A stretch of DNA of 64,000 bases from Paenibacillus alginolyticus DSM 5050 = NBRC 15375. Lineage in GTDB: Bacteria; Bacillota; Bacilli; Paenibacillales; NBRC-103111. Position numbers and translations under genes: made by a program. Every line of letters starts with the position of its first letter. Position 1 is the stretch's first letter. The notes below the pieces were generated by a model. That model searched no databases. It was given only the letters and a program-made list of their open reading frames with translations, and had not been told where the DNA came from. Location of the stretch: the NCBI RefSeq assembly GCF_000422905.1, contig NZ_AUGY01000019.1, positions 1 to 64,000 of the forward strand, written 5' to 3'. Positions 1-64,000 of this stretch are shown in pieces.

Positions 1-1
1 G

Positions 2-163
2 GTATTTGCGCAGTACTATAGCCTTAAGAAAGCGGAGCCGGCCAAATACGCCGAAAAACGTGCCCTTGCGCTTACAGCTCGTAAATTGGTGCGGTTGGTC
101 GACTATCTGCTTCGAACCAACCGACTCTACGAACCCAAGGAGGTGATCCGACAACAGAAATGA
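2..163 (+). mobile_element. IS110-family transposase, C-terminal end (cut by window edge)
   Basis: An open frame runs in from the left edge and stops with TGA at 161-163. The 53 visible residues include a basic helical segment (KRALALTARKLVRLVDYLLR) followed by a short tail, which resembles the C-terminus of IS110/IS1111-type DEDD transposases (Transposase_20 end). The catalytic parts lie outside the window, so it cannot be told whether the element is intact. IS110 elements usually lack clear terminal inverted repeats, and none can be drawn with confidence here. Identification is by resemblance only. Confidence 0.65.
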
Positions 164-254
164 CATAACCTTACTCAACCATTCCACCTATTATTTTGGA
201 AATTAGAAAATATTTCCATATAACCAAAATAGGGTGGGTTTAGTTTCGTGCGGC

Positions 255-281
255 CTTTTTTAGGCTCACCCCCTAAAAAAG
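255..281. repeat. Inverted repeat between IS end and permease genes
   Basis: A perfect 10-bp inverted repeat, CTTTTTTAGG (255-264) and CCTAAAAAAG (272-281), is separated by 7 bases. It could be a bidirectional terminator-like structure for the transposase or the - strand permease operon, or part of the insertion element end. A second 7-bp pair, AGTACCG (323-329) and CGGTACT (351-357), lies just outside the permease stop codon. Confidence 0.45.
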
Positions 282-360
282 TTACGGTTCTTCAAGATTT
301 TTTCCAATTAAGGTCTTGACATAGTACCGCTGCTCTCATGGATATGTAATCGGTACTCTC

Positions 361-1245
361 TTATCCTTTCACGGATCCCAACATCACCCCTTTCGCAAAA
401 TGCTTTTGCAGAAACGGATAGACAAGTAAAATCGGGATTGTTGCGAGCAGGACAGCAGCCATGCCAATCGTCTCGGCGGGGGGCGGGTTTTGAGCCAATC
501 CCATTAGGTGACCATCAGAAAGTGTCCCTGAAGCTTGCTCCAAAATGACGATTTGGCGCAATATGACCTGTACGGTCCATTTGGCTGGATCACTAATATA
601 GATTAGTGCAGAGAAATAAGTGTTCCAGTTGCTTACCGCATAAAACAAGCCAAATGCCGCGAGAGCCGGCTTAGAAAGCGGGATGATAATGCGGGAAAAA
701 ATTTGTAAATCATTTGCACCATCCATGTAAGCCGCTTCCGATAAATCTTGAGGGATACCCATGAAAAACTGCCTCATCACGATCAGATTGAACGAGTTGA
801 TCGCACCCGGAATGATAAGCGCCCAATAAGAATTGAGTAAGTGTGTTGCTTTTACCACTAAGTAGGTTGGGATAATTCCTGCACCGAAAACAAAGGTAAA
901 CAGCACAAGGAATAAATAAAAGCGTTGGCCCCATATTTGACGCGACAGCGCATAAGCCATCATGGAAGTCAGCAGTAGACTTATCAATGAACCAATGATC
1001 GTTACGAAGACGGTAACGCCAATCGAACGGACAAACGCTTTGGATTCAAAAATGTAATTGTAAGCATCGAGCACCCATGTCTTCGGAAACAGCTGTAATT
1101 CCTTTTGTACAAATTCAGCGTAAGACGTAAATGAAGTAACAATCATATAATAAAACGGAAACAGCATGATCAAACTAATCACAATAAGTATAAACGCATT
1201 GAGCGCATTCATCGACTTACTTCGCCAACTTAAATATGAATTCAT
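361..1245 (-). CDS. Carbohydrate ABC transporter permease, LplC/YtcP type
   Basis: This is an inner-membrane subunit of a CUT1-type sugar importer. The 294-aa protein has about six hydrophobic segments (first around residues 14-37, second around 77-99). The cytoplasmic EAA loop that contacts the ATPase lies near residues 168-195 (EAAYMDGAND followed by IIIPLSKPA). It is the last gene of a two-gene - strand operon, 24 bp after the upstream permease stop. No solute-binding lipoprotein or ATPase gene is adjacent; the position where a binding protein often sits is occupied by an IS110 end. In this family the ATPase is commonly shared (MsmX type). Substrate is unknown; Lpl-type systems often carry oligosaccharides. 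Confidence 0.88.
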   Translation of the reverse strand: MNSYLSWRSKSMNALNAFILIVISLIMLFPFYYMIVTSFTSYAEFVQKELQLFPKTWVLDAYNYIFESKAFVRSIGVTVFVTIIGSLISLLLTSMMAYALSRQIWGQRFYLFLVLFTFVFGAGIIPTYLVVKATHLLNSYWALIIPGAINSFNLIVMRQFFMGIPQDLSEAAYMDGANDLQIFSRIIIPLSKPALAAFGLFYAVSNWNTYFSALIYISDPAKWTVQVILRQIVILEQASGTLSDGHLMGLAQNPPPAETIGMAAVLLATIPILLVYPFLQKHFAKGVMLGSVKG

Positions 1246-1269
1246 TCCCTTGACCTCCCTTTCTAACGA

Positions 1270-2214
1270 TTAAAAGACGCCTTCTTCACCGAATCGCTTC
1301 GCCAAACGGTTTGCCCCAACAATCAAGATCAAGCCAACAAACGATTTGAATAGACCTACCGCAGTCGCAAAGCTAAAGTCTGATTGTTCGATACCTTTGT
1401 AGTAAACGAACGTATCCAGCACATTGCCCATTTCTCTGTTAAACGGATTAATCATCAAAAAGATTTGCTCAAAACCAACATCGAGGACGCTCCCGAGTCG
1501 TAAAATTAACAAAATGACAATCGTGCTGCGAATAGCCGGCAGCGTAATATGCCAAATCTGTCTAAGGCGACTTGCACCGTCGACAACAGCCGCTTCGTAC
1601 AAGCTTGGGTTCACAGCAGACAAGGCCGCGAGGAAAATAATCGTACCCCAGCCAGATTCTTTCCAGATCACTTCCAAGACGATCAAGGGCATGAACCAGC
1701 CTGGCTCCTGCAGAAAGGGAATCGGCTGCATCCCAAATACATGAGATAATAGTTGATTCGCAATCCCTTCTGATTTGAGAAATACCGTTGCAATTCCAAC
1801 GACCACAACCCATGATAGAAAGTGAGGCAAATAAATGATGGATTGAATAATGCGCTTCAGCTTCTCGCTGCGTAGTTCATTTAGCATAAGTGATAACAGA
1901 ATAGAAAAAGGGAAGGCAAAAACAATCTGCAAAAAGGACAAGTAAAGCGTGTTCCAGATGACACGGATCACTTCGCTATCTTCAAAAATCTTCTTAAAAT
2001 GTTTCATCCCAACCCAATCGCTATGAAGAAATCCTTTAAATGCACTGAAATCCTGAAAGGCGATAATATTGCCCAGCATAGGAACGTAGCGATAAATAAT
2101 GAAATAAGCAAGTCCCGGCAGAAGGAGCAGATACAAATATTTCTCTTTCCATAGTCTGGTTGCGAGCGATTTGTTTTTCTTCTTCACAATTCTATTTTCT
2201 GTGATTATTTCCAT
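1270..2214 (-). CDS. ABC transporter permease, LplB type
   Basis: This is the partner permease of the downstream LplC-like protein. Of 314 aa, the first 25 residues are charged and cytoplasmic, then comes a transmembrane helix (YLYLLLLPGLAYFIIY) and the usual six-helix CUT1 fold. The EAA loop is near residues 205-232 (YEAAVVDGAS then ITLPAIRST). The ATG is preceded by a GGGGGAAG ribosome binding site. A cre site and a -35-like TTACAC lie about 50 bp upstream, so the operon is probably repressed by CcpA in good carbon sources. The divergent AraC regulator probably activates it. Confidence 0.88.
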   Translation of the reverse strand: MEIITENRIVKKKNKSLATRLWKEKYLYLLLLPGLAYFIIYRYVPMLGNIIAFQDFSAFKGFLHSDWVGMKHFKKIFEDSEVIRVIWNTLYLSFLQIVFAFPFSILLSLMLNELRSEKLKRIIQSIIYLPHFLSWVVVVGIATVFLKSEGIANQLLSHVFGMQPIPFLQEPGWFMPLIVLEVIWKESGWGTIIFLAALSAVNPSLYEAAVVDGASRLRQIWHITLPAIRSTIVILLILRLGSVLDVGFEQIFLMINPFNREMGNVLDTFVYYKGIEQSDFSFATAVGLFKSFVGLILIVGANRLAKRFGEEGVF

Positions 2215-2262
2215 TGTCTTCCCCCTTGTATTTATGTACTATAAAAAGATCACGTAGGTAGG

Positions 2263-2276
2263 TGTAACCGTTTTCA
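2263..2276. promoter_or_regulatory. cre site (CcpA box) over the permease promoter
   Basis: TGTAACCGTTTTCA fits the catabolite-responsive element consensus TGWAANCGNTNWCA at every defined position. On the - strand the box contains TTACAC, which with 17-18 bp spacing faces a TTATAG/TATAGT -10-like element towards the permease start at 2214. A CcpA site overlapping a -35 element normally means repression. It lies in the 258-bp divergent region shared with the AraC regulator. Confidence 0.7.
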
Positions 2277-2472
2277 ACTAGATGATAGGTGCTGGAATAA
2301 CGTCGAGCTACGGGACCATTAGTCGTTGTTGCTATATGACCCATACTAATCAGAAAGATGAGAAGAGACTATCCATAAAATTTTCATTACCCATCATTTC
2401 TTCGAAAAATCTGTAAAAAAGCACAATTTTCAATAAAATAATCACTCTTATTCCGAAGGAGGATTCAAGAAC

Positions 2473-4731
2473 ATGCGAAGAATACGACAGTTGAAACTCA
2501 ATACCCGCTCTATATTTTTCAAATTGCTGATAAGCTTCCTAGTGATCATCCTCCTGTTTGTCTCGTTTAATTTATTTTCACTCACATTTTTCAGACAGAG
2601 CGTACGTGACGAACTGATTAAATATAACGATACCAACATGTCCAATACGACTCACGACTTTGAAGAATATTTTCAACTGCTGAACAGCATCATTGTCAAT
2701 TTGTACTTGAACAAAAACCTACGGGATTCAGATTCAGCATCCATCGATTATGTCGCCGCTAATCATGTGATTGATGATCTGCGAAACACGGTCTCTAATC
2801 CCCGTTTCTATTTAAATAACTTGTTTGTGTACGATATCAAACATTCACTTATTCTCGAAAAAGCAAGAGGAGCAAGTCCAGAAGCGATATTCTCCCAACT
2901 CTATACGAATCCCGGCTACACCTATGACTTCTGGAAACGGGAATTTGCTCAAAAAGTCTATTTCAAAATGTATCCGGCAGCTACCTTTACCGAGGCGCCT
3001 AATCTTAGTCCCGTGTCGCAAACCGGCCTTGTTTTTCCTTTAATGATAAAAAGCGATTTTTATCCCGACTATATGATGCTTGCCTTTATCGATACCAATA
3101 GGTTATACAAGGCGTTCCATCAATCGATCAACGATAACTTTTACATGTTGGACAATCAAGGGCATCCTTTGTTCTCGTCCGATTCAACCAGTCGGCATCA
3201 GCTTCCGGTTTTGGAACCAGGTAAAGATTGGATCAAGGAAAACGGCAATTACTATTTTTATAAAAAAGGGGAGGTCACTGGATTTACGTACGTCAATATT
3301 GTCCCGGATGCCGCGATTTCGTCCCAGATATTCCATTTGAATATGACGCTGATTGCGCTTCTCGTCATTTCGGTCCTAATCAGCATTGCAGTGTCCATCT
3401 TTTTTAGCATGAGGTTTAACAATCCGGTTAAAAAAATAGTAGATTCGATTCGGCATTTTAACGAAAAAAATACGCTCGCCAAACACACGAACGAATTTGA
3501 CCTGATTAAAGAAAATATTGGTTTTATGTTGAAATCGAATCAGGATGCCCACATGAACTTGGAGAAAAAAACATCACTTCTACGTTATTATGGTTACATG
3601 AACCGTTTAAAACGTATCCATGGTGATCCCAATGAGATCCATGCTTCCGATGAAATGAACCAGCCGTTTCGCTTTATCTTGTTTCAACTAACGTTCAAAA
3701 TGCAGTTCTCTCAGGATATAAGCGAAGAAAAGGAACGCGCCACCTATTATATTAGGGAGTATGTCAATCAAGCGATGGGCAAAGAATTGAATGATGCCCA
3801 TACCTTTCAAATCGAAACGGATCAAATATTGTCTATTGTGTATATCAACGATCAGACTCAACAGTGGATGGAAGTTTTAAATACGATTAAGCATGTTCTG
3901 GCAACCGATAAGGACTACTTTTTTTTCACAATAGCCGTTAGTGATTTATATGAACACTCTTCTGAGCAGACTTCTGCCTATGAACAAGTCGTGAAATTGA
4001 TCAAACATCGCCCATTTGACGATGAGACAAGGATTTTATATGACGAGGACGTGAAAGAGGAGTCTTTCTTGCTCCCAGGTACCATGGAACAGGAAATCAA
4101 CGTCAACCTGCAGGAAGGAAACGATACCCTGGTCCTACAAACGCTGCGTCGGGTTCTTAAGCAAATGAAAAAGAAAGAGGTGAGCACGCCTGTTTTCTAT
4201 CGGTTTGCGGAGGAAATCACAGATAAAGTCCAGCGAATGCTAAACTCTCTGAATCTGGAAACAAACCAAGTGGCGAGTTCGGCGAAATCGATCCGGCTCA
4301 TGCATACCACCCAGGAATTGGAACAATATTTCGAGATGATACTGAACGAAGCAGGTCGGTTGATCCGGTTGAAAAAGGAAGAACACGACCTGATCGTGAG
4401 CTTTATAGTGGACTATTTGCAAGACCATTACTCGGAAGACATCACATTGGATCTAATAGCAGGAAAACTTAATATTACTGGCGGTTATTTATCCACTTAT
4501 TTTAAGGAAAAAACAGGAACCAACTTCGTTGACTTCGTTAATGAATTCCGCATCAAGCAAGCCGTTCATTTGCTTCTGCAAACGGATATGAAAATTCAAG
4601 ATATTGCGCTTCAAGCAGGCTATCAAACCATGAGTTCCTTTAACCGTATCTTTAAAAAGTATCTAGGAGTTACGCCAAGTGAATATCGAAGAAACAACAT
4701 CCAGCTGGGCGAGCGTACGAGTGCTTATTGA
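2473..4731 (+). CDS. Membrane-anchored AraC-family transcriptional regulator
   Basis: The protein (752 aa) has a transmembrane helix at about residues 15-37, an extracellular sensor-like region to about 290, a second helix at about 292-315 (LIALLVISVLISIAVSIFF), a HAMP-like/linker region and a C-terminal AraC double helix-turn-helix at about 648-745 (TLDLIAGKLNITGGYLSTYFK and MKIQDIALQAGYQTMSSFNR). This architecture is common for Paenibacillus regulators set divergently to Lpl-type sugar transporters, where the outer domain is thought to sense the sugar or its binding protein. The ATG follows GGAGGA at a good distance. The probable target is the divergent permease operon. Confidence 0.87.
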   Translation: MRRIRQLKLNTRSIFFKLLISFLVIILLFVSFNLFSLTFFRQSVRDELIKYNDTNMSNTTHDFEEYFQLLNSIIVNLYLNKNLRDSDSASIDYVAANHVIDDLRNTVSNPRFYLNNLFVYDIKHSLILEKARGASPEAIFSQLYTNPGYTYDFWKREFAQKVYFKMYPAATFTEAPNLSPVSQTGLVFPLMIKSDFYPDYMMLAFIDTNRLYKAFHQSINDNFYMLDNQGHPLFSSDSTSRHQLPVLEPGKDWIKENGNYYFYKKGEVTGFTYVNIVPDAAISSQIFHLNMTLIALLVISVLISIAVSIFFSMRFNNPVKKIVDSIRHFNEKNTLAKHTNEFDLIKENIGFMLKSNQDAHMNLEKKTSLLRYYGYMNRLKRIHGDPNEIHASDEMNQPFRFILFQLTFKMQFSQDISEEKERATYYIREYVNQAMGKELNDAHTFQIETDQILSIVYINDQTQQWMEVLNTIKHVLATDKDYFFFTIAVSDLYEHSSEQTSAYEQVVKLIKHRPFDDETRILYDEDVKEESFLLPGTMEQEINVNLQEGNDTLVLQTLRRVLKQMKKKEVSTPVFYRFAEEITDKVQRMLNSLNLETNQVASSAKSIRLMHTTQELEQYFEMILNEAGRLIRLKKEEHDLIVSFIVDYLQDHYSEDITLDLIAGKLNITGGYLSTYFKEKTGTNFVDFVNEFRIKQAVHLLLQTDMKIQDIALQAGYQTMSSFNRIFKKYLGVTPSEYRRNNIQLGERTSAY

Positions 4732-4854
4732 AAATAACGGCATCCAACCCATATTTCATTATTATGGATAATAGTCGTGAATTTGGTCATTCTAATGCTA
4801 TCGTCCACTGTGCGACGAATGATACTGAAGACGACGGGGAGTGAACGTAAACGC

Positions 4855-5622
4855 ATGTTACAGGGTAAAAAAAAGCATGTCTGGATTATTCTAATCTGTA
4901 TCGCATTGTTCTGCTCATCCACAACCACCGCTTTTGCCTATGGTAAAGGGGCAAAGGGACCTGATGTCTATGCGGTGCAAGGGATGCTGAAGTCACTTGG
5001 CTACTATAGTGGACCAATTACGGGCTACTATGGTAATCAAACTTCATTAGGTGTTAAAGCGTTTCAAAGCAGATATGGCCTTCCTGTGACTGGGAATGTA
5101 GATGATCAAACGCTGCAATCCATCCTGTGGGCTTATGGTAATTTAAAAATTCCCAAGAAGCCGACACCACCAACACCAGCTCCTCCGCCAACTACACCTA
5201 AGCCTACACCTAAGCCGCAAGTTCCATCGACTACGGAATTAACGGTGGAGGAGAAGCAAATGCTGGATTTGGTTAATAAGGAGCGTGCTGCTGTGGGGCT
5301 TTCGCCACTAGCTGTCGACCCGGCCCTTACCAAAACGGCTAGGCTTAAAAGTCAAGATATGGTCGATAACAACTACTTCTCCCACGACTCACCGACGTAT
5401 GGCTCGCCATTCGATATGATGCAGAAATTCGGTATTACGTATAACGCGGCGGGAGAGAATATTGCTTGCAATCAAAGTGTCCAAGCGGCTCATGAGGCGC
5501 TGATGAATTCTGCAGGACACAAAGCGAATATTCTTAGCAAAGATTACACCCATATTGGGATCGGCATCGTAAACGGCGGTCCGTGCGGTAAAATGTTTAC
5601 CCAGCAGTTTATTGGAAAATGA
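4855..5622 (+). CDS. Secreted CAP-domain protein with peptidoglycan-binding domain
   Basis: Starting at the ATG at 4855 (behind GGGGAG; an upstream in-frame ATG at 4777 has no ribosome binding site) gives 255 aa. A signal peptide covers residues 1-28 (cut after TAFA), a PG_binding_1 repeat about 32-95 (GAKGPDVYAVQGMLKSLGYY), then a Pro/Thr-rich linker and a C-terminal CAP/SCP domain about 132-255 (HDSPTYGSPFDMM, GENIACNQS, AGHKANILSKDY). It resembles YkwD-type proteins. These are extracellular or spore-wall associated; the bacterial biochemical role is not settled. It is monocistronic, ending in a strong terminator. Confidence 0.88.
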   Translation: MLQGKKKHVWIILICIALFCSSTTTAFAYGKGAKGPDVYAVQGMLKSLGYYSGPITGYYGNQTSLGVKAFQSRYGLPVTGNVDDQTLQSILWAYGNLKIPKKPTPPTPAPPPTTPKPTPKPQVPSTTELTVEEKQMLDLVNKERAAVGLSPLAVDPALTKTARLKSQDMVDNNYFSHDSPTYGSPFDMMQKFGITYNAAGENIACNQSVQAAHEALMNSAGHKANILSKDYTHIGIGIVNGGPCGKMFTQQFIGK

Positions 5623-5630
5623 AAATGAAA

Positions 5631-5656
5631 AAAGAGCCCTTTGGGGCTCTTTTTTT
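5631..5656. terminator. Bidirectional terminator
   Basis: AAAGAGCCC (5631-5639) pairs with GGGCTCTTT (5644-5652) around a 4-base loop, with T-run on the + side and A-run on the - side. It lies between the convergent CAP-protein and TrpD2-like genes and can serve both. Confidence 0.9.
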
Positions 5657-5668
5657 ATAAGTATAAAA

Positions 5669-6700
5669 TTAGGTTGCAGATACGGGCTTAATCGCTTCCG
5701 TCCACTCGGTGAATTTTTGTAGGGCAGCCCCTTGCTCAATCGCATGTCGGGCCAAATAAATACCTTCTTCAATGGACCCAGCTTTCTGGGAAACCCATAG
5801 ACGCACAGCGCTGTTCAGTAAAACCATATTCAAGTAGGGGAGCTCGGCATCTCCGCGAAGAACGGATAATGCCGTTTCAGCTTGCAGCTGAGCCGTCCAT
5901 TCCATCTCCGGCACTTCGACCATTAATTCGTAAATCTCTGGATCAACAATGAATAATTCACTGGAACCCTCTTGAATAAGGTATGTCCGTGTGCGCTTGT
6001 CAACGGAAAGGTCTTCGGAGCCTTCCATGCCTTGCAAAACAATACCGCGAGAGACGCCCAATTCGATTAATAAATTGGTGATTTTCTCGAACACAGTACC
6101 ATGAAACACGCCGACAGCCATGAAGGGTGCTTCCGTAAAGCGCAGCAGTTTCTCTGCTGTGTTGAACACGGTCCGCAGCCCGAGTTCCTTGCGCAGTTCG
6201 CGCAGCTCTCCGAGCGGTGCACACCAGCTCTCCGTTGGTGCGAACAGGAAGCCAGTTCGCGCTGCAGCTGATATGAGCGCTTCGCGTGACGCGTCAAGCG
6301 CGGGTACATCAAGAGCTGCTAGCACGTCGGACAGCGTAATGCCCCATTTTGGCGGCATGCTTGGGCTGCCGTGCAGCGTAGTGGGAAGTCCGCAGGCCGC
6401 GAGAACGAACGCGGTCGGTAAAGTCGCGATGAACGTACGCGAGCGTCCATCATAAGGTCCGGCACAATCCATGCTGCCGGGTATTGGATAAGTATTAACG
6501 CGCTGGCGCAAAGCATCGATGAAGGCCTTCAACTCTTCAGGGGATTCCATTTTAATGCGTTCTGCAACGAGAAAAGCACCCATTTGAGCCTGTGTTGCGG
6601 CTCCGGTTAGAATGAGCTCCGCTGCTTGGGAAGCCTCTTCATAGGTAAGATCTCTGGCTCCGCGCTTTCCTCGTCCTACTTCTTTTAATAATGATATCAT
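5669..6700 (-). CDS. TrpD2/YbiB-like protein of the anthranilate phosphoribosyltransferase fold
   Basis: The 343-aa protein follows the TrpD fold: an N-terminal helical part (YEEASQAAELILTGAATQAQ...AFLVAERIKMESPEELKAF) and an alpha/beta part (FVLAACGLPTTLHGSPS). The PRPP-binding GTGGD loop of true TrpD is replaced by AGPYDGR (about residues 81-87). The family that lacks this loop is TrpD2/YbiB, whose E. coli member binds nucleic acid rather than acting in tryptophan synthesis. No other trp gene is near. Its start overlaps the stop of the ANTAR regulator by 4 bases (ATGA), so the two are translationally coupled. Function here is unknown; a link to nitrate regulation is inferred from context only. 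Confidence 0.75.
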   Translation of the reverse strand: MISLLKEVGRGKRGARDLTYEEASQAAELILTGAATQAQMGAFLVAERIKMESPEELKAFIDALRQRVNTYPIPGSMDCAGPYDGRSRTFIATLPTAFVLAACGLPTTLHGSPSMPPKWGITLSDVLAALDVPALDASREALISAAARTGFLFAPTESWCAPLGELRELRKELGLRTVFNTAEKLLRFTEAPFMAVGVFHGTVFEKITNLLIELGVSRGIVLQGMEGSEDLSVDKRTRTYLIQEGSSELFIVDPEIYELMVEVPEMEWTAQLQAETALSVLRGDAELPYLNMVLLNSAVRLWVSQKAGSIEEGIYLARHAIEQGAALQKFTEWTEAIKPVSAT

Positions 6701-7347
6701 CGTTTGCGACCTCCTTGATTCTGATCCTTTAGTATTTGATATACCTTGACGATGGAGGTAGCGACGTCTACCATACGTTTACGTTCATTCATGGCTTGTT
6801 TACGCAGAAAATCATAAGCTTCCGCTTCGGAGATGCCCTTGATTTCACATAAGATTCGCTTCGCTTGATCGACCCATTTGCGTTCCTCCAGTTTGGAGAG
6901 AAGCTGTTCGCGCTCTTGATGCCATTCAGTTCGCCTAAAGTAATGATTCACACCAAGGAGCAGTGCACAGTGAATTTCTAGAGGACTCATCGCAGAACCG
7001 ATTAAACCATCAATACCCGCATCCATTCTACATTCATTAGAAGGGAAAGTGCGAGCATCACACCACCAGAAAAGGGGGAGGCTGCGATGAGCAAGCACAC
7101 GGGAGCGCCATGGCTCTACTTGATCAGGGCCTACGGATAATAATACCGCATCGACCTTGGGAATCATAAATGAAATTTCTTTTTCATTAGATGCTGCATA
7201 TATACGAAATCCCAAATCCTTCAGCATTGCTTCAGGCAAGGACTCCTTTTCGTTATCCGTAACATTCAGCTCGGTAGTCGACGACGAGGAGGAGGTAGCT
7301 GAGCGAGTTGGTTTAAACTCGTCGATCAGTATAAATGATTGTAACAT
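6697..7347 (-). CDS. ANTAR-domain antitermination regulator, NasT-like
   Basis: The ATG at 7347 has AGGAGG 8 bases upstream and is preferred over the upstream ATG at 7395, giving 216 aa. Residues about 1-130 look like a degraded receiver domain with a Ser-rich insertion near residue 20; where the phosphorylated Asp is expected the sequence reads DAVLLSVGP. A coiled segment follows, and the C-terminal ANTAR domain covers about 150-205 (WVDQAKRILCEIKGISEAEAYDFLRKQA, written here only as a signature start). ANTAR proteins bind paired hexaloop RNA hairpins and prevent termination. Such hairpins lie just across the divergent promoter in the nas leader. The nitrate sensor NasS is absent from the window. 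Confidence 0.85.
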   Translation of the reverse strand: MLQSFILIDEFKPTRSATSSSSSTTELNVTDNEKESLPEAMLKDLGFRIYAASNEKEISFMIPKVDAVLLSVGPDQVEPWRSRVLAHRSLPLFWWCDARTFPSNECRMDAGIDGLIGSAMSPLEIHCALLLGVNHYFRRTEWHQEREQLLSKLEERKWVDQAKRILCEIKGISEAEAYDFLRKQAMNERKRMVDVATSIVKVYQILKDQNQGGRKR

Positions 7348-7498
7348 TTGAATACCTCCTATCATGGATAGCTTCTTACCAAATGGTAACTTCATGTAAG
7401 GTTTTCTTGATGAAATGATTTATTATACGGCATTACTATAGCATATGACCTTAAATTTTGTCGATATGGCAGAGGGAATCTCACATATAAAATTTTTG

Positions 7499-7515
7499 TG
7501 TTATGTTTATTGACA
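7499..7515 (+). promoter_or_regulatory. GlnR/TnrA-like box overlapping the nas -35
   Basis: TGTTATGTTTATTGACA matches the GlnR/TnrA consensus TGTNANATTTTNTNACA in both half-sites (TGTNA and TNACA with 7 between) and misses two of the central A/T positions. It ends exactly at the last base of the -35 TTGACA. An overlap with -35 fits repression, as known for GlnR, more than TnrA activation, which acts from further upstream. Confidence 0.6.
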
Positions 7516-7538
7516 CGACTCGGATGTCATACTATAAT
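7510..7538 (+). promoter_or_regulatory. Sigma-A promoter of the nas operon
   Basis: TTGACA (7510-7515), exactly 17 bases, then TATAAT (7533-7538): both hexamers are perfect. Transcription would begin near 7545, just before the ANTAR-type hairpins, and run through a leader of about 265 nt to the transporter gene. Confidence 0.85.
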
Positions 7539-7550
7539 CAAATTAGAAAC

Positions 7551-7589
7551 TGGCACAATGATGTGCCACTAACGAAGGCAATGGCGCCT
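7551..7589 (+). promoter_or_regulatory. Dual hexaloop hairpins, ANTAR RNA target
   Basis: Hairpin P1 is TGGCAC-AATGAT-GTGCCA (7551-7568). Hairpin P2 is AGGC-AATGGC-GCCT (7576-7589). They are 7 bases apart. Both loops are hexanucleotides with A at position 1 and G at position 4, the signature of ANTAR-protein binding sites. The 3' arm of P2 (GCCT) is also the start of the following terminator stem, so the two folds exclude each other. This is the classic geometry for ANTAR antitermination. Confidence 0.8.
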
Positions 7590-7637
7590 ATCCCCTTACA
7601 AATACGTAACCGGATAGGCTATTTATGTTCTATTTAC
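7586..7637 (+). terminator. Leader attenuator overlapping the P2 hairpin
   Basis: GCCTATCC (7586-7593) pairs perfectly with GGATAGGC (7612-7619) across an 18-base loop and is followed by a moderately U-rich tail (TATTTATGTTCTATTT). Its first four bases are the 3' arm of ANTAR hairpin P2. Forming P1-P2 with bound protein would therefore block this stem. The tail is weaker than in typical terminators. Confidence 0.6.
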
Positions 7638-7687
7638 AGAAAATCATCTAACATGCTGTTCACGATGATGTGGCAGCAGTGGCAAAG

Positions 7688-7737
7688 AGGCCGATAAGCA
7701 TCCCACACACATGTTGGGGTATGTTTGTCGGCCTTTT
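7688..7737 (+). terminator. Second leader terminator before the nitrate transporter
   Basis: AGGCCGA (7688-7694) pairs with TCGGCCT (7728-7734). An inner helix joins AAGCATCCCA to the TTGGGGTATGTTT side with G-U pairs, and TTTT follows. It stands 75 bases before the transporter start and in the sense orientation, so nas transcription must pass it. It may be the main attenuator or a second checkpoint. Confidence 0.65.
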
Positions 7738-7811
7738 CTGTCAAAGAATAGTCAAACATGTCTGGGTAGGAAAAAAGAAGGCGAAAAGCCTCACAAAAGG
7801 AGAGGGAAAGC

Positions 7812-9053
7812 ATGGTTGATCGGAAAAGTTTTATGCAAGTGGGGCACAAAGGGTCATTGTTCAGTTCATTCTTATATTTTGACATGAGCTTCATGGTTTG
7901 GGTTCTTCTTGGGCCGCTAGCGGTTATTCTCGCTAATGATTTTCATCTAAATGCTGCTGAAAAAGCGAATCTCGTTGCTTTGCCTACCTTGGGTGGAGCC
8001 GTACTTAGATTGGTATTGGGTGTTCTGACAGATAAGATAGGTCCTAAGCTTACAGGACAAATCGGACTAACGTTAACCTTAGTACCTTTATTCTGGGGTT
8101 GGCAGTTTGCAAACACGATGGGGGATATGTACTTCGTTGCTCTAATGCTGGGTATTGCAGGAGCAAGTTTTGCGGCAGCATTACCACTTGCTAGCAGCTG
8201 GTACCCGCCGCAGTATCAAGGTTTAGCGATGGGAATTGCAGGGGCAGGCAATAGTGGAACGATCTTCGCTACCTTATTTGCAAACCGAATAGCGCAGCAT
8301 TATGGAGATTGGCATGTTGTTTTCGGTATTGCGATGATTCCGATTGCGTTAACCTTAATCATCTTTAGTGTACTGGCAAAGGATAGCCCGAATAAACCTG
8401 CGCCGAAAACGATTGCGGAATACGGCAAAGTATTGAAACAGAAAGATTCCTGGTTGTTCTGTATTTTATATAGTGTAACGTTTGGCGGATTCGTCGGAAT
8501 GGCCTCTTACTTGACCATATTCTTTAATTCCCAATACGGTCTCTCTCCGGTTCGTGCAGCAGATTTTACAACTTTATGCGTAATCGGCGGCAGCTTCTTC
8601 CGACCAGTAGGCGGCTGGCTGGCAGACAAAATTGGCGGCATTCGGATGTTAATGGTCTTGTACGGTGTTGTCGCTTTGATGATGGCTGGCATCTCCACAC
8701 TGCCATCACTTTCCTTAACTACGATTATGCTCTTCATCGCCATGATGGCTTTCGGTATGGGGAATGGATCCGTTTTCCAACTTGTTCCGCAGCGTTTCAA
8801 GACGGAAATTGGTGTTATAACTGGAATCGTTGGAGCAGCAGGCGGCTTGGGCGGATACTTCTTACCCAAGATTCTCGGTAACTTGAAACTAACGACAGGT
8901 TCTTTTACTCCAGGATTCCTAATTTTAAGTGCGATTGCGATTACATGTCTCTTGTTGATCGCCATTGTGCAAGGTCAATGGAAACGCACTTGGATCGGTG
9001 AAGGCGGCAAAGTGAAGGTAGCTCCAGCTTCTATGGATAGTGTGCATGCTTAA
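7812..9053 (+). CDS. nasA: Nitrate/nitrite MFS transporter, NarK/NasA family
   Basis: This 413-aa, 12-helix major facilitator moves nitrate in (and possibly nitrite). The two glycine-rich nitrate signatures are visible: AGAGNSGTIFATLF near residues 150-165 and GAAGGLGGYFLPK near 335-350. The MFS loop motif GVLTDKIGPKLTG follows helix 2. The ATG sits behind AAAGGAGAGG. It is the first gene of the nas operon, downstream of the ANTAR-type leader, so its expression should respond to both nitrogen status and nitrate. Confidence 0.9.
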   Translation: MVDRKSFMQVGHKGSLFSSFLYFDMSFMVWVLLGPLAVILANDFHLNAAEKANLVALPTLGGAVLRLVLGVLTDKIGPKLTGQIGLTLTLVPLFWGWQFANTMGDMYFVALMLGIAGASFAAALPLASSWYPPQYQGLAMGIAGAGNSGTIFATLFANRIAQHYGDWHVVFGIAMIPIALTLIIFSVLAKDSPNKPAPKTIAEYGKVLKQKDSWLFCILYSVTFGGFVGMASYLTIFFNSQYGLSPVRAADFTTLCVIGGSFFRPVGGWLADKIGGIRMLMVLYGVVALMMAGISTLPSLSLTTIMLFIAMMAFGMGNGSVFQLVPQRFKTEIGVITGIVGAAGGLGGYFLPKILGNLKLTTGSFTPGFLILSAIAITCLLLIAIVQGQWKRTWIGEGGKVKVAPASMDSVHA

Positions 9054-9066
9054 GTAACAGCTTCAA

Positions 9067-9247
9067 GCCGCTGGTCGTGTGGCCAGCGGCATAAAAGTAA
9101 AGCCTTTGCTCATGCAGCTTGAGTATCCAGGCTGCATGCGCAAAGACGTTTACTTGCTTACCGTCTTTGGAAGTTCAAATCGAACTTCTCAAGCTCCATA
9201 TCCCAATTTGTCATTTGGGGGCGTGAGCTCCCGAATGGCCCTTTTTT
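9067..9247 (+). promoter_or_regulatory. Hairpin-rich intercistronic region between transporter and nitrite reductase
   Basis: The 243-bp gap contains a run of hairpins: GCCGCTGG/CCAGCGGC (9067-9090), CATGCAGC/GCTGCATG (about 9112-9138), GAAGTTC/GAACTTC, and CATTTGGG/CCCGAATG (9212-9237) followed by GCCC and six T. The last looks like an internal attenuator or a site setting the ratio of transporter to reductase. No second ANTAR hexaloop pair was found here. A small open frame across it has no ribosome binding site. Confidence 0.5.
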
Positions 9248-9296
9248 CAGCAAAAATGCACCTTTTAATAGTAAACGGATGGGAAGGATGATCACA

Positions 9297-11723
9297 ATGA
9301 CAGTCAAGAAAGAGAAGTTGGTCCTGGTCGGAAATGGAATGGCGGGCGTTAACGCTGTTGAACATTTACTTAAACTTACACCTGATAAATATGAGGTTAC
9401 GATTTTTGGCAGTGAACCGCATCCGAACTATAACCGAATCTTGTTGTCCTACGTACTTGCGGGTGATTCCAAAGTAGAGGACATCGTCATTCATCCATAT
9501 GAATGGTATGCGAATAACCACATCACCTTGCATACCAACCAAACCATTATAGACATCGATACAACAGCTCAAACCGTAACGAGTGATAAAGGACTGACGG
9601 TATCTTATGATAAATTAATTTTGGCCACAGGGTCTAACCCCTTTATGATTCCAATGCCTGGCGCTGATAAAGAAGGGGTTATGGCATACCGAACCATTCG
9701 GGATTGTGAAATTATGATCGAGTCCGCTAAAAAGTATAAAAAAGCGATCGTGATCGGTGGCGGCTTATTAGGATTAGAAGCGGCGAGAGGTTTCCTTAAC
9801 TTAGGTATGAAGGTTGATGTTGTTCATATTGTAGATACAATTATGGAGCGTCAGCTGGATCGAACAGCGTCCAAAATGCTGCAAGCAGCGCTTGAAGAGC
9901 AAGGTATCAACTTCTTGCTCGAGAAGCAATCCGCAGAAATCGTGGGCGGCAAGCGTGTAACTGGTTTAAAATTCAAAGATGGTACTGTTGCTGAGGCTGA
10001 TCTTATCGTTATGGCTGTTGGGATTCGTCCCAATGTTGAACTTGCGAAAAAGGCTGGCGTTGAGTGCAATCCTGGCATCGTCGTGACTGATTATTTGCAA
10101 ACGAGCGTTCCCAATATCTATGCGGTTGGGGAATGCGCGATGCATCGAGGTATTGCTTATGGATTGGTAGCACCGCTTTACGAGCAAGGTGCTGTGCTTG
10201 CTAAACATTTGGCAGGCGTGGAAACGGGTCCTTATGAAGGATCTATCCTTTATACGAAGCTTAAAGTATCTGGTGTTGATGTATTTTCAGGCGGAAAGTT
10301 CGGTGATGCGGAAGGTACGAAAGCGATTCGCATTCATGATGAGTTCACCGGTGTATATAAGAAAGTTGTGATTAAAGACAATAAAATCATCGGTGCCGTT
10401 CTTTTCGGAGATACAGCGGATGGTACGCGATTGATGCAAATGATTCGGGAAGAAACAGATATTAGCGGCATGGGGAAAACGGCGATATTGACGGATGGCT
10501 CAAGTGGAAGCGGTGGAGCGTCATCAGGAGTTGCTGACATGAAAGACGATGCCATCATATGCGGTTGCAACGGCGTTACAAAAGGAACGATTTGTTCAGC
10601 GATCAAGGATCAAGGATTAACGACAGTAGATGAAGTGAAAAATTGTACGACAGCTTCTCGTTCTTGCGGCGGTTGTAAACCACTGGTGAGTGACTTGTTG
10701 GCATTTACACTAGGGGCTTCCTATGATAAGAATGCTGCCAAAGAGACAATATGCGCTTGTACAGACCATACACGGGATGAAGTCGTTACAGCGATTCGTG
10801 AAAAAGGGTTATCCCATGTGCGTGAAGTGATGAACGTTCTTGGCTGGAAAAATGAAGAAGGCTGCTCGAAATGCCGCCCTGCGCTCAACTATTACTTAGG
10901 CATGGTAAGCCCTGAGACTTATAAGGACGATAGTACTTCACGGTTTGTAAATGAGCGTATGCATGCCAACATTCAGAAGGATGGTACGTATTCGGTTGTT
11001 CCACGGATATATGGCGGTGTAACAAATCCTACGGAATTGAAGCGAATTGCAGAAGTAGCCGAGCAGTTTAATGTTCCTACTGTGAAGTTTACAGGTGGAC
11101 AGCGTTTAGACTTACTAGGTGTGAAGAAAGAAGATCTTACCGCGATGTGGGAAGCCTTGGATATGCCTTCTGGTTATGCTTACGGTAAAGCCTTACGGAC
11201 GGTAAAAACGTGTGTGGGAGAAACTTTCTGCCGATTCGGCACGGGTGACGCGATGGGCGTAGGTATAGAGCTTGAGAAACGTTTTGAACGCTTGAACACA
11301 CCTGCCAAAGTGAAGCTAGCTGTATCTGGATGTCCTCGAAATTGTGCGGAATCAGGGATCAAAGATTTAGGCGTCGTTTCGGTTGATGGCGGTTGGGAGC
11401 TTTATGCCGGAGGAAATGGCGGTGTGAAGGTGCGCGTGGGTGACCTCCTGACTACTGTTAAGACGGAGCAAGACATTATTGAATATACAGAAGCTTACCT
11501 GCAGTACTATCGTGAAACGGGTAAATATGGTGAACGCACAAGCGAGTGGGTGCACCGACTTGGTATCGAGCATATTCGTGATGTGGTGGAGAATGAGGAA
11601 GAGCGCAAACAATTGTGTGCTCGTATGGATCTAGCGCTTTCTGTGACGAAGGACCCTTGGAAACAAGCGATTGATAGCAAAAAAATTCAACGTGACCTTT
11701 ATGAAGTTGTAGAGCTTAACTAG
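9297..11723 (+). CDS. nasD: Assimilatory nitrite reductase, large subunit
   Basis: This enzyme reduces nitrite to ammonium with NADH. The start at 9297 is chosen because GGAAGG lies just upstream (in-frame ATGs at 9279 and 9288 lie inside or before it), giving 808 aa. An FAD/NAD oxidoreductase occupies about 1-290 (LVLVGNGMAGV and VIGGGLLGLEAA). Two BFD-like cysteine clusters are at about 415-475 (CGCNG, CGGC) and 480-530. The sulfite/nitrite reductase part with siroheme/4Fe-4S ligands is near 635-690 (TCVGETFC and SGCPRNC). Siroheme could come from the sirC and cobA/hemD genes at 53-56 kb. Confidence 0.95.
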   Translation: MTVKKEKLVLVGNGMAGVNAVEHLLKLTPDKYEVTIFGSEPHPNYNRILLSYVLAGDSKVEDIVIHPYEWYANNHITLHTNQTIIDIDTTAQTVTSDKGLTVSYDKLILATGSNPFMIPMPGADKEGVMAYRTIRDCEIMIESAKKYKKAIVIGGGLLGLEAARGFLNLGMKVDVVHIVDTIMERQLDRTASKMLQAALEEQGINFLLEKQSAEIVGGKRVTGLKFKDGTVAEADLIVMAVGIRPNVELAKKAGVECNPGIVVTDYLQTSVPNIYAVGECAMHRGIAYGLVAPLYEQGAVLAKHLAGVETGPYEGSILYTKLKVSGVDVFSGGKFGDAEGTKAIRIHDEFTGVYKKVVIKDNKIIGAVLFGDTADGTRLMQMIREETDISGMGKTAILTDGSSGSGGASSGVADMKDDAIICGCNGVTKGTICSAIKDQGLTTVDEVKNCTTASRSCGGCKPLVSDLLAFTLGASYDKNAAKETICACTDHTRDEVVTAIREKGLSHVREVMNVLGWKNEEGCSKCRPALNYYLGMVSPETYKDDSTSRFVNERMHANIQKDGTYSVVPRIYGGVTNPTELKRIAEVAEQFNVPTVKFTGGQRLDLLGVKKEDLTAMWEALDMPSGYAYGKALRTVKTCVGETFCRFGTGDAMGVGIELEKRFERLNTPAKVKLAVSGCPRNCAESGIKDLGVVSVDGGWELYAGGNGGVKVRVGDLLTTVKTEQDIIEYTEAYLQYYRETGKYGERTSEWVHRLGIEHIRDVVENEEERKQLCARMDLALSVTKDPWKQAIDSKKIQRDLYEVVELN

Positions 11724-11752
11724 AAAAAGAGGAAAGTCGGGAGGAGCAGACT

Positions 11753-12103
11753 ATGAAAACACAAGAAGAGCAAATGATTTGGGTGCAGGCCGTTTCTTAT
11801 GATGATTTAGCTGTTAACACAGGAAAAACAATTCGGTATCAAGGCGAAGAGGTAGCACTATTCAAGCTGAAAAGCGGCAAGCTTCAAGCCATCCAGAACC
11901 GCTGTCCGCATAAAGAGGGCGTCCTTGCAGAAGGAATTGTATGTGATGACCACGTCTTCTGTCCGATGCATGATCGCAAGATTCATCTCCCTTCTGGTCT
12001 TGTTCAAGCTCCGGATACGGGCTGTGTACGAACGTATTCAACGAAAGTTCATGATGGAACGGTATTTATTGGATTTCCGATAAACAAAGAATTAGCCTGC
12101 TAA
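11753..12103 (+). CDS. nasE: Nitrite reductase small subunit, Rieske type
   Basis: A 116-aa NirD/NasE protein starts 29 bases after nasD, behind GGGAGGAG. It has the Rieske-like [2Fe-2S] ligand pairs CPH (about residue 47) and CPMHD (about 68), so it may bind a cluster, whereas some NirD proteins have lost these residues. It forms the soluble complex with the large subunit. Confidence 0.92.
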   Translation: MKTQEEQMIWVQAVSYDDLAVNTGKTIRYQGEEVALFKLKSGKLQAIQNRCPHKEGVLAEGIVCDDHVFCPMHDRKIHLPSGLVQAPDTGCVRTYSTKVHDGTVFIGFPINKELAC

Positions 12104-12179
12104 CGCTTTATTGACCGCATAGGCACATTCAGATACATGGAGATTTCATAGAGAGCTTTATCATCGGGGGTGGGGTGCG

Positions 12180-14288
12180 TTGAAATCAGCACTATTGACT
12201 TTACTTAAAGAACAACCCTCCTCCCATTGCTGCTTTTGCAGCATGCAGTGCGGATTGGAGATTATGCCGAGTGAGAAGACGTCAGGTCTCACGATTAAAC
12301 CAAGCCCGAACTTTCCTGTGGCGACTAGCCGTCTTTGTCAGAAAGGATTGAATGCACTGGATCATGTGCTTCATGCCGATCGGATACTTGAGCCATTGTC
12401 TAGGGAGCTTGGTGAGCCACGGTGGTGGCGAACTGTCTCTTGGGACCAAGCGTTTGCAGACATTGCTGAACGGATTCAAGGACTTCAAGCGACATATGGC
12501 CCTGATGTTATTGGGGTGTATGGCGGAGGCTCACTTACGAATGAAGTTAGTTACTTACTTGGTAAGTTTACCCGAGTAGCACTAAGGTCCAAATACATTG
12601 ATTATAACGGTAGATACTGTATGTCCTCAGCGGCCGCAGCCAGTAATCAGGCTTTCGGGATCGATCGCGGGATGACAATGCCTCTAACCGAAATTCCAAA
12701 TGCGAAATATCTCATTCTTGCAGGAACGAATATTGCGGAATGTCAGCCGACGATGATGCCTTATTTACTTGAAGCGAAGAAAAAAGGCGCAGTGATCGTT
12801 ACGATTGATCCGCGTAATACGATGACTTCGAAGGTAGCGGATATCCATGTTCGACTTCAACCGGGATTCGACTCTGTATTTATAAACGGACTCCTACATG
12901 TCATGGTGGAGGAGAAACTCGTTCACAATCGATTCATCGAAGAACGTACGGTTGGGTTTGAACAATTGAAGGAGGCCGTTAAGCCTTTCACCCCAGAGAG
13001 AGTGGAGGAGCTAACCGGCGTTCTAGAAGCCGTAATTCGTACGATAGCTCGTGGATTCGCGAAGGCGGAGACAGGGATTGTGCTCACAGCACGAGGCTTG
13101 GAACAGCAAGTGAACGGGGTAGAGAACACGCTGAATTACATTAATTTAGCCTTGATCACCGGCAAAATAGGGCGTAAAGGCTGCGGCTATGGCGCCGTAA
13201 CGGGCCAAGCGAACGGGCAAGGCGGACGCGAGCATGGGCAAAAGGCGGACCAACTGCCGGGCTATCGGCTAATCGAAGACCCAGCTGCGCGTGAGCATGT
13301 TGCCAAGGTATGGGGCATCGATCCGAGCGAACTGCCGGGTAAAGGGGTTTCTGCTTATGAACTGCTGCAAAAGATAGATGAAGGTGAGATCAAAGCCTTA
13401 ATCGTCCTCGGATCGAATCCGCTCGTATCCAGTCCGAATAACCGAATGGTGGAGCGGGCGCTGCAGAAGCTGGATTTGCTTGTTGTCGTTGACATGTTCG
13501 AAACCGAAACAGCTCGTTATGCCCATTATTTGCTGCCAGGGTCATCCTTTGCGGAAGCAGAGGGTACGATGACCAATTTGGAAGGACGCGTGTTTCACCG
13601 CCAGAAAGCGATGGAGCTTCCGGGAAACAGCAGACTTGATTTCCACATTATTTGTCAGCTTGCGGATGCGCTAGGCCGGGGAGCCTACTTTCAATATGCG
13701 GGTATTGAAGATGTGTTTCGCGAGTTAGCAGCTGCTACGGCTGGTGGGAAAGCCGATTACAGCGGCATTACGTATGAGCGTCTTCAGGAGGAGAAGGGCA
13801 TATTCTGGCCTTGTCCAGCTCCTAATCATCCGGGAACGCCGCTATTATTTGAGAATCATTTCAATCATTCCGATGGCAAAGCCAGGTTGTTCGGTATTCA
13901 GCCGAAAATGCCGGCAGAACCCATTGATTCGGATTATCCCTTCGTGTTGACAACGGGGCGGCTGGCGAATCATTATTTAAGCGGCGTACAAACGCGCCGT
14001 ACGGAAGCATTAAACAAGAAGGCTCCCGTTCCAGTCGCCGAGATCCATCCTTGGCTGGCTAAGCGAATTGGACTGGGAATGGATAACAAGGTACGCTTAA
14101 CGAGCCGCCGTGGATCCTTGATTTTCGACGTCAAAGTAACCGAAGGCATTCAGCCTCGCACGGTGTTTGTGCCCTTTCATTGGGGTGATGAGCACTCGAT
14201 TAATGTATTAACGAATGATGCGCTGGATCCCACGAGTCGGATGCCGGAGTTTAAAATATGCGCAGTGAAAGTGGAGCGTGTCGAGTAG
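12180..14288 (+). CDS. nasC: Assimilatory nitrate reductase catalytic subunit
   Basis: This 702-aa molybdopterin oxidoreductase reduces nitrate to nitrite in the cytoplasm. The N-terminal 4Fe-4S ligands are CCFCSMQC (about residues 18-25) and a later Cys in RLCQKG. The Mo-ligand Cys is likely in GRYCMSSAAA (about 145). The C-terminal molybdopterin dinucleotide-binding part ends in VFVPFHWGDEHS. The start is TTG at 12180 behind a G-rich site (12166-12175). No separate NasB electron-transfer gene is present, so electrons must come from another carrier such as ferredoxin or flavodoxin, or a gene elsewhere. It is the last gene of the operon. Confidence 0.93.
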   Translation: MKSALLTLLKEQPSSHCCFCSMQCGLEIMPSEKTSGLTIKPSPNFPVATSRLCQKGLNALDHVLHADRILEPLSRELGEPRWWRTVSWDQAFADIAERIQGLQATYGPDVIGVYGGGSLTNEVSYLLGKFTRVALRSKYIDYNGRYCMSSAAAASNQAFGIDRGMTMPLTEIPNAKYLILAGTNIAECQPTMMPYLLEAKKKGAVIVTIDPRNTMTSKVADIHVRLQPGFDSVFINGLLHVMVEEKLVHNRFIEERTVGFEQLKEAVKPFTPERVEELTGVLEAVIRTIARGFAKAETGIVLTARGLEQQVNGVENTLNYINLALITGKIGRKGCGYGAVTGQANGQGGREHGQKADQLPGYRLIEDPAAREHVAKVWGIDPSELPGKGVSAYELLQKIDEGEIKALIVLGSNPLVSSPNNRMVERALQKLDLLVVVDMFETETARYAHYLLPGSSFAEAEGTMTNLEGRVFHRQKAMELPGNSRLDFHIICQLADALGRGAYFQYAGIEDVFRELAAATAGGKADYSGITYERLQEEKGIFWPCPAPNHPGTPLLFENHFNHSDGKARLFGIQPKMPAEPIDSDYPFVLTTGRLANHYLSGVQTRRTEALNKKAPVPVAEIHPWLAKRIGLGMDNKVRLTSRRGSLIFDVKVTEGIQPRTVFVPFHWGDEHSINVLTNDALDPTSRMPEFKICAVKVERVE

Positions 14289-14342
14289 ACCGCACTCAGC
14301 TTAGTTGGCTTGGCCAAAGAACTAAGTTGGTGCGGTCTTTTT
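14288..14342. terminator. Terminator of the nas operon
   Basis: GACCGCAC (14288-14295) pairs with GTGCGGTC (14330-14337), and CTTAGTT pairs with AACTAAG inside; TTTTTC follows. It overlaps the end of the convergent helicase gene. Confidence 0.88.
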
Positions 14343-17300
14343 CTGCGCCTAGAAGTTTTAAATATTCCTGTTCGGGCGCTTCTGAGATACGTACACCGTT
14401 CCAGGTTTCGATGACGATTTTACGTAGTTGATGTTGTTTAAGGAACTGGCGAAACATACTTTTTAATTCGTGGACGATGGTTATCTGATCGTCGTTTTGA
14501 TTCGCCTTAGGTGCGATATGATAAATCCGCTTGCCATTATTTTCGATCCAATACAACCACTCACTGCCTTTGAGGGCTAAGTAGTTGCCGCTTTTGCGTG
14601 AAAATGAAAGGTTCGAAACCTCGGGCCATGGGACAATCAGTCCAAAGGGATTAGCCGGATCAACAGCACTTAATAGCGTGAATTTATGTTGACTCGCAGA
14701 AGCGTTACCTGTTTGTTGGTACAGGAGAGTGATGAATTCTTTGGAAGCGAACTGCAGAGCATGTAAATCGGTAATGAATAGCCCCCGGACAACAAGTCCC
14801 CACTCTTCCAACTGACGGAGCGCTGTCTGAATGGCTTCCCATGGAAACGGACACAGAGCAGAGACGAGATCTTTGGTGATGATGCCATAACGCTCCAGCA
14901 GATGATGTGTCCACTGCATGGCGGACGATTGCTTATCGAAGGCAGGGCTTAGCAGCGAATCGAGAGGATACCAACGACCAAGGCCTGACTGGAATTTATC
15001 AGGTTTCTTAGAAGCTCCTGCGGCATGTAAGCGAAGCGGAGCGAATTGGTCGTTAGCAGCCTGTCCATCCCACACTAATTGCAGTAAATCCTCCAACAAA
15101 GAAGATGGAGCTCGCCCGGTTTCAATTCCTAGTTTGCTCAGAAAGATAGCTCCTTTTTCTTGCAAAAGTCTAAGGAGCTCGGGGTGTGAGGCTGCTCTTT
15201 GGTTGGCTACAGTGAGGCAGGGCTCATACAGAGAGCTGCTTTCTGCCAAAAAGAAGGCAATGCGCCCTTCCTTTTCGTCGGGCTCTTTGCGGCCTATCCA
15301 GACAATTTGACCTGAAGAACATAGGGTGTCTAAGTCCTGTTTGCGGTACGAAAGCTGACGCGTCGGAAATAAGACAGACTCCCAGAGTGAGACAGGCAGG
15401 AAGAAGCCTTGCAAATCATCTATTATTTCGCGAAGATGCTCCATACCAGGAACGTCAGTTCGATCTGCGAGTTTGCGTCTAAGCGGCATATGCGTCAAAT
15501 AGGTGAGTGGAGATACGGTCTCGCCACTACGTCGATAAGACTGAAGGGACAGACGAATTAATCGTGAAGCTACCTTGCTGCTCGTCCACAGCTCTTCGAT
15601 TTCTGGATCGGCAAAAGGTGCGATAGATAGCATACCAGCTTGAAGGGAGCTCTGAACCCAATCGGCTGCGATGGCAGGTTCTACCTCAAAATGAGCAGCC
15701 AAATCAGCTGTTTTGAAAGAAAGCCTGCCATCGGCAAATCTTTGAAACACGAACGATCTGGCAACCATAGAATCCGAAAGTGAAGCATAGAACTCTAATT
15801 CATCCCGGCAAATATATCGGGTCTCTTTCGTAAAGAAGGCTGTTGCTGCTTTACCTTGCCCGATAAGATCATGGATCCATGATGTGACAGTTGTTTCAGA
15901 TGATGAACTAGCCTTGACGAGTTCAGACAAAGAGGAATCGCCGCGTTCCTTCAAATAACGAAATACCTCTTGTGCAGAGGTTAGAGGTTCATCGGTCAGG
16001 GCGAGCTTGTGTTCTTCTGCCTCAATGACTTGAGGGCTAACGGTGCTGCGGATCGCCTCGGATCCGAAAATATCGGCAGCCATTTGACGGCTAAAGCCAA
16101 GTAATTCAACCTGCAGATCCTGCGTTAACGCATCGGATTCATATAATTTCTGCGACACGTAGTCGAACTTGAATTGTCCAGCGAGCGGCGATGGAAAATG
16201 GTTGCGATGAACGGCAAATTGAATACTTCCTGTATGAATAGCTTCTAAAATGCGCTGAAGATGCTGAATATCGACATGTTCCTCCAGGCATTCTCGCATA
16301 GCTTCTTGAAACAAAGGAAAACGTTCTTTGAAGGGAAGAGCTTCCTTCATGAGTTCTTGCCCACGCATTCGCTTTATCCAAGCAGGCATACGAGTGAAGC
16401 TGCGAGAAAGAAGCAAAGATGTTTCCGCTAGTCGCTGAAATGCTGCTCCGAACATGCCGGATTCGGCTACAGACTCAATGACGAACTGTTCCGCTTCTGT
16501 AGAAGAGATGGACATGATGGCATGTATAATCGATTCTTGGAAGCTTGGGAAAATAAGCTCGATGCCATTGTCTTTCGCATTCGTATAGAGGGCGGTTTGC
16601 CCTATTTGTTTAAGATGCTTATCGATCGCCATTAACCAAGTGCGGTTGAGCTTGCGACCAAATAGGCTGTGCAAAATATAATGGGTTTGATTATTTTCAT
16701 CTGCAAAAGTTTCGATGACAACGGTTGTGTCAGTTGGCACCGTATTTACAGCAATTTGATTGCGAACGAGACCGATAAGAGCATGGCTAGCCTCCGAATC
16801 AAAGTAGAAATGCTCCATGAGCCATTCCTGGACGTCGAGATCAGCTTGTGTATGAGGAAGCGGCTGCAAACGATCACGCAGCTCTCGCCATAATTGACCT
16901 GTTTGAACGCCAAGCTCAAAGGATTTTCCGCCGGATTCCCCGCGCCAGAAGGGGACTTCGCTGTAACGGTTGTCGGCTTCCTGAACATAAATGCGTTCTG
17001 GACGCTTGCGGACGATACGCCAAGAAGCCGTTCCCAATTGAAACGCGTCGCCGACAGACGATTCGTGGATGAACTCTTCATCCAGCTCACCGAGGTGAAG
17101 TCCGGTGTCATTATGATGCACGGGATATGCCGTGCTCTGAGGGATTGTGCCCGCGCCGGTAAGCGCGGCCATCTGTGTGGCCGCCAACCGTTCTAAGCGG
17201 CCGGTTTCACGATCCCATGCGATGAGCGGACGCACGAAGGGGTAAAGCCCTGCGAGCACCTCGAGCATCGCGAGCCAGCGCTCGCGCGGCAGCTCGCGGA

Positions 17301-18648
17301 AGGAGTCGCTCTGCGAGAGCAGGCGCTCTAGGCGCGGCACATCGAGCTCGTCGCCCATGGCTGCCATGGCGACGAGCTGCTGCGCGAGAACATCGAGGCT
17401 GCCCCGCGGGATGCGGATGGCCTCGATGTCGCGCGCCGCGATCCGCCGGCTGAGCACGGCCAGCTCCGGCAGCAGACTGCGGCTGCGCGCAAGCAGCACG
17501 CCGCGGCTGACGCTGCCGACGGCGTGGCCGGCCCGGCCAATCCGCTGGATGCCTGCGGCAGCGGTGAAAGGCGAGTCGATCTGGATCACCAGATCGACAT
17601 GGCCGACGTCGATGCCGAGCTCCAGCGACGACGTGGCAACCAGGCAGCGAAGCTCGCCGGCCTTGAGCAAGCGCTCGACCTCGAGCCGCTTCTCGCGGGC
17701 GACGCTGCCGTGGTGGCTCTTCGCGATCTCATGACCGACATGGTCATTGAGTCGCAGGGTCAAACGTTCGCAAAGCCTGCGGCTATTGGCGAAGATAAGC
17801 ACGGTGCTGCAGCCTTCCATGAGCTGCAGCAGGTGCTCGACAAGAGGCGTCCATATCGCCTCTTGATCAGCCCCAGCCCGCGCAGGTTCCGGCATCGTCA
17901 CCTGAAGGGCGTACTGCTTCTCGGCTTTGCTCTCGATAATGGCTACATGCCGCGGCTGTTCAGCTTCCCAGCCGCCAAGATAACGAGCGACCCGCTCGAT
18001 AGGCTTTTGCGTGGCAGACACGCCGATCCGCTGGACGGATCGCCCGCACCACGCGTTCAGCCGTTCCAGCGTGAGCGACAAGTGCATACCGCGCTTGTCC
18101 GCTGCCAGATCGTGGATTTCGTCGACGACGATTTGTTCCACGCTCTTAAGCATTTCTCTCGCGCGCGGGGAAGTAAGCAGTAAATACAACGATTCTGGCG
18201 TAGTCACCAGAAGATCTGGCGGCTGCTTCAGCATCGATGCCCGAGTGCTTTGTTTGGTATCGCCCGTACGAACCCCAATCGTGAGTCCCCGCCAGGCGGT
18301 TTCCTTTTCGAAAGAGGAAGCGGTCTCCTCAATTTCTGCCATAAAATGAATCAAATGATCATGAATATCGTTATTCAGCGCTTTGAGTGGTGTCACGACA
18401 AGGACGCGAACACCGGCTGTATAAATGTCCTCAAGTTCTTGTTTCTTTTTAATAACTCCGTCCAAACAAGGCAGTAAAGCTGCCAGTGTTTTACCTGAGC
18501 CTGTTGGGGAAGAGATGAGCGTGTGTGTGCCAGAATTTATTTGTTTCCAAGCCATCTTCTGAACATCCGTAGGTTCACCGAAACGAGAAGTAAACCAAGC
18601 CCTCAGAACGGGATGAAAATGAGATAGATCCAGCGCAATTTCCGTCAT
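14296..18648 (-). CDS. Large DEAD/DEAH-box helicase, Lhr family
   Basis: An ATP-dependent nucleic-acid helicase of about 1450 aa. The ATG at 18648 has GGGAG 9 bases upstream and is preferred to the one at 18684. Helicase motifs run in order: Walker A SSPTGSGKT (about residue 40), DEIH (about 180), SATQ (about 215), and motif VI QRIGRAGHA (about 365). The long rest matches the Lhr core plus winged-helix domains and an extended C-terminal region. Lhr proteins are implicated in DNA repair; the Bacillota versions are little studied. The segment at 17.2-18.1 kb is much richer in G+C than the rest of the gene. It is monocistronic. Confidence 0.88.
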   Translation of the reverse strand: MTEIALDLSHFHPVLRAWFTSRFGEPTDVQKMAWKQINSGTHTLISSPTGSGKTLAALLPCLDGVIKKKQELEDIYTAGVRVLVVTPLKALNNDIHDHLIHFMAEIEETASSFEKETAWRGLTIGVRTGDTKQSTRASMLKQPPDLLVTTPESLYLLLTSPRAREMLKSVEQIVVDEIHDLAADKRGMHLSLTLERLNAWCGRSVQRIGVSATQKPIERVARYLGGWEAEQPRHVAIIESKAEKQYALQVTMPEPARAGADQEAIWTPLVEHLLQLMEGCSTVLIFANSRRLCERLTLRLNDHVGHEIAKSHHGSVAREKRLEVERLLKAGELRCLVATSSLELGIDVGHVDLVIQIDSPFTAAAGIQRIGRAGHAVGSVSRGVLLARSRSLLPELAVLSRRIAARDIEAIRIPRGSLDVLAQQLVAMAAMGDELDVPRLERLLSQSDSFRELPRERWLAMLEVLAGLYPFVRPLIAWDRETGRLERLAATQMAALTGAGTIPQSTAYPVHHNDTGLHLGELDEEFIHESSVGDAFQLGTASWRIVRKRPERIYVQEADNRYSEVPFWRGESGGKSFELGVQTGQLWRELRDRLQPLPHTQADLDVQEWLMEHFYFDSEASHALIGLVRNQIAVNTVPTDTTVVIETFADENNQTHYILHSLFGRKLNRTWLMAIDKHLKQIGQTALYTNAKDNGIELIFPSFQESIIHAIMSISSTEAEQFVIESVAESGMFGAAFQRLAETSLLLSRSFTRMPAWIKRMRGQELMKEALPFKERFPLFQEAMRECLEEHVDIQHLQRILEAIHTGSIQFAVHRNHFPSPLAGQFKFDYVSQKLYESDALTQDLQVELLGFSRQMAADIFGSEAIRSTVSPQVIEAEEHKLALTDEPLTSAQEVFRYLKERGDSSLSELVKASSSSETTVTSWIHDLIGQGKAATAFFTKETRYICRDELEFYASLSDSMVARSFVFQRFADGRLSFKTADLAAHFEVEPAIAADWVQSSLQAGMLSIAPFADPEIEELWTSSKVASRLIRLSLQSYRRSGETVSPLTYLTHMPLRRKLADRTDVPGMEHLREIIDDLQGFFLPVSLWESVLFPTRQLSYRKQDLDTLCSSGQIVWIGRKEPDEKEGRIAFFLAESSSLYEPCLTVANQRAASHPELLRLLQEKGAIFLSKLGIETGRAPSSLLEDLLQLVWDGQAANDQFAPLRLHAAGASKKPDKFQSGLGRWYPLDSLLSPAFDKQSSAMQWTHHLLERYGIITKDLVSALCPFPWEAIQTALRQLEEWGLVVRGLFITDLHALQFASKEFITLLYQQTGNASASQHKFTLLSAVDPANPFGLIVPWPEVSNLSFSRKSGNYLALKGSEWLYWIENNGKRIYHIAPKANQNDDQITIVHELKSMFRQFLKQHQLRKIVIETWNGVRISEAPEQEYLKLLGAEKDRTNLVLWPSQLS

Positions 18649-18899
18649 TGCCTTCGCTCCCTTGCTCACAATTTCTTCCAACATAGCATATTGTGAAGGT
18701 CATCGCCAGCGGGACAGAATATGACAGTTTATTTACATCTCGTATGCTAAAGTGGTTAAAGATTACTTGATCATTTTATTGGATGGGTAAAGGAAAAAAT
18801 TTCAATGGAAAATAAAAGGCTACCCTCCTAAAAATAACCAATGAAACGAATTCTTTTGATACATGTAGTATTCAAATAAAGAAGGAGAGTGTGTAAAGC

Positions 18900-20921
18900 G
18901 TGACGTTCAAAAAAGTAATCGCGACAGGACTTGCTTTCGTTATGATCATGGGAAGCGGCACAGCAGTATTAGCCAAAGACAATGGAAATAAAAAAGATGA
19001 CAGTAAGGTTCAGATACATCTCACCTTTGACGATTTGCAATCGGCAGAATGGGCGATACGCTATATCGCGAGCTTAGCATCGAAACGTGTGTTTGAAGGG
19101 TATGAGGATGGTACCTTTAAGCCTCATAATACGGTTTCCCGAATCGAAGCGATTACGGCAGCCGTTCGTTTGATGGGATTTCGCAGCCAAGCAGAATCAG
19201 CAGCAGAAATGAGCACTCATTTGAATTTTAAAGATGCGGATAAAGTTCCTTCTTGGGCTGTCGGTTATGTAGCTGTAGCTTTAGAAAATGATTTATTCTC
19301 GGAAAATGATGACATGGTTCAGCCTCAAAAGGAAGGCGACCGGCTTTGGGCGACGACACTTTTAGTTAAAGCTTTGAAGTTGGAAGCTCAAGCGAAAGCC
19401 AAAATGAACACGACACTGCCATTTAAAGATGCGAAACAAATTCCTGCAGGCGCTGTGGGTTATGTAGCTGTTGCCATCGAGAAAGGTTTGATCGATGGTT
19501 TCGAAGACAACACGTTTAGGCCTAATCAACCGGTAACACGGGCTCAGCTCGCAGCTTTGCTCGATCGTACGGGCGGTCAATTGCCAGAGCAAGGGAATAA
19601 CACGATAAATGGAACTGTAAGTAGTGTTGTGACCAACAACACGCTTAGTATTACGAGTTCAGGCACAACATCAACCTATCCTCTGCATCCAGACGTTTTC
19701 ATTTATCGGAACGGGGCTAAAGTAAACGCATCTGCTTTACAGGTAGGGGACGTAGTGAAAGTACGCACATTTAATGGTCAAATTGTCTTCATCGAAGTGA
19801 CCAATGCCGTACAATCAATTATCTACAGCGGCACCGTAAGTGCGGCAGTTACGAATAATACATTGACGCTAACGAAGGCTGGAGCTACCTCTACGCTACC
19901 GCTTCATCCGGATGTCGTCGTTTATCGTAATGGCATTAAAGTGAGTGCGTATGACCTAAAAGTTGGTGATGAAGTTAACATTCGTACTTCGGATAATAAG
20001 ATCATCTACATCGAAGTCACTAAATCGATTGTACCTATTTCAAGCAGCGGTACGATTAGCGCGACCGTTAGTAACAATGTGCTTAAGCTTACGAAAGCAG
20101 GCGTTACAACTTCATACACCCTGCATCCAGATGTGGTCATTTATCGGAATGGCGTGAAAGTTACTGCTGCCTCCCTGCTGGTTGGCGATGAGGTGAATGT
20201 TCGCACATCCGACAATAAAGTCATTTTTATTGAAGTAACGCAAACGGCACAAGCCATTACGAATAGCGGGACAGTTAGCGCAGTTGTCAGCAATAATGTG
20301 CTTAAGCTTCAGAAGTCAGGTGTTACATTTGAGTTAATACTTCACTCGGATGTTATCGTCTATCGCAATGGGTTGAAAGTCAATGCTTCCGATTTGAAAG
20401 TTGGAGACGAAGTCAATATTCGCACGACCGAAAATAAAGTCATTTATATTGAAGTGACCAAAATGGTTCAACCCATTACAAACAACGGCACGGTAAGCGC
20501 CTTGGTGAGCAACAATGAACTGAAGCTCACGAAGTCGGGAGTTACAACTGTATTCACCCTTCATCCGGATGTCGTTGTTTATAGGAACGGTGTGAAGGTC
20601 AGAGCTGTTGATTTAAAAGTAGGCGATGAAGTCGATATCCGCACCTCTGATAATAAAGTCATTTACATTGAAGTCACCAAAATGATTGATGCGAATCTAC
20701 CATTCGATCTTTTAGGAAAGTTAAAAGGAACCACCCTCAATGCCCAAGGTGAACTTGCCACGATTTCCATTACTCAAACCATTAATGGTGTGGAACAAAC
20801 AACGATCTATCAGGTATCCTCTGGTGTCACGATTTCCGGCAACCTTGCCTTATTCAAGGAAGGCAATCTTATACAGCTTAAAGGCGTTAATAGGCTCGTA
20901 ACCAACATTACAATCAAATAA
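18900..20921 (+). CDS. Secreted SLH-domain surface protein with five tandem 73-residue repeats
   Basis: The 673-aa protein begins at GTG behind AAGGAGAG. A signal peptide covers about 1-25 (cut near VLA-KD). Three S-layer homology motifs follow at about 45-90 (VFEGYEDGTFKPHNTVSR), 105-155 (VPSWAVGYVAVALEN) and 165-215 (GLIDGFEDNTFRPNQPVTR); SLH domains bind pyruvylated wall polymer. From residue 238 five copies of a 73-residue beta-rich unit follow (pattern GTVSAVVSNN...LHPDVVVYRNGVKV...LKVGDEVNIRTSDNKVIYIEV), then a shorter related end. The repeat function is unknown; it may be a rod, adhesin or matrix component. Confidence 0.88.
   Translation: MTFKKVIATGLAFVMIMGSGTAVLAKDNGNKKDDSKVQIHLTFDDLQSAEWAIRYIASLASKRVFEGYEDGTFKPHNTVSRIEAITAAVRLMGFRSQAESAAEMSTHLNFKDADKVPSWAVGYVAVALENDLFSENDDMVQPQKEGDRLWATTLLVKALKLEAQAKAKMNTTLPFKDAKQIPAGAVGYVAVAIEKGLIDGFEDNTFRPNQPVTRAQLAALLDRTGGQLPEQGNNTINGTVSSVVTNNTLSITSSGTTSTYPLHPDVFIYRNGAKVNASALQVGDVVKVRTFNGQIVFIEVTNAVQSIIYSGTVSAAVTNNTLTLTKAGATSTLPLHPDVVVYRNGIKVSAYDLKVGDEVNIRTSDNKIIYIEVTKSIVPISSSGTISATVSNNVLKLTKAGVTTSYTLHPDVVIYRNGVKVTAASLLVGDEVNVRTSDNKVIFIEVTQTAQAITNSGTVSAVVSNNVLKLQKSGVTFELILHSDVIVYRNGLKVNASDLKVGDEVNIRTTENKVIYIEVTKMVQPITNNGTVSALVSNNELKLTKSGVTTVFTLHPDVVVYRNGVKVRAVDLKVGDEVDIRTSDNKVIYIEVTKMIDANLPFDLLGKLKGTTLNAQGELATISITQTINGVEQTTIYQVSSGVTISGNLALFKEGNLIQLKGVNRLVTNITIK
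19611..20705 (+). repeat. Five in-frame tandem repeats of 219 bp
   Basis: Repeat units begin at 19611, 19830, 20049, 20268 and 20487, exactly 219 bases apart each time with no insertion or deletion. Protein identity between copies is high while codons differ at many third positions, which suggests selection on the protein rather than a very recent DNA duplication. Confidence 0.9.
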
Positions 20922-20927
20922 TATGCG

Positions 20928-20971
20928 AAAAGAAGCCTATGGATTTATGATTCATGGGCTTCTTTTTTTTT
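20928..20971 (+). terminator. Terminator of the SLH-protein gene
   Basis: AGAAGCC (20931-20937) pairs with GGCTTCT (20957-20963), extended by an ATG/CAT pair, followed by a long T-run. Confidence 0.9.
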
Positions 20972-20985
20972 GCGAGAAGATCTGA

Positions 20986-21050
20986 CGAGAAGTCGATTTC
21001 CGGCTTCTCGGACTCTATGGGTGAGCTTCGGCTCGTGCTATAAGTTTTTT
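20986..21050. other. Two small hairpins in the gap after the SLH gene
   Basis: CGAGAAG (20986-20992) pairs with CTTCTCG (21004-21010). A GAGC-TTCG-GCTC mini-hairpin (21023-21034) is followed by TTTTTTT (21044-21050). They may be spare terminators; no gene is seen between 20972 and 21108. Confidence 0.35.
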
Positions 21051-21108
21051 TAGATTGGCCCTAATGAAGGACTATTAAGATTGCGATATTCTTTTTACAT
21101 GGAAGCAC

Positions 21109-21133
21109 AAAAAAAGCCCTTCAGTAATGGGCT
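21109..21133 (-). terminator. Terminator of the small - strand gene
   Basis: On the - strand AGCCC and GGGCT pair around an 8-base loop and run into seven T. It overlaps the last codons of the 61-aa gene, supporting that gene as real. Confidence 0.8.
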
Positions 21134-21306
21134 AATATAACAGCGATATCTCTATCATTAAATTGAAGGGTACCCTCTTCTGATTTCGAAAAGAAATATC
21201 CTCTGGATTCAATATATTGGCAAAGTCTAAGCAAAATTTTGGGTTCTATGTTTAGAAGTGTTGAAAGCGAAAAAATGTTTTTTTGATCATTGGTTGCTTC
21301 AACCAT
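21121..21306 (-). CDS. Small 61-aa protein with winged-helix/MerR-like look
   Basis: An in-frame TAA directly before the ATG fixes the start; AGGAGG lies 12 bases upstream. The pattern IFSLSTLLNIEPKILLRL...GTLQFNDRDIAVI (about residues 10-57) recalls the short helix-turn-helix plus wing of RacA/MerR-type DNA-binding modules, where a recognition helix is followed by a G-x-x-x-F-x-x-x-D turn. This is resemblance only. A terminator at its end argues for real expression. Function is unknown. Confidence 0.55.
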   Translation of the reverse strand: MVEATNDQKNIFSLSTLLNIEPKILLRLCQYIESRGYFFSKSEEGTLQFNDRDIAVILAHY

Positions 21307-21497
21307 TTAACATTATGACCTCCTTAGATTGAATTATATGTATCATAGTACATGCTCGAAGTCACTTGTTGTCGAAATATCGGGTTAACAAAAATTTCAA
21401 TATTTGGATGATTTCTAACCAGCCTGCCAAACATAAAAGCCCTTGATTCCTCTACAAGGAGGCTCAAAGGCTTACATGGATCCCTCTGCTGACGGAA

Positions 21498-21719
21498 TCA
21501 GATCTTTAATTCCCCAAGCTTGATCAGTTCTACAACCGCTTGTGAACGACCCTTTACGTTCAGCTTTTGCATGACGTTAGAAATGTGATTCCTCACAGTC
21601 TTTTCGCTTATGAAAAGCTGCTGCGCGATATCTTTCGTGGTTTTGTCTTGTACTAAGAGTTCGAATACTTCTCTTTCGCGGTTAGTAAGTAGAAATTTGT
21701 TTTTGTGGTCGCTGCCCAT
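21498..21719 (-). CDS. gerE: Spore-coat regulator GerE (LuxR-type HTH)
   Basis: The protein (73 aa) is essentially one GerE/LuxR helix-turn-helix: LTNREREVFELLVQDKTT, then ISEKTVRNHISNVMQKL and KGRSQAVVELIKLGEL. Length and sequence agree closely with Bacillus GerE, the last mother-cell regulator of spore-coat genes, which acts with sigma-K. AGGAGG precedes the ATG by about 16 bases. A sigma-K-like promoter lies 66 bp upstream. Confidence 0.95.
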   Translation of the reverse strand: MGSDHKNKFLLTNREREVFELLVQDKTTKDIAQQLFISEKTVRNHISNVMQKLNVKGRSQAVVELIKLGELKI

Positions 21720-21784
21720 GGATGTGTGTCACCCCTCCTTGCTCGGGTATTGGGAAATACAAGGTTTAGGGATACAGTCAAAAT

Positions 21785-21812
21785 TATTTTATGAAGGGCT
21801 GTTGTCAATGGT
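21785..21812 (-). promoter_or_regulatory. Sigma-K-like promoter of gerE
   Basis: On the - strand CATAAAATA (21793 to 21785) fits the sigma-K -10 CATANNNTA exactly, and AC (21812-21811) lies 17 bases upstream as the -35 core. In B. subtilis gerE is transcribed by sigma-K, so placement and function agree. Confidence 0.55.
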
Positions 21813-21911
21813 GCGGTATATGCATAAAAATAGGCGATATCCGCTTTTGAGTTTCTTTCCGAGGCGTGGTAAGCTGAAATGAAGCATTTCTTTTGAACGA
21901 AGGAGGCTCAA

Positions 21912-22616
21912 ATGATGTTCAAGCGGGATTATTTTATGCGGCAGATTGAGCAAATGACCGTGGTACTGCATCGCATCCTTTTTAATAAGGAACATATCCC
22001 ATTAGAAGATGCCCAGCAGCAGCTGGATGAAGCAAGCCGCCATCTCTTGGGGCTGAATATTCGCTCTTTACAGGCATTATCGAGTAAGGATATCCTTGAA
22101 TTATTGTCCTATCATAGCAGCGTGGATACCGCCAAAGCACTGGTGCTTAGCGATATGTTTGTAGGACACGGTGATCTGTTTCAGCAGCATGAGCAGACTG
22201 ACGAGGTTTATCACGCGTACTTGAAATCCGTTGATTTGCTGCTTCACCTTTCGCTCTCACCTGAGGTTGAACCTATGGATGAAGTGAACGATGAGATCAA
22301 ATCCCGATTGAACCAGAGCATGGAACGTTTACAAGGATGGATCATCCCGGAGGAGATCAAGAGGCTTCTTTTCGCGCATTATGAGAAACAGGGCAATTAC
22401 GCCAAAGTAGAGGATGTTTTATTTCATTATATGGAAGATCATCCGGACCGATCCGTCGTACTCGAACAAGGTGTAATCTTTTACGAAAAATTAATGGCTA
22501 TGGACGAAGAACTCCTGCAAGCAGGCAATTTTAGCAAAGAAGAAGCGTTGGATGGTCTGCTTATTATGAAGCAAAAATTGCAATCATTTAATAATCCTAA
22601 CATTTATAAATCGTAG
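21912..22616 (+). CDS. Conserved helical protein of unknown function (DUF6483-like)
   Basis: A soluble, mostly alpha-helical protein of 234 aa, starting behind AAGGAGG; an ATG three bases later is equally possible. It has no signal peptide or membrane segment. It resembles a Bacillales family named DUF6483 (start RDYFMRQIEQMTVVLHRIL). The helical pairs in the C-terminal half (YEKQGNYAKVEDVLFHYME) look TPR-like. It precedes a methyltransferase by 19 bp, likely in one operon. Confidence 0.7.
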   Translation: MMFKRDYFMRQIEQMTVVLHRILFNKEHIPLEDAQQQLDEASRHLLGLNIRSLQALSSKDILELLSYHSSVDTAKALVLSDMFVGHGDLFQQHEQTDEVYHAYLKSVDLLLHLSLSPEVEPMDEVNDEIKSRLNQSMERLQGWIIPEEIKRLLFAHYEKQGNYAKVEDVLFHYMEDHPDRSVVLEQGVIFYEKLMAMDEELLQAGNFSKEEALDGLLIMKQKLQSFNNPNIYKS

Positions 22617-22635
22617 AAATTGAAGGTGTGAAGAA

Positions 22636-23367
22636 ATGGCTTGGTATCAGAAAAGTTTTGGGAATGATTATTTAATCGTTTATAAACACAGAGATTTGCA
22701 AGGTGCTTATGATGAAGTGAAAAAAATGATTGATTGGCTTGGATTAAAGCAAGGGGCCGAAGTGCTTGATTTATGCTGCGGGATGGGCCGTCATTCAATG
22801 GCGCTGGCTGAGTTTGGTTACGATGTAACGGGCGTTGATTTATCCGAGGTGCTTTTGAATGAGGCGGTTAAGCTAGATGATGGAAAGCATGTAACCTGGC
22901 TGCGCGGAGATATGCGTGAAGTACCTCTCGATCGGCAATACGACGCCGTTGTGAATTTGTTTACTTCGTTTGGCTATTTTGATGAGGATGAACAGAATGA
23001 GAAGGTGCTTCATGAAATTCATCGGCTTCTAAAAGAGGGCGGCCGGTTCATTATCGATTTCTTGAATCCGGTTTATGTTCAGACGAATCTCGTTCCTCAA
23101 TCGGAGCGTACGGAAGAAGATCTATGGATTCGCGAAGCTAGAGCCATTGAAGATGGCTGTGTGCGTAAACGGATTGTAATTTCGCAAAAGGGTGCGCCTG
23201 ACCGGCATTATCTGGAGCAGGTCAAGCTATATGACCGAGCGGGTTTCGAGGCGATGCTGGTAAAAGCGGGTTTACATATTGATCATGTATACGGTGGTTA
23301 CGATGGGCAGGCTTATGATGCTGATACATCTAGCCGGTTGATTTTTGTAGGGCATAAGGAAGGATGA
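22636..23367 (+). CDS. Class I SAM-dependent methyltransferase
   Basis: A 243-aa Rossmann methyltransferase. Motif I is VLDLCCGMGRHSMAL (about residues 43-57), then the acidic VTGVDLSE (about 65) and LRGDMREVP (about 92). It resembles small-molecule methyltransferases of the Methyltransf_25 type; substrate unknown. It follows the DUF6483-like gene closely and ends 4 bases before the MBL-fold gene, so the three are probably co-transcribed. Confidence 0.85.
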   Translation: MAWYQKSFGNDYLIVYKHRDLQGAYDEVKKMIDWLGLKQGAEVLDLCCGMGRHSMALAEFGYDVTGVDLSEVLLNEAVKLDDGKHVTWLRGDMREVPLDRQYDAVVNLFTSFGYFDEDEQNEKVLHEIHRLLKEGGRFIIDFLNPVYVQTNLVPQSERTEEDLWIREARAIEDGCVRKRIVISQKGAPDRHYLEQVKLYDRAGFEAMLVKAGLHIDHVYGGYDGQAYDADTSSRLIFVGHKEG

Positions 23368-23371
23368 ATAG

Positions 23372-24355
23372 TTGGAAATGAACATCGTGACTGAACATAC
23401 GGATGAGATCACGCAAGTAAAGGTTCCGCTGCCCTTTCCTCTGCGTTGGGTGAATGCTTACCTCGTACGCGGCAGCAGCGGCTATACCTTGATTGATCCG
23501 GGGCTCCGCACCCCGGATGCGGAGGCGCTCTGGCAGCAGGTGCTGCAGGAGCGCGGGATCGGTTTCGAGCACGTGGAGCAGATCGTGCTCACCCACCACC
23601 ATCCCGACCACTACGGGATGGCCGGTTGGTTCCAGGAGCGCACAGGCGCGCCGGTTCTCCTCTCGGAGACCGGCCTAGCGCAGGTGCAGCTCCTATGGGG
23701 CCCGGAGCAGCCGATGTCGGCGCTGCTCCTGACGCTCTTTGCCCGGCACGGCTTCCCGCAGGACGGGCTAGAGGAGATGACGAAGCACATGGTGAGCTTC
23801 GTCTCGCTGGTGTCGCCGCAGCCGCAGGTAACGGTGCTGCGTGAAGGGCCTGTGCGCCTCGGGGACCGCGTGTACGAAGCCATCGAGACCCCCGGCCATG
23901 CCGCGGGTCATCTCTGCTTCTACGACGCCGCGGCGGAGGTGATCTTTTGCGGCGACCATGTCCTGCCGCAAATATCGCCGAACGTTTCCTTCCTCCCGCA
24001 GGTGGAAGGAAACCCGCTCGGTGCGTACCTCAGCAGCCTGCAGGAGATCGGCAGGCTGCCTGTGAAGATGGCTTACCCGGGGCACCGGGAGCCATGGTCC
24101 GGCTTTGGCGCGCGCGCAGAGGAGCTTGTGCGCCATCATCATGAGCGGCTTGCGCTCATGGAGGGGCAGCTAAGCGCGCCGCTTAGCGCTTATGAAGTGT
24201 GCCGTGCGACGTTCGGTGACCGGCTGAGCATACATCAGATGAGGTTCGCGCTATCGGAGACGATCGCTCACCTCATCCTGCTGGAAGCCGAAGGCCGCAT
24301 CCAACAGGTAGACCCCGCCGCGGAGCTCATTCATTATATAGCGATATCGAAGTAG
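23372..24355 (+). CDS. MBL-fold metallo-hydrolase
   Basis: The protein is 327 aa from a TTG start (8 bases after GGAAGG); an ATG at 23378 is the alternative. The metal-binding set is complete: THHHPDH (about residues 74-80), GHAAGH (about 175), GDHVLPQ (about 195) and PGHREPW (about 240), typical of the glyoxalase-II/RNase-Z-like superfamily. A C-terminal helical domain follows. The gene body (23.5-24.2 kb) is strikingly G+C-rich compared with its neighbours. It is the last gene before a strong terminator. Confidence 0.88.
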   Translation: MEMNIVTEHTDEITQVKVPLPFPLRWVNAYLVRGSSGYTLIDPGLRTPDAEALWQQVLQERGIGFEHVEQIVLTHHHPDHYGMAGWFQERTGAPVLLSETGLAQVQLLWGPEQPMSALLLTLFARHGFPQDGLEEMTKHMVSFVSLVSPQPQVTVLREGPVRLGDRVYEAIETPGHAAGHLCFYDAAAEVIFCGDHVLPQISPNVSFLPQVEGNPLGAYLSSLQEIGRLPVKMAYPGHREPWSGFGARAEELVRHHHERLALMEGQLSAPLSAYEVCRATFGDRLSIHQMRFALSETIAHLILLEAEGRIQQVDPAAELIHYIAISK

Positions 24356-24361
24356 CAGCCA

Positions 24362-24401
24362 AAAAGCCTCCAACCACAGGATTAGTGGCTGGAGGCTTTT
24401 G
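24362..24401. terminator. Terminator after the MBL-fold gene
   Basis: AAAGCCTCCA and TGGAGGCTTT pair with a CCAC/GTGG extension and flanking A/T runs on both sides. Confidence 0.9.
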
Positions 24402-24546
24402 TTTGTTGATAAACGCGCATGTCTCTGAAGGAGATCGAATCGATTGTTTATTCTCGTGTTTATGAAGTCACTTCATTACTTTCATTTCGTTCTCTTCGCC
24501 TCTACGCGGGGGCGAGTGAAGGCGTAACCAACCAACATTGGCACTA

Positions 24547-24730
24547 TTGATGCATAAAGTACATCAAATTCAGCCGATATTGCCATATTCGGACGAAATC
24601 ATGCAGAAAGTGCATCAAATTCTCCCGATAGTCCCCATTGTAGTTCAAAATGCTGATATTTGATGCACAAAATACATCTTCACTTCTGAAAAACGAAAAC
24701 TTACGATGATTTGATGCACTTTTTACATGT
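24547..24730. repeat. Four copies of an intergenic TGATGCA-NNN-TNCATCA palindromic repeat
   Basis: The gap at 24402-24813 has no gene. It holds four related elements: 24547-24580, 24601-24630, 24660-24680 and 24710-24730. The core is TTGATGCA, 3-5 A/T-rich bases, then NACATCAA, itself an imperfect palindrome. Copies 1 and 2 also share the extension AAATTC followed by CCGATA. Copies 3 and 4 lack that extension. The role is unknown; they look like a dispersed short repeat. Confidence 0.6.
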
Positions 24731-24813
24731 CTTTATTAGAGGCTAGAGAGTAGACTAGTTGTCTGCTATGTATAGTTGTTTTGGATATGCCCCTAGAACC
24801 CTTACAACCAACC

Positions 24814-25776
24814 TCACTTTAAAGGCTTACTATAAGTAGGAACATTATTATGCGCCAAACGGCCACAGGCGGCAGCTACGATGCCGCATACCATATCATC
24901 GATAAATGTATTGCATTTTCCTTCGGAATGATCGCTATCGAGGTCTTTAATAATCCCGATTTTCTCCTTGTCTAGGTATCCGAAATTCGTGAGTGCAATG
25001 GTCCCATACATGAGCGGAACGGCTGTAGCGATGCTTTCATCAACCCCGAAAAGCCCTTCGTCTTGCCCAACAATATGATTATACTGGGGATTAAATTCTT
25101 CTGCTTCGACGGCTGTATCAATTTTGATCGCTAATTGAAGGGCATGGAAGGTTTGCTGTTTTCGTAATACGGCAAGAATATGCTCTTCACAAAGGCTGCG
25201 CTCCATATCCGGATTGTAGGGCCTTTGAAGCTGATCCAAAATATCCACCATATCCTCCAAAACCACGCCTCTCGACTCGAACAGTGCCAGGTTACGTGCG
25301 GTATAATCCTCTTTCACATTTTCAGAAATGATTGAACTGGCCGTGGATGCAACAATGGCACAGATCCCTTTGGAAATGAAAGATTTTGGACGTTTGGTCG
25401 GGAAAAAGAAGCGGAATTTACAATCCATAAATCCAAAAAGAGAAATCGCGCCGCTGCCATATAGTCCGCAGATGGACATTGCAATGGTGCGATGAACATT
25501 ATAAGCAGGGTCTTTCATACTGGCTAGCAGCTCGGAATCATGCTTGACCTTCTTTTGGAGCTCCATGAGTGTGGACATAACGTTATAAGTTTCTGTTTTG
25601 CTTAATACACCCAGTAGAGTCGTTGTGATCGTTTCATAGGGAATTTTCTTAATTCCTTTAATTTCGACGAGTAGGCGAGCAACGGCTTCTTCGATGACAG
25701 CTTGGGGATAGTGACTGAAGACCTCTTCACGGAATTCGTTGAAAATGTTTGCTTTTTCTTTAAGGAAAGTTCTCAT
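24814..25776 (-). CDS. PgpA/YutG-like protein with duplicated domain
   Basis: The 320-aa protein is about twice the size of YutG. The C-terminal half (about 155-315) closely follows the phosphatidylglycerophosphatase A/YutG family: RGVVLEDMVDILDQLQRPYNP, DEGLFGVDE, MYGTIALTNFGYLDKEK and NTFIDDMVCGIVAAACGRLAHN. The N-terminal half repeats the pattern in degraded form (IAMSICGLYGSGAISLFGFMD, then GICAIVASTASSIISE) without the acidic residues. Family members dephosphorylate phosphatidylglycerophosphate, but activity here is unproven. The ATG lies behind AGGCATTGCG, a weak ribosome binding site. Monocistronic. Confidence 0.8.
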   Translation of the reverse strand: MRTFLKEKANIFNEFREEVFSHYPQAVIEEAVARLLVEIKGIKKIPYETITTTLLGVLSKTETYNVMSTLMELQKKVKHDSELLASMKDPAYNVHRTIAMSICGLYGSGAISLFGFMDCKFRFFFPTKRPKSFISKGICAIVASTASSIISENVKEDYTARNLALFESRGVVLEDMVDILDQLQRPYNPDMERSLCEEHILAVLRKQQTFHALQLAIKIDTAVEAEEFNPQYNHIVGQDEGLFGVDESIATAVPLMYGTIALTNFGYLDKEKIGIIKDLDSDHSEGKCNTFIDDMVCGIVAAACGRLAHNNVPTYSKPLK

Positions 25777-26064
25777 CGCAATGCCTCCAAATTAGGTCTT
25801 TTCTTTATTTTTGAGTATAGCATATCTTCAAAAGATGCCGAAGGAAGTTAGCTCCCAAGATAACTAATCATCATGTTCTACAAGACGCAGCAGGGTGTTA
25901 ATCCGGGGGTATGACTTTTTTTATAAAGAGGACAAAAAGTAGTTATAAATCGGACAAAGCCTCGTATACATAATAATACGAAAAAGACAGTGTACAGGCC
26001 ATGTTAAGAAAATATAGGCAGATGCTTCCGGTGTCTGCGAAAACTTGGAGGAGGAAATAAGCTA

Positions 26065-27078
26065 ATGAAACATCAACATTGGATTCGTTCAGCCGCTATC
26101 GCGGGGGTAATTGCCTTGCTGACCACGGGATGTTCGGTTCTGGGCACTGGAAAGAAAAGTGACATCGATGCACCTCCGACAACGGGTGCGGGAGCTGACG
26201 CGAAGACGACATCAGCAGCCGTTACGATCGATATGATCGAAGACAATTCATCACAGATGACGGTTTATGTGAAAGATGGTAAAGGCTTCGTAGCTCCGCT
26301 TAGTCTTGGATTACCTAAGACGGTGTCTGTCGCCAAAACGACTCTCGAGTATATGGTGGACGGAGGACCGGTTGCAAGCATGCTTCCATCTGGTTTTGGG
26401 GCTCTGCTGCCTAAAGGTACGAAGGTCATTAGTTTAAATGTCACATCAGACAAGCGTGCCATTGTTGATTTCTCAAAGGAATTCCTCAATTACGATGGGG
26501 CGAATGAGAGAAAGATTTTGGAGGCGATCACTTGGAACCTGACGAGCTTCCCAACCGTAGAGAAAGTACAGCTGCGTGTAGATGGGAAAGATCTGAAGGA
26601 GATGCCGAAAGGAAAGACACCGCTGGATATACCTCTTGCACGCTCTATGGGGATCAACATCGAGAAAGCTGAGGACGCTGAATTTGGTCAATCCACACCA
26701 GTTACCCTCTATTTCTTGAATCAAAATGATCAAAATTACAAATATTATGTACCTGTTACAAGGCTTGTCAAAAGGACTGATGATGTTGCGAAAGCGGTTG
26801 TCGAACAGTTGATCAAAGGGCCTGATCAGAAGAAGGGTCTGGCTGCTGTTCTGAATGCTACAACGGAAGTGAAGAGCATTAAGCCTGCGGATGGCGTTAT
26901 AACCGTTGACTTCTCCAATAAATTCCTTGGCGCAGATCAGAAAGCACCGGCCGAGGCCATGCAGTCCGTTATTCTTTCATTGACGGAGAACACAAGCTTT
27001 AAACAAGTGCAAATTAAAGTGGATGGCGCCGTGAAGCCTGTAGCTAAACCAGCTCATATTAATCCGGCTAAGCTTTAA
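26065..27078 (+). CDS. gerM: GerM-like spore germination/sporulation lipoprotein
   Basis: A 337-aa lipoprotein: signal peptide with lipobox LLTTGC (Cys about residue 23), then two GerMN domains (about 75-190 and 215-325), each with the pattern VYVKDGKG/LYFLNQND, LIKGP/YMVDGGP and VDFSKEF/VDFSNKF. The order gerM-rph-rdgB is the same as in Bacillus, where gerM is needed for sporulation and germination. AGGAGGA precedes the ATG. It anchors on the outer face of the membrane. Confidence 0.9.
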   Translation: MKHQHWIRSAAIAGVIALLTTGCSVLGTGKKSDIDAPPTTGAGADAKTTSAAVTIDMIEDNSSQMTVYVKDGKGFVAPLSLGLPKTVSVAKTTLEYMVDGGPVASMLPSGFGALLPKGTKVISLNVTSDKRAIVDFSKEFLNYDGANERKILEAITWNLTSFPTVEKVQLRVDGKDLKEMPKGKTPLDIPLARSMGINIEKAEDAEFGQSTPVTLYFLNQNDQNYKYYVPVTRLVKRTDDVAKAVVEQLIKGPDQKKGLAAVLNATTEVKSIKPADGVITVDFSNKFLGADQKAPAEAMQSVILSLTENTSFKQVQIKVDGAVKPVAKPAHINPAKL

Positions 27079-27276
27079 GAAGCTTGCCCGGTTCTAACGA
27101 CCTCTATGCATTAGCGTTTGTCTTTGACAAGGCGCTTGTATAGGGGTTTTCTCAGCATTATAATCAATGTTCGGCATCATTGTTTTGGGCTTGGGATGCT
27201 TTTCGCTGGCTACTTTGTTACAATGGGGCGTAGGAACAAAGCTTCTGATGGAAGCAACAGGAGGAGAACAACATTT

Positions 27277-28035
27277 ATGAGAATTGGCGGTAGAACGAAT
27301 CAAGAACTGCGACCTATGAAAATAACCCCTCATTATATAAAACACGCGGAAGGCTCGGTGCTAATTGAGGTCGGGGATACCAAAGTGATTTGTACGGCGA
27401 CGATTGAAGAACGCGTCCCGCCTTTTATGAAAGGTCAAGGGAAAGGCTGGGTTACGGCTGAATATTCGATGCTGCCTCGAGCTACGCAAGTTAGAAATCA
27501 GCGTGAAGCTGCTAAAGGTAAGCTTGGTGGACGTACAATGGAGATTCAGCGTCTTATAGGCCGTGCGCTTCGTTCCGTTGTGAATTTGGAAGCATTAGGC
27601 GAAAGATCCATCACATTGGATTGCGATGTTATTCAAGCGGATGGCGGTACTCGTACAACGTCAATTACCGGTGCTTTTGTTGCCATGGCATTTGCAATCG
27701 ACAAATTGGCGACAGACAAAAAATTATCCAAATTCCCGATTAACGATTTTCTGGCTTCTGTAAGTGTTGGGGTTATCGGCCAAACACCGCGGCTGGATCT
27801 GAATTATGAAGAGGATTCACATGCGAAAGTAGATATGAATGTCGTTATGACGGGGCAGGGTCAATTCGTTGAAATCCAAGGAACTGGCGAGGATGCTCCT
27901 TTTTCCCGTAAAGAACTGGATGAACTGCTCGCTCTGGCTGAAACAGGTATCCATACGATGATTGAGGAGCAATCTAACGTATTAGGCCCGATCGCTGATC
28001 GCATTCGAGGTGTACATCATGCTGCTACAAAGTAA
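27277..28035 (+). CDS. rph: Ribonuclease PH
   Basis: This phosphorolytic 3'-5' exoribonuclease trims tRNA 3' ends. The ATG at 27277 behind AGGAGGAGAAC gives 252 aa, the usual length. Signatures include [13 protein letters not shown] at the start, [53 protein letters not shown] and ANEG-region equivalents. The longer open frame beginning at 27118 has no ribosome binding site. Its end overlaps rdgB. Confidence 0.96.
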
Positions 28036-28666
28036 TTTCGTCGTTATTGCAACGCGTAACGAAGGCAAAGTCAAAGAGTTTGAGAAGCTTTTTGGAGCAA
28101 AAGGATACAAGGTTCGCTGCTTAACGGACTATACGGATCTGCCGGAAATCGTGGAGAGCGGTACAACGTTTGCAGAAAATGCACGCATTAAAGCCCAAAT
28201 CATTTCAGCACATCTCCATGTGCCGGTTCTTGCTGATGATTCAGGTTTGTGTGTAGCTGCTTTAAATGGTGAACCGGGTGTTTATTCTGCCAGGTACGCT
28301 GGAGAAAATGCTACGGACTCGGACAATAATGCTAAGCTGCTGCAAGCATTAAGAGAGGTAGTTTCTATAGACGGTTTGCCTGCAGACGCAGAGCACCCAA
28401 AGCTTCTTAGCGAAGCTTCCTTTGTTTGTGCGCTGACACTCATCGATCCTGTAGCGAATGAAGTCATCGAAGCGGAGGACTCTTGCCGTGGTTACATCAT
28501 TGGCGAAGAACGCGGCGAAAGCGGCTTCGGTTATGATCCCTTATTTTATATCCCTGCTCTTGGGAGAACGATGGCGGAGTTAACGATGGAAGAGAAGAAT
28601 GAGATGAGTCATCGAGCCAAAGCTTTGCGCATGTTTTTGGATAGACTTCCTGATCAGAATGACTAG
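28019..28666 (+). CDS. rdgB: XTP/dITP diphosphatase (RdgB/HAM1)
   Basis: It hydrolyses non-canonical purine nucleotides to monophosphates, keeping them out of DNA and RNA. The ATG at 28019 lies 6 bases after GAGGTG; 215 aa. Substrate loop [11 protein letters not shown] is near residue 10, [26 protein letters not shown] near 70-95, and [11 protein letters not shown] near 165. It overlaps the end of rph by 17 bases, so translation is coupled. Confidence 0.95.
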
Positions 28667-28676
28667 TATCACAAAG

Positions 28677-28719
28677 AAAACCTGCTTCCACTTTTATCGG
28701 TGGCCAGCAGGTTTTTTTC
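28677..28719. terminator. Bidirectional terminator between rdgB and asnB
   Basis: AAAACCTGCT and AGCAGGTTTT pair, extended by CCAC/GGTGG with one bulge, with T-runs on both strands. Confidence 0.9.
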
Positions 28720-28721
28720 AT

Positions 28722-30566
28722 TTATCGGATGGAAATTTTATAGGAACGTAACCAGGTGTCCACTTGTGCCAAATAGGCGAATAGTTGAGGACCCGTCATC
28801 AGCTGACCGAACCATGGGAGATCGAAATCATTCGTTTCTGAGCTGGCAAGTGCGCGAATTTTCTTAACATCAATGAAGGGAAGCAAGGGGGAGCTGGGGT
28901 CATCCAGAATTTCCAGCACCCATTTTCTCACAGCGGCCAAGTAATTGGGGTTGTGAGTCTTTGGATAAGGACTTTTCTTGCGAGTTAGCACATCCTCAGG
29001 AAGAACACCTCTGAGCGCTTTGCGCAAAATACCTTTCTCACGATCCCCCGATGTTTTGATTTCCCAGGGAATATTCCAAACATACTCGACAAGACGGTGA
29101 TCGCAGAAAGGGACGCGAACTTCAAGTCCGACGGCCATGCTCATACGATCCTTTCGATCCAGAAGTGTAGGCATGAACCGGGTAATGTTCAAATAAGACA
29201 TTTCTCGCATACGGTTTTGCTGCTGTGTTTCCCCAGCTAACCGTGGCACTTCGCTGAGCGCTTGCTGATATCGATTATTGACATACTCGACAGGTTTGAT
29301 CCAATCCACAAGATCGGGAGCGAGCAGGTCAACGCGATTGTTCAGTTTCAAAGACCAAGGGAACGTACCCGCTCCCAAAGCTTCTTCGTTGTGGAACCAA
29401 GGATATCCACCGAATATTTCGTCGGCTGCTTCGCCGGAAATGGCAACGGTCGCTTCCTTTTTGATCTCACGACAAAATAAATAAAGAGACCCATCAACAT
29501 CAGCCATTCCTGGTGTATCACGGGCGAATACTGCTGTTTTCAGAGATTCGACAAGCTCGGGTGTGTCAAATTCAATATAGTGATGCTCGGTGCCTAGATG
29601 CTCCGTCATCCGTTTAATCCAAGGTGCATCTGAATTCGGCTGAAAGATGTTGGCTTTAAAATGCTTGTCATTATCTTTGTAATCAACGGAAAAAGTATGC
29701 AGAGCGCCTTGCCCGCTTTCCTTGTAATGAGCAGAAGCAAGTGCCGTAAGCGCACTAGAGTCAAGACCACCTGATAGAAGGGTACAGATGGGAACATCAG
29801 ACACAAGTTGGCGCTGGGATGTATCACTAAGCAGTTGCTGAACTTGCAATGCCGTAGCAGCGATATCGTCGGAGTGCTGGTGGCTTTCGAGCTTCCAATA
29901 TGTTCGAATGGATAAGCCATTGCGGTCAAATACAGCGCATTGTCCTGGTTTGAGCTCTGACATGTTGCGATAAATCCCATGACCAGGTGTGCGAGCCGGA
30001 CCTACTGCGAAGATTTCGGCCAAGCCTTCTGCGCCAACCTCTGCTTGGAAGTCGGGGTGTGCGAGTATGGCTTTCGGCTCTGAGCCGAATAGAAGCACAC
30101 TATTTTGATGAGAATAAAAAAGCGGCTTTACACCGAGCCGATCTCTGACCAAATAAAGGGATTGTTCTTGATCATTCCAGGCCGCGAAAGCGAAAATGCC
30201 ATTAAGCCGGTCTACACAAGCTCTCCCCCACTCAATAAAAGCAACAAGCAGCACTTCTGTATCACAGTTTGTGCGGAAATGATGCCCACGAAGTTCGAGC
30301 TCTTTTTTGAGTTCTGGGGCGTTATAGAGTTCGCCATTATATACGATCGTGTACGTGTAGTCTCCTTGTTTCCGTACCATGGGCTGAGCGCCGTTTTCCG
30401 GATCCATTACACTAAGACGTCGATGGCCGAGGGCACAATGCTGTGAAATCCAAGTACCAGAAGCATCGGGTCCGCGCAAATGGAGCGTTTCCGTCATATT
30501 TTCTAGAATGGACGGGTACCCGGTCAAGTCTTTCCGCCAATCTATCCAACCCGTTATTCCGCACAT
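28722..30566 (-). CDS. asnB: Asparagine synthase (glutamine-hydrolysing)
   Basis: It makes asparagine (or amidates a related substrate) using glutamine and ATP. The 614-aa protein starts MCGITG, so Cys2 becomes the catalytic nucleophile of the class II glutaminase domain (about 1-210). The synthetase domain has the pyrophosphate loop LSGGLDSSAL (about 258-267) and SGEAADEIFGGYPW (about 380). AAGGAAGG precedes the ATG. Length fits AsnB/AsnO types. Confidence 0.93.
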   Translation of the reverse strand: MCGITGWIDWRKDLTGYPSILENMTETLHLRGPDASGTWISQHCALGHRRLSVMDPENGAQPMVRKQGDYTYTIVYNGELYNAPELKKELELRGHHFRTNCDTEVLLVAFIEWGRACVDRLNGIFAFAAWNDQEQSLYLVRDRLGVKPLFYSHQNSVLLFGSEPKAILAHPDFQAEVGAEGLAEIFAVGPARTPGHGIYRNMSELKPGQCAVFDRNGLSIRTYWKLESHQHSDDIAATALQVQQLLSDTSQRQLVSDVPICTLLSGGLDSSALTALASAHYKESGQGALHTFSVDYKDNDKHFKANIFQPNSDAPWIKRMTEHLGTEHHYIEFDTPELVESLKTAVFARDTPGMADVDGSLYLFCREIKKEATVAISGEAADEIFGGYPWFHNEEALGAGTFPWSLKLNNRVDLLAPDLVDWIKPVEYVNNRYQQALSEVPRLAGETQQQNRMREMSYLNITRFMPTLLDRKDRMSMAVGLEVRVPFCDHRLVEYVWNIPWEIKTSGDREKGILRKALRGVLPEDVLTRKKSPYPKTHNPNYLAAVRKWVLEILDDPSSPLLPFIDVKKIRALASSETNDFDLPWFGQLMTGPQLFAYLAQVDTWLRSYKISIR

Positions 30567-30744
30567 AGACGTTCCTTCCTTTCCTTATAAAGACAGCATG
30601 ATGATAAAGGGTATGCAAACGCAAGGTATATAATGTCTGTCCAGAATGAGATGGGCGCAGACAACTGGACGGATTTTGTGTTTTGTAGACAGGCCTGATA
30701 CAATAAACCCAATTCTTATTTATTAAATGACAAAGGTGATGACT

Positions 30745-31101
30745 ATGAAAAAGAAACACTCCAAAGCACAAATTGACTATTTGGCATCAAGAGAGCATTT
30801 TCTGCAAATCAGCAACCAAGCGGATAAACGAATAGCGGAATTAAAAGAGGAAGGTAAAGAAGTTGGGCAAGAAGAAATGGAAGAAATCATTGAGCGTGTC
30901 GGCTTGCACCGTGCTTACAATGAACTTACCCAAGCGGAGAATGTCTTGATTAACTGGACGCAAACGGCTATCAAAACCGAACCGGAATTTATTCAAAACC
31001 GCACTAATTTTGAGGAATTGTACGAAAAAGTCAAAACAGATGCAGAAGCAAGAGGCGCGATTCTTAATCTTGCCATGCGTTTAAATTTAGAGCTTGCGTG
31101 A
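30745..31101 (+). CDS. Small helical protein of unknown function
   Basis: Start ATG at 30745 behind AAAGGTGAT (the ATG at 30727 lies before that site), giving 118 aa. The protein is charged and predicted all-helical, with a heptad-like segment around residues 20-60 (ADKRIAELKEEGKEVGQEEM). No motif is recognised. It could be a coiled-coil adaptor. It is followed by a tiny ORF 46 bp later. Confidence 0.65.
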   Translation: MKKKHSKAQIDYLASREHFLQISNQADKRIAELKEEGKEVGQEEMEEIIERVGLHRAYNELTQAENVLINWTQTAIKTEPEFIQNRTNFEELYEKVKTDAEARGAILNLAMRLNLELA

Positions 31102-31147
31102 CATTCTAAAGAGGTAGTGCCATTCTTTCTTCAGGAGGCGAATGCTC

Positions 31148-31261
31148 ATGGATAGTCATTTCATTAGCAAGCTGCACGACAAGCAGAGGAAAGCCGCGAA
31201 GAATTTCAGGACGCAAGGTGACGGTCAGCCAGGCAGTAATTTGCCGCACAAGAAGCACTAA
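31148..31261 (+). CDS. Very small basic protein (37 aa)
   Basis: ATG at 31148 lies 9 bases after a perfect AGGAGG; an ATG two codons earlier is too close to that site. The 37 residues are hydrophilic and basic (start MDSHFISKLHDKQRKAAKNF, end NLPHKKH). A terminator follows 17 bases after the stop. The size and composition recall minor small spore proteins, but no family is recognised. Confidence 0.5.
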   Translation: MDSHFISKLHDKQRKAAKNFRTQGDGQPGSNLPHKKH

Positions 31262-31277
31262 GTCTAATGGCACCATC

Positions 31278-31313
31278 AAAAGCCTGTAGGGAGATTTCCT
31301 TACAGGCTTTTGC
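31278..31313 (+). terminator. Terminator after the 37-aa ORF
   Basis: AAAAGCCTGTA (31278-31288) pairs with TACAGGCTTTT (31301-31311) and is followed by GCTTTG. Confidence 0.87.
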
Positions 31314-31428
31314 TTTGTTTCCTTCTCCACTGTCCTTAATGGGTAGTTTATACAGCATATTTAGCGCGGTATCTCTCCATACTAATCAAGTGATCATTAT
31401 TTCAACTCAGAGGAGGATTAATCCCATT

Positions 31429-31560
31429 ATGAGCAAAAAGAAAAGTATGGACCAGCGAACACAAAGCACAATCGATCATTCGAAGCAATCTTCTCGCATA
31501 CAGTCCAATCTGGATTCAACAGAGCCTGGAAAGCACCAACCGAATCGTCCTTCCGTTTAA
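31429..31560 (+). CDS. Very small hydrophilic protein (43 aa)
   Basis: ATG at 31429 is preceded by AGGAGG with 12 bases between. The 43 residues are rich in Ser, Gln and Lys (MSKKKSMDQRTQSTIDHSKQ...), without hydrophobic core, and a terminator follows at 31598. Composition fits an intrinsically unfolded, possibly spore-associated peptide. Not recognised. Confidence 0.5.
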   Translation: MSKKKSMDQRTQSTIDHSKQSSRIQSNLDSTEPGKHQPNRPSV

Positions 31561-31597
31561 ATGCAGCGATTTGAATTTGTAAATACAGCTTCCGAGG

Positions 31598-31627
31598 AAG
31601 TCCCTACCATTTGGTGGGGGCTTTTTC
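31598..31627 (+). terminator. Terminator after the 43-aa ORF
   Basis: AAGTCCCTACCA pairs with TGGTGGGGGCTT (with G-U pairs) around a very short loop, followed by TTTTT. Confidence 0.8.
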
Positions 31628-31708
31628 CTTGTTTGTAAATAGAGTATGAGGTAAGATGAGATTTGAGTTTAAAAGATTTGAATAAACTCGGTCACAATTT
31701 CATATCCG

Positions 31709-31887
31709 AAATAGGTGCTTACCTTTCGCTATCCAAGCGCAGCGTAAGCTTAAAAGGGAAGATCGGTTTGAAGCCGACGCGGTCCCGCCACTGTAACAGA
31801 AGAGTCAACGTCTTGTATGCCACTGATCGACCGATTGGGAAGGCTGACGTTCGATGAAGATCCTGAAGCCAGGAGACCTGCCTATTT
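31709..31887 (+). promoter_or_regulatory. Cobalamin riboswitch upstream of the [2Fe-2S] protein
   Basis: All core blocks of the B12 box are present in order: AAATAGGTGC (P1), AAAAGGGAAG, AGCCGACGCGGTCCCGCCA, CACTGTAACAGAAG, a GCCACTG block, GGGAAGG, GATGAAGATCCTGAAGCC and AGGAGACCTGCCTATTT. P1 closes as AAATAGG (31709-31715) with CCTATTT (31881-31887). No terminator stem stands between it and the gene 45 bases on. The P1 3' strand can also pair with the ribosome binding site (ATAGG, 31917-31921), so control is probably translational. Confidence 0.93.
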
Positions 31888-31932
31888 CAGCAGCACATTT
31901 TATATACCTACGGGAGATAGGGAGGTGTTCTT

Positions 31933-32301
31933 ATGAGTACGTGGGATCTATCAACAGTCCAACATCATGTGCTTATCTGTAACGGAGGATCTTGTCTGAA
32001 ACATTCAGGAGATGAAACAACGCTAGCCATCCGAGATGAAATTTCGAAGCACGGAGCCGAGCATCTTATTCATACAACTCGGACTAGATGCAATGGCCGC
32101 TGTCAGGATGAAGGTGTTGTTACGGTGTATCCGCAAGGGATTTGGTACAAGGAAATGACACCAGAGACGGGTAGAAGGCTTGTGAGAGAGCATTTACTAG
32201 AGGGGAAGCCACTCGAGGAACATATGATTTATAGTTTTGAGGAGCGCTTTGTGCCAACTGGAATAGGAAATAAGGGCATTAGTCGCATACAAAGTAAATA
32301 A
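31933..32301 (+). CDS. (2Fe-2S) ferredoxin-domain protein under B12 riboswitch control
   Basis: A 122-aa thioredoxin-like [2Fe-2S] protein with cysteines CNGGSC (about residues 19-24) and CNGRC (about 56-60), then VTVYPQGIWYKEMTPETGRR. It belongs to the family of small ferredoxins found in cobalamin gene clusters (CbiW-like in Bacillus). Here it stands alone: no corrin biosynthesis gene follows and a terminator comes next. GGGAGGTG precedes the ATG. A role as electron donor in corrin ring chemistry or cobalt reduction is inferred from the riboswitch. Confidence 0.82.
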   Translation: MSTWDLSTVQHHVLICNGGSCLKHSGDETTLAIRDEISKHGAEHLIHTTRTRCNGRCQDEGVVTVYPQGIWYKEMTPETGRRLVREHLLEGKPLEEHMIYSFEERFVPTGIGNKGISRIQSK

Positions 32302-32329
32302 TCAGATAATGAAAGTTTAAAAAGGGGGC

Positions 32330-32420
32330 TTCCCGAAAGGTTAATAAACCTTTTTGGGAATCTACCTTAAAGCACGTATCCAAAAGGATTTTCGCCATTA
32401 GGGGGAGGTCCTTTTTGGTC
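32330..32420. terminator. Two hairpins after the ferredoxin gene
   Basis: TTCCCGAAAGGTT (32330-32342) pairs with AACCTTTTTGGGAA (32347-32360). Further on, CCAAAAGGA (32380-32388) pairs with TCCTTTTTGG (32409-32418). The rest of the gap at 32302-32638 shows no gene. Confidence 0.6.
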
Positions 32421-32573
32421 ATATATGCGCGCGTTTTCCGCGCTTATTGGTCATACTTGTTCATAATGGAACGACAAGCCACTTAGGTGGATGAAAAGAG
32501 CTAAACATTGAATTAGCGGAACGAGAGGGCCTATCTCATTGATAGATGGATGGATGCATGCAAGTACACGTGA

Positions 32574-32614
32574 AGAGGCTGTCCCTCTAATCATAATTGG
32601 GACAGCCTCTTTTA
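32574..32614. terminator. Strong hairpin at the end of the cobalt transporter operon
   Basis: A perfect 12-bp stem, AGAGGCTGTCCC (32574-32585) with GGGACAGCCTCT (32599-32610), is followed by TTTT on the + strand. It lies 25 bases beyond the cbiO stop on the - strand, where the T-run is poor; it may mainly stop + strand transcription. Confidence 0.75.
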
Positions 32615-32638
32615 ACTTTATATTGTCGTTGATTATAA

Positions 32639-33475
32639 TTATGCAAAGACTTTTTGCAATAATGTTGTAAAGTCACTCACATTCCTTGGTGCTGAGACTC
32701 CCTGACGGCTAGCTTCAGGCAGTGCATCCCACAGATCTAGCAGCATGGGCCTGTCAAGTCCGAGACTATTAAGTGCCTTGCTATCTTTGAATATTTCAGC
32801 TGGCGTGCCTTCCATGACGCACTGTCCCCGATCCATCACCAGAATCCAATCAGCCCATGAATAAGCTAGATTCATGTCATGGGTGGCCATGACTAACGTG
32901 ATTCCGCGGCTATGGATCCGGTCCAGTTCCTCGACAAGCTGTTGTTCCGATATCCGATCCAGATAGGCCGTTGGTTCATCCAGCAGCAGCAGCTTTGGTT
33001 CAAGCACGAGCACGCCGGCTAAGGCTACTCGTTTCTTTTGACCGAGACTCAAGTGGTGAATGGGAGTGTGTGCTAAATGTTCGAGTCCCAATGTGAGTAA
33101 GATAGCTTCTGCTCGGCGAGTAATCTCAGGCTCAGGAACGGCGGCATTCCGCAGACCGTAGGTGACATCCTCATAGGGAGTATTCAGAATGAGCTGCTGT
33201 TCCGGATCCTGAAAGACAAGTCCAACGTCTTGACGTAATTGTTTGAGCTCTTTGCGTTCGTAAGTTAAAGGCTTGTTCTTCCATAAAACTTGCCCTGATG
33301 AAGGTGTATGAATGCCAATAGCCTGAAGAAATAATGTTGATTTGCCAGAGCCATTATGGCCGCATATGGCGGTTTTTTTCCCCTCGGGGATGCGGAGCTT
33401 TAATTTGTTTAAAGCCTTCGTCTGTGAAGCGGGATAGCTGAAGCTAACTTCTATGGTTTCTAAAAGCGTGCTCAT
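32639..33475 (-). CDS. cbiO: Cobalt ECF transporter ATPase
   Basis: ATP-binding subunit of the CbiMNQO energy-coupling-factor importer. The ATG at 33475, behind GGAGGAG, overlaps the cbiQ stop (ATGA) and gives 278 aa. Walker A CGHNGSGKST is near residue 38, the ABC signature LSLGQKKRVALAGVL near 140, Walker B LLLDEPTAYLD near 160, and the switch His in ATHDMNLAYS near 195. Confidence 0.94.
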   Translation of the reverse strand: MSTLLETIEVSFSYPASQTKALNKLKLRIPEGKKTAICGHNGSGKSTLFLQAIGIHTPSSGQVLWKNKPLTYERKELKQLRQDVGLVFQDPEQQLILNTPYEDVTYGLRNAAVPEPEITRRAEAILLTLGLEHLAHTPIHHLSLGQKKRVALAGVLVLEPKLLLLDEPTAYLDRISEQQLVEELDRIHSRGITLVMATHDMNLAYSWADWILVMDRGQCVMEGTPAEIFKDSKALNSLGLDRPMLLDLWDALPEASRQGVSAPRNVSDFTTLLQKVFA

Positions 33476-34278
33476 CCGATACTCCTCCAATTCCAACGCA
33501 GCCAAATTTCGAGCAGCAGCAGCATCGTGAACCCTATATAACTTTCCAATTTATATCGAAAAGGTACAGGATTAGCTCGATAAGGGGCCATGTGAATGTC
33601 ATCTGTAAAACCTCTGGAGACAAGGCCATTTGACAGTGATTTATACCGCTGCATCGTTTTGATAAACATTTGAACAATAATAATGGCTGTATCCTTTAAT
33701 CTATTTTGGAAACCGGTCTGACCGCCTCTTGATTGCTGGGCAACATACATGTTATTGGCAATTTCAAATAGGATGAACAGAAACCGATACATAATAAGCA
33801 TTATTTCCAAAACCAACTTGGGAACGCGAACTTTATGCAACACTTGCAGTAATTCGGAAAAAGGAGTGCTGAACATAATAAAGGACACACAGCTTAGGCT
33901 GGCTATAATACGAACGAATAATTTGCCAATTAGCAATAGACCTGTTGAAGTAACGGACAACTTCCAATCGATGAAGGTAAAGGTCGCCACTTCGTGAATG
34001 TCAGGCAAAGCTTGCAGAGGACGGATCTCTACAACTAATGCGGGCACACTGCTTACAAAAAAAAGGCATGCAGCACCGATGACGGTTAAATAATATTTGA
34101 TTGGAACACGAGCATAGCCAATCGTCCACAGGGTCATCCAAACCGCTATAACTGCCTGAATCGCTGGATGTGTTAGATAAGATAACAGCAGCATAGCAAC
34201 TGCAAAACCGCACTTCCACATTGGTGATAGGGGACGTAAAGCATTTTTATAGGAGAGCGAATCGATCCGTTTCATCAT
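33472..34278 (-). CDS. cbiQ: Cobalt ECF transporter T component
   Basis: Transmembrane coupling protein of 268 aa with about five helices and a cytoplasmic region carrying the Ala-Arg-Gly-type coupling motif SRGG and a later SRGF (around residues 180 and 220) that contacts the ATPases. It overlaps cbiN and cbiO by 4 bases each. Confidence 0.92.
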   Translation of the reverse strand: MMKRIDSLSYKNALRPLSPMWKCGFAVAMLLLSYLTHPAIQAVIAVWMTLWTIGYARVPIKYYLTVIGAACLFFVSSVPALVVEIRPLQALPDIHEVATFTFIDWKLSVTSTGLLLIGKLFVRIIASLSCVSFIMFSTPFSELLQVLHKVRVPKLVLEIMLIMYRFLFILFEIANNMYVAQQSRGGQTGFQNRLKDTAIIIVQMFIKTMQRYKSLSNGLVSRGFTDDIHMAPYRANPVPFRYKLESYIGFTMLLLLEIWLRWNWRSIG

Positions 34279-34559
34279 TGGTTTTTGGACTTAGACGCTT
34301 TCCCTTTGAAAAAGCCAAAAGCAAACCCTATGAAGCCAGCCCCGATGGCTGCTTGTAAGGCGAACAGCATACTTTCTGTTTCAGAGGGGAGCTCAAATAA
34401 AGAAGAGAACCATGGCCTATAGGAAGGTGCAATACTTTGGATCAATTGTTCAGCAGCAGCATCCGATCCGCCAAATTCTCCTTTTGCGAAGATAAGGGGT
34501 AAGACTGCCAATAATACAACGGCAATTACCATCAGGGTATTTACGGTACGCGTTTTCAT
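34275..34559 (-). CDS. cbiN: Cobalt transport protein CbiN
   Basis: A 94-aa protein with two transmembrane helices (about 7-25 and 62-80) around an external loop ([20 protein letters not shown]). It helps CbiM take up cobalt. It overlaps cbiM by 4 bases and cbiQ by 4 bases. Confidence 0.92.
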
Positions 34560-35335
34560 AGCTCAGAAGCTCCCTTCATTTTATGTTGTAAAATAGATAG
34601 CTCTTTAGGGCCATAAGATTGTAACCAATTCCATATTAATACGGTTAAAATGCCTTCACTAATGGCAAGAGGGATTTGCGTAATGGCAAAAATGCTGCCA
34701 AATTTCAAGAAAGATGCTATAAATCCACCTTGTTCAGCTGGGAATGCAAGAGCTAATTGGACAGAAGTAACAATGTATGTGGATAAGTCGGCAAGAGCGG
34801 CCGCTAAAAATATCGACCATTTTTGTTTGCCGGTTGTTTTCATCATGGACTTATATATGAAGTAACCAACTACTGGACCGGAAAGGGCCATAGAGAAAGC
34901 ATTTGCCCCGAGTGTCGTAAGTCCCCCATGAGCAAGTAAAACCGCTTGAAATAACAAAACAATCGATCCTAGGACGCTCATAGGGAGCGGCCCGAACATC
35001 ACAGCTCCTAAACCTGTACCCGTTGGGTGAGAACTGCTTCCGGTTACGGAAGGGATTTTCAGGGCCGAGAGTACGAAGGTGAACGCACCAGCAAGACCTA
35101 GCATTATTTTGAGCTCTGGATGTTCTTTCGTAATTTTGATAAGTGCTCGGACACCTAGAAAGAAGAACGGAAGGAAGGCTGCCCACCAAAATATTGCCCA
35201 ACCTATGGGGAGAAAGCCTTCCATAATGTGCATGCCGTAGACGGTTTGCGGTTCATTAATGAATAGATAGAGGGCTAACCCAATAACCACAAGAGAGAAG
35301 CTAGTGATCTTTGTCTTTCGTGTTTTTGTTAGCAT
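34556..35335 (-). CDS. cbiM: Cobalt transport substrate-binding protein CbiM
   Basis: S component of the importer (259 aa). The N-terminal leader ends just before MHIMEGFLP; in the family, cleavage exposes Met1-His2, whose His binds Co(II), and both residues are present. About seven helices follow. It is the first gene of the operon and lies behind a cobalamin riboswitch and terminator, so cobalt uptake falls when B12 is plentiful. Confidence 0.94.
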
Positions 35336-35373
35336 GTTTTTTTAATTCCTCCTATTAAAATTTGATAAACGAA

Positions 35374-35402
35374 CAAAAAAGACCAATCCTAATGGATTGG
35401 TC
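35374..35402 (-). terminator. Riboswitch-controlled terminator before cbiM
   Basis: On the - strand GACCAATCC pairs with GGATTGGTC around a 4-base loop, followed by TTTTTTG. It stands between the cobalamin aptamer and cbiM, which makes it the expression platform: ligand binding should favour termination. Confidence 0.87.
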
Positions 35403-35490
35403 ATGGGTACGTACGAATAAACGACAACTATAAGCTAGATGTCGAAAGACTTGACGTACACCGCTCCTTTCCGCGAAGGTTTCTGGGTGC

Positions 35491-35664
35491 ATAAATGAAG
35501 GTAGGTCTCCTGGCTCTCGGATCATCGTTTCTTTCAGCCTTCCCTGAATATGCATCAAGTGACATGATAGAAATAAACTCCCCGAATACAGTGGCGGGAC
35601 CGCTCGGGATTTGCACCCGATTCCCTGTTACCCCTTGCTTGCTACGCAAAGGCACCTCATTTAT
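35491..35664 (-). promoter_or_regulatory. Cobalamin riboswitch of the cbiMNQO operon
   Basis: Reading the - strand: ATAAATGAGGTGCC, AAGGGGTAACAGGGAATC, GGTGCAAATCCCGAGC, GGTCCCGCCACTGTA, a variable arm, CAGGGAAGGCTG, GATGATCCGAGAGCC and AGGAGACCTACCTTCATTTAT. The outer P1 helix (ATAAATGA with TCATTTAT) is intact. Small open frames across it are artefacts. Confidence 0.93.
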
Positions 35665-35777
35665 TCGAAAAAATATGTAATTGAAAAGAGTATAACACAA
35701 TATGAAAGATTCGTAGCATAGGGAATGTTATTTTTCTTTTTCGCTTTACCGGACAATACGACACATTTAGGTAAACA

Positions 35778-35810
35778 AAAAAAGATCGCGATTTCTCGCG
35801 ATCCTTTTTG
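35778..35810. terminator. Terminator of the tRNA gene
   Basis: GATCGCGA (35785-35792) and TCGCGATC (35797-35804) form a perfect 8-bp stem with a TTTC loop and T-runs on both strands; it terminates the - strand tRNA and possibly a + strand transcript. Confidence 0.85.
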
Positions 35811-35821
35811 CCGTGCATGAA

Positions 35822-35895
35822 CGTCCCAGGAGGGATTCGAACCCCCGACCGCACGCTTAGAAGGCGTGTGCTCTATCCAGCTGAGCTACTGAGAC
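35822..35895 (-). tRNA. tRNA-Arg (anticodon UCU)
   Basis: The 74-nt cloverleaf has acceptor GTCTCAG/CTGGGAC, D-arm AGCTCAGCTGGATAGAGC, anticodon loop CTTCTAA (anticodon TCT) and T-arm GGGGGTTCGAATCCCTC. Discriminator is G; the CCA end is not encoded. It is a single tRNA gene with its own terminator. Confidence 0.95.
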
Positions 35896-36051
35896 ATAGA
35901 CCTCTTCTTACCTCGCGGATGTGATCCGTTTAGCGAAGCGAGAGTTAATATATCATATCGTTTTATAGGAAGTCAACCCTCGATTCATATTTATTTTGCA
36001 TTCACTTTAACAATCAAGTAAACTGTCACCAGCGAGACCAAGATTTCTGAG

Positions 36052-36966
36052 GTGATCATCATAACAGACCCATCCATCAATAACTTAATTCTTTTTCCGA
36101 AAACAGAGCAGTATTACGAAGAGGAGCTGACTCGGTTTCTACGAACAGAGCAGTATAGTGATGCGCTCCAACTGCTAACCTTTCTGCTGCAATTTCCGAC
36201 AGTAGACCCTCACAAAGCTGAACAATGGGAAGCTCTGAGGAACTGGCTGTATACGATGTATCCGGAATCCATGTTTGCCATGACGCCAATGGAAGAGGAC
36301 CCAGAGGAAGAATCAGATTTATTACGGCAATACATACAAGAAAAGACAACTGACGATGGCACATTTGCACTTAAGCTTCTGAATATGTTAAACGACGGCA
36401 CATTGGAGCAGCAAGTCAATGCTCTTGAGCAATTGGCTTTCATCGATCAATCTAGTGTAAGCGAACGAGTAAAGGAATGGCTATGCGAGAAGCCGCGGCA
36501 CCCTCATATCCAGTTCAAAGCTTTGCAGGCGCTTAAACAGATGGGGGAGCGAGGGTTTATCGAGTTCCCCAAGAATGGGGAAAAGATTCTTGTCGAGATC
36601 GAAGAGACACCGCTGTGTCCGGAGGATTTTCCATCACGGATTCGTGATATGATTCGCAGAGTCGGGGACATTAGTGAAATAAGCCAACCTGATTTTGTTT
36701 ATTTTGCCAAGCAGACTTGGCAGGAATTTCTAGCCTATGCCTATGGGACATCGATCTATACAGATCTACAGAAAGTGGAAGAAGGCGCTGTTGATGTCTG
36801 GGCATCTGCACTTCATGCTATTCTTCAAGAGAAACTGTTTGGTGCGGTGAATCGGGAAGAATTACTAGACAATTACGGTATTGTTGATTCCATGAAGCTT
36901 CAGTGGAAGCGAGCTAATCTTGTACTGCAGACGTTTGTGAAGCAGTTTAATCCAGATCCATCATAA
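36052..36966 (+). CDS. Conserved protein of unknown function upstream of tig (YsoA-like position)
   Basis: A 304-aa, acidic, helical protein. The frame opens with GTG at 36052, but the ribosome binding site is weak and no good internal ATG start exists, so the start is uncertain. The middle (about residues 120-180) looks like HEAT/TPR-type helical pairs (LEQQVNALEQLAFIDQSS, HIQFKALQALKQMGERGF). In B. subtilis the TPR protein YsoA sits just before tig, which is the same place. Function is unknown. Confidence 0.72.
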   Translation: MIIITDPSINNLILFPKTEQYYEEELTRFLRTEQYSDALQLLTFLLQFPTVDPHKAEQWEALRNWLYTMYPESMFAMTPMEEDPEEESDLLRQYIQEKTTDDGTFALKLLNMLNDGTLEQQVNALEQLAFIDQSSVSERVKEWLCEKPRHPHIQFKALQALKQMGERGFIEFPKNGEKILVEIEETPLCPEDFPSRIRDMIRRVGDISEISQPDFVYFAKQTWQEFLAYAYGTSIYTDLQKVEEGAVDVWASALHAILQEKLFGAVNREELLDNYGIVDSMKLQWKRANLVLQTFVKQFNPDPS

Positions 36967-36982
36967 GGCAAGAAAGGCTGCC

Positions 36983-37010
36983 TTGAAATGAAAATCTTAT
37001 ATGGTATAAT
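36983..37010 (+). promoter_or_regulatory. Sigma-A promoter of tig
   Basis: TTGAAA (36983-36988), 16 bases, then TATAAT (37005-37010), about 67 bp before the tig start. Confidence 0.65.
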
Positions 37011-37076
37011 AGAATGGTTGTAATGAGCGTAACGTGAAAATATGTCATCGTACATTTTTGGAGGGGAAAGCATAAA

Positions 37077-38378
37077 ATGAAAGCAAGTTGGGAAAAAATA
37101 GAGAAGAACGTAGGCGTTCTTGAAGTGGAAGTTGGCGCAGAGCGCGTAGCAGATGCTTTGGATAAAGCATTTAAAAAGGTATCAGCGAAAGTGAATGTTC
37201 CAGGATTCCGTAAAGGGAAAGTGCCTCGTTCTATCTTTGAAGCTAAATTTGGTGTTGAAAGCTTGTATCAAGACGCTTTAGATATCATTTTGCCAGAAGT
37301 TTATGTGGAAGCGATCGAAGAGGTTAAAATCGAGCCTGTTGATCGTCCTGAAGTAGACGTTGAACAATTCGGCAAAGGTCAAGTGCTGAAGTTCAAAGCA
37401 AAAGTTACTGTTAAGCCTGAAGTAACACTTGGCGATTACAAAGGTATCGAAGTTGAAGCGGTAAGCACGGATGTTACGGAAGAAGAATTGAATGAAGAGC
37501 TTACTCGTTTGCAACAGCGTCATGCTGAATTGGTTGTTCTTGAAGAAGGACAAGCAGCAAATGGTGACGTCGTAGTCCTTGATTTCGAAGGATTCGTAGA
37601 CGGTGAAGCGTTCGAAGGCGGCAAAGCGGAGAAATACTCCCTTGAGCTTGGTTCCAACTCCTTCATTCCAGGCTTCGAAGAGCAGCTCGTAGGACTTGGT
37701 AAAGGCGAAGAAAAAGAAGTTAATGTTAACTTCCCTGAAAACTACCACTCCGAAGATTTGAAAGGCAAAGCGGCTGTGTTTAAAGTGAAAATTCACGACA
37801 TTAAACGCAAAAACTTGCCAGAGCTTGATGATGAATTTGCTAAAGACGTGAGCGAGTACGATACACTTGTAGAGTACAAAGAAGAGTTGAAAAAAAGTCT
37901 TCAAGAACGGAAAGAAAAAGATTCAGAGGCTGCTCTGGAAACAGCTGTTGTTGAAAAAGCTGCAGCTAACGCTGAAGTTGAAATTCCAGCTTCTATGGTA
38001 GAAGCAGAGCTTGATGTTATGGTGAAGGAATTCGAAAGACGTCTTCGCTCCCAAGGCATGACGCTTGAGATCTACTTCCAGTTCTCCGGTCAAAACGAGA
38101 GCGTATTGAAAGAACAAATGAGAGAAGATGCTGACAAGCGTGTTCGTAACAACCTTGTTCTTGAAGCCATCGCAGCTGCAGAAAAAATCACAGTTTCCGA
38201 TGAAGAAGTTGACACGGAGCTTGAGAAATATGCACAATCCTACCAAAAGACAACGGCAGAACTTCGTGAACTGTTTGCTTCTAACGGCAGCCTAGAAGGT
38301 CTGAGCAACGATCTTGTGATTAGAAAAACGGTTGACTTCTTGCTTGAAAATAGCAAGCATGTTTCCGCAGCAGTATAA
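37077..38378 (+). CDS. tig: Trigger factor
   Basis: Ribosome-bound chaperone and peptidyl-prolyl isomerase of 433 aa. The N-terminal ribosome-binding domain carries the signature [10 protein letters not shown] (about residues 43-52); the FKBP-like domain is near 150-245 ([28 protein letters not shown]); the C-terminal helical arms follow. GGAGGGG lies before the ATG. It leads into clpP-clpX but has its own terminator. Confidence 0.97.
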
Positions 38379-38390
38379 ATAAGGTAAGTA

Positions 38391-38423
38391 AAGGCACGTA
38401 CGTAAGCAACGTGCCTTTCTTTT
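38391..38423 (+). terminator. Terminator of tig
   Basis: AAGGCACGT pairs with ACGTGCCTT around a 9-base loop, followed by TCTTTT. Confidence 0.87.
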
Positions 38424-38577
38424 ACCCTATTTTAGCCCCCAAACTGCCCAAGACCATAAGTAATACCCTCATACATAGCAGTTCTCTGAAAAAATGACTT
38501 TGCTGTTCAAACGTGTTAAACTGTATCTGAATCTCAAATGAGAGAACTTGGCTATTGCCGCAAAAGGAGTTGGTACA

Positions 38578-39168
38578 ATGAGTCTTATTCCTATGGTTGT
38601 TGAACAAGAGGCTCGTGGGGAACGTTCTTACGATATCTACTCGCGTTTACTAAAGGACCGCATTATCTTCATTGGGAGCGCTATTGATGATGATGTGGCT
38701 AATTTGGTCATTGCCCAGCTGCTCTTTTTATCAGCTCAGGATCCCGACAAGGATATCCACTTATATATCAATTCACCAGGTGGATCTGTAACAGCTGGAA
38801 TGGGTATCTTCGATACCATGCAGTTTATTAAACCGGATGTATCTACGATTTGTGTAGGTATGGCTGCAAGTATGGGCTCTTTGCTGTTAACAGCAGGCGC
38901 CAAAGGTAAGCGATACGCGCTGCCGAATGCAGAAGTTATGATTCACCAACCGCTCGGCGGTGTAAGAGGTCAAGCAACCGATATCAAAATCCACGCGGAT
39001 TGGATTATCAAAACGAAGCAAAAACTCAACCAGATCTATGTGGACCGTACGGGACAGCCGCTTGAAAAGATCGAAAGAGACACCGACCGGGATAACTTTA
39101 TGAGCGCTGAAGAAGCGAAGGCATATGGGTTAATCGACGAGGTTATCACTCGAAACGACTTGAAATAA
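38578..39168 (+). CDS. clpP: ATP-dependent Clp protease proteolytic subunit
   Basis: Serine protease of 196 aa, the usual size. The ATG at 38578 is behind AAAGGAG; an in-frame TTG 30 bases upstream is not needed. Catalytic triad: Ser in [13 protein letters not shown] (about 97), His in MIHQPLGG (about 122) and Asp in [11 protein letters not shown] (about 171). It lies 12 bp before clpX, giving the complete ClpXP protease in one operon; in B. subtilis clpP lies elsewhere. No CtsR box was seen upstream. Confidence 0.97.
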
Positions 39169-39180
39169 AGGAGTGATCCC

Positions 39181-40449
39181 ATGTTTAAATTTAACGATGA
39201 AAAAGGCCAACTCAAATGTTCCTTTTGTGGAAAATCCCAAGACCAAGTACGCAAACTTGTTGCAGGTCCGGGAGTTTACATTTGTGATGAATGTATAGAG
39301 CTTTGCACGGAGATTGTGGAAGAAGAATTAGGACATGAAGAAGAGCTAGATCTCAAAGATGTTCCTAAACCAAAAGAAATTCGTAATATCTTGGACCAGT
39401 ATGTTATTGGGCAAGAACAAGCGAAAAAATCATTGGCTGTAGCGGTTTATAATCACTACAAACGGATCAATTCGCAGAACAAGCTTGAAGATGTTGAGCT
39501 TCAAAAAAGTAATATCGTCCTTCTAGGACCAACAGGAAGCGGTAAAACGCTGCTTGCGCAAACGCTTGCCAAAATTTTGAATGTTCCTTTTGCGATCGCT
39601 GATGCCACTTCTTTGACAGAAGCAGGTTATGTGGGCGAAGACGTAGAGAACATTTTGCTCAAATTGATTCAAGCAGCCGATTATGATGTAGAAAAAGCCG
39701 AACGCGGCATTATCTATATTGATGAGATCGATAAAGTGGCACGTAAATCCGAGAACCCGTCTATCACAAGAGACGTTTCCGGCGAAGGTGTTCAACAAGC
39801 TTTGCTCAAAATTCTTGAAGGCACGGTTGCCTCTGTTCCTCCACAAGGTGGACGCAAGCATCCGCACCAAGAATTCATTCAAATTGATACAACCAACATT
39901 CTGTTTATTTGCGGTGGAGCTTTCGATGGACTCGAGCAAATTATTAAACGCAGAATTGGTAAAAAAGTAATTGGCTTTAGCACAGATGGGGCTAAAGTTG
40001 ATTTGAAACCAGGCGAGTACTTATCCATGGTACTTCCGGAAGATCTCTTGCGATTCGGATTAATTCCGGAATTCGTTGGTCGTTTACCGGTCATCTCTAC
40101 GCTTGAGCCGCTTGATGAAGCAGCCCTTGTTCGTATTCTTTCCGAGCCTAAGAATGCGCTCGTTAAGCAGTACCAGAAGATGCTAGAGATGGATAACGTA
40201 TCGCTCGAATTCGACGCAGAGGCACTTGATGCCATTGCCAAAGAAGCGATCAAACGTAATACTGGCGCGCGCGGTCTGAGAGCCATCATTGAAAGCATTA
40301 TGCTTGATGTGATGTTCGAAGTCCCTTCGAGAACAGACGTCACGACATGTGTGGTATCCAAGGAAACTGTTCAAAACAAGATTACTCCTGTTTTGACGAC
40401 CAAAGATGGCGCGCAGACGACTGGTAAGAAGAAAGAAGAAAGTGCGTAA
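39181..40449 (+). CDS. clpX: ClpX ATPase subunit
   Basis: AAA+ unfoldase of 422 aa that feeds ClpP. The N-terminal zinc finger has CSFCGK and CDEC (about residues 13-16 and 35-38). Walker A GPTGSGKT is near 115, Walker [10 protein letters not shown] near 180, the ClpP-docking loop IGF in KKVIGFSTD near 265, and sensor 2 TGARGLR near 365. Confidence 0.97.
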
Positions 40450-40546
40450 CCCATAATTTCACAAATTACACACAGCCTCCAATCTGATTCCCTGCTAATG
40501 GGAATTGGAGCGGAGGATGTTTGGTGTCATGGGGAGAGAAACCATA

Positions 40547-41644
40547 ATGTTCCATAGAAAAGATACGCGGGCCGTTCGTGTAGGCGATTTGACGATCGGT
40601 GGCAGTAATGAAGTCATCATGCAAAGCATGTGTACAACGAAGACCGCAGATGTGAAGGCGACAGTAGCTGAAATTCTTCGTTTGGAAGAAGCAGGCTGCC
40701 AAATTGTTCGTGTCACTGTGAACAACAAGGAAGCCGCTGAGGCAATTAAAGAAATCAAAAAACAAATTCATATTCCACTCGTTGCGGATATTCATTTTGA
40801 CCACCGCTTAGCGCTCGCTGCTATTGAGAATGGCATTGATAAAGTGCGCATCAATCCAGGCAATATCGGCCGTCGCGAGAAGGTAGAAGCGGTCGTTAAA
40901 GCTTGTAAAGAACGTGGCATCCCCATTCGTATTGGGGTTAATGCTGGCTCTCTGGAGAATCATCTTCTCGAAAAATATGGCTACCCGACGCCTGAGGCGA
41001 TGGTAGAAAGTGCCTTATTCCACATTAATATTCTGGAAGAGCTTGATTTCCATGATATTATCGTTTCACTCAAAGCTTCCGATGTTCCTATGGCGATTGC
41101 AGCCTATTCCCAAGCGGCTAAAGCATTCAACTACCCACTTCACCTCGGCATTACAGAGGCTGGAACGCTCTTTACTGGGGCTGTGAAGAGTGCGGCAGGT
41201 ATCGGAACGCTCCTTAACATGGGACTCGGTAACACACTCCGTATCTCGCTTAGCGCGGATCCTGTTGAAGAGATTAAAGTAGCTCGTGAGCTGCTCAAAA
41301 CGTTCGGATTGATTACGAATGCTGCAACTCTCGTTTCCTGTCCTACTTGTGGCCGGTTAGATATTGATCTGTTTTCGATTGCTAACGAAGTCGAGGATTA
41401 TATTGCTAAGATCAAAGTACCGATTAAGGTATCTGTCCTTGGCTGTGCCGTAAATGGTCCAGGTGAAGCTCGTGAAGCTGATATCGGCATCGCAGGCGCC
41501 CGCGGTGAAGGTATGTTGTTCCGATACGGAGAAATGATCCGTAAAGTGCCAGAAGCTGAATTGCTGGCTGAGCTCAAAAAAGAAATTGATATCATCGTTG
41601 ATTCTTATGAAAAAACGGGTGTTATTCCAGGACGTAAGCACTAA
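40547..41644 (+). CDS. ispG: 4-hydroxy-3-methylbut-2-enyl diphosphate synthase (flavodoxin)
   Basis: Penultimate step of the MEP isoprenoid pathway. The start at 40547 follows GGGGAG by 9 bases and aligns with the usual N-terminus ([13 protein letters not shown]); ATG at 40517 or 40529 are possible earlier starts. 365 aa: TIM barrel, then a C-terminal domain with 4Fe-4S ligands SCPTCGR and [12 protein letters not shown] (Cys at about 265, 268, 300) and Glu. It stands alone between clpX and a terminator. Confidence 0.95.
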
Positions 41645-41665
41645 TAGCCTAAATGTTAATAAAGT

Positions 41666-41713
41666 AAGCCGTTAAAGATGCCTCGGGTGAGGTGCTTTTA
41701 ACGGTTTTTTTTG
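41666..41713 (+). terminator. Terminator of ispG
   Basis: AAGCCGTTAAA pairs with TTTAACGGTTT, with an inner GCCTC/GAGGT-type helix, then a run of eight T. Confidence 0.9.
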
Positions 41714-41851
41714 TGCAATCAGTTGGAGATCAGAGCCAATGAATCATTTCTCGCATATTTGTTGCGCAAGAGAAGCATAATGAGTAAAACTGGAAAGCTT
41801 GTTCATTTGAAGTAAGTTTTTCTAACGAATATATGCAAACAAGGAGATGCT

Positions 41852-42670
41852 ATGAATTTGCTAAGCAAGTATAAGACTGCTCGTCACATTACCCTTACGG
41901 TAATCGTAGGGATTTTTTTGCTTCTTTTACCCTTGCATACAGGTGCCTCAGAGGTGGCGATGCCTTCACAGCATGCGGCTGAGATCAAGACGAAGAAGGT
42001 GGCCATTGTCATTGATGACTTTGGCAATAATATGGACGGCACCAAAGAGATGCTGGATTTACCGATCCAATTCACTGTCGCTGTCATGCCCTTCCTGCCT
42101 TCTTCCAAGCAAGATGCGCAATTAGCGCACGATAAGGGGCATGAAGTCATTCTACACCTTCCTATGGAGCCTGTACGGGGCAAGAAGAGCTGGTTAGGTC
42201 CAGGAGCCATTACTACAGACTTGTCGAGTGATGAGATTCACAAAAGGATTGTAGCAGCTATCGATGATATTCCTTATGTAATAGGAATCAATAATCATAT
42301 GGGCTCCAAAGCTACTGCGGATGAGAGAGTGATGAAAATTCTCATTGATATCTGCAAAGAGAAAAATCTCATTTTATTAGATAGCCGTACGACTCCAAAA
42401 AGCCTAATTGGCAAGCTTGCGGGGCAAAATGGAGTTCCATATTCTGAGAATCAATTGTTCTTCGATGATCTTTACACGTATAGTCACATCAGCAATCAAA
42501 TGGTGAAGTTTAAAAAGTTAATCCATCAACGAGACGTGGTCATTGCGATCGGACATGTGGGTCCCCCAGGGAAAAAAACAGCCCAAGTCATTAAAGAGGC
42601 TATTCCGATCATTCAAAAGGAAGCGACCTTTGTTCCGATTTCACAAACAATGAAGCTCAATCCTAATTAG
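41852..42670 (+). CDS. Divergent polysaccharide deacetylase family protein
   Basis: A secreted or membrane-anchored protein of 272 aa with an N-terminal hydrophobic segment (about 12-32). The family pattern is VAIVIDDFGNN (about 50), AVMPFLPSS, HLPMEPV (about 105), NNHMGSKATADERVM (about 150), LLDSRTT and VVIAIGHVGP (about 230). Members (YibQ type) share the carbohydrate esterase 4-like barrel with a different metal site; activity is unproven. AAGGAGATG lies before the ATG. It is convergent with, and overlaps by 8 bases, the CwlD-like amidase. Confidence 0.88.
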   Translation: MNLLSKYKTARHITLTVIVGIFLLLLPLHTGASEVAMPSQHAAEIKTKKVAIVIDDFGNNMDGTKEMLDLPIQFTVAVMPFLPSSKQDAQLAHDKGHEVILHLPMEPVRGKKSWLGPGAITTDLSSDEIHKRIVAAIDDIPYVIGINNHMGSKATADERVMKILIDICKEKNLILLDSRTTPKSLIGKLAGQNGVPYSENQLFFDDLYTYSHISNQMVKFKKLIHQRDVVIAIGHVGPPGKKTAQVIKEAIPIIQKEATFVPISQTMKLNPN

Positions 42671-43337
42671 GATGAATCATGGCAAAGTATTGGTCTATCG
42701 CTTGTGCAATCGCTTTTGCTAGCTTGGCTTGATGGTTAGAATCATTCAGAAGCTTGCGGTCTGCTTTATTTGAAATAAAGCCTAATTCAACGATAACTGC
42801 AGGGCATTTCGTGTGCTTCAGCACATAATACTTTTTACCAAGAACAGGAAGTTCATCGGTACCATAAAGATGATTCAGGGATTCTTGCAAAAGCCCCGCA
42901 AGCAAAATGCTGTCCGATTGATTTTGATAAATAACAAGTGGTCCTCTACGATCAGATTTGCCTGACCAATTAATATGCATGCTTAGCATCATTTTGGGCT
43001 TAATGGTGTTGGCGAGTCCAGAACGCTGCGCTAAATCCTTACGGTGTCTGCTGCCGTACGACCACGTGTTATCTTCACTTAAAGCGTAGTCCTCCGTCCT
43101 GTTGATGATGACGCGGTAGCCCCGTTTCTTAAGCAACTTGTATGTTTTTTTGGATATGGATAAATTCATATCTTTTTCTAAATATTTACCGTGCAAAGCA
43201 CCGCTATCTATGCCCCCATGCCCAACGTCGATGATGATATCAGCATTAGGCAGAAGGGGATCATTGGCCAAAGCGTATGCATCAGATGTCTTACACAGAC
43301 AAAGGAAAAGTAACAGAATCATCAAGCTTTGCTTCAT
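42663..43337 (-). CDS. N-acetylmuramoyl-L-alanine amidase, CwlD-like
   Basis: A signal peptide (about 1-22) and one Amidase_3 zinc domain, 224 aa. Metal and catalytic residues: VGHGGIDSG (His about 39), LEKDMN (Glu about 54), SMHINWS (His about 119) and VELGFISN (catalytic Glu about 190). Size and order agree with CwlD, which makes muramic delta-lactam in spore cortex with PdaA. The neighbouring lonB also has sporulation links. Confidence 0.82.
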   Translation of the reverse strand: MKQSLMILLLFLCLCKTSDAYALANDPLLPNADIIIDVGHGGIDSGALHGKYLEKDMNLSISKKTYKLLKKRGYRVIINRTEDYALSEDNTWSYGSRHRKDLAQRSGLANTIKPKMMLSMHINWSGKSDRRGPLVIYQNQSDSILLAGLLQESLNHLYGTDELPVLGKKYYVLKHTKCPAVIVELGFISNKADRKLLNDSNHQAKLAKAIAQAIDQYFAMIHPN

Positions 43338-43426
43338 GGGAACCCATCCTTTTTACATGAATATCTACTCTTATCCTTCTTCTGTACGAGGGTTGTCATT
43401 CACCATGCAAAAGTTTGCATGAATTG

Positions 43427-43455
43427 GATTAACCTTCTTTTACACGGGAATAATG
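43427..43455 (+). promoter_or_regulatory. Sigma-F-like promoter upstream of lonB
   Basis: GGGAATAATG (43446-43455) fits the sigma-F -10 pattern GGNNANANTR; GATTA (43427-43431) fits the -35 GYWTA in four of five positions, with 14 bases between. B. subtilis lonB is sigma-F dependent, so a forespore promoter is expected here. Confidence 0.4.
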
Positions 43456-43566
43456 GAAGCTATGACAAATAAGATGAGTATTCTTCTACGACAACAGATT
43501 TGCCAAAGCTCAGCTTACGCTTACGAAGACAGTTTTCTAGCGAAAACTCTAAGGAGGTTACGACAA

Positions 43567-45285
43567 ATGAGTTTAAGTATTATTCTGATGGTAATTCAAG
43601 TTTTCTTTGCCGTTGTGATTGGGTTGTATTTCTGGAATTTGCTGCGTAATCAACAGACGAACCGGTCTGCTGTCGATAGAGAGTCCAGGAAAGAATTGGA
43701 GAAATTAAGAAAGCTGAGATCCATTTCGCTAACAAAACCGCTTTCAGAAAAAACAAGACCGTCTTCCATGCAGGATATCGTTGGCCAGATTGAAGGATTG
43801 AAAGCCCTAAAAGCGGCATTATGCGGTCCCAATCCGCAGCATGTTATTATTTATGGCCCGCCTGGGGTTGGTAAAACGGCTGCTGCTCGTGTTGTTTTAG
43901 AAGAAGCTAAGAAAAATCAAGAGTCGCCCTTCCGGCCGGACTCTAAATTTACAGAAATCGATGCCACAACAGCACGTTTTGATGAAAGAGGTATTGCCGA
44001 TCCGTTGATTGGTTCTGTTCATGATCCTATTTATCAAGGTGCGGGTGCAATGGGGGTTGCGGGGATTCCACAGCCTAAGCCAGGTGCGGTAACGAAGGCG
44101 CATGGCGGTATTTTATTTATCGATGAGATCGGTGAATTGCACCCCACTCAAATGAACAAATTATTAAAGGTACTGGAAGATCGTAAAGTATTTCTGGAGA
44201 GCGCGTATTATAGCTCCGAGGATACGAATATTCCAGGCTATATTCATGATATATTTCAAAATGGTTTGCCTGCTGATTTCCGTTTGGTAGGGGCTACGAC
44301 GAGGACGCCTAGTGAGATCCCTCCTGCAATTCGTTCGCGCTGCTTGGAGATTTATTTCCGTCCTCTTTTACCGGATGAGGTGGGAGAAATTGCACGGAAA
44401 GCCCTTGATAAAATTAGCTTCAAGAAATGTGAGGCTGCTGTTCAAGTTGTAATGAAATATGCAACCAACGGGAGAGAGGCTGTGAATGTGATTCAGCTTG
44501 CCGCGGGTATTGCCTTAACGGATAAGCGTGATGAGATCACCGCTGCCGACATTGAGTGGGTGGTCAACTCCTCACAAATTCCACCTAGACCAGAGCGGAA
44601 AATACCAGCACAACCGCAAATTGGTTTCGTAAATGGATTAGCTGTGTATGGTCCTAACTTGGGTACATTACTTGAGATCGAAGTGACCGCGATACCTATT
44701 GCCGCTGCGGGCACTGGGAAGTTTAACATTACAGGTGTTGTAGATGAAGAGGAAATGGGAGGAGGCTCTCGAACCATTCGCAGAAAGAGTATGGCGCGCG
44801 GATCGGTGGAAAATGTCTTGACAGTCCTTCGCAAACTCGGATTTAATACGTCAGATTACGATCTGCATATTAATTTCCCTGGCGGAGTGCCGATCGATGG
44901 CCCTTCTGCAGGCATTTCCATGGCGACAGCTATTGCATCTGCCATACATAAAATACCTGTGGATAATAAACTGGCAATGACGGGGGAAATGAGTATCCAT
45001 GGTAAAGTTAAACCCGTTGGCGGCGTTGTAGCGAAGGTGGAAGCTGCATTCCAAGCGGGAGCTACCAAAGTCATTATCCCTAAAGAAAACTGGCAAGAAA
45101 TGTTCGCTAATTTGCCGGGGGTAGAGGTGATTGCTGCTGACTCGATCGAAGAAGTGCTTGAAGTTGCCCTAGGCTTAGAGCTTCATGATAATGTGATTCA
45201 CTTGCCTTTTACTTCGGAAAGGACGATTCCGGCTTCATCGTTACCCATTTTACATGCAAATTCCCAACATACAATTGACTCTTAA
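43567..45285 (+). CDS. lonB: ATP-dependent protease LonB
   Basis: Membrane-anchored Lon-type protease of 572 aa from the ATG at 43567 (behind AAGGAGG; the longer frame from 43453 lacks a site). A transmembrane helix lies at about 3-22. Walker A is [12 protein letters not shown] (about 98), Walker B GGILFIDEIGELH (about 180), and the S16 catalytic dyad is Ser in DGPSAGISMA (about 450) with Lys in VGGVVAKVEAA (about 492). The AAA+ part resembles the sporulation LonB family (similar to RadA/ComM-type Mg-chelatase folds). It precedes lonA. Confidence 0.95.
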   Translation: MSLSIILMVIQVFFAVVIGLYFWNLLRNQQTNRSAVDRESRKELEKLRKLRSISLTKPLSEKTRPSSMQDIVGQIEGLKALKAALCGPNPQHVIIYGPPGVGKTAAARVVLEEAKKNQESPFRPDSKFTEIDATTARFDERGIADPLIGSVHDPIYQGAGAMGVAGIPQPKPGAVTKAHGGILFIDEIGELHPTQMNKLLKVLEDRKVFLESAYYSSEDTNIPGYIHDIFQNGLPADFRLVGATTRTPSEIPPAIRSRCLEIYFRPLLPDEVGEIARKALDKISFKKCEAAVQVVMKYATNGREAVNVIQLAAGIALTDKRDEITAADIEWVVNSSQIPPRPERKIPAQPQIGFVNGLAVYGPNLGTLLEIEVTAIPIAAAGTGKFNITGVVDEEEMGGGSRTIRRKSMARGSVENVLTVLRKLGFNTSDYDLHINFPGGVPIDGPSAGISMATAIASAIHKIPVDNKLAMTGEMSIHGKVKPVGGVVAKVEAAFQAGATKVIIPKENWQEMFANLPGVEVIAADSIEEVLEVALGLELHDNVIHLPFTSERTIPASSLPILHANSQHTIDS

Positions 45286-45390
45286 ATCAGAGGGACGGAA
45301 ACCTCACATGACGAGTCAGGGTGCTAGTTGGTGTTTTGTTTGCAGTTTTGATAAAATGTAAAGGGCAACGAAGGTATAGAAATATGTTCC

Positions 45391-45500
45391 AACGCGGAGA
45401 GACTTTGAACTCCGTTCAAAGATCCAAAACTGAGAGACTTTGAGCTCTGCTCAAAGATCCCAAGCGTAGAGACTTTGAACTTCAAAGATCCATATATTAG
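45391..45500 (+). repeat. Three hairpin repeats upstream of lonA
   Basis: Three units 35 bases apart share GAGAGACTTTGA...TCAAAGATCC. Copy 1 has stem CTTTGAAC/GTTCAAAG (45403-45421), copy 2 CTTTGAGC/GCTCAAAG (45438-45456). Copy 3 is shortened to CTTTG-AACTT-CAAAG (45473-45487). The last unit ends in ATCCATATATTAGG and runs straight into the lonA ribosome binding site. They probably lie in the lonA leader RNA, downstream of a -10-like TAAAAT at 45352. Related copies lie upstream of hemA and hemE. Confidence 0.8.
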
Positions 45501-45512
45501 GAGGTGCAGAGG

Positions 45513-47858
45513 ATGGGACCCGGAAAAATCAAGGTGCGCAGATTGCCGCTATTGCCTCTAAGGGGACTGCTGGTTTATCCGAGCATGGTTCTACATCTGG
45601 ATGTAGGGCGAGAAAAGTCGGTTAAAGCACTCGAGCGGGCAATGGTGGATGACAGCATGATTCTCCTCTGCTCTCAATCAGAGATCAACATAGAAGAACC
45701 TGCCAAAGAGGATATTTATCGCATCGGGACGATTGCTAAGGTAAGGCAAATGCTGAAACTGCCGAATGGAACGATTCGTGTCTTGGTAGAAGGTGTTTTG
45801 CGTGCTGAGATTGTTGAATACCTCGTGAATGATGAATATTATGAAGTCACGGCTAAGGAATTACCGGAGCAAGAAATCACCGATCCTGAGATCGATGCGC
45901 TCATGCGAAGCGTACTAAGCCAATTCGAGCATTACATTAATTTGTCGAAAAAGGTTACACCAGAAACACTTGCTGCTGTCTCGGACATTGATGAGCCAGG
46001 CCGTTTAGCAGATGTCATATGCAGCCACTTATCGCTCAAAATTAAGGATAAGCAAGAGATTCTGGAGACTGTAGATGTACGCGAGCGTCTCGAGAAAATG
46101 CTCAATATCTTGAATAATGAGCGGGAAGTGCTTGAACTCGAACGTAAAATTAGCCAGCGTGTTAAGAAACAAATGGAAAAAACGCAGAAGGAATACTACC
46201 TTCGCGAGCAAATGAAAGCCATCCAGAAGGAACTTGGCGATAAGGAAGGCCGCGCTGGCGAAGTGGATGATCTACGCAACCAGTTGGCAGAAGCCGAATT
46301 GCCGGAGAAAGTCCGCGAGAAGGTTGAGAAGGAAATCGACCGTCTTGAGAAGATGCCAGCGACTTCTGCCGAGGGAGGCGTCATCCGCAACTATATTGAT
46401 TGGCTGCTGGGACTGCCTTGGTCCAAAAATACCGAAGATGACTTGGATCTAGATAAGGCTGAGGAAATCTTGAATGAGGATCACTTCGGACTTGATAAGC
46501 CAAAGGAGCGCGTACTCGAGTACCTAGCGGTACAGAAGCTTGTTAAGAAGCTGAAAGGACCTATCCTTTGTTTAGTTGGCCCTCCGGGCGTTGGGAAAAC
46601 TTCCATTGCTCGATCGATTGCTAGATCCATGGGAAGACAGTTCATCCGTATCTCGCTTGGCGGGGTTAGAGATGAGGCTGAGATTCGCGGTCATCGCCGT
46701 ACGTATGTTGGGGCTATGCCGGGACGGATCATCCAAGGGATGAAGAACGCTGGAACGAATAATCCTGTTTTCTTGCTTGATGAAATTGATAAAATGGCAA
46801 TGGATTTCCGCGGCGATCCGGCTTCGGCATTGCTTGAAGTACTTGATCCCGAGCAGAATAGCACTTTTAGTGATCATTTCATTGAAGTTCCGTTTGACTT
46901 GTCCAATGTCATGTTCGTGACAACGGCGAATGCTGTTCACAATATTCCTCGCCCTTTGTTAGACCGGATGGAGGTTCTCTACATTCCTGGCTACACAGAG
47001 ATTGAGAAGCTTCAAATTGCGAAAAAGTATTTGCTGCCTAAGCAGAAGCGTGAGCACGGTCTAGAAGAAGATCAACTTGTAGTGGATGAAGCTGCCTTAA
47101 TGAAAATCGTACGTGAATATACGCGTGAAGCGGGCGTTCGTAATTTAGAGCAGCAGGTCGCAGGCATGAATCGCAAAGCAGCCAAAAAAATCGTATCTAA
47201 TCCAACTACACCGGTACATGTAACGGAAGAAAACTTGAAGGACTATCTAGGACCCATCAAGTTCCGCTATAATGTAGCTGAAGAGAAAGATCAAATAGGT
47301 GCTGTAACAGGCCTTGCTTGGACGGAGGTTGGCGGGGATACCTTAGTCATTGAGGTCACCGTTATGCCAGGAACAGGCAAGTTGACTTTGACGGGTAAAC
47401 TCGGCGATGTAATGAAGGAATCAGCGCAAGCTGCTTTCAGTTATACACGCTCGCGGGCTGATGTGCTTGGCATCGCACCTGACTTTCATGAGAAGAACGA
47501 TATCCATATTCACATTCCTGAGGGCGCTATTCCAAAGGATGGCCCATCTGCAGGAATTACAATGGCAACAGCATTGATTTCGGCATTGACGAATATTCCT
47601 GTTTCTCGTGTGGTTGCTATGACAGGTGAAATCACATTGCGCGGCCGAGTACTGCCAATCGGTGGACTCAAGGAAAAGGCGCTCGCGGCACACCGAGCTG
47701 GTATACGTACCATCCTGCTGCCTCAGGATAATGAAAAAGACATCATCGAAATTCCAGAAAGTGTCCGCGCCGAGATGACCTTCATTCCAGTCAGCCATAT
47801 GGATCAAGTGCTTGAACATGCGCTTGTCAAAAATAAGCCTCCCGTGCAAGTCGGATAA
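45513..47858 (+). CDS. lonA: ATP-dependent protease LonA
   Basis: Soluble Lon protease of 781 aa. The ATG at 45513 follows AGGAGG by 8 bases; the in-frame GTG at 45504 lies too close to it. N-terminal substrate-binding domain (about 1-200, start [15 protein letters not shown]), coiled coil about 190-270, Walker [14 protein letters not shown] (about 355), Walker [10 protein letters not shown] (about 420), catalytic Ser in [13 protein letters not shown] (about 677) and Lys in [14 protein letters not shown] (about 720). It is followed by engB as in Bacillus. Confidence 0.97.
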
Positions 47859-47881
47859 CGATAGAAAGTAGTTGAACATCC

Positions 47882-48541
47882 ATGAAAGTCAATCAAGCTG
47901 AGTTTATTATCAGTGCGGTTGGACCTAGCCAATATCCAGAGGATGCCTTGCCAGAGATTGCTCTGGCAGGGCGTTCTAATGTCGGGAAATCTTCGCTCAT
48001 TAACTGTATGATCTCCCGCAAAAATTTGGCTAGAACCAGCTCACAGCCCGGCAAAACCCAAACGCTTAACTATTATAAAATCAACCAGGACTTATATTTC
48101 GTAGATCTTCCAGGTTATGGCTACGCCAAAGTTTCCAAAACGAAACGGGAGCAGTGGGGAAAATTCATTGAGAGCTACTTAATGAATCGAGAAACACTGC
48201 GCCTTGTTATGCAATTAGTTGATTTGCGGCATCCTCCGTCCAAAGATGATCAAGCCATGTACGAGTGGCTAAGACATAATGATGTGCCTGTCATCGTCAT
48301 CGCGACTAAGGCCGATAAGATCCCGAAAAGCAGATGGCCTAAGCACATCAAAATTGTCCGAGAAACACTGGGGATGGATAAAGGTGTCCAACCGTTGATG
48401 TTTTCCTCGGAGCTTGGGCTCGGCAAGGACGAGCTTTGGGGGATTCTAGAGCAAGCCATTGCTTATGGAGAGCCAGAGCCTGAAGAAGCAAATGAACTGG
48501 TGATTGAGAAAGTACAAGATAAAGAACAAGAACCGTCCTGA
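47882..48541 (+). CDS. engB: Ribosome biogenesis GTPase EngB/YsxC
   Basis: Essential GTPase for 50S assembly, 219 aa. G1 is [12 protein letters not shown] (about 30), G3 DLPGYG (about 77), G4 TKADK (about 143) and G5 FSSE (about 178). It lies 23 bases after lonA in the same operon; a terminator overlaps its stop codon. Confidence 0.96.
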
Positions 48542-48559
48542 TTCATAGGGCGGTTTTTT
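48530..48559 (+). terminator. Terminator of the lonA-engB operon
   Basis: AACCGTCC pairs with GGGCGGTT (with one G-U) and is followed by TTTTTTG. Confidence 0.85.
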
Positions 48560-48785
48560 GTGTAAGGATAAGAAGGACGTCAAAAGACAGAGAAAATCAA
48601 GAAGAAGTATACGGGAAAGCGAGGTTTACTGGGGAAAATTTGCTGGCATTCCGTAATTCCTTGGTTTTTTCAGAATATTTGGCTGATTATAATGAATTGC
48701 ACGCAGGAATATTAGAGACGCATGTAGTATAATAATAAACAAGGTAATAGTTAATGGCTTGAAAACAAAGAATCGAGGGATTTTT

Positions 48786-49373
48786 ATGGCACAAAGGTTA
48801 GCGACTGAATATGTCAAAACCTGCCTCCAGTTAACAGAAGCCGAGATGTTCAGGTTTTTTCAAATGTTTGTGGATCATCAAGTGACATTGCAAGTGAAGG
48901 TCTTGGAAAATGGCAACCAAGAGGTTGTTTTTCAAGATGGAGCAGGTCAGGAAATCGTCCTTTCATTTGAGAAGAAATCGGGCCTATATGAATGCACAGG
49001 ATCCTGCAGATTAAGTAACACATTACTGGCTAATTTGATGCGTAAAGCGGTGTCAGAGTTTAAAGGAAGCGCAAAAGTAAATCGGATTTACCCTAGTTAT
49101 ACTATGGTTTACTACTATGAGCGTGGGACCGTCGTTAAAATCGAGGAAGTCAAAGGGCAATTGTTGACCGTTATCTATGAGTACAAAGACACCATTGGTC
49201 TCATGCAGCAAATGTTTCAAAAGAGAGAAGTCGAGCAAGAGATTGAAATGATCTACGATCAAATTAACCATCTTCTTGATTTGCGTAATATGCTGCAGGA
49301 ACAGGAAGAACATCAGCAGATCGACACTCGCCTCAATGAGCTAACGCATCGTTTGTTTATATTGGAGGCTTAA
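48786..49373 (+). CDS. Conserved protein of unknown function with C-terminal coiled coil
   Basis: The ATG at 48786 lies 5 bases after CGAGGGA, giving 195 aa; the in-frame TTG at 48759 has no site. Residues about 25-130 are a beta-rich domain (LQVKVLENGNQEVVFQDG, YYYERGTVVKIEE) and about 145-193 form a coiled coil (EVEQEIEMIYDQINHLL). There is no signal peptide or membrane helix. Not recognised. It is the only gene between two terminators. Confidence 0.7.
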   Translation: MAQRLATEYVKTCLQLTEAEMFRFFQMFVDHQVTLQVKVLENGNQEVVFQDGAGQEIVLSFEKKSGLYECTGSCRLSNTLLANLMRKAVSEFKGSAKVNRIYPSYTMVYYYERGTVVKIEEVKGQLLTVIYEYKDTIGLMQQMFQKREVEQEIEMIYDQINHLLDLRNMLQEQEEHQQIDTRLNELTHRLFILEA

Positions 49374-49396
49374 CTACACATATACCCAATTACAAT

Positions 49397-49419
49397 AGAC
49401 CCTTTTTAGGGTCTTTTTT
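49397..49419 (+). terminator. Terminator after the coiled-coil protein gene
   Basis: AGACCC pairs with GGGTCT around six T/A bases, then TTTTTTG. Confidence 0.9.
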
Positions 49420-49495
49420 GTTTTCCGTCACTTGGCAAAAAAAACTATTGCATTTCTCGTCGATAGATGTTATTTTTATTCTCGTTGAAACAATA

Positions 49496-49608
49496 TAGGA
49501 ACCAGGATTCACTCAGGACATTGAATGTTGCGAGAGATTATACCCTCGGGAAGTGAATGACGTAGGTCCTAGCGGATGAAATTTTTTTCAGACATTTTAT
49601 TCCTAGGA
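49496..49608 (+). promoter_or_regulatory. Structured 5' leader of speD (candidate riboregulator)
   Basis: A multi-helix fold can be drawn: TAGGA (49496-49500) with TCCTA (49567-49571), extended by CC/GG; ATTCACT (49507-49513) with AGTGAAT (49552-49558); inside, ACA/TGT and CGAG/CTCG hairpins. The closing strand TCCTAG (49567-49572) is also perfectly complementary to CTAGGA (49603-49608), which leads into the speD ribosome binding site. The two pairings are mutually exclusive, as in a translational switch. It matches no SAM riboswitch class that I recognise. Confidence 0.5.
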
Positions 49609-49623
49609 AGGGGGAACCGAAAG

Positions 49624-50031
49624 ATGGAAACAGAATACTCAACTTTCGGAAGACACGTTGCTGTAGATACTTGGGGGGTAGATTTCGAACTTCTGAACAA
49701 TGCAGATTGGCTGCAGGCTCAGATGGTAGAAGCTGCCGAGGTATGCGGAGCAACCGTATTATCTGTACAATCCAAGCAATTTGAACCACAAGGAGCAACT
49801 GTACTTGTTATGTTGTCCGAGAGTCATCTCTCCATTCATACTTATCCTGAGAGAGGTTTTGCCGCGCTTGATTGTTATACTTGCGGTGATACAGTGGACC
49901 CTCAATTAGCAATTGACTTTATGGTATCCGTATTGAAACCAGAAACATTCTATGCGAAGAAATTAGTTCGCGGAATGGGTGAACTGCAAGTAGAAACTCC
50001 TGAAATAAAGCAAGCAGAGCTTGTTAAATAA
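49624..50031 (+). CDS. speD: S-adenosylmethionine decarboxylase proenzyme
   Basis: Provides decarboxylated SAM for spermidine synthesis. The ATG at 49624 follows GGAAGGGGG; the upstream ATG at 49576 lies in the leader. The 135-aa class Ib enzyme self-cleaves before a Ser in SESHLSIHTYPE (about residue 65-70), which becomes the pyruvoyl cofactor. Catalytic YTCGD follows (about 85). No spermidine synthase gene (speE) is adjacent. Confidence 0.93.
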   Translation: METEYSTFGRHVAVDTWGVDFELLNNADWLQAQMVEAAEVCGATVLSVQSKQFEPQGATVLVMLSESHLSIHTYPERGFAALDCYTCGDTVDPQLAIDFMVSVLKPETFYAKKLVRGMGELQVETPEIKQAELVK

Positions 50032-50051
50032 GAATCTGCGCATAACAATAA

Positions 50052-50086
50052 CGATAGCCACGGAGAGATCCGTGGTTATTTGTTTG
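50052..50086 (+). terminator. Terminator of speD
   Basis: ATAGCCACGG pairs with CCGTGGTTAT around a 6-base loop, then TTGTTTG. Confidence 0.83.
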
Positions 50087-50157
50087 TCCAGATACCCATA
50101 CAATGTTATTGCGACATATGTCCAAACATGAAGCTAACATGAACTGGGGGAACGGAT

Positions 50158-50694
50158 TTGAAGCAGAAAATAGTTAGAAAAGCAGTGATTTACAGTTTGG
50201 TTGCCTTTCTCATCATCTGGCCTATCTATCAACTCGTTCAAATACTAGGCCCGCATAAAGAAGCGCATGATGCTACTCATCTACTGTATCAAGTATCTCT
50301 GTTTCAGATGGAACTTCTGAAGAGCTATCTGGAAGAAGCTGCTCAAAGCAAAGATACAGAAGGATTGAACGCTGTGGGGCAAGCCCTTTACTCGGCAAGT
50401 TATACGCATGAACGGTTAGTGCTTGCTGCGGGAGGAAGCGAATATTTGACTTCACTGGACAGTATGACTCAGCTAATGCAGTATTTAAAGCGTCTGCAGG
50501 TAGGTGGAAAGCGAGCTTTAAAGCCGGATGAAATCCAGGTTTTGAAGGAAGTTTGTCTTCAGTACAAAAGTATGTACGATCTTTATGAGAAAATGATGGC
50601 TTCGAATGGCGATATTGTTTCGTCTCAAAATACGAAGATGGCAGAATTAGATCGGAATTTAACCTCTTTTATACGAAAAAAAGCACTTCAATAA
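50158..50694 (+). CDS. Membrane-anchored protein of unknown function
   Basis: TTG start behind CTGGGGGAACG, 178 aa. An N-terminal transmembrane helix (about 10-28, AVIYSLVAFLIIWPIYQLVQ) is followed by an external, mostly helical domain without cysteines and without a recognised motif (MELLKSYLEEAAQSKD, THERLVLAAGG). It lies between speD and hemA, with tandem hairpin repeats starting 15 bases after its stop. Confidence 0.68.
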   Translation: MKQKIVRKAVIYSLVAFLIIWPIYQLVQILGPHKEAHDATHLLYQVSLFQMELLKSYLEEAAQSKDTEGLNAVGQALYSASYTHERLVLAAGGSEYLTSLDSMTQLMQYLKRLQVGGKRALKPDEIQVLKEVCLQYKSMYDLYEKMMASNGDIVSSQNTKMAELDRNLTSFIRKKALQ

Positions 50695-50708
50695 AGAGTT
50701 TATAGGGA

Positions 50709-50850
50709 GGATCTTTGAGCTACGCTCAAAGATCCCAAAGCGGAGAGATTTTGAGCTACGCTCAAAGATCCCAAAGCGGAGAGATTTTGAGCTACGCTCA
50801 AAGATCCCAAAGCGGAGAGATTTTGAGCTACGCTCAAAGATCCCTATATT
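50709..50850 (+). repeat. Four tandem 36-bp hairpin repeats upstream of hemA
   Basis: Units with period 36 (GAGCTACGCTCAAAGATCCC at 50717, 50753, 50789 and 50825) are joined by AAAGCGGAGAGATTTT. Each folds as TTTGAGC-TAC-GCTCAAA. The first is a perfect 12-bp stem, GGATCTTTGAGC (50709-50720) with GCTCAAAGATCC (50724-50735). The array ends in GATCCCTATATTAGG, as the lonA and hemE copies do. It lies upstream of the hemA -10 element, unlike the other two loci. Not a CRISPR: no unique spacers. Confidence 0.85.
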
Positions 50851-50945
50851 AGGTATATAAGAACGGAATGCGGTTAAAACTAACGAGCAGTATGAAAGCA
50901 TTCATAATTTATACAAAAAGTTTGTCGGATTGCTTGTTTTGCTGT

Positions 50946-50953
50946 GCTATAAT
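50946..50953 (+). promoter_or_regulatory. Extended -10 promoter of hemA
   Basis: GCTATAAT with TG one base before the hexamer (TGCTATAAT) is a good extended -10; TATAAT is at 50948-50953. The -35 is not well spaced. The start codon lies 37 bp downstream. Confidence 0.55.
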
Positions 50954-50989
50954 GGTACATAGAATTAGACGGAAAGGCAGGTGGTACCT

Positions 50990-52393
50990 TTGCATATTAT
51001 CGCGCTTGGCTTGAATTATCGTACGGCCCCGGTAGAAATTCGGGAGAAGTTTGCTTTTTCCGAGCAGGATTTACCTAAGGCATTGGCAGAATTGAAAGAC
51101 ACGAAAAGCATTTTGGAGTGTGTAATTGTCGCCACCTGCAATCGCACGGAAATCTACGCTGTTGTGGATCGACCGCAGATGTGCAGTCATTACTTGACTC
51201 ACTTCATTGAACGTTGGTTCCAAGTCGGCAAGGATCAATTCCAAAAGCATTTATATATGTATGAAAATGAAAAAGCGATTGAACATTTATTCCGCGTAAC
51301 AAGCGGTTTAGATTCCATGGTCATTGGGGAAACCCAAATTCTAGGACAAGTGCGTGATGCTTTTTTATCATCTCAAAATATGAAAGCAACCGGAGCTTAT
51401 TTCAATACCTTGTTTAAGCAATCCGTGACACTTGCCAAAAAAGCACACTCCGAAACAGGCATTAGCAATAATCCAGTTTCCGTCAGCTACGCCGCGGTGG
51501 AACTTGGTAAACGAATATTCGGTACCTACATGAACAAGACGGTTATGATTATTGGTGCTGGTAAGATGAGCGAGCTCACTGTGAAGCACCTTTACGCCAA
51601 TGGCGCTAACAAAGTTATCGTGGTTAACCGTACGTTTGAACGTGCAGTAGAATTGGCCGAGAAATTTAACGGCATTCCATGTACCTTGGATAACATGATG
51701 GAGCATTTAGCGGAAGTGGATATTATAATTAGCTCGACGGGCGCTCCGGGATATGTTCTTACGAAAAATGATATTCAGTCCTATGTTCAAAAAAGAAAAT
51801 CACGTCCGCTTTTCATGATGGATATTGCGGTCCCTCGGGATCTAGATCCACAAATTAGCGGATTACCGAATGTTTTTCTTTATGATATCGATGATCTGGA
51901 GAATATCGTAGACAAGCATTTGCAAGAGAGAAAGAAAGAAGCTGCAAAGATTGAAACGATGATTGAGTCTGAAATCGGTGTTTTCGAACAATGGACAAAG
52001 ACGCTGGGTGTAAGTCCTGTCATTAGCGCTCTTCAAACAAAAGCGAGTCAGATCCACGAAGAGACGATGGATAATATGTTAAAGAAGCTGCCGGACCTAG
52101 ATGAACGTGAGATTAAAGTTATTCGTAAATTGACGAAAAGCATTGTGAATCAAGTGCTGCGAGACCCGATCCTGCGAATTAAGGAAATGGCAGGAGAGCG
52201 TCATGGCGATGAAGCGCTTGAGCTATTCACGAAACTGTTTGCCCTGGAAGAGACCCTTGAACAACAAGAGAAAGCCAATCAGTTAGCACAAGAACTAGAA
52301 GCCGGGCATAAAGCAGTTGAAGCTAAGCAGATGCTGGATGACAAGTTATCCGTGCTTAGTTTACAGACAGCTGATGTTCTAGCCCAATCTTGA
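50990..52393 (+). CDS. hemA: Glutamyl-tRNA reductase
   Basis: First step of C5 tetrapyrrole synthesis: glutamyl-tRNA to glutamate-1-semialdehyde. TTG at 50990 is preferred because family members start directly at HIIALGLNYRTAP and AGGTGG lies 5 bases upstream; GTG at 50981 is the alternative. 467 aa. Catalytic Cys in VATCNRTEIYAV (about 50), NADPH-binding GAGKMSEL (about 190) and the C-terminal dimerisation helices. The product goes to hemL at 62 kb. Confidence 0.96.
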   Translation: MHIIALGLNYRTAPVEIREKFAFSEQDLPKALAELKDTKSILECVIVATCNRTEIYAVVDRPQMCSHYLTHFIERWFQVGKDQFQKHLYMYENEKAIEHLFRVTSGLDSMVIGETQILGQVRDAFLSSQNMKATGAYFNTLFKQSVTLAKKAHSETGISNNPVSVSYAAVELGKRIFGTYMNKTVMIIGAGKMSELTVKHLYANGANKVIVVNRTFERAVELAEKFNGIPCTLDNMMEHLAEVDIIISSTGAPGYVLTKNDIQSYVQKRKSRPLFMMDIAVPRDLDPQISGLPNVFLYDIDDLENIVDKHLQERKKEAAKIETMIESEIGVFEQWTKTLGVSPVISALQTKASQIHEETMDNMLKKLPDLDEREIKVIRKLTKSIVNQVLRDPILRIKEMAGERHGDEALELFTKLFALEETLEQQEKANQLAQELEAGHKAVEAKQMLDDKLSVLSLQTADVLAQS

Positions 52394-52426
52394 AGAAAAG
52401 GGCGCTAATCGCCTAGGAGAGGTGCC

Positions 52427-53257
52427 ATGGTAACACGTAGCTGGTTGTTTGATGCGATGATTTATATGTATGCCCTGAGCCTATTGTTTTACTTTTCGGA
52501 TTTCGCTAATGCGAACCGAAGCGCGAAACGGATGGGGACGGGGCTGCTTTTGTTTGTATGGGTGCTGCAAACTGCTTACTTAGGAATTAATTTGTACGGT
52601 CATTTAACGGAATGGGCGTTTGCCAGGTCGGACGTACTTTTTATGTTTTCGTGGTTGATAGTCACGATTTCACTGTTGATAAACCGATTTTTCCGCATTG
52701 AATTGTTTGTATTTTTTGTGAATGTGCTCGGTTTTGCCATTTTGGCTTTGAATGTATTCGGTAATCCGCATGTAACGCCAATTAAGCCTGATTGGAACAT
52801 CAATGATGAGTTATTATTTATCCATATTACCCTAGCGATTAGCAGTTACGTGGCGTTCTCGATTGCAGCTATTTTCTCAGGCATGTATGTATTCCTACAC
52901 AAAATGTTGAAAGCGAAGAAATTTTCAAAAACGGTTATGCGATTACCTTCACTTGAGAAGATTGAACATTACACTTATCTCTCCGTTATTGTCGGTGCAC
53001 CTTTGCTTCTTATGGCTTTAAGTCTGGGTGTGGTCTGGGTTGTGCTGCAGGGAGATCGTAATTTACTTTATGATCCTAAGGTGATTAATTCATTTTTTGT
53101 TTTGGCAGCGTACGCTTTTTATTTATTTCAGCAGCATTCTATGCGTATTTCGGGCAATAAGCTGGCAGCATGGAATCTCGCGGCATTCTTGATTGTTGTT
53201 CTCAATTTCGTGGTTTCTAATCTGGTTTCAGGCTTTCATGGTTGGATATGGAGCTAA
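52427..53257 (+). CDS. hemX: HemX/CcsA-like membrane protein
   Basis: A 276-aa integral membrane protein with about eight helices, of the cytochrome c assembly (CcsA) superfamily and in the hemX place between hemA and hemC. In B. subtilis HemX lowers the amount of HemA. AGGAGAGG lies before the ATG. It is followed 5 bases on by the sirC start, so it is co-transcribed. Confidence 0.88.
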   Translation: MVTRSWLFDAMIYMYALSLLFYFSDFANANRSAKRMGTGLLLFVWVLQTAYLGINLYGHLTEWAFARSDVLFMFSWLIVTISLLINRFFRIELFVFFVNVLGFAILALNVFGNPHVTPIKPDWNINDELLFIHITLAISSYVAFSIAAIFSGMYVFLHKMLKAKKFSKTVMRLPSLEKIEHYTYLSVIVGAPLLLMALSLGVVWVVLQGDRNLLYDPKVINSFFVLAAYAFYLFQQHSMRISGNKLAAWNLAAFLIVVLNFVVSNLVSGFHGWIWS

Positions 53258-53262
53258 CGACG

Positions 53263-54015
53263 ATGAATCATCCCTATCCGATTATGATGAAACTGTCCGG
53301 ACGCCGATGTTTAGTCATCGGAGGCGGTGCTGTAGCTGAAAGAAAAGTGAAATCGCTGCTGCAAGCAGGTGCCCATGTAACAATCGTAAGCACAGAATTT
53401 ACTTTGGGGCTTATGGAGATGGAGAACCAGTCTGAAGTGGTTCTGTGTAGGCAAACGTTTCATCCATCGATAATGATCGATAGGGACTCAGATTTTGCTC
53501 CTTACACCTTGGTTGTAGCTGCAACGAATGATGCGGAAGTTAACGCTCACGTGCATGAGATAGCATCAAAGCAGGGACAGCTGATCAACGTTGTTGATCA
53601 ACCTCATTTGAGCTCCTTCATCGTGCCTTCTGTTGTTCGTAGAGGGAAGTTAGTTATTGCTGTATCAACTGGTGGAGCAAGTCCTTCAGCTGCTCGTAAA
53701 ATCGCTCAAGAATTGGACAACGCTTATGGTGAGGAGTATGAAACTTACCTCGATTTTCTTAGTGATTTGCGGTTACTGATTCAGAGCAGGGTGGCCGATA
53801 AACAGGCTAGACAACGTGTGTTTAAAGAGATGCTTGAATGGGACGTGCTGGCCAAAATTCGGGACGGCACGTTCGAGAGTTGGAAAAAGAAGCTCTATAT
53901 AACGTTAGAGAAAGAACCTTGGATACAAGAGCAAGTTGGTGATAGAGGTATAGATCTATCTGCTTGGTTAGCAGTTATCAAGGATATCGGGCAGCAAGTA
54001 CAGGGAGGCGGGTAG
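53263..54015 (+). CDS. sirC: Precorrin-2 dehydrogenase (siroheme synthase N-terminal type)
   Basis: NAD-dependent oxidation of precorrin-2 to sirohydrochlorin. The ATG at 53263 (GGAG 9 bases upstream, 5 bases after hemX) is preferred to TTG at 53242; 250 aa. Rossmann motif [21 protein letters not shown] (positions 18-38) and the motif VVAATND (about 87) with a Ser-containing [13 protein letters not shown] (about 140). Followed 2 bases later by hemC. It supplies siroheme for nitrite reductase; chelatase SirB is not in the window. Confidence 0.9.
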
Positions 54016-54017
54016 AG

Positions 54018-54965
54018 ATGAGAACAATCATTGTAGGAACTAGGCAAAGCGCGTTGGCATTAACTCAGACAGGGCAAGTTGTGGAGCTCTTAAGACAGCT
54101 TGCAGCGGACCATGGGATCGATTGTCAATTTGAAATAAAGAAAATTGTCACGAAGGGCGACCGCATTCTGGATGTCACCTTGTCCAAGGTAGGCGGCAAG
54201 GGTCTGTTCGTCAAGGAAATCGAACAGGCACTCGTGGACGGCGACATCGACATGGCCGTCCACAGTATGAAAGATATGCCCTTCGAGCTACCCGAAGGGC
54301 TGGTCGTCGGAGCGGTGCCGAAGCGTGAGGATCCGCGCGATGCGCTGATCACACGCGGGCACCGCTCCCTGGACGAGCTGCCGCAAGGCGCGCTCGTCGG
54401 AACAAGCTCGCTGCGGCGCGCCAGCCAGCTGCAGCACCTCCGCCCGGACCTCCGCATCGAGTCGGTCCGTGGGAACATTGATTCGAGGCTGCGCAAGCTC
54501 GATGAGGAGAACTTCGATGCGATTCTGCTTGCCGCGGCCGGTTTGCACCGGATCGGCTGGCAGGATCGTATCAGCGCGTACTTGCCGCCCGAGATCTGCC
54601 TCCCTGCCGTAGGGCAGGGGGCGCTGTGCATCGAGTGCCGGGGCGGCGACGCCTTCATGCTGGACCTGCTGAGCAGGTTCCAGCATGAGCCTACCGCGCT
54701 CGCGGTGCGAGCGGAGCGGTCTTTCCTTGGCAGACTCAATGGAGGCTGCCAAGTGCCGCTCGGCGCTTACGCGAGCATAAGTGAAGACAGCAGCTCATCA
54801 GAGGCGCCGCTGCTCACTTTAACGGGCATGGTTGGTACGCCGGACGGCGTCACCATGCTCAAGGAAACAGCTTCCGGGAGCGATCCGGAAGCGCTAGGTT
54901 TGCTTGTTGCCGATAAGCTTATTGCGCAAGGCGCAGAACGTATCCTGGCTGAGGTAAGGAAGTGA
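54018..54965 (+). CDS. hemC: Porphobilinogen deaminase (hydroxymethylbilane synthase)
   Basis: Joins four porphobilinogen units. 315 aa from the ATG at 54018; GGGAGG upstream (the in-frame start at 53964 lies inside sirC). Signatures: [17 protein letters not shown] at the start, VHSMKDMP (about 80) and the dipyrromethane cofactor Cys in [11 protein letters not shown] (about 241). The middle of the gene (54.2-54.75 kb) is clearly richer in G+C than its neighbours. Confidence 0.96.
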
Positions 54966-56503
54966 GCTTCGTGAACAAAGGAAGAGTTTATCTCGTTGGT
55001 GCGGGTCCCGGAGATCCTAAGCTCATCTCGGTTCGCGGTATGGAAGCTATCCAGAAAGCCGATGTCATCGTATATGACCGGCTGGCCAACCCACGTCTCC
55101 TCAAGCATCGTAGACCGGAAGCTGAGCTGATCTTTGTCGGTAAGCTTCCGGACAAACATATACTTAAGCAAGAAGAAATTAATCAATTGCTCGTGGATCT
55201 AGCCCTTCAAGGGAAAGTAGTGACTCGTCTCAAAGGCGGCGATCCCAGCGTTTTCGGTCGAGTGGGCGAGGAAGCGGAGCTGCTCGCAGATAACGATGTG
55301 ATCTTCGATATTATTCCCGGTATCACATCCTCCATAGCGGTTCCTGCCTATGCGGGGATTCCAGTAACTCATCGCGACTTCACTTCGTCATTTGCGATTA
55401 TTACCGGTCATGAATACCCGAATAAGACCTATTCCAGTTTGGACTGGGAGCATCTGGCCAAGGCGATTGGCACCATGGTTTTCTTGATGGGTGTAGCGAA
55501 TCTTGAACAAATTTGCCGTGAATTGATTCGCTGCGGCAAACCGCCAGAAATGCCAGTTGCCCTCGTCAGATGGGGGACATGGGCAGATCAAGAAACGATT
55601 ACGGGAACCTTGGCTGATATTACGGAGAAGGTGAGATCAGCTAATTTCAAATCGCCAGCCGTTATTATTGTTGGTGAAGTTGTTAAGCTGCGTGAGAAGC
55701 TGGCCTGGATTGAGAAGAAGCCGCTCTTTGGGCGCCGAGTGCTTGTCACAAGAGCTAGAAGCCAAGCAAGTGAGCTTGTGGATTTAATCGATGACATGGG
55801 AGGGGAAGCGGTCGAATTCCCTGTAATTCGATTACAACCGCCAAGCCGCCCAGAGGCCATACAAGCGTTGGATCTGGCGCTAGACAAGCTTCATGAATTT
55901 GACTGGGTGCTGCTGACAAGCGTAAACGGTGTTGAGTATTTTTTCCGCAGGCTGCGTGAAAAAGGGATTGATGTACGTAAAATGAGGAATGCTCGCATAG
56001 CAGCCGTAGGCCCGAAGACAGCCGAAGCGCTAGCTGAGCGTGGCATTATTGCGGATGTACTCCCAGCCAAATTTCACGGCGATGGTATCCTGGAAGCCAT
56101 TCAAGCAGATTTGAAAGCCGGTCAGAAGGTGCTATTACCTACGGCTGACTTGGCACGTGATTATCTGCCTGATAAGCTTAAAGAGCTCGGTCTTGAAGTA
56201 ACGGAAGTTGATGTCTACGAAAATGTACTCACAACAGACGATGGGGATGAAATCATTCATCTTCTGCAAAATCAAAGCATTCATATCATAACTTTTACAA
56301 GTTCATCCACGGTTACAAACTTGCTTGTTGCCTTGCGTCAGCTGGGTGTGGAAGACCCGCTATCCTTGCTGCAAGGGGTTGAAATTGCTTGTATTGGACC
56401 CAAAACCGCAGAGACTGCTAGTCAATGTGGACTGCCGGTTACGTATATGGCAGAAGAGGCTACCGTTGCTTCATTGGTACAAAGTATTTCGCAACATAAA
56501 TAA
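54962..56503 (+). CDS. Fused uroporphyrinogen-III C-methyltransferase and uroporphyrinogen-III synthase
   Basis: 513 aa in two parts. Residues about 5-245 are the SUMT/CobA methyltransferase ([45 protein letters not shown]), making precorrin-2. Residues about 255-505 are HemD ([42 protein letters not shown]). The fusion puts the branch between heme and siroheme/cobalamin in one protein. Start GTG at 54962 overlaps the hemC stop; GTG at 54971 is an alternative. Confidence 0.93.
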
Positions 56504-56514
56504 TAAATATGCTT

Positions 56515-56550
56515 CAGAAGCAGCTTCATAAGGATAAGGAGCTGCTTCTG
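56515..56550 (+). other. Perfect hairpin between hemD and hemB
   Basis: CAGAAGCAGCT (56515-56525) pairs perfectly with AGCTGCTTCTG (56540-56550) across a 14-base loop. No T-run follows, so it is not a standard terminator; it may stabilise or separate the mRNAs. An upstream frame extending hemB runs through it but lacks a ribosome binding site. Confidence 0.6.
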
Positions 56551-56577
56551 AGCGCCAATAAGGAGGCGGAATTCTAT

Positions 56578-57570
56578 ATGAGTTTCCCTATCATTCGTCA
56601 TCGCCGCTTACGCGGCAATGCAGCTATTCGTAATCTGGTACGTGAAAATCAAGTGACTGTTCACGATGTTGTACAACCGATTTTTGTCACTCACGGTTCG
56701 AACATCAAGTCCGAAATCCCTTCGATGCCAGGTGTTTATCATTTTTCTTTAGATAGAGTGCAGGAAGAGATCGAAGAAATTACAAAGCTTGGCATTCAAG
56801 CTATTCTTCTGTTTGGTGTTCCGGATCATAAAGATGCGAAAGGAACATCCGCTTTTATGGATGAAGGCATTGTGCAGCAAGCAACTCGTTTGATTAAAGA
56901 ATTGAACCCGAATTTGCTCGTTATCGCCGATACGTGTCTATGTCAGTTTACAGATACAGGCCATTGTGGTGTTATCCATCATCATCCGATTACAGGACAT
57001 GCGGATGTGGCAAATGATGCTTCCTTGGAGCTATTGGTTCGAACGGCTGTATCACAAGCCAAAGCGGGTGCTGACATTATCGCTCCTTCCAACATGATGG
57101 ATGGCTATGTGCATGCGATTCGTTCAGGTTTAGATGAAGCTGGCTATGAGAATACACCGATTATGGCCTATTCCGTTAAATATGCATCAGCTTACTACGG
57201 TCCATTCCGAGATGCTGTGGATTCAACGCCGCAATTCGGTGACCGTAAGACGTATCAAATGGATCCAGCCAACGGTCGCGAAGCTTTGCGTGAAGCGGAG
57301 AGTGACGTTGCAGAGGGCGCTGATTTCCTCATGGTGAAGCCGGCTCTTGCTTATATGGACATCATTCGGATGCTGAAGGATAACTTCGATTTGCCGGTAG
57401 TAGCCTATAACGTGAGTGCGGAATATTCGATGATTAAAGCTGCTGCCTTGCAGGGCTGGGTGAATGAAGAAGCTATCGTAATGGAAACAATGACGAGCTT
57501 CAAACGTGCCGGCGCTGATATCATCTTGACTTATTTTGCCAAAGATATTGCTCGTTATTTGAAAAAATAA
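56578..57570 (+). CDS. hemB: Delta-aminolevulinic acid dehydratase (porphobilinogen synthase)
   Basis: Condenses two 5-aminolevulinates to porphobilinogen. The ATG at 56578 follows AAGGAGG and gives 330 aa, close to the Bacillus length; the ATG at 56509 would add 23 residues. Metal Cys region [14 protein letters not shown] (about 123-137), active Lys in [13 protein letters not shown] and [13 protein letters not shown] (about 200 and 252). Confidence 0.96.
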
Positions 57571-57583
57571 ATAATTTCCAAAT

Positions 57584-57666
57584 AGAGCCATTCACCTAAG
57601 ATGCAAAGGCGAGCAGTTTCCGGTGGAAACGATCAGCATGTAGTCTTAGTGCGGATGGTTCTTTTG
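57584..57666 (+). ncRNA. Compact structured RNA or large terminator after hemB
   Basis: An outer helix pairs AGAGCCAT (57584-57591) with GATGGTTCT (57654-57662), continued by CTAAGA (57596-57601) with TCTTAG (57644-57649). Inside, ATGC pairs with GCAT, and GTTTCC-GGT-GGAAAC forms a clear hairpin. TTTTG follows. It may be simply an elaborate terminator of hemB; the conserved-looking loops made me keep it apart. Confidence 0.5.
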
Positions 57667-57754
57667 TCATACTTTTGTCGCAAAACCTAAGCTTACCTCA
57701 GTTGTGACAGGGGTATAATTAGGGCATAATGAATGAGAATAGATGGAAACCAAT

Positions 57755-57794
57755 CGGAGAGACTTTGGCTTAGGGCCAAAGATCCCTATATATG
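57755..57794 (+). repeat. Single hairpin repeat upstream of hemE
   Basis: CGGAGAGA, then stem CTTTGGC (57763-57769), loop TTAGG, stem GCCAAAG (57775-57781), then ATCCCTATATATGG. It is the same element as upstream of lonA and hemA, with the inner stem changed on both sides (GGC/GCC instead of AGC/GCT or AAC/GTT). It ends at the GGAAGG ribosome binding site of hemE, downstream of a TATAAT at 57714-57719. Confidence 0.8.
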
Positions 57795-57805
57795 GAAGGT
57801 GCCTC

Positions 57806-58870
57806 ATGACCTACAACGATAATTTTATTAAAGCATGCCGAAAAGAACAGGTGGATATGCTGCCTGTTTGGTATATGCGCCAAGCTGGACGTTACGATCC
57901 GGATTATCGCAAAATCAAAGAAAAGTATTCACTGCTCGAAATTTGTCAGCAACCAGAGCTAGCTGCGGAAGTTACGATGATGCCCATCAAAAAGTTGGGT
58001 GTTGATGCGGCCATTTTATATTCGGACATCATGAATCCCGTAGCTTCACTTGGGGTTGATTTTGATATTGTCAAAGATGTGGGTCCTGTGATTCATACAC
58101 CAGTTCGAACAGCGCAAGATGTTGAGCGCCTGCGTCCTATCGATGTGGAGAAAGATTTATCGCATATTATTCAAACGATTCGTATCTTAGACAAGGAGCT
58201 AGAGGTTCCCCTCATCTCATTTGCGGGTGCGCCATTTACGATTGCGAGCTACTTGATCGAAGGTAAACCATCCAAAAGCTATATTCGTACGAAGCAGCTT
58301 ATGTACTCCGAACCTACGGTTTGGTTTGCCTTAATGGAGAAGCTAGGCGATATGGTCATTACCTACTTACGAGCGCATATCGCAGCGGGTGCCAAAGCTG
58401 TTCAAGTATTTGATAGCTGGGTTGGCGCGCTTTCTCCTGCGGATTTCCAAAGGTATGTGCTGCCGACAATGACGCGTATTTTCAAAGAACTTGCGGACTT
58501 GAAGGAGCCAAAGATTTATTTCCCAGGCGTGAGTTCAGGGGAGCTGCTTCCTTATCTTAAAGACATTCAAGCGGATGTCATTGGTCTAGATTGGCGGATT
58601 CCAATTTCTGTAGGCCGCGCGAGAGTTGGCGAGCGTTTTGCCGTGCAAGGAAACTTGGATCCCTATATTTTAACAGCTCCGATGAGCGTTATTGAGCAGC
58701 AGGCGAAAGCCATCATAGATGAGGGAATCCAGCAACCAGGTTATATCTTTAACCTTGGCCATGGTTTATTCCCGGAAGCATCGCTTGAGAAGCTAAAGGA
58801 TTTGACTACATTCATTCATACTTACTCACATTCCGTATTATCTCAGCAATCAGAAAAGAGTGGTGTTTAG
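57806..58870 (+). CDS. hemE: Uroporphyrinogen decarboxylase
   Basis: Makes coproporphyrinogen III. The ATG at 57806 (4 bases after GGAAGGTG) gives 354 aa. Signatures PVWYMRQAGRYDPDYR (about 20-35), catalytic Asp in ILYSDIMNP (about 75) and GVGSSG-type equivalents FPGVSSGELL. The upstream in-frame ATG at 57743 lies in front of the repeat hairpin and is rejected. Confidence 0.96.
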   Translation: MTYNDNFIKACRKEQVDMLPVWYMRQAGRYDPDYRKIKEKYSLLEICQQPELAAEVTMMPIKKLGVDAAILYSDIMNPVASLGVDFDIVKDVGPVIHTPVRTAQDVERLRPIDVEKDLSHIIQTIRILDKELEVPLISFAGAPFTIASYLIEGKPSKSYIRTKQLMYSEPTVWFALMEKLGDMVITYLRAHIAAGAKAVQVFDSWVGALSPADFQRYVLPTMTRIFKELADLKEPKIYFPGVSSGELLPYLKDIQADVIGLDWRIPISVGRARVGERFAVQGNLDPYILTAPMSVIEQQAKAIIDEGIQQPGYIFNLGHGLFPEASLEKLKDLTTFIHTYSHSVLSQQSEKSGV

Positions 58871-58871
58871 C

Positions 58872-59819
58872 ATGGTGAGTCAGCGTATAGGTGTTTTAGT
58901 CATGTCTTATGGTACGCCGGAAAGTTTGGATCAAGTTGAAGCCTATTACACACATATTAGACGTGGTCATCCTCCAACACCTGAGCAGCTGCATGAACTA
59001 ACGGCTCGTTATGAGGCAATTGTTGGAGGGTTCTTCCCGCTGCGTGAAAATACGAACAAGCAGGTTAAAGGCTTGGAGAATACACTTCGTCAAGAACATC
59101 CTGACCTTGAATTCGTTTGTTATCAGGGCCTGAAGCATGCTCAGCCTTACGTAGAAGACGGTGTAGAGCAAATGGTCAAAGATGGTATTACGGAGGCTGT
59201 GGGAATCGTTCTTGCCCCTCACTACTCCACGATGAGCGTTGGCGGCTATGTGAAGAGAGCGAAAGATAAGGCAGAGGCGCTTGGTCTGAAGATTGATTTC
59301 GTTCTTGACTACCATCTTCATCCTAAACTGGTGGATGCCCTTAGTAATCGTGTTGACAAAGCCTTGGAGAAATTCGCAGGTGTGAATCGAAATGATGTGC
59401 GTGTTATCTTTACTGCGCACAGCTTGCCTGAGAAAATTCTTGAAATGAAAGACCCCTACCCAGATCAATTGCTTGCCACTTCCAAAGTTATTGCCGAACG
59501 TGTAGGTCTAACGAATTGGCAGTTCGGTTGGCAAAGTGCTGGGCAAACAGCGATGCCGTGGCTCGGTCCGGATATCTTGGATGTTATTCGAAAAATCAAT
59601 CAAGAAGAGAATGTCAAGAATGTTCTCCTATGTCCAATCGGTTTTGTTTCGGATCATTTGGAGGTTCTCTACGATATCGATATTGAAGCACAGGCTTTGG
59701 CTAAGGAGCTTGGACTGCATTTGGAACGAACAGAATCCCTAAATACAGACCCTCTATACCTGGAAACATTGAGTGATGTTGTGTACAAGAAATGGAAAGA
59801 GGTCACTAGTTTATCATGA
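58872..59819 (+). CDS. hemH: Coproporphyrin/protoporphyrin ferrochelatase
   Basis: Inserts Fe(II) into the porphyrin. 315 aa from the ATG at 58872, which follows the hemE stop by one base; the ribosome binding site is weak, so coupling with hemE is likely. Catalytic His in FTAHSLPEKI (about 185) and Glu in SDHLEVLYDID (about 265). In Bacillota the substrate is coproporphyrin III (CpfC). Confidence 0.95.
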   Translation: MVSQRIGVLVMSYGTPESLDQVEAYYTHIRRGHPPTPEQLHELTARYEAIVGGFFPLRENTNKQVKGLENTLRQEHPDLEFVCYQGLKHAQPYVEDGVEQMVKDGITEAVGIVLAPHYSTMSVGGYVKRAKDKAEALGLKIDFVLDYHLHPKLVDALSNRVDKALEKFAGVNRNDVRVIFTAHSLPEKILEMKDPYPDQLLATSKVIAERVGLTNWQFGWQSAGQTAMPWLGPDILDVIRKINQEENVKNVLLCPIGFVSDHLEVLYDIDIEAQALAKELGLHLERTESLNTDPLYLETLSDVVYKKWKEVTSLS

Positions 59820-61282
59820 GTACTAGGATTCCTCACTACATGATTGTTGGCGGGGGGATTACGGGGCTTAGCGCAGCTTTTTACTTAAAGAAAAGGTTGG
59901 AGTCAGCGGGGGCTCCTTTTCGTCTTTCTGTGGTGGAGAAGTCCCCGACATTTGGCGGGAAAATTCATACCATAGAGCGAGATGGTTTCGTCATTGAAAA
60001 GGGGCCGGATTCCTTCCTTGCACGGAAGCGCCCTATCATTGATCTGGCTTATGACCTTGGGCTTGAACATGAGCTTACTGGTACCAATCCTGGTGCAAAA
60101 AAGACGTACATCGTACGCCAAGGCAAGCTGCACCGCATGCCGCCTGGCTTAGTGCTCGGCATACCAACGCAAATGACACCGTTCATGAAGACAGGCCTCA
60201 TTTCCCCATTAGGCAAAATGCGAGCCGCATTGGATTTGATCCTGCCTAAGCGAGATGTATCGGCAGATGAATCTCTTGGGCATTTTCTGGAGCGCCGTTT
60301 AGGGAGAGAAGTGCTTCAACGTATCGTGGAGCCGCTTCTAGCAGGGATTTATGCGGGAGATACGTTTAAGCTTAGTTTGAAAGCAACGTTCCCGCAGTTT
60401 CGAGCGATGGAGCAAAAGCATAGAAGTTTAATTCTAGGGATGATGGCCAGCCGCAAAAACGTGAATGAAGAGAGTGCTCACTTACCTTCTGCGGTTCGCA
60501 GCTCGGTTTTCGTGACGTTCAAGAAGGGACTTCAAACATTGGTTGCGGGCTTAGAAGACGCCTTAAAAACTGTGGATCTACGAAATGGCGTTGGGGTTGT
60601 ATCCGTTCGTAAAATGGGACAGCAGCAAGCCGAGGTTATCTTTGAGGACGGGCATAGTGAAATAGTTGATGGCGTTATCCTGACTACGCCTACTTATCAG
60701 GCAGCGCAGTTGTTAGCTGATTTCCCTGCAGCAAATAAGCTTAAGAAGATTGATTACATTTCCGTGGCGAATGTTATTATGGCTTTCGATCGCAAAGACA
60801 TCCCTTTTGAACTGGATGCATCGGGCTTTCTAGTACCGAAAACCGAGGGCAGGACGATTACGGCGTGTACGTTAACATCTGCTAAATGGCTCCATACAGC
60901 CCCAGACGGGAAGGTTCTTCTGCGCTGTTATATCGGTCGTGCTGGTGAACAAGAGTGGCCGGAATGGTCAGATGAACAACTAGTTAGCAAAGCTCGCCAT
61001 GACCTTCGAGAACTGTTAGGACTAACGGCTGAACCGCTCTTTACGGATGTAACGCGACTCATGCATTCCATGCCGCAATATCCAGTGGGTCATCTGGAGC
61101 AGATTGCACAGTTCCGTGAAGAGCTTGAAGCAGCTATGCCTCAAGTCCTTATCGTAGGTGCGGGGTTTCATGGAGTGGGTCTTCCTGACTGTATTAGGCA
61201 AGGTAAAGAGGCTGCGTGGCAGCTTGCAGATCTGATCCAAAGCCAGCCGCCGGAAGCCGTAGAAACAGTCAGTTCGATTTAA
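59816..61282 (+). CDS. hemY: Coproporphyrinogen III/protoporphyrinogen oxidase, HemY type
   Basis: FAD enzyme of 488 aa oxidising coproporphyrinogen III (CgoX). The dinucleotide motif MIVGGGITGLSAAFYLKK is at residues about 9-26; the C-terminal FAD contact is VLIVGAGFHGVGLPDCI (about 445). Its ATG overlaps the hemH stop (ATGA). The next step, HemQ, is not in the window. Confidence 0.95.
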   Translation: MSTRIPHYMIVGGGITGLSAAFYLKKRLESAGAPFRLSVVEKSPTFGGKIHTIERDGFVIEKGPDSFLARKRPIIDLAYDLGLEHELTGTNPGAKKTYIVRQGKLHRMPPGLVLGIPTQMTPFMKTGLISPLGKMRAALDLILPKRDVSADESLGHFLERRLGREVLQRIVEPLLAGIYAGDTFKLSLKATFPQFRAMEQKHRSLILGMMASRKNVNEESAHLPSAVRSSVFVTFKKGLQTLVAGLEDALKTVDLRNGVGVVSVRKMGQQQAEVIFEDGHSEIVDGVILTTPTYQAAQLLADFPAANKLKKIDYISVANVIMAFDRKDIPFELDASGFLVPKTEGRTITACTLTSAKWLHTAPDGKVLLRCYIGRAGEQEWPEWSDEQLVSKARHDLRELLGLTAEPLFTDVTRLMHSMPQYPVGHLEQIAQFREELEAAMPQVLIVGAGFHGVGLPDCIRQGKEAAWQLADLIQSQPPEAVETVSSI

Positions 61283-61938
61283 CGAAGTTTTGCCAGATCT
61301 ATTTTGAAATCGGATGATGAAATGATCAAGATTTGCTTTTCTTCCAGATCACGAATCACCTGCATGAGCGTCACTTTTTGTATGCCGGCCAGTTGAGATA
61401 TTTCATCAAAGTTAAGGACCAGCTTAATCGTAATCGTATTTCCGTTACGCAGTCCATGCTTATTCGCCATTTTGATCAAACTTTTGATGACACGCGTTCT
61501 CGCGTCTAAGAAGGTCAAGTCGAACACTTGTTGATTCGTATCGCGCAGTCGACTGCTGAGCTCTTGCATAATGCCCAAGGTAATGTCAAAATGAGTGCGT
61601 AGCAATTCGAGGAAATTTTGTCCTGTCAATGTGAGGAGCACGCTGTCCTCCAACGTTTGGGCTGAAGCAGAGCGCGGCTTGCCATCAATGAGTGAAAGTT
61701 CACCAAAGCTTTCGCCTGATTTGCAGATGGACAAGATTTTTTCCTCACCAGAGCTGCTAGTTGTGAAGATTTTGACAGAGCCGCTGAGGACCATATAAAA
61801 GACGGAGCCGACTTCTTTTTCGGAAAATAGGACGGTACTTCTTGTAAATGTGCGTCTTGTACAAATCTGAGCTAGAGCGCCCAATTGTTCTTCATTCAAT
61901 TGGGAGAATAAAGGTACTTTTTTGATGATATCGATCAT
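61279..61938 (-). CDS. Crp/Fnr-family transcriptional regulator
   Basis: 219 aa from the ATG at 61938 behind AAAGGCGG. Cyclic-nucleotide-type beta roll about 1-110 (GSVFYMVLSGSVKIF, GESFGELSLIDGKPRSA), long dimer helix, and a C-terminal winged HTH (FDEISQLAGIQKVTLMQVIRDLE, about 170-195). Only two Cys are present and neither is in an Fnr cluster pattern, so an Fe-S oxygen sensor is unlikely. It sits convergent to hemY (4-base overlap) and divergent from hemL, sharing a 70-bp control region with it. Confidence 0.87.
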   Translation of the reverse strand: MIDIIKKVPLFSQLNEEQLGALAQICTRRTFTRSTVLFSEKEVGSVFYMVLSGSVKIFTTSSSGEEKILSICKSGESFGELSLIDGKPRSASAQTLEDSVLLTLTGQNFLELLRTHFDITLGIMQELSSRLRDTNQQVFDLTFLDARTRVIKSLIKMANKHGLRNGNTITIKLVLNFDEISQLAGIQKVTLMQVIRDLEEKQILIISSSDFKIDLAKLR

Positions 61939-62008
61939 AGGGGTACCGCCTTTATGTATAGTAAGTCCACTCATTTTATCATAGATAGTTTACGGGGGGT
62001 ATGAAATT

Positions 62009-63307
62009 ATGGAAAATTCGAGCAGAATCGACACGCGCTCTTCGGCAGCCTTTCAAGAAGCTAAAAAGATCATTCCGGGTGGAGTGAACAGTCCTGTTCG
62101 CGCCTTCAAGTCGGTTGGTTTAACACCTTTGTTCATGGAGAAGGGTTCAGGTTCTCGCGTAACGGATATTGACGGCAATACCTTTATTGATTATGTAGGA
62201 TCTTGGGGTCCGTTAATTGTAGGACATGCTCACCCTGTCGTGCTGGAAGCTATTAAAAGTACAGCGGAAAAAGGGACGAGCTTCGGTGCTCCGACGCTTC
62301 TAGAAACGGAAATGGCAAAGTTGGTTATTGAACGGGTGCCGTCCATGGATATGGTCCGCATGGTGAATTCGGGGACAGAAGCGACCATGAGCGCCCTGCG
62401 GTTAGCACGTGGCTTTACGAAGCGTGACAAGATCGTGAAATTCGAAGGAAGCTACCACGGACATGCAGATGCGCTGCTGATCAAAGCTGGCTCCGGTGTA
62501 GCTACACTAGGCCTTCCAGACAGTCCAGGGGTACCGAATAGCGTGGCCTCGAATACGATCACGGTGCCTTACAATGATTTGGCATCGGTCAAATTAGTGT
62601 TTGAAAAGTTTGGGGAAGAAATCGCGGCTATTATCGTTGAGCCGATTGCGGGGAATATGGGCGTAGTGCCTCCAGCTGAAGGGTTTTTACAAGGATTACG
62701 TTCCATTACGCAGCAATATGGCACCTTGTTAATCTTCGATGAAGTGATGACTGGCTTTCGCGTGCATAAACACTGTGCTCAGGGCTTGTACGGCGTTACA
62801 CCTGATTTAACATGTCTAGGTAAGGTTATTGGCGGAGGACTCCCTGTTGGCGCTTATGGAGGCCGACTGGACATCATGGAGCAGATTGCTCCTGCAGGTC
62901 CAATCTATCAGGCGGGAACCTTATCCGGCAATCCACTAGCGATGGCAGCAGGCTTCGCAACGTTATCCTTATTGGGTGAGCCTAATGTGTATGAGGAACT
63001 GGAACGCAAATCCGCGAAGCTGGAAGCTGGCTTTGCTGGGAATGCTGCTGAATTTGGCGTAGCAAGCACAATTAACCGAGTAGGATCCATGATATGTCCA
63101 TTCTTCACCGAGGAGACTGTCACGAATTACGATACAGCCAAAACGTCTGATCTGGCTAAGTTTAATGCTTATTTTGGCCATTTGCTCGATTTAGGCGTTT
63201 CAGTTGCACCTTCGCAATTCGAAGGCATGTTTGTATCTACGGTACATTCCGATGAAGATATCGATGCCACAATCGATGCTCATCGTGAAGCATTGAAACG
63301 ATTATAA
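62009..63307 (+). CDS. hemL: Glutamate-1-semialdehyde 2,1-aminomutase
   Basis: PLP enzyme that turns the HemA product into 5-aminolevulinate, 432 aa. N-terminal [16 protein letters not shown] (about 21-36), [17 protein letters not shown] (about 120), FDEVMTGFR (about 245) and PLP Lys in [17 protein letters not shown] (about 271). ACGGGGGG lies upstream of the ATG. It has its own promoter region, shared with the divergent Crp-type gene. Confidence 0.96.
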
Positions 63308-63321
63308 GTTTGTGAACATAC

Positions 63322-63352
63322 AAAGACCTGGCCAATGCGGCCAGGTCTTTTG
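63322..63352. terminator. Terminator of hemL
   Basis: AAAGACCTGGCC (63322-63333) and GGCCAGGTCTTT (63339-63350) form a perfect stem, usable for both strands. Confidence 0.92.
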
Positions 63353-63369
63353 CGACTTATGTAGAAGAT

Positions 63370-64000
63370 TTATTCTGGTTTTATTGTAGGAGCAGCGGTT
63401 GGAGATGGCAATGCAGGATTCCCATTGTTTGTTTGCCCTTGGTTAGGGCTTGTACTCGGTGTAGGCGTAGGGCTCTGCTTTGAAGATGTGGAAGTTCCCG
63501 GTGAGGAGCTTCCTGTGCCAGTGCCAGAACCTGTGCCTGTATTGCCGTTGCCAGTGCCCGTAGTCGGAGATGGACTCGGCTTCGTAGAAGGCGTCGGTGA
63601 AGTTTCAGGCTTCGTTGACGGACTTGGTTTGACCGTACCATGATCTGTTCCTGAAGGAGGATTAGACGTGCCATTCTTACCAGCTTCACTGCTGGATTCA
63701 GGCTTGGTTGATGTTGTTGGCTTCGGTGTAGCTGTTTCTTTAGGCGGGTTCGCTTTTTTATTCGCTTGTTCTTTCAAGAATTCAGGGTGGTCATAAGCAC
63801 CACCTGGATCGATTGTCTTAAGCCCTTCCCAAACATTCTTGACCTTTACTTGATCAGGATGATCAAAAACTAGAAAAGCAGAAGGTAAGCGACGCTCCCC
63901 ATAACGACTGGAGGGCTTTGTAATCAGTTCGTCGTTGTATACCATCTCGGAGGAAGCTCCACCATCCAAGAAGCCGGCATTAATAACGTCATCAGCGAGA
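63370..64000 (-). CDS. Phosphodiester glycosidase-like protein, C-terminal part (cut by window edge)
   Basis: The frame is open to the right edge; about 209 residues are visible. The first part (NAGFLDGGASSEMVYNDE, KPSSRYGERRLPSAFLVFD) resembles the end of NAGPA-type phosphodiester glycosidase domains, whose usual motif is DGGGSS; here it is DGGASS. A charged linker (EFLKEQANKKANPPKE) and a low-complexity tail of about 120 residues rich in Pro, Thr, Ser and Gly follow, fitting a secreted, wall-spanning protein. The start lies outside the window. Confidence 0.6.
   Translation of the reverse strand, partial: LADDVINAGFLDGGASSEMVYNDELITKPSSRYGERRLPSAFLVFDHPDQVKVKNVWEGLKTIDPGGAYDHPEFLKEQANKKANPPKETATPKPTTSTKPESSSEAGKNGTSNPPSGTDHGTVKPSPSTKPETSPTPSTKPSPSPTTGTGNGNTGTGSGTGTGSSSPGTSTSSKQSPTPTPSTSPNQGQTNNGNPALPSPTAAPTIKPE

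Follow-up and report, generated by a model that had tools for sequence, protein, structure and literature searches.

A probable mobile hairpin repeat of Paenibacillus and its proposed role as a 5'-leader element at many genes

The hairpin repeats upstream of lonA, hemA and hemE in the window (the whole 64,000-nt stretch of DNA analyzed here) proved genuine and form part of a family that extends across the genus. They are best read as an uncatalogued mobile hairpin that has turned into a 5'-leader element at many genes, with a putative mover and a putative effect on expression. The unit, ~36 to 38 nt long, consists of GAGAGA, a hairpin of ~8 bp whose inner stem is variable but paired, and ATCCCTATATTA; it occurs singly or repeated up to 11 times in an array, each unit spanning ~36 nt. 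All eight related hairpins that a first-pass annotation had described in the window were found where it placed them, and family models confirm its identification of the three genes. The features are as follows.

45397..45425, + strand: lonA leader unit 1, stem CTTTGAAC/GTTCAAAG
45432..45460, + strand: lonA leader unit 2, stem CTTTGAGC/GCTCAAAG
45467..45491, + strand: lonA leader unit 3, proximal to the Shine-Dalgarno (SD) sequence, stem shortened
45492..45504, + strand: AT-rich lonA tail ATATATTA running into GGAGG; ATG of lonA at 45513, match to the lon model
50709..50735, + strand: hemA-upstream unit 1, perfect palindrome GGATCTTTGAGC/GCTCAAAGATCC, GAGAGA lost
50743..50771, + strand: hemA-upstream unit 2, TTTTG, pair 1 is T-G
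50779..50807, + strand: hemA-upstream unit 3
50815..50843, + strand: hemA-upstream unit 4
50844..50853, + strand: hemA tail CTATATTA, then GG; hemA starts only at 50990 (TTG, chosen by the analyst)
57757..57785, + strand: hemE leader unit, stem CTTTGGCT/GGCCAAAG, with a TAG loop and T-G as the last pair
57786..57799, + strand: hemE tail CTATATAT running into GGAAGG; ATG of hemE at 57806

Several traits that had been ascribed to all eight copies hold for only some of them. GAGAGA is altered in hemA copy 1 (GAGGATC) and in lonA copy 3 (TAGAGA), three hemA copies begin the stem with TTTTG instead of CTTTG, and only the final unit at each of the three places (3 of the 8 units) is followed by the tail TATAT(T/A) ahead of GG. 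The inner stems AAC/GTT, AGC/GCT and GGC/GCC are present as reported, every copy is oriented like the gene that follows, and the elements at lonA and hemE indeed extend into the ribosome-binding site. The hemA array ends ~140 nt 5' of the start codon, with a block containing TGCTATAAT in between. An exact-flank pattern matches five of the eight copies and had no match in 100 shuffles of the window; the hemE copy was also matched by a looser genome-wide pattern.

Beyond the window, 60 strict copies were found in the 8.3-Mb Paenibacillus-type genome to which it belongs (G000), compared with none for a reversed-pattern control. Copies are present in 28 of the 30 genomes of the genus versus none of the 87 genomes of other genera. 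The number of units is species-specific, ranging from 1 to 11 at one site and from 0 to 8 at another. At the gathering score, no Rfam family matched the window elements or the units at 28 loci. The Rfam matches around some units were to T-box and rRNAs, and less stringent scanning of two stretches produced a single weak match in each. A search of viral_contigs for the unit with a CTATA tail, bearing on possible phage carriage, returned no matches. The element also appears undescribed in the literature searched for such a repeat and for its letters, a search with most subscription papers outside its scope.

The suggestion that the repeat is a mobile mini-element landing upstream of genes is supported, as far as mobility goes, by the coexistence of filled and empty orthologous sites, a general mark of mobile elements. 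Empty sites were seen in 10 of the 66 displayed comparisons, and further ones at hemE, hemA and lonA; the orthologous site is filled in 5 of 29 cases at hemE and in 6 of 30 at hemA. For example, at an IMP-dehydrogenase gene the empty site reads GATCAAAAGGAGG and the filled site reads GATCAAAT, the unit, and AGGAGG. Insertion is usually immediately 5' of GG, and no target-site duplication longer than ~3 nt, a feature of miniature inverted-repeat transposable elements (MITEs), was recognizable by eye at the empty sites. Among seven species whose grouping is weakly resolved, gain and loss changed two or three times.

Bacterial palindromic repeats are not known to keep a strict place relative to genes. 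Units of this family were also found inserted in a separate repeat that occurs empty as well. With these host-repeat sites left out, GG stands right behind the 8-nt tail at 24 of 33 sites in G000 and at 24 of 40 in G015. In G000, 18 of the 33 sites are in sense and directly before an SD sequence and open frame, 2 are antisense and 13 are neither; in G015, 20 of the 40 are in sense with SD sequence and ORF, and none is antisense. The proposal of a leader motif finds support at about half of the sites and at lonA and hemE, but none at hemA. Scatter with respect to strand and place, which the first-pass annotation had named as the contrary outcome, was seen in part, as copies antisense to rRNA and as copies inside the other repeat. 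Some copies lie in rRNA spacers; those in the 23S-5S spacer end before GG, and those in the 16S-23S spacer do not. The 16 downstream genes searched show no evident shared pathway, 3 of them having no match.

Among 96 distinct units, 89% are Watson-Crick at stem pairs 6 and 7, compared with 46% in shuffles. The pairing count over these 96 units is biased at pair 1, where the search pattern admitted C or T; therefore, wobble pairs were counted at loci found by protein or flank. In the resulting 152 copies, a set that leaves out any copy pairing at under 5 of its 7 positions as well as the five lonA species with a CTCC flank (G006, G010, G012, G023 and G026), the outer five pairs deviate to G-T in 8 events, counted by hand, and to A-C in none; the inner pairs, with 1 G-T and 2 A-C, show no G-T excess. 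The separate lonA count covers the five CTCC-flank species and contributes two more G-U cells, with no A-C. Covariation, which had been taken to indicate selection on structure, is present, but it argues for selection less strongly than claimed, because template switching can also yield paired changes. Loop inversions, a mark of template switching, were detected at one orthologous site, and the palindrome extends into the flank in 5 of the 169 units counted, all at hemA; the flanks are canonical and non-palindromic in the other 164. The loop inversions and the hemA flank palindrome show that template switching also helps to keep the stems paired. These observations caution that a bacterial repeat may carry compensatory changes without selection for RNA structure.

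The lonA element is old, being present in 23 of the 30 species. Its SD-proximal stem is paired in 151 of 151 cells with no broken pair, the sole wobble being G-U. Changes on both sides of a pair account for 11 cells, a number reached in 0 of 500 shuffles; such two-sided change is confined to 2 of the 8 pairs, a result equalled in 40 of 500 shuffles, and 128 of 500 equal the number of pair types. In several species the lonA units farther upstream show partial decay, and only a remnant persists in G015. Predicted folding of the two leaders in the window hardly exceeds that of shuffles (z = -0.81 and -0.92); taken by itself, the SD-proximal lonA unit folds no better than shuffles (z = +0.56).

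We consider it fairly probable that the family represents a small mobile hairpin, restricted to a Paenibacillus lineage, that is kept in leaders as a likely mRNA 5' stabilizer or insulator. In its favor are the copy counts against the control and against other genera, the empty sites, the placement before GG and SD sequences, the insertion into a separate repeat, the pairing of the stems with its lean toward G-T in the outer pairs, the canonical flanks, and downstream genes with no evident shared pathway. One unit would insert without recognizable target duplication, mostly just 5' of GG, for which the SD sequence would be the commonest target; such targeting would fix the orientation and place the hairpin base ~12 nt 5' of GGAGG. 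Local multiplication and homogenization of units may then produce the arrays, and a putative mover would act in trans. The working form is presumably RNA: the transcribed leader hairpin would most likely serve as a 5' stabilizer or insulator of the mRNA that leaves the ribosome-binding site open, and the lonA unit would have been retained as a resident leader element across most of the genus. About half of the sites lie away from start codons, some of them antisense to rRNA, and the G-T excess is small; both observations count against this explanation, as do the capacity of template switching to yield paired changes, the lonA pair counts that shuffles equal, the decayed upstream lonA units and the predicted folding, and no mover came to light.

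A selfish or neutral dispersed repeat is a serious, if doubtful, alternative. Here, the position before GG would reflect target choice, pairing would result from template-switch repair of a palindrome, and there would be no leader function. The loop inversions, the palindromic hemA flanks, the copies lying in rRNA spacers or within host repeats, the gains or losses among the seven species, and the assorted set of downstream genes all agree with it. However, the lonA unit persists in most species with no broken pair in its SD-proximal copies, and template switching alone should erode the flanks, which are non-palindromic in nearly all units. Another possibility, a cis-regulatory RNA regulon in which GAGAGA and AUCC, next to a structural stem, would be recognized by a dedicated protein or small RNA, accounts for conserved flanks around a free but paired stem and for the near-constant spacing to the SD sequence. 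It appears quite unlikely given downstream genes without an evident common pathway, the half of the sites that are not leaders, presence that differs between close species, and the lack of an Rfam family.

A further proposal is about the mover and may stand alongside the others. A HUH (Y1) transposase (RAYT or IS200/IS605) acting on a REP-like element, or a mini-IS607, would suit a single hairpin inserted directionally at a very short motif with no evident target duplication. PF01797 (Y1) matched in two of the six genomes searched, with one Y1_Tnp gene each in G000 and G028, and IS607-like matches below the cutoff (110) occur in 23 of the 30 genomes, G015 having the strongest (96 bits). Nevertheless, copy-rich G003 and G015 have no Y1_Tnp match, NF033518 exceeds its cutoff in none of the 30 genomes and has no match at all in G003, the ~1.5 kb around the two Y1 genes and around the G015 IS607-like gene contains no unit, and the GTAG or CGTC tag of REP/RAYT systems is absent, the tags here being GAGAGA and ATCC. 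Profile searches and unit proximity thus leave both movers unsupported, and we regard them as very unlikely. Also very unlikely is a portable promoter (TTGAGC, 16 nt, TATATT) inside the unit that would drive the following gene. In its favor is a single match to the consensus, which lies in the last unit at hemA, but one match is close to the shuffle mean of 0.7; the scan of the lonA stretch found none, and the match in the hemE stretch sits upstream of the unit. Moreover, the expected start would fall within or past the SD sequence, unit lengths vary from 25 to 33 nt, and TTGA is lost in many stems.

Several other ideas were considered. An upstream ORF (a 36-nt period equals 12 codons, with TAG in the tail) was rejected because unit lengths of 25 to 33 nt and array spacings of 35 to 41 nt break the frame. 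A MITE with terminal inverted repeats was suggested by the hemA palindrome, but among the loci searched the longer inverted ends occur at hemA only, the others having just the hairpin arms. No intrinsic terminators were found at the lonA, hemA and hemE places, and a K-turn or SD-sequestering fold appeared weak by eye and by predicted folding.

A hairpin often found in gene sense at a fixed distance 5' of ribosome-binding sites, in species-specific unit numbers, would supply a natural series of leader alleles for measuring expression as a function of hairpin number. A further question is how a 36-nt hairpin is mobilized without the usual small-element transposases. One speculative and rather unlikely answer is a new mini-mobile class, in which a lone hairpin recognized by shape, with short conserved flanks, would insert without target duplication 5' of GG, home to SD sequences and spread ready-made translation leaders independently of Y1 and IS607 transposases, possibly through an RNA intermediate.

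Among known systems, the 5' stabilizer hairpins of Firmicutes, such as those of the ermC and aprE leaders, sit just upstream of the ribosome-binding site. By analogy, the position of the present unit could block a 5' exonuclease; unlike it, those hairpins are not known to be repeated or mobile, and a stabilizing effect of the unit is putative. Template switching is described as a mutational process that creates and maintains paired hairpin stems (PMC8794818). The palindromic flanks and loop inversions fit RNA hairpins maintained in this way, whereas such a mutational process leaves dispersal and placement unexplained. REP elements (GTAG/CGTC-tagged, associated with RAYT) are 20- to 40-bp palindromes in many copies, with a conserved unpaired tag by the stem, and are thought to be non-autonomous mobile elements (PMC3733652). 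The Paenibacillus unit is likewise a short palindrome in many copies with a conserved tag adjoining the stem. It differs from REP in its tags, GAGAGA and ATCC(CTATATTA), in the absence of a Y1 match from copy-rich G003 and G015, in arrays that are direct tandems of a single orientation, and in its frequent position at translation starts. Finally, BOX of Streptococcus pneumoniae is a small interspersed repeat whose tandem modules vary in number between strains; it has predicted RNA stem-loops, lies in one case beside T-box leaders and reportedly alters downstream expression (PMC3049150). The Paenibacillus repeat is set apart from BOX by description, not by sequence: its unit is ~36 nt with no end modules seen, stands before GG or an SD sequence, has a free inner stem sequence and belongs to another genus. 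Both are interspersed repeats with tandem units of variable number and predicted stem-loops.

The hairpin repeat is real, restricted to the genus, mobile and prefers Shine-Dalgarno sites. A single repeat accounts for three groups in the window: lonA is preceded by three units, hemA by four and hemE by one, with the gene identities backed by NCBIfam models. An exact-flank pattern matched five times in the window versus zero times in 100 shuffles, and an open-loop pattern matched 60 times in the 8.3-Mb genome (G000; reversed pattern, 0). Among 117 genomes searched, copies were found in 28, all from the window's own genus (28/30, from 0 copies in G017 and G029 up to 80 in G015), and the pattern search detected none in the 87 genomes of other genera. 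A genome_contigs scan for the hairpin running into CTATATTAGGAGG returned 46 stretches, 45 titled Paenibacillus and one Bacillus sp. FJAT-28004; IMG/VR contained no match for a unit with a CTATA tail.

From GAGAGA to ATCC, the unit is 29 nt long in 193 of the 243 units of the examined loci and 25 to 33 nt in the remainder. Tandem arrays have a period of ∼36 nt, with CAAAGCG or a similar linker, and CTATATTA or CTATATAT mostly comes after the last unit. Units within one array are often alike; stems vary between arrays and, at a given site, from species to species. The number of units is also variable, from 1 to 11 across seven species at an aspS-like site and from 0 to 8 across 30 species at hemA.

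Genomic placement was tallied with identical right flanks counted once, open frames called by a simple script, and a mismatch-tolerant call for a separate ∼117-nt repeat (the host repeat). G000 has 41 sites (60 strict copies, i.e., matches to the search pattern), 8 of them in the host repeat. The first-pass annotation had placed the eight hairpins of the window upstream of genes in the same orientation; the family it described held up in the window and genus-wide, but across whole genomes this placement applies to only part of the sites. Outside the host repeat, 18 of 33 G000 sites are in sense orientation directly before a Shine-Dalgarno sequence and an open frame, 2 are antisense, and 13 are neither. 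In G015, with 47 sites (78 of 80 strict copies) and 7 in the host repeat, the other 40 comprise 20 sense, 0 antisense and 20 neither. Copies antisense to rRNA occur in 16S-23S and 23S-5S spacers (L387 in G015, to which L388 and L391 are added for their similar flanks, L370 in G000, and L044 in G014); the 23S-5S copy, too, ends right before GG.

Features of the window and of extracted loci (L-numbers)
Window 45397-57785: local cluster, 3 of the 41 counted G000 sites within 12 kb
Window 50158-50694: 178-aa ORF before hemA, no NCBIfam match
Window 31696-31899 (+): cobalamin riboswitch
Window 35482-35674 (-): cobalamin riboswitch
Window 35822-35895 (-): tRNA
L038:1449-1601 and further loci: host repeat, type TGAGAAAACCTCTATCGAGGCCATTC...CTTTCTTATGTGG, many copies
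L034:1383-1658: T-box leader with the hairpin inside, in all seven close species, 1-3 units, located after stem I in a region taken as stem II

The host repeat occurs both with and without a hairpin inside. It has matches throughout the genus (30/30 genomes) and weaker ones in 7 of 30 outside genomes from six genera, and thus looks older and more widespread than the hairpin; the loci scanned gave no Rfam match. A further repeat, of type AAGTGACG...CCGAGTGAG...CTCGGTCGGC (L054, L061, L007, L029, and L398), lies within the host repeat or directly adjoins the tail of the hairpin, forming nests of small repeats.

Mobility is indicated by empty orthologous sites. Six close relatives were searched for the flanks of 13 G000 sites; 11 sites were readable in all six, one was found in none of them, and one, with only the right half matched, was left unscored. 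The resulting 66 comparisons comprise 56 filled and 10 empty sites, for example, empty CAAAAGGAGG versus filled CAAAT(unit)AGGAGG. Inspection by eye shows no duplication exceeding ∼3 nt, and the left side of the unit often carries some filler bases, such as GCG. Outside the host repeat, the 8-nt tail is followed by GG at 24 of 33 sites in G000 (missing in 9) and at 24 of 40 in G015 (missing in 16), and at readable empty sites the GG mostly pre-exists, hemE of G020 being the exception. Two sites have GGAGG in filled alleles at the position of GGGG, GGGGG, or GGTGG in empty ones; the element may thus also supply the Shine-Dalgarno sequence or improve it. On a tree of lonA, hemA, and hemE, rooted at midpoint only, the lonA site (filled in 23/30 species; absent in the group G014, G017, G021, and G029, in G018 and G019, and, counting a remnant as absent, in G015) requires 4 changes, hemA (6/30; decayed in G003) 2, and hemE (5/29; G002 excluded for an N run) 3. 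The hemA units end ∼140 nt upstream of the start codon, and the intervening stretch holds a block with TGCTATAAT or a near form, which a simple promoter scan did not flag.

As to a possible mover, Y1_Tnp was found as one gene each in G000 and G028, with no match in G003, G015, G017, or G029. IS607 models passed the cut-off in 0/30 genomes, with weaker matches in 23/30 (none in G003). The surroundings (∼1.5 kb) of both Y1 genes and of the best IS607-like gene contain no unit.

Pairing was counted with anchors outside the stem in 102 distinct arm pairs, setting aside two with a deleted arm base and one too short. Among the 96 long enough for shuffling, the Watson-Crick share at inner pairs 6 and 7 is 89%, versus 46% once the 3' arms are shuffled; pair 8 does not exceed the shuffles (75% versus 69%; shuffle maximum, 80%). 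Pair 5 also covaries: in a hand count of listed two-mismatch rows (all 76 of G003, all 57 of G028, and 17 of 85 of G015), 12 copies are changed yet matched, 2 are G-T, and 3 are A-C. The lonA copies nearest the Shine-Dalgarno sequence are paired in 151/151 cells (19 distinct rows, 23 species; one of the pairs counted for the shortened G000 copy would give a one-base loop); 11 cells differ in both partners, and the 7 changes confined to one partner are all G-U. Change in both partners affects 2/8 pairs, a result equalled by 40/500 shuffles, and the 8 further pair types are matched by 128/500. Among the lonA units farther upstream, partial decay is seen in some species (e.g., G001, G003, and G008). 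Across 152 copies at loci located through protein or flank, after dropping copies with fewer than 5 of 7 pairs and, through the anchors, five lonA species with a CTCC flank (G006, G010, G012, G023, and G026), 1035/1064 cells are Watson-Crick, 16 G-T, 8 A-C, and 5 other. Hand-counted as separate events, these are 8 G-T and 0 A-C in the outer five pairs and 1 G-T and 2 A-C in the inner two. The G-T excess favours, not strongly, a sense-strand hairpin, and it could be biased by mutation linked to transcription.

The inner stems thus covary as first described, but the step from covariation to a selected structure is weakened by marks of template switching, a process that, according to PMC8794818, can give rise to RNA hairpins and preserve them. 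The loops at one orthologous site are inversions of each other: ATA (G000 and G001), TAT (three G015 units), TAC (G025 and G028), and GTA (G016). In the first hemA unit of G000, G016, G001, G003, and G015, GAGAGA is lost and the flank has turned palindromic. Both patterns fit template switching, so pairing alone is no proof of selection. Speaking against template switching as the only process, flanks are non-palindromic nearly everywhere: among 169 units from loci found by protein or flank (those with otherwise decayed flanks left out; palindromes printed on both strands), only these five, all at hemA, are palindromic, and the remaining 164 keep both flanks with ≤1 change each.

Out of 17 extracted downstream genes, a search of 16 assigned 13 to families, including IMP dehydrogenase, FloA, an AspS-like synthetase, SufD, SigW, ArgH (its site being counted as neither sense nor antisense), and ABC permeases; no shared pathway is evident. 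The hairpin base lies ∼12 nt before GGAGG, outside the Shine-Dalgarno sequence itself, a position for which a 5' stabiliser or insulator would be the simplest role. Predicted folding supports a role weakly (z of -0.81 for the window lonA leader, -0.92 for the hemE leader, -0.90 for the filled leader of another gene versus +1.98 for its empty form, +0.56 for the lonA unit nearest the Shine-Dalgarno sequence, and -2.08 for the bare unit).

No counterpart of the hairpin repeat was found in Rfam or in the literature searched. It is a variant among the small interspersed repeats, with BOX and REP as its nearest analogues; the tests run for REP membership came out negative.
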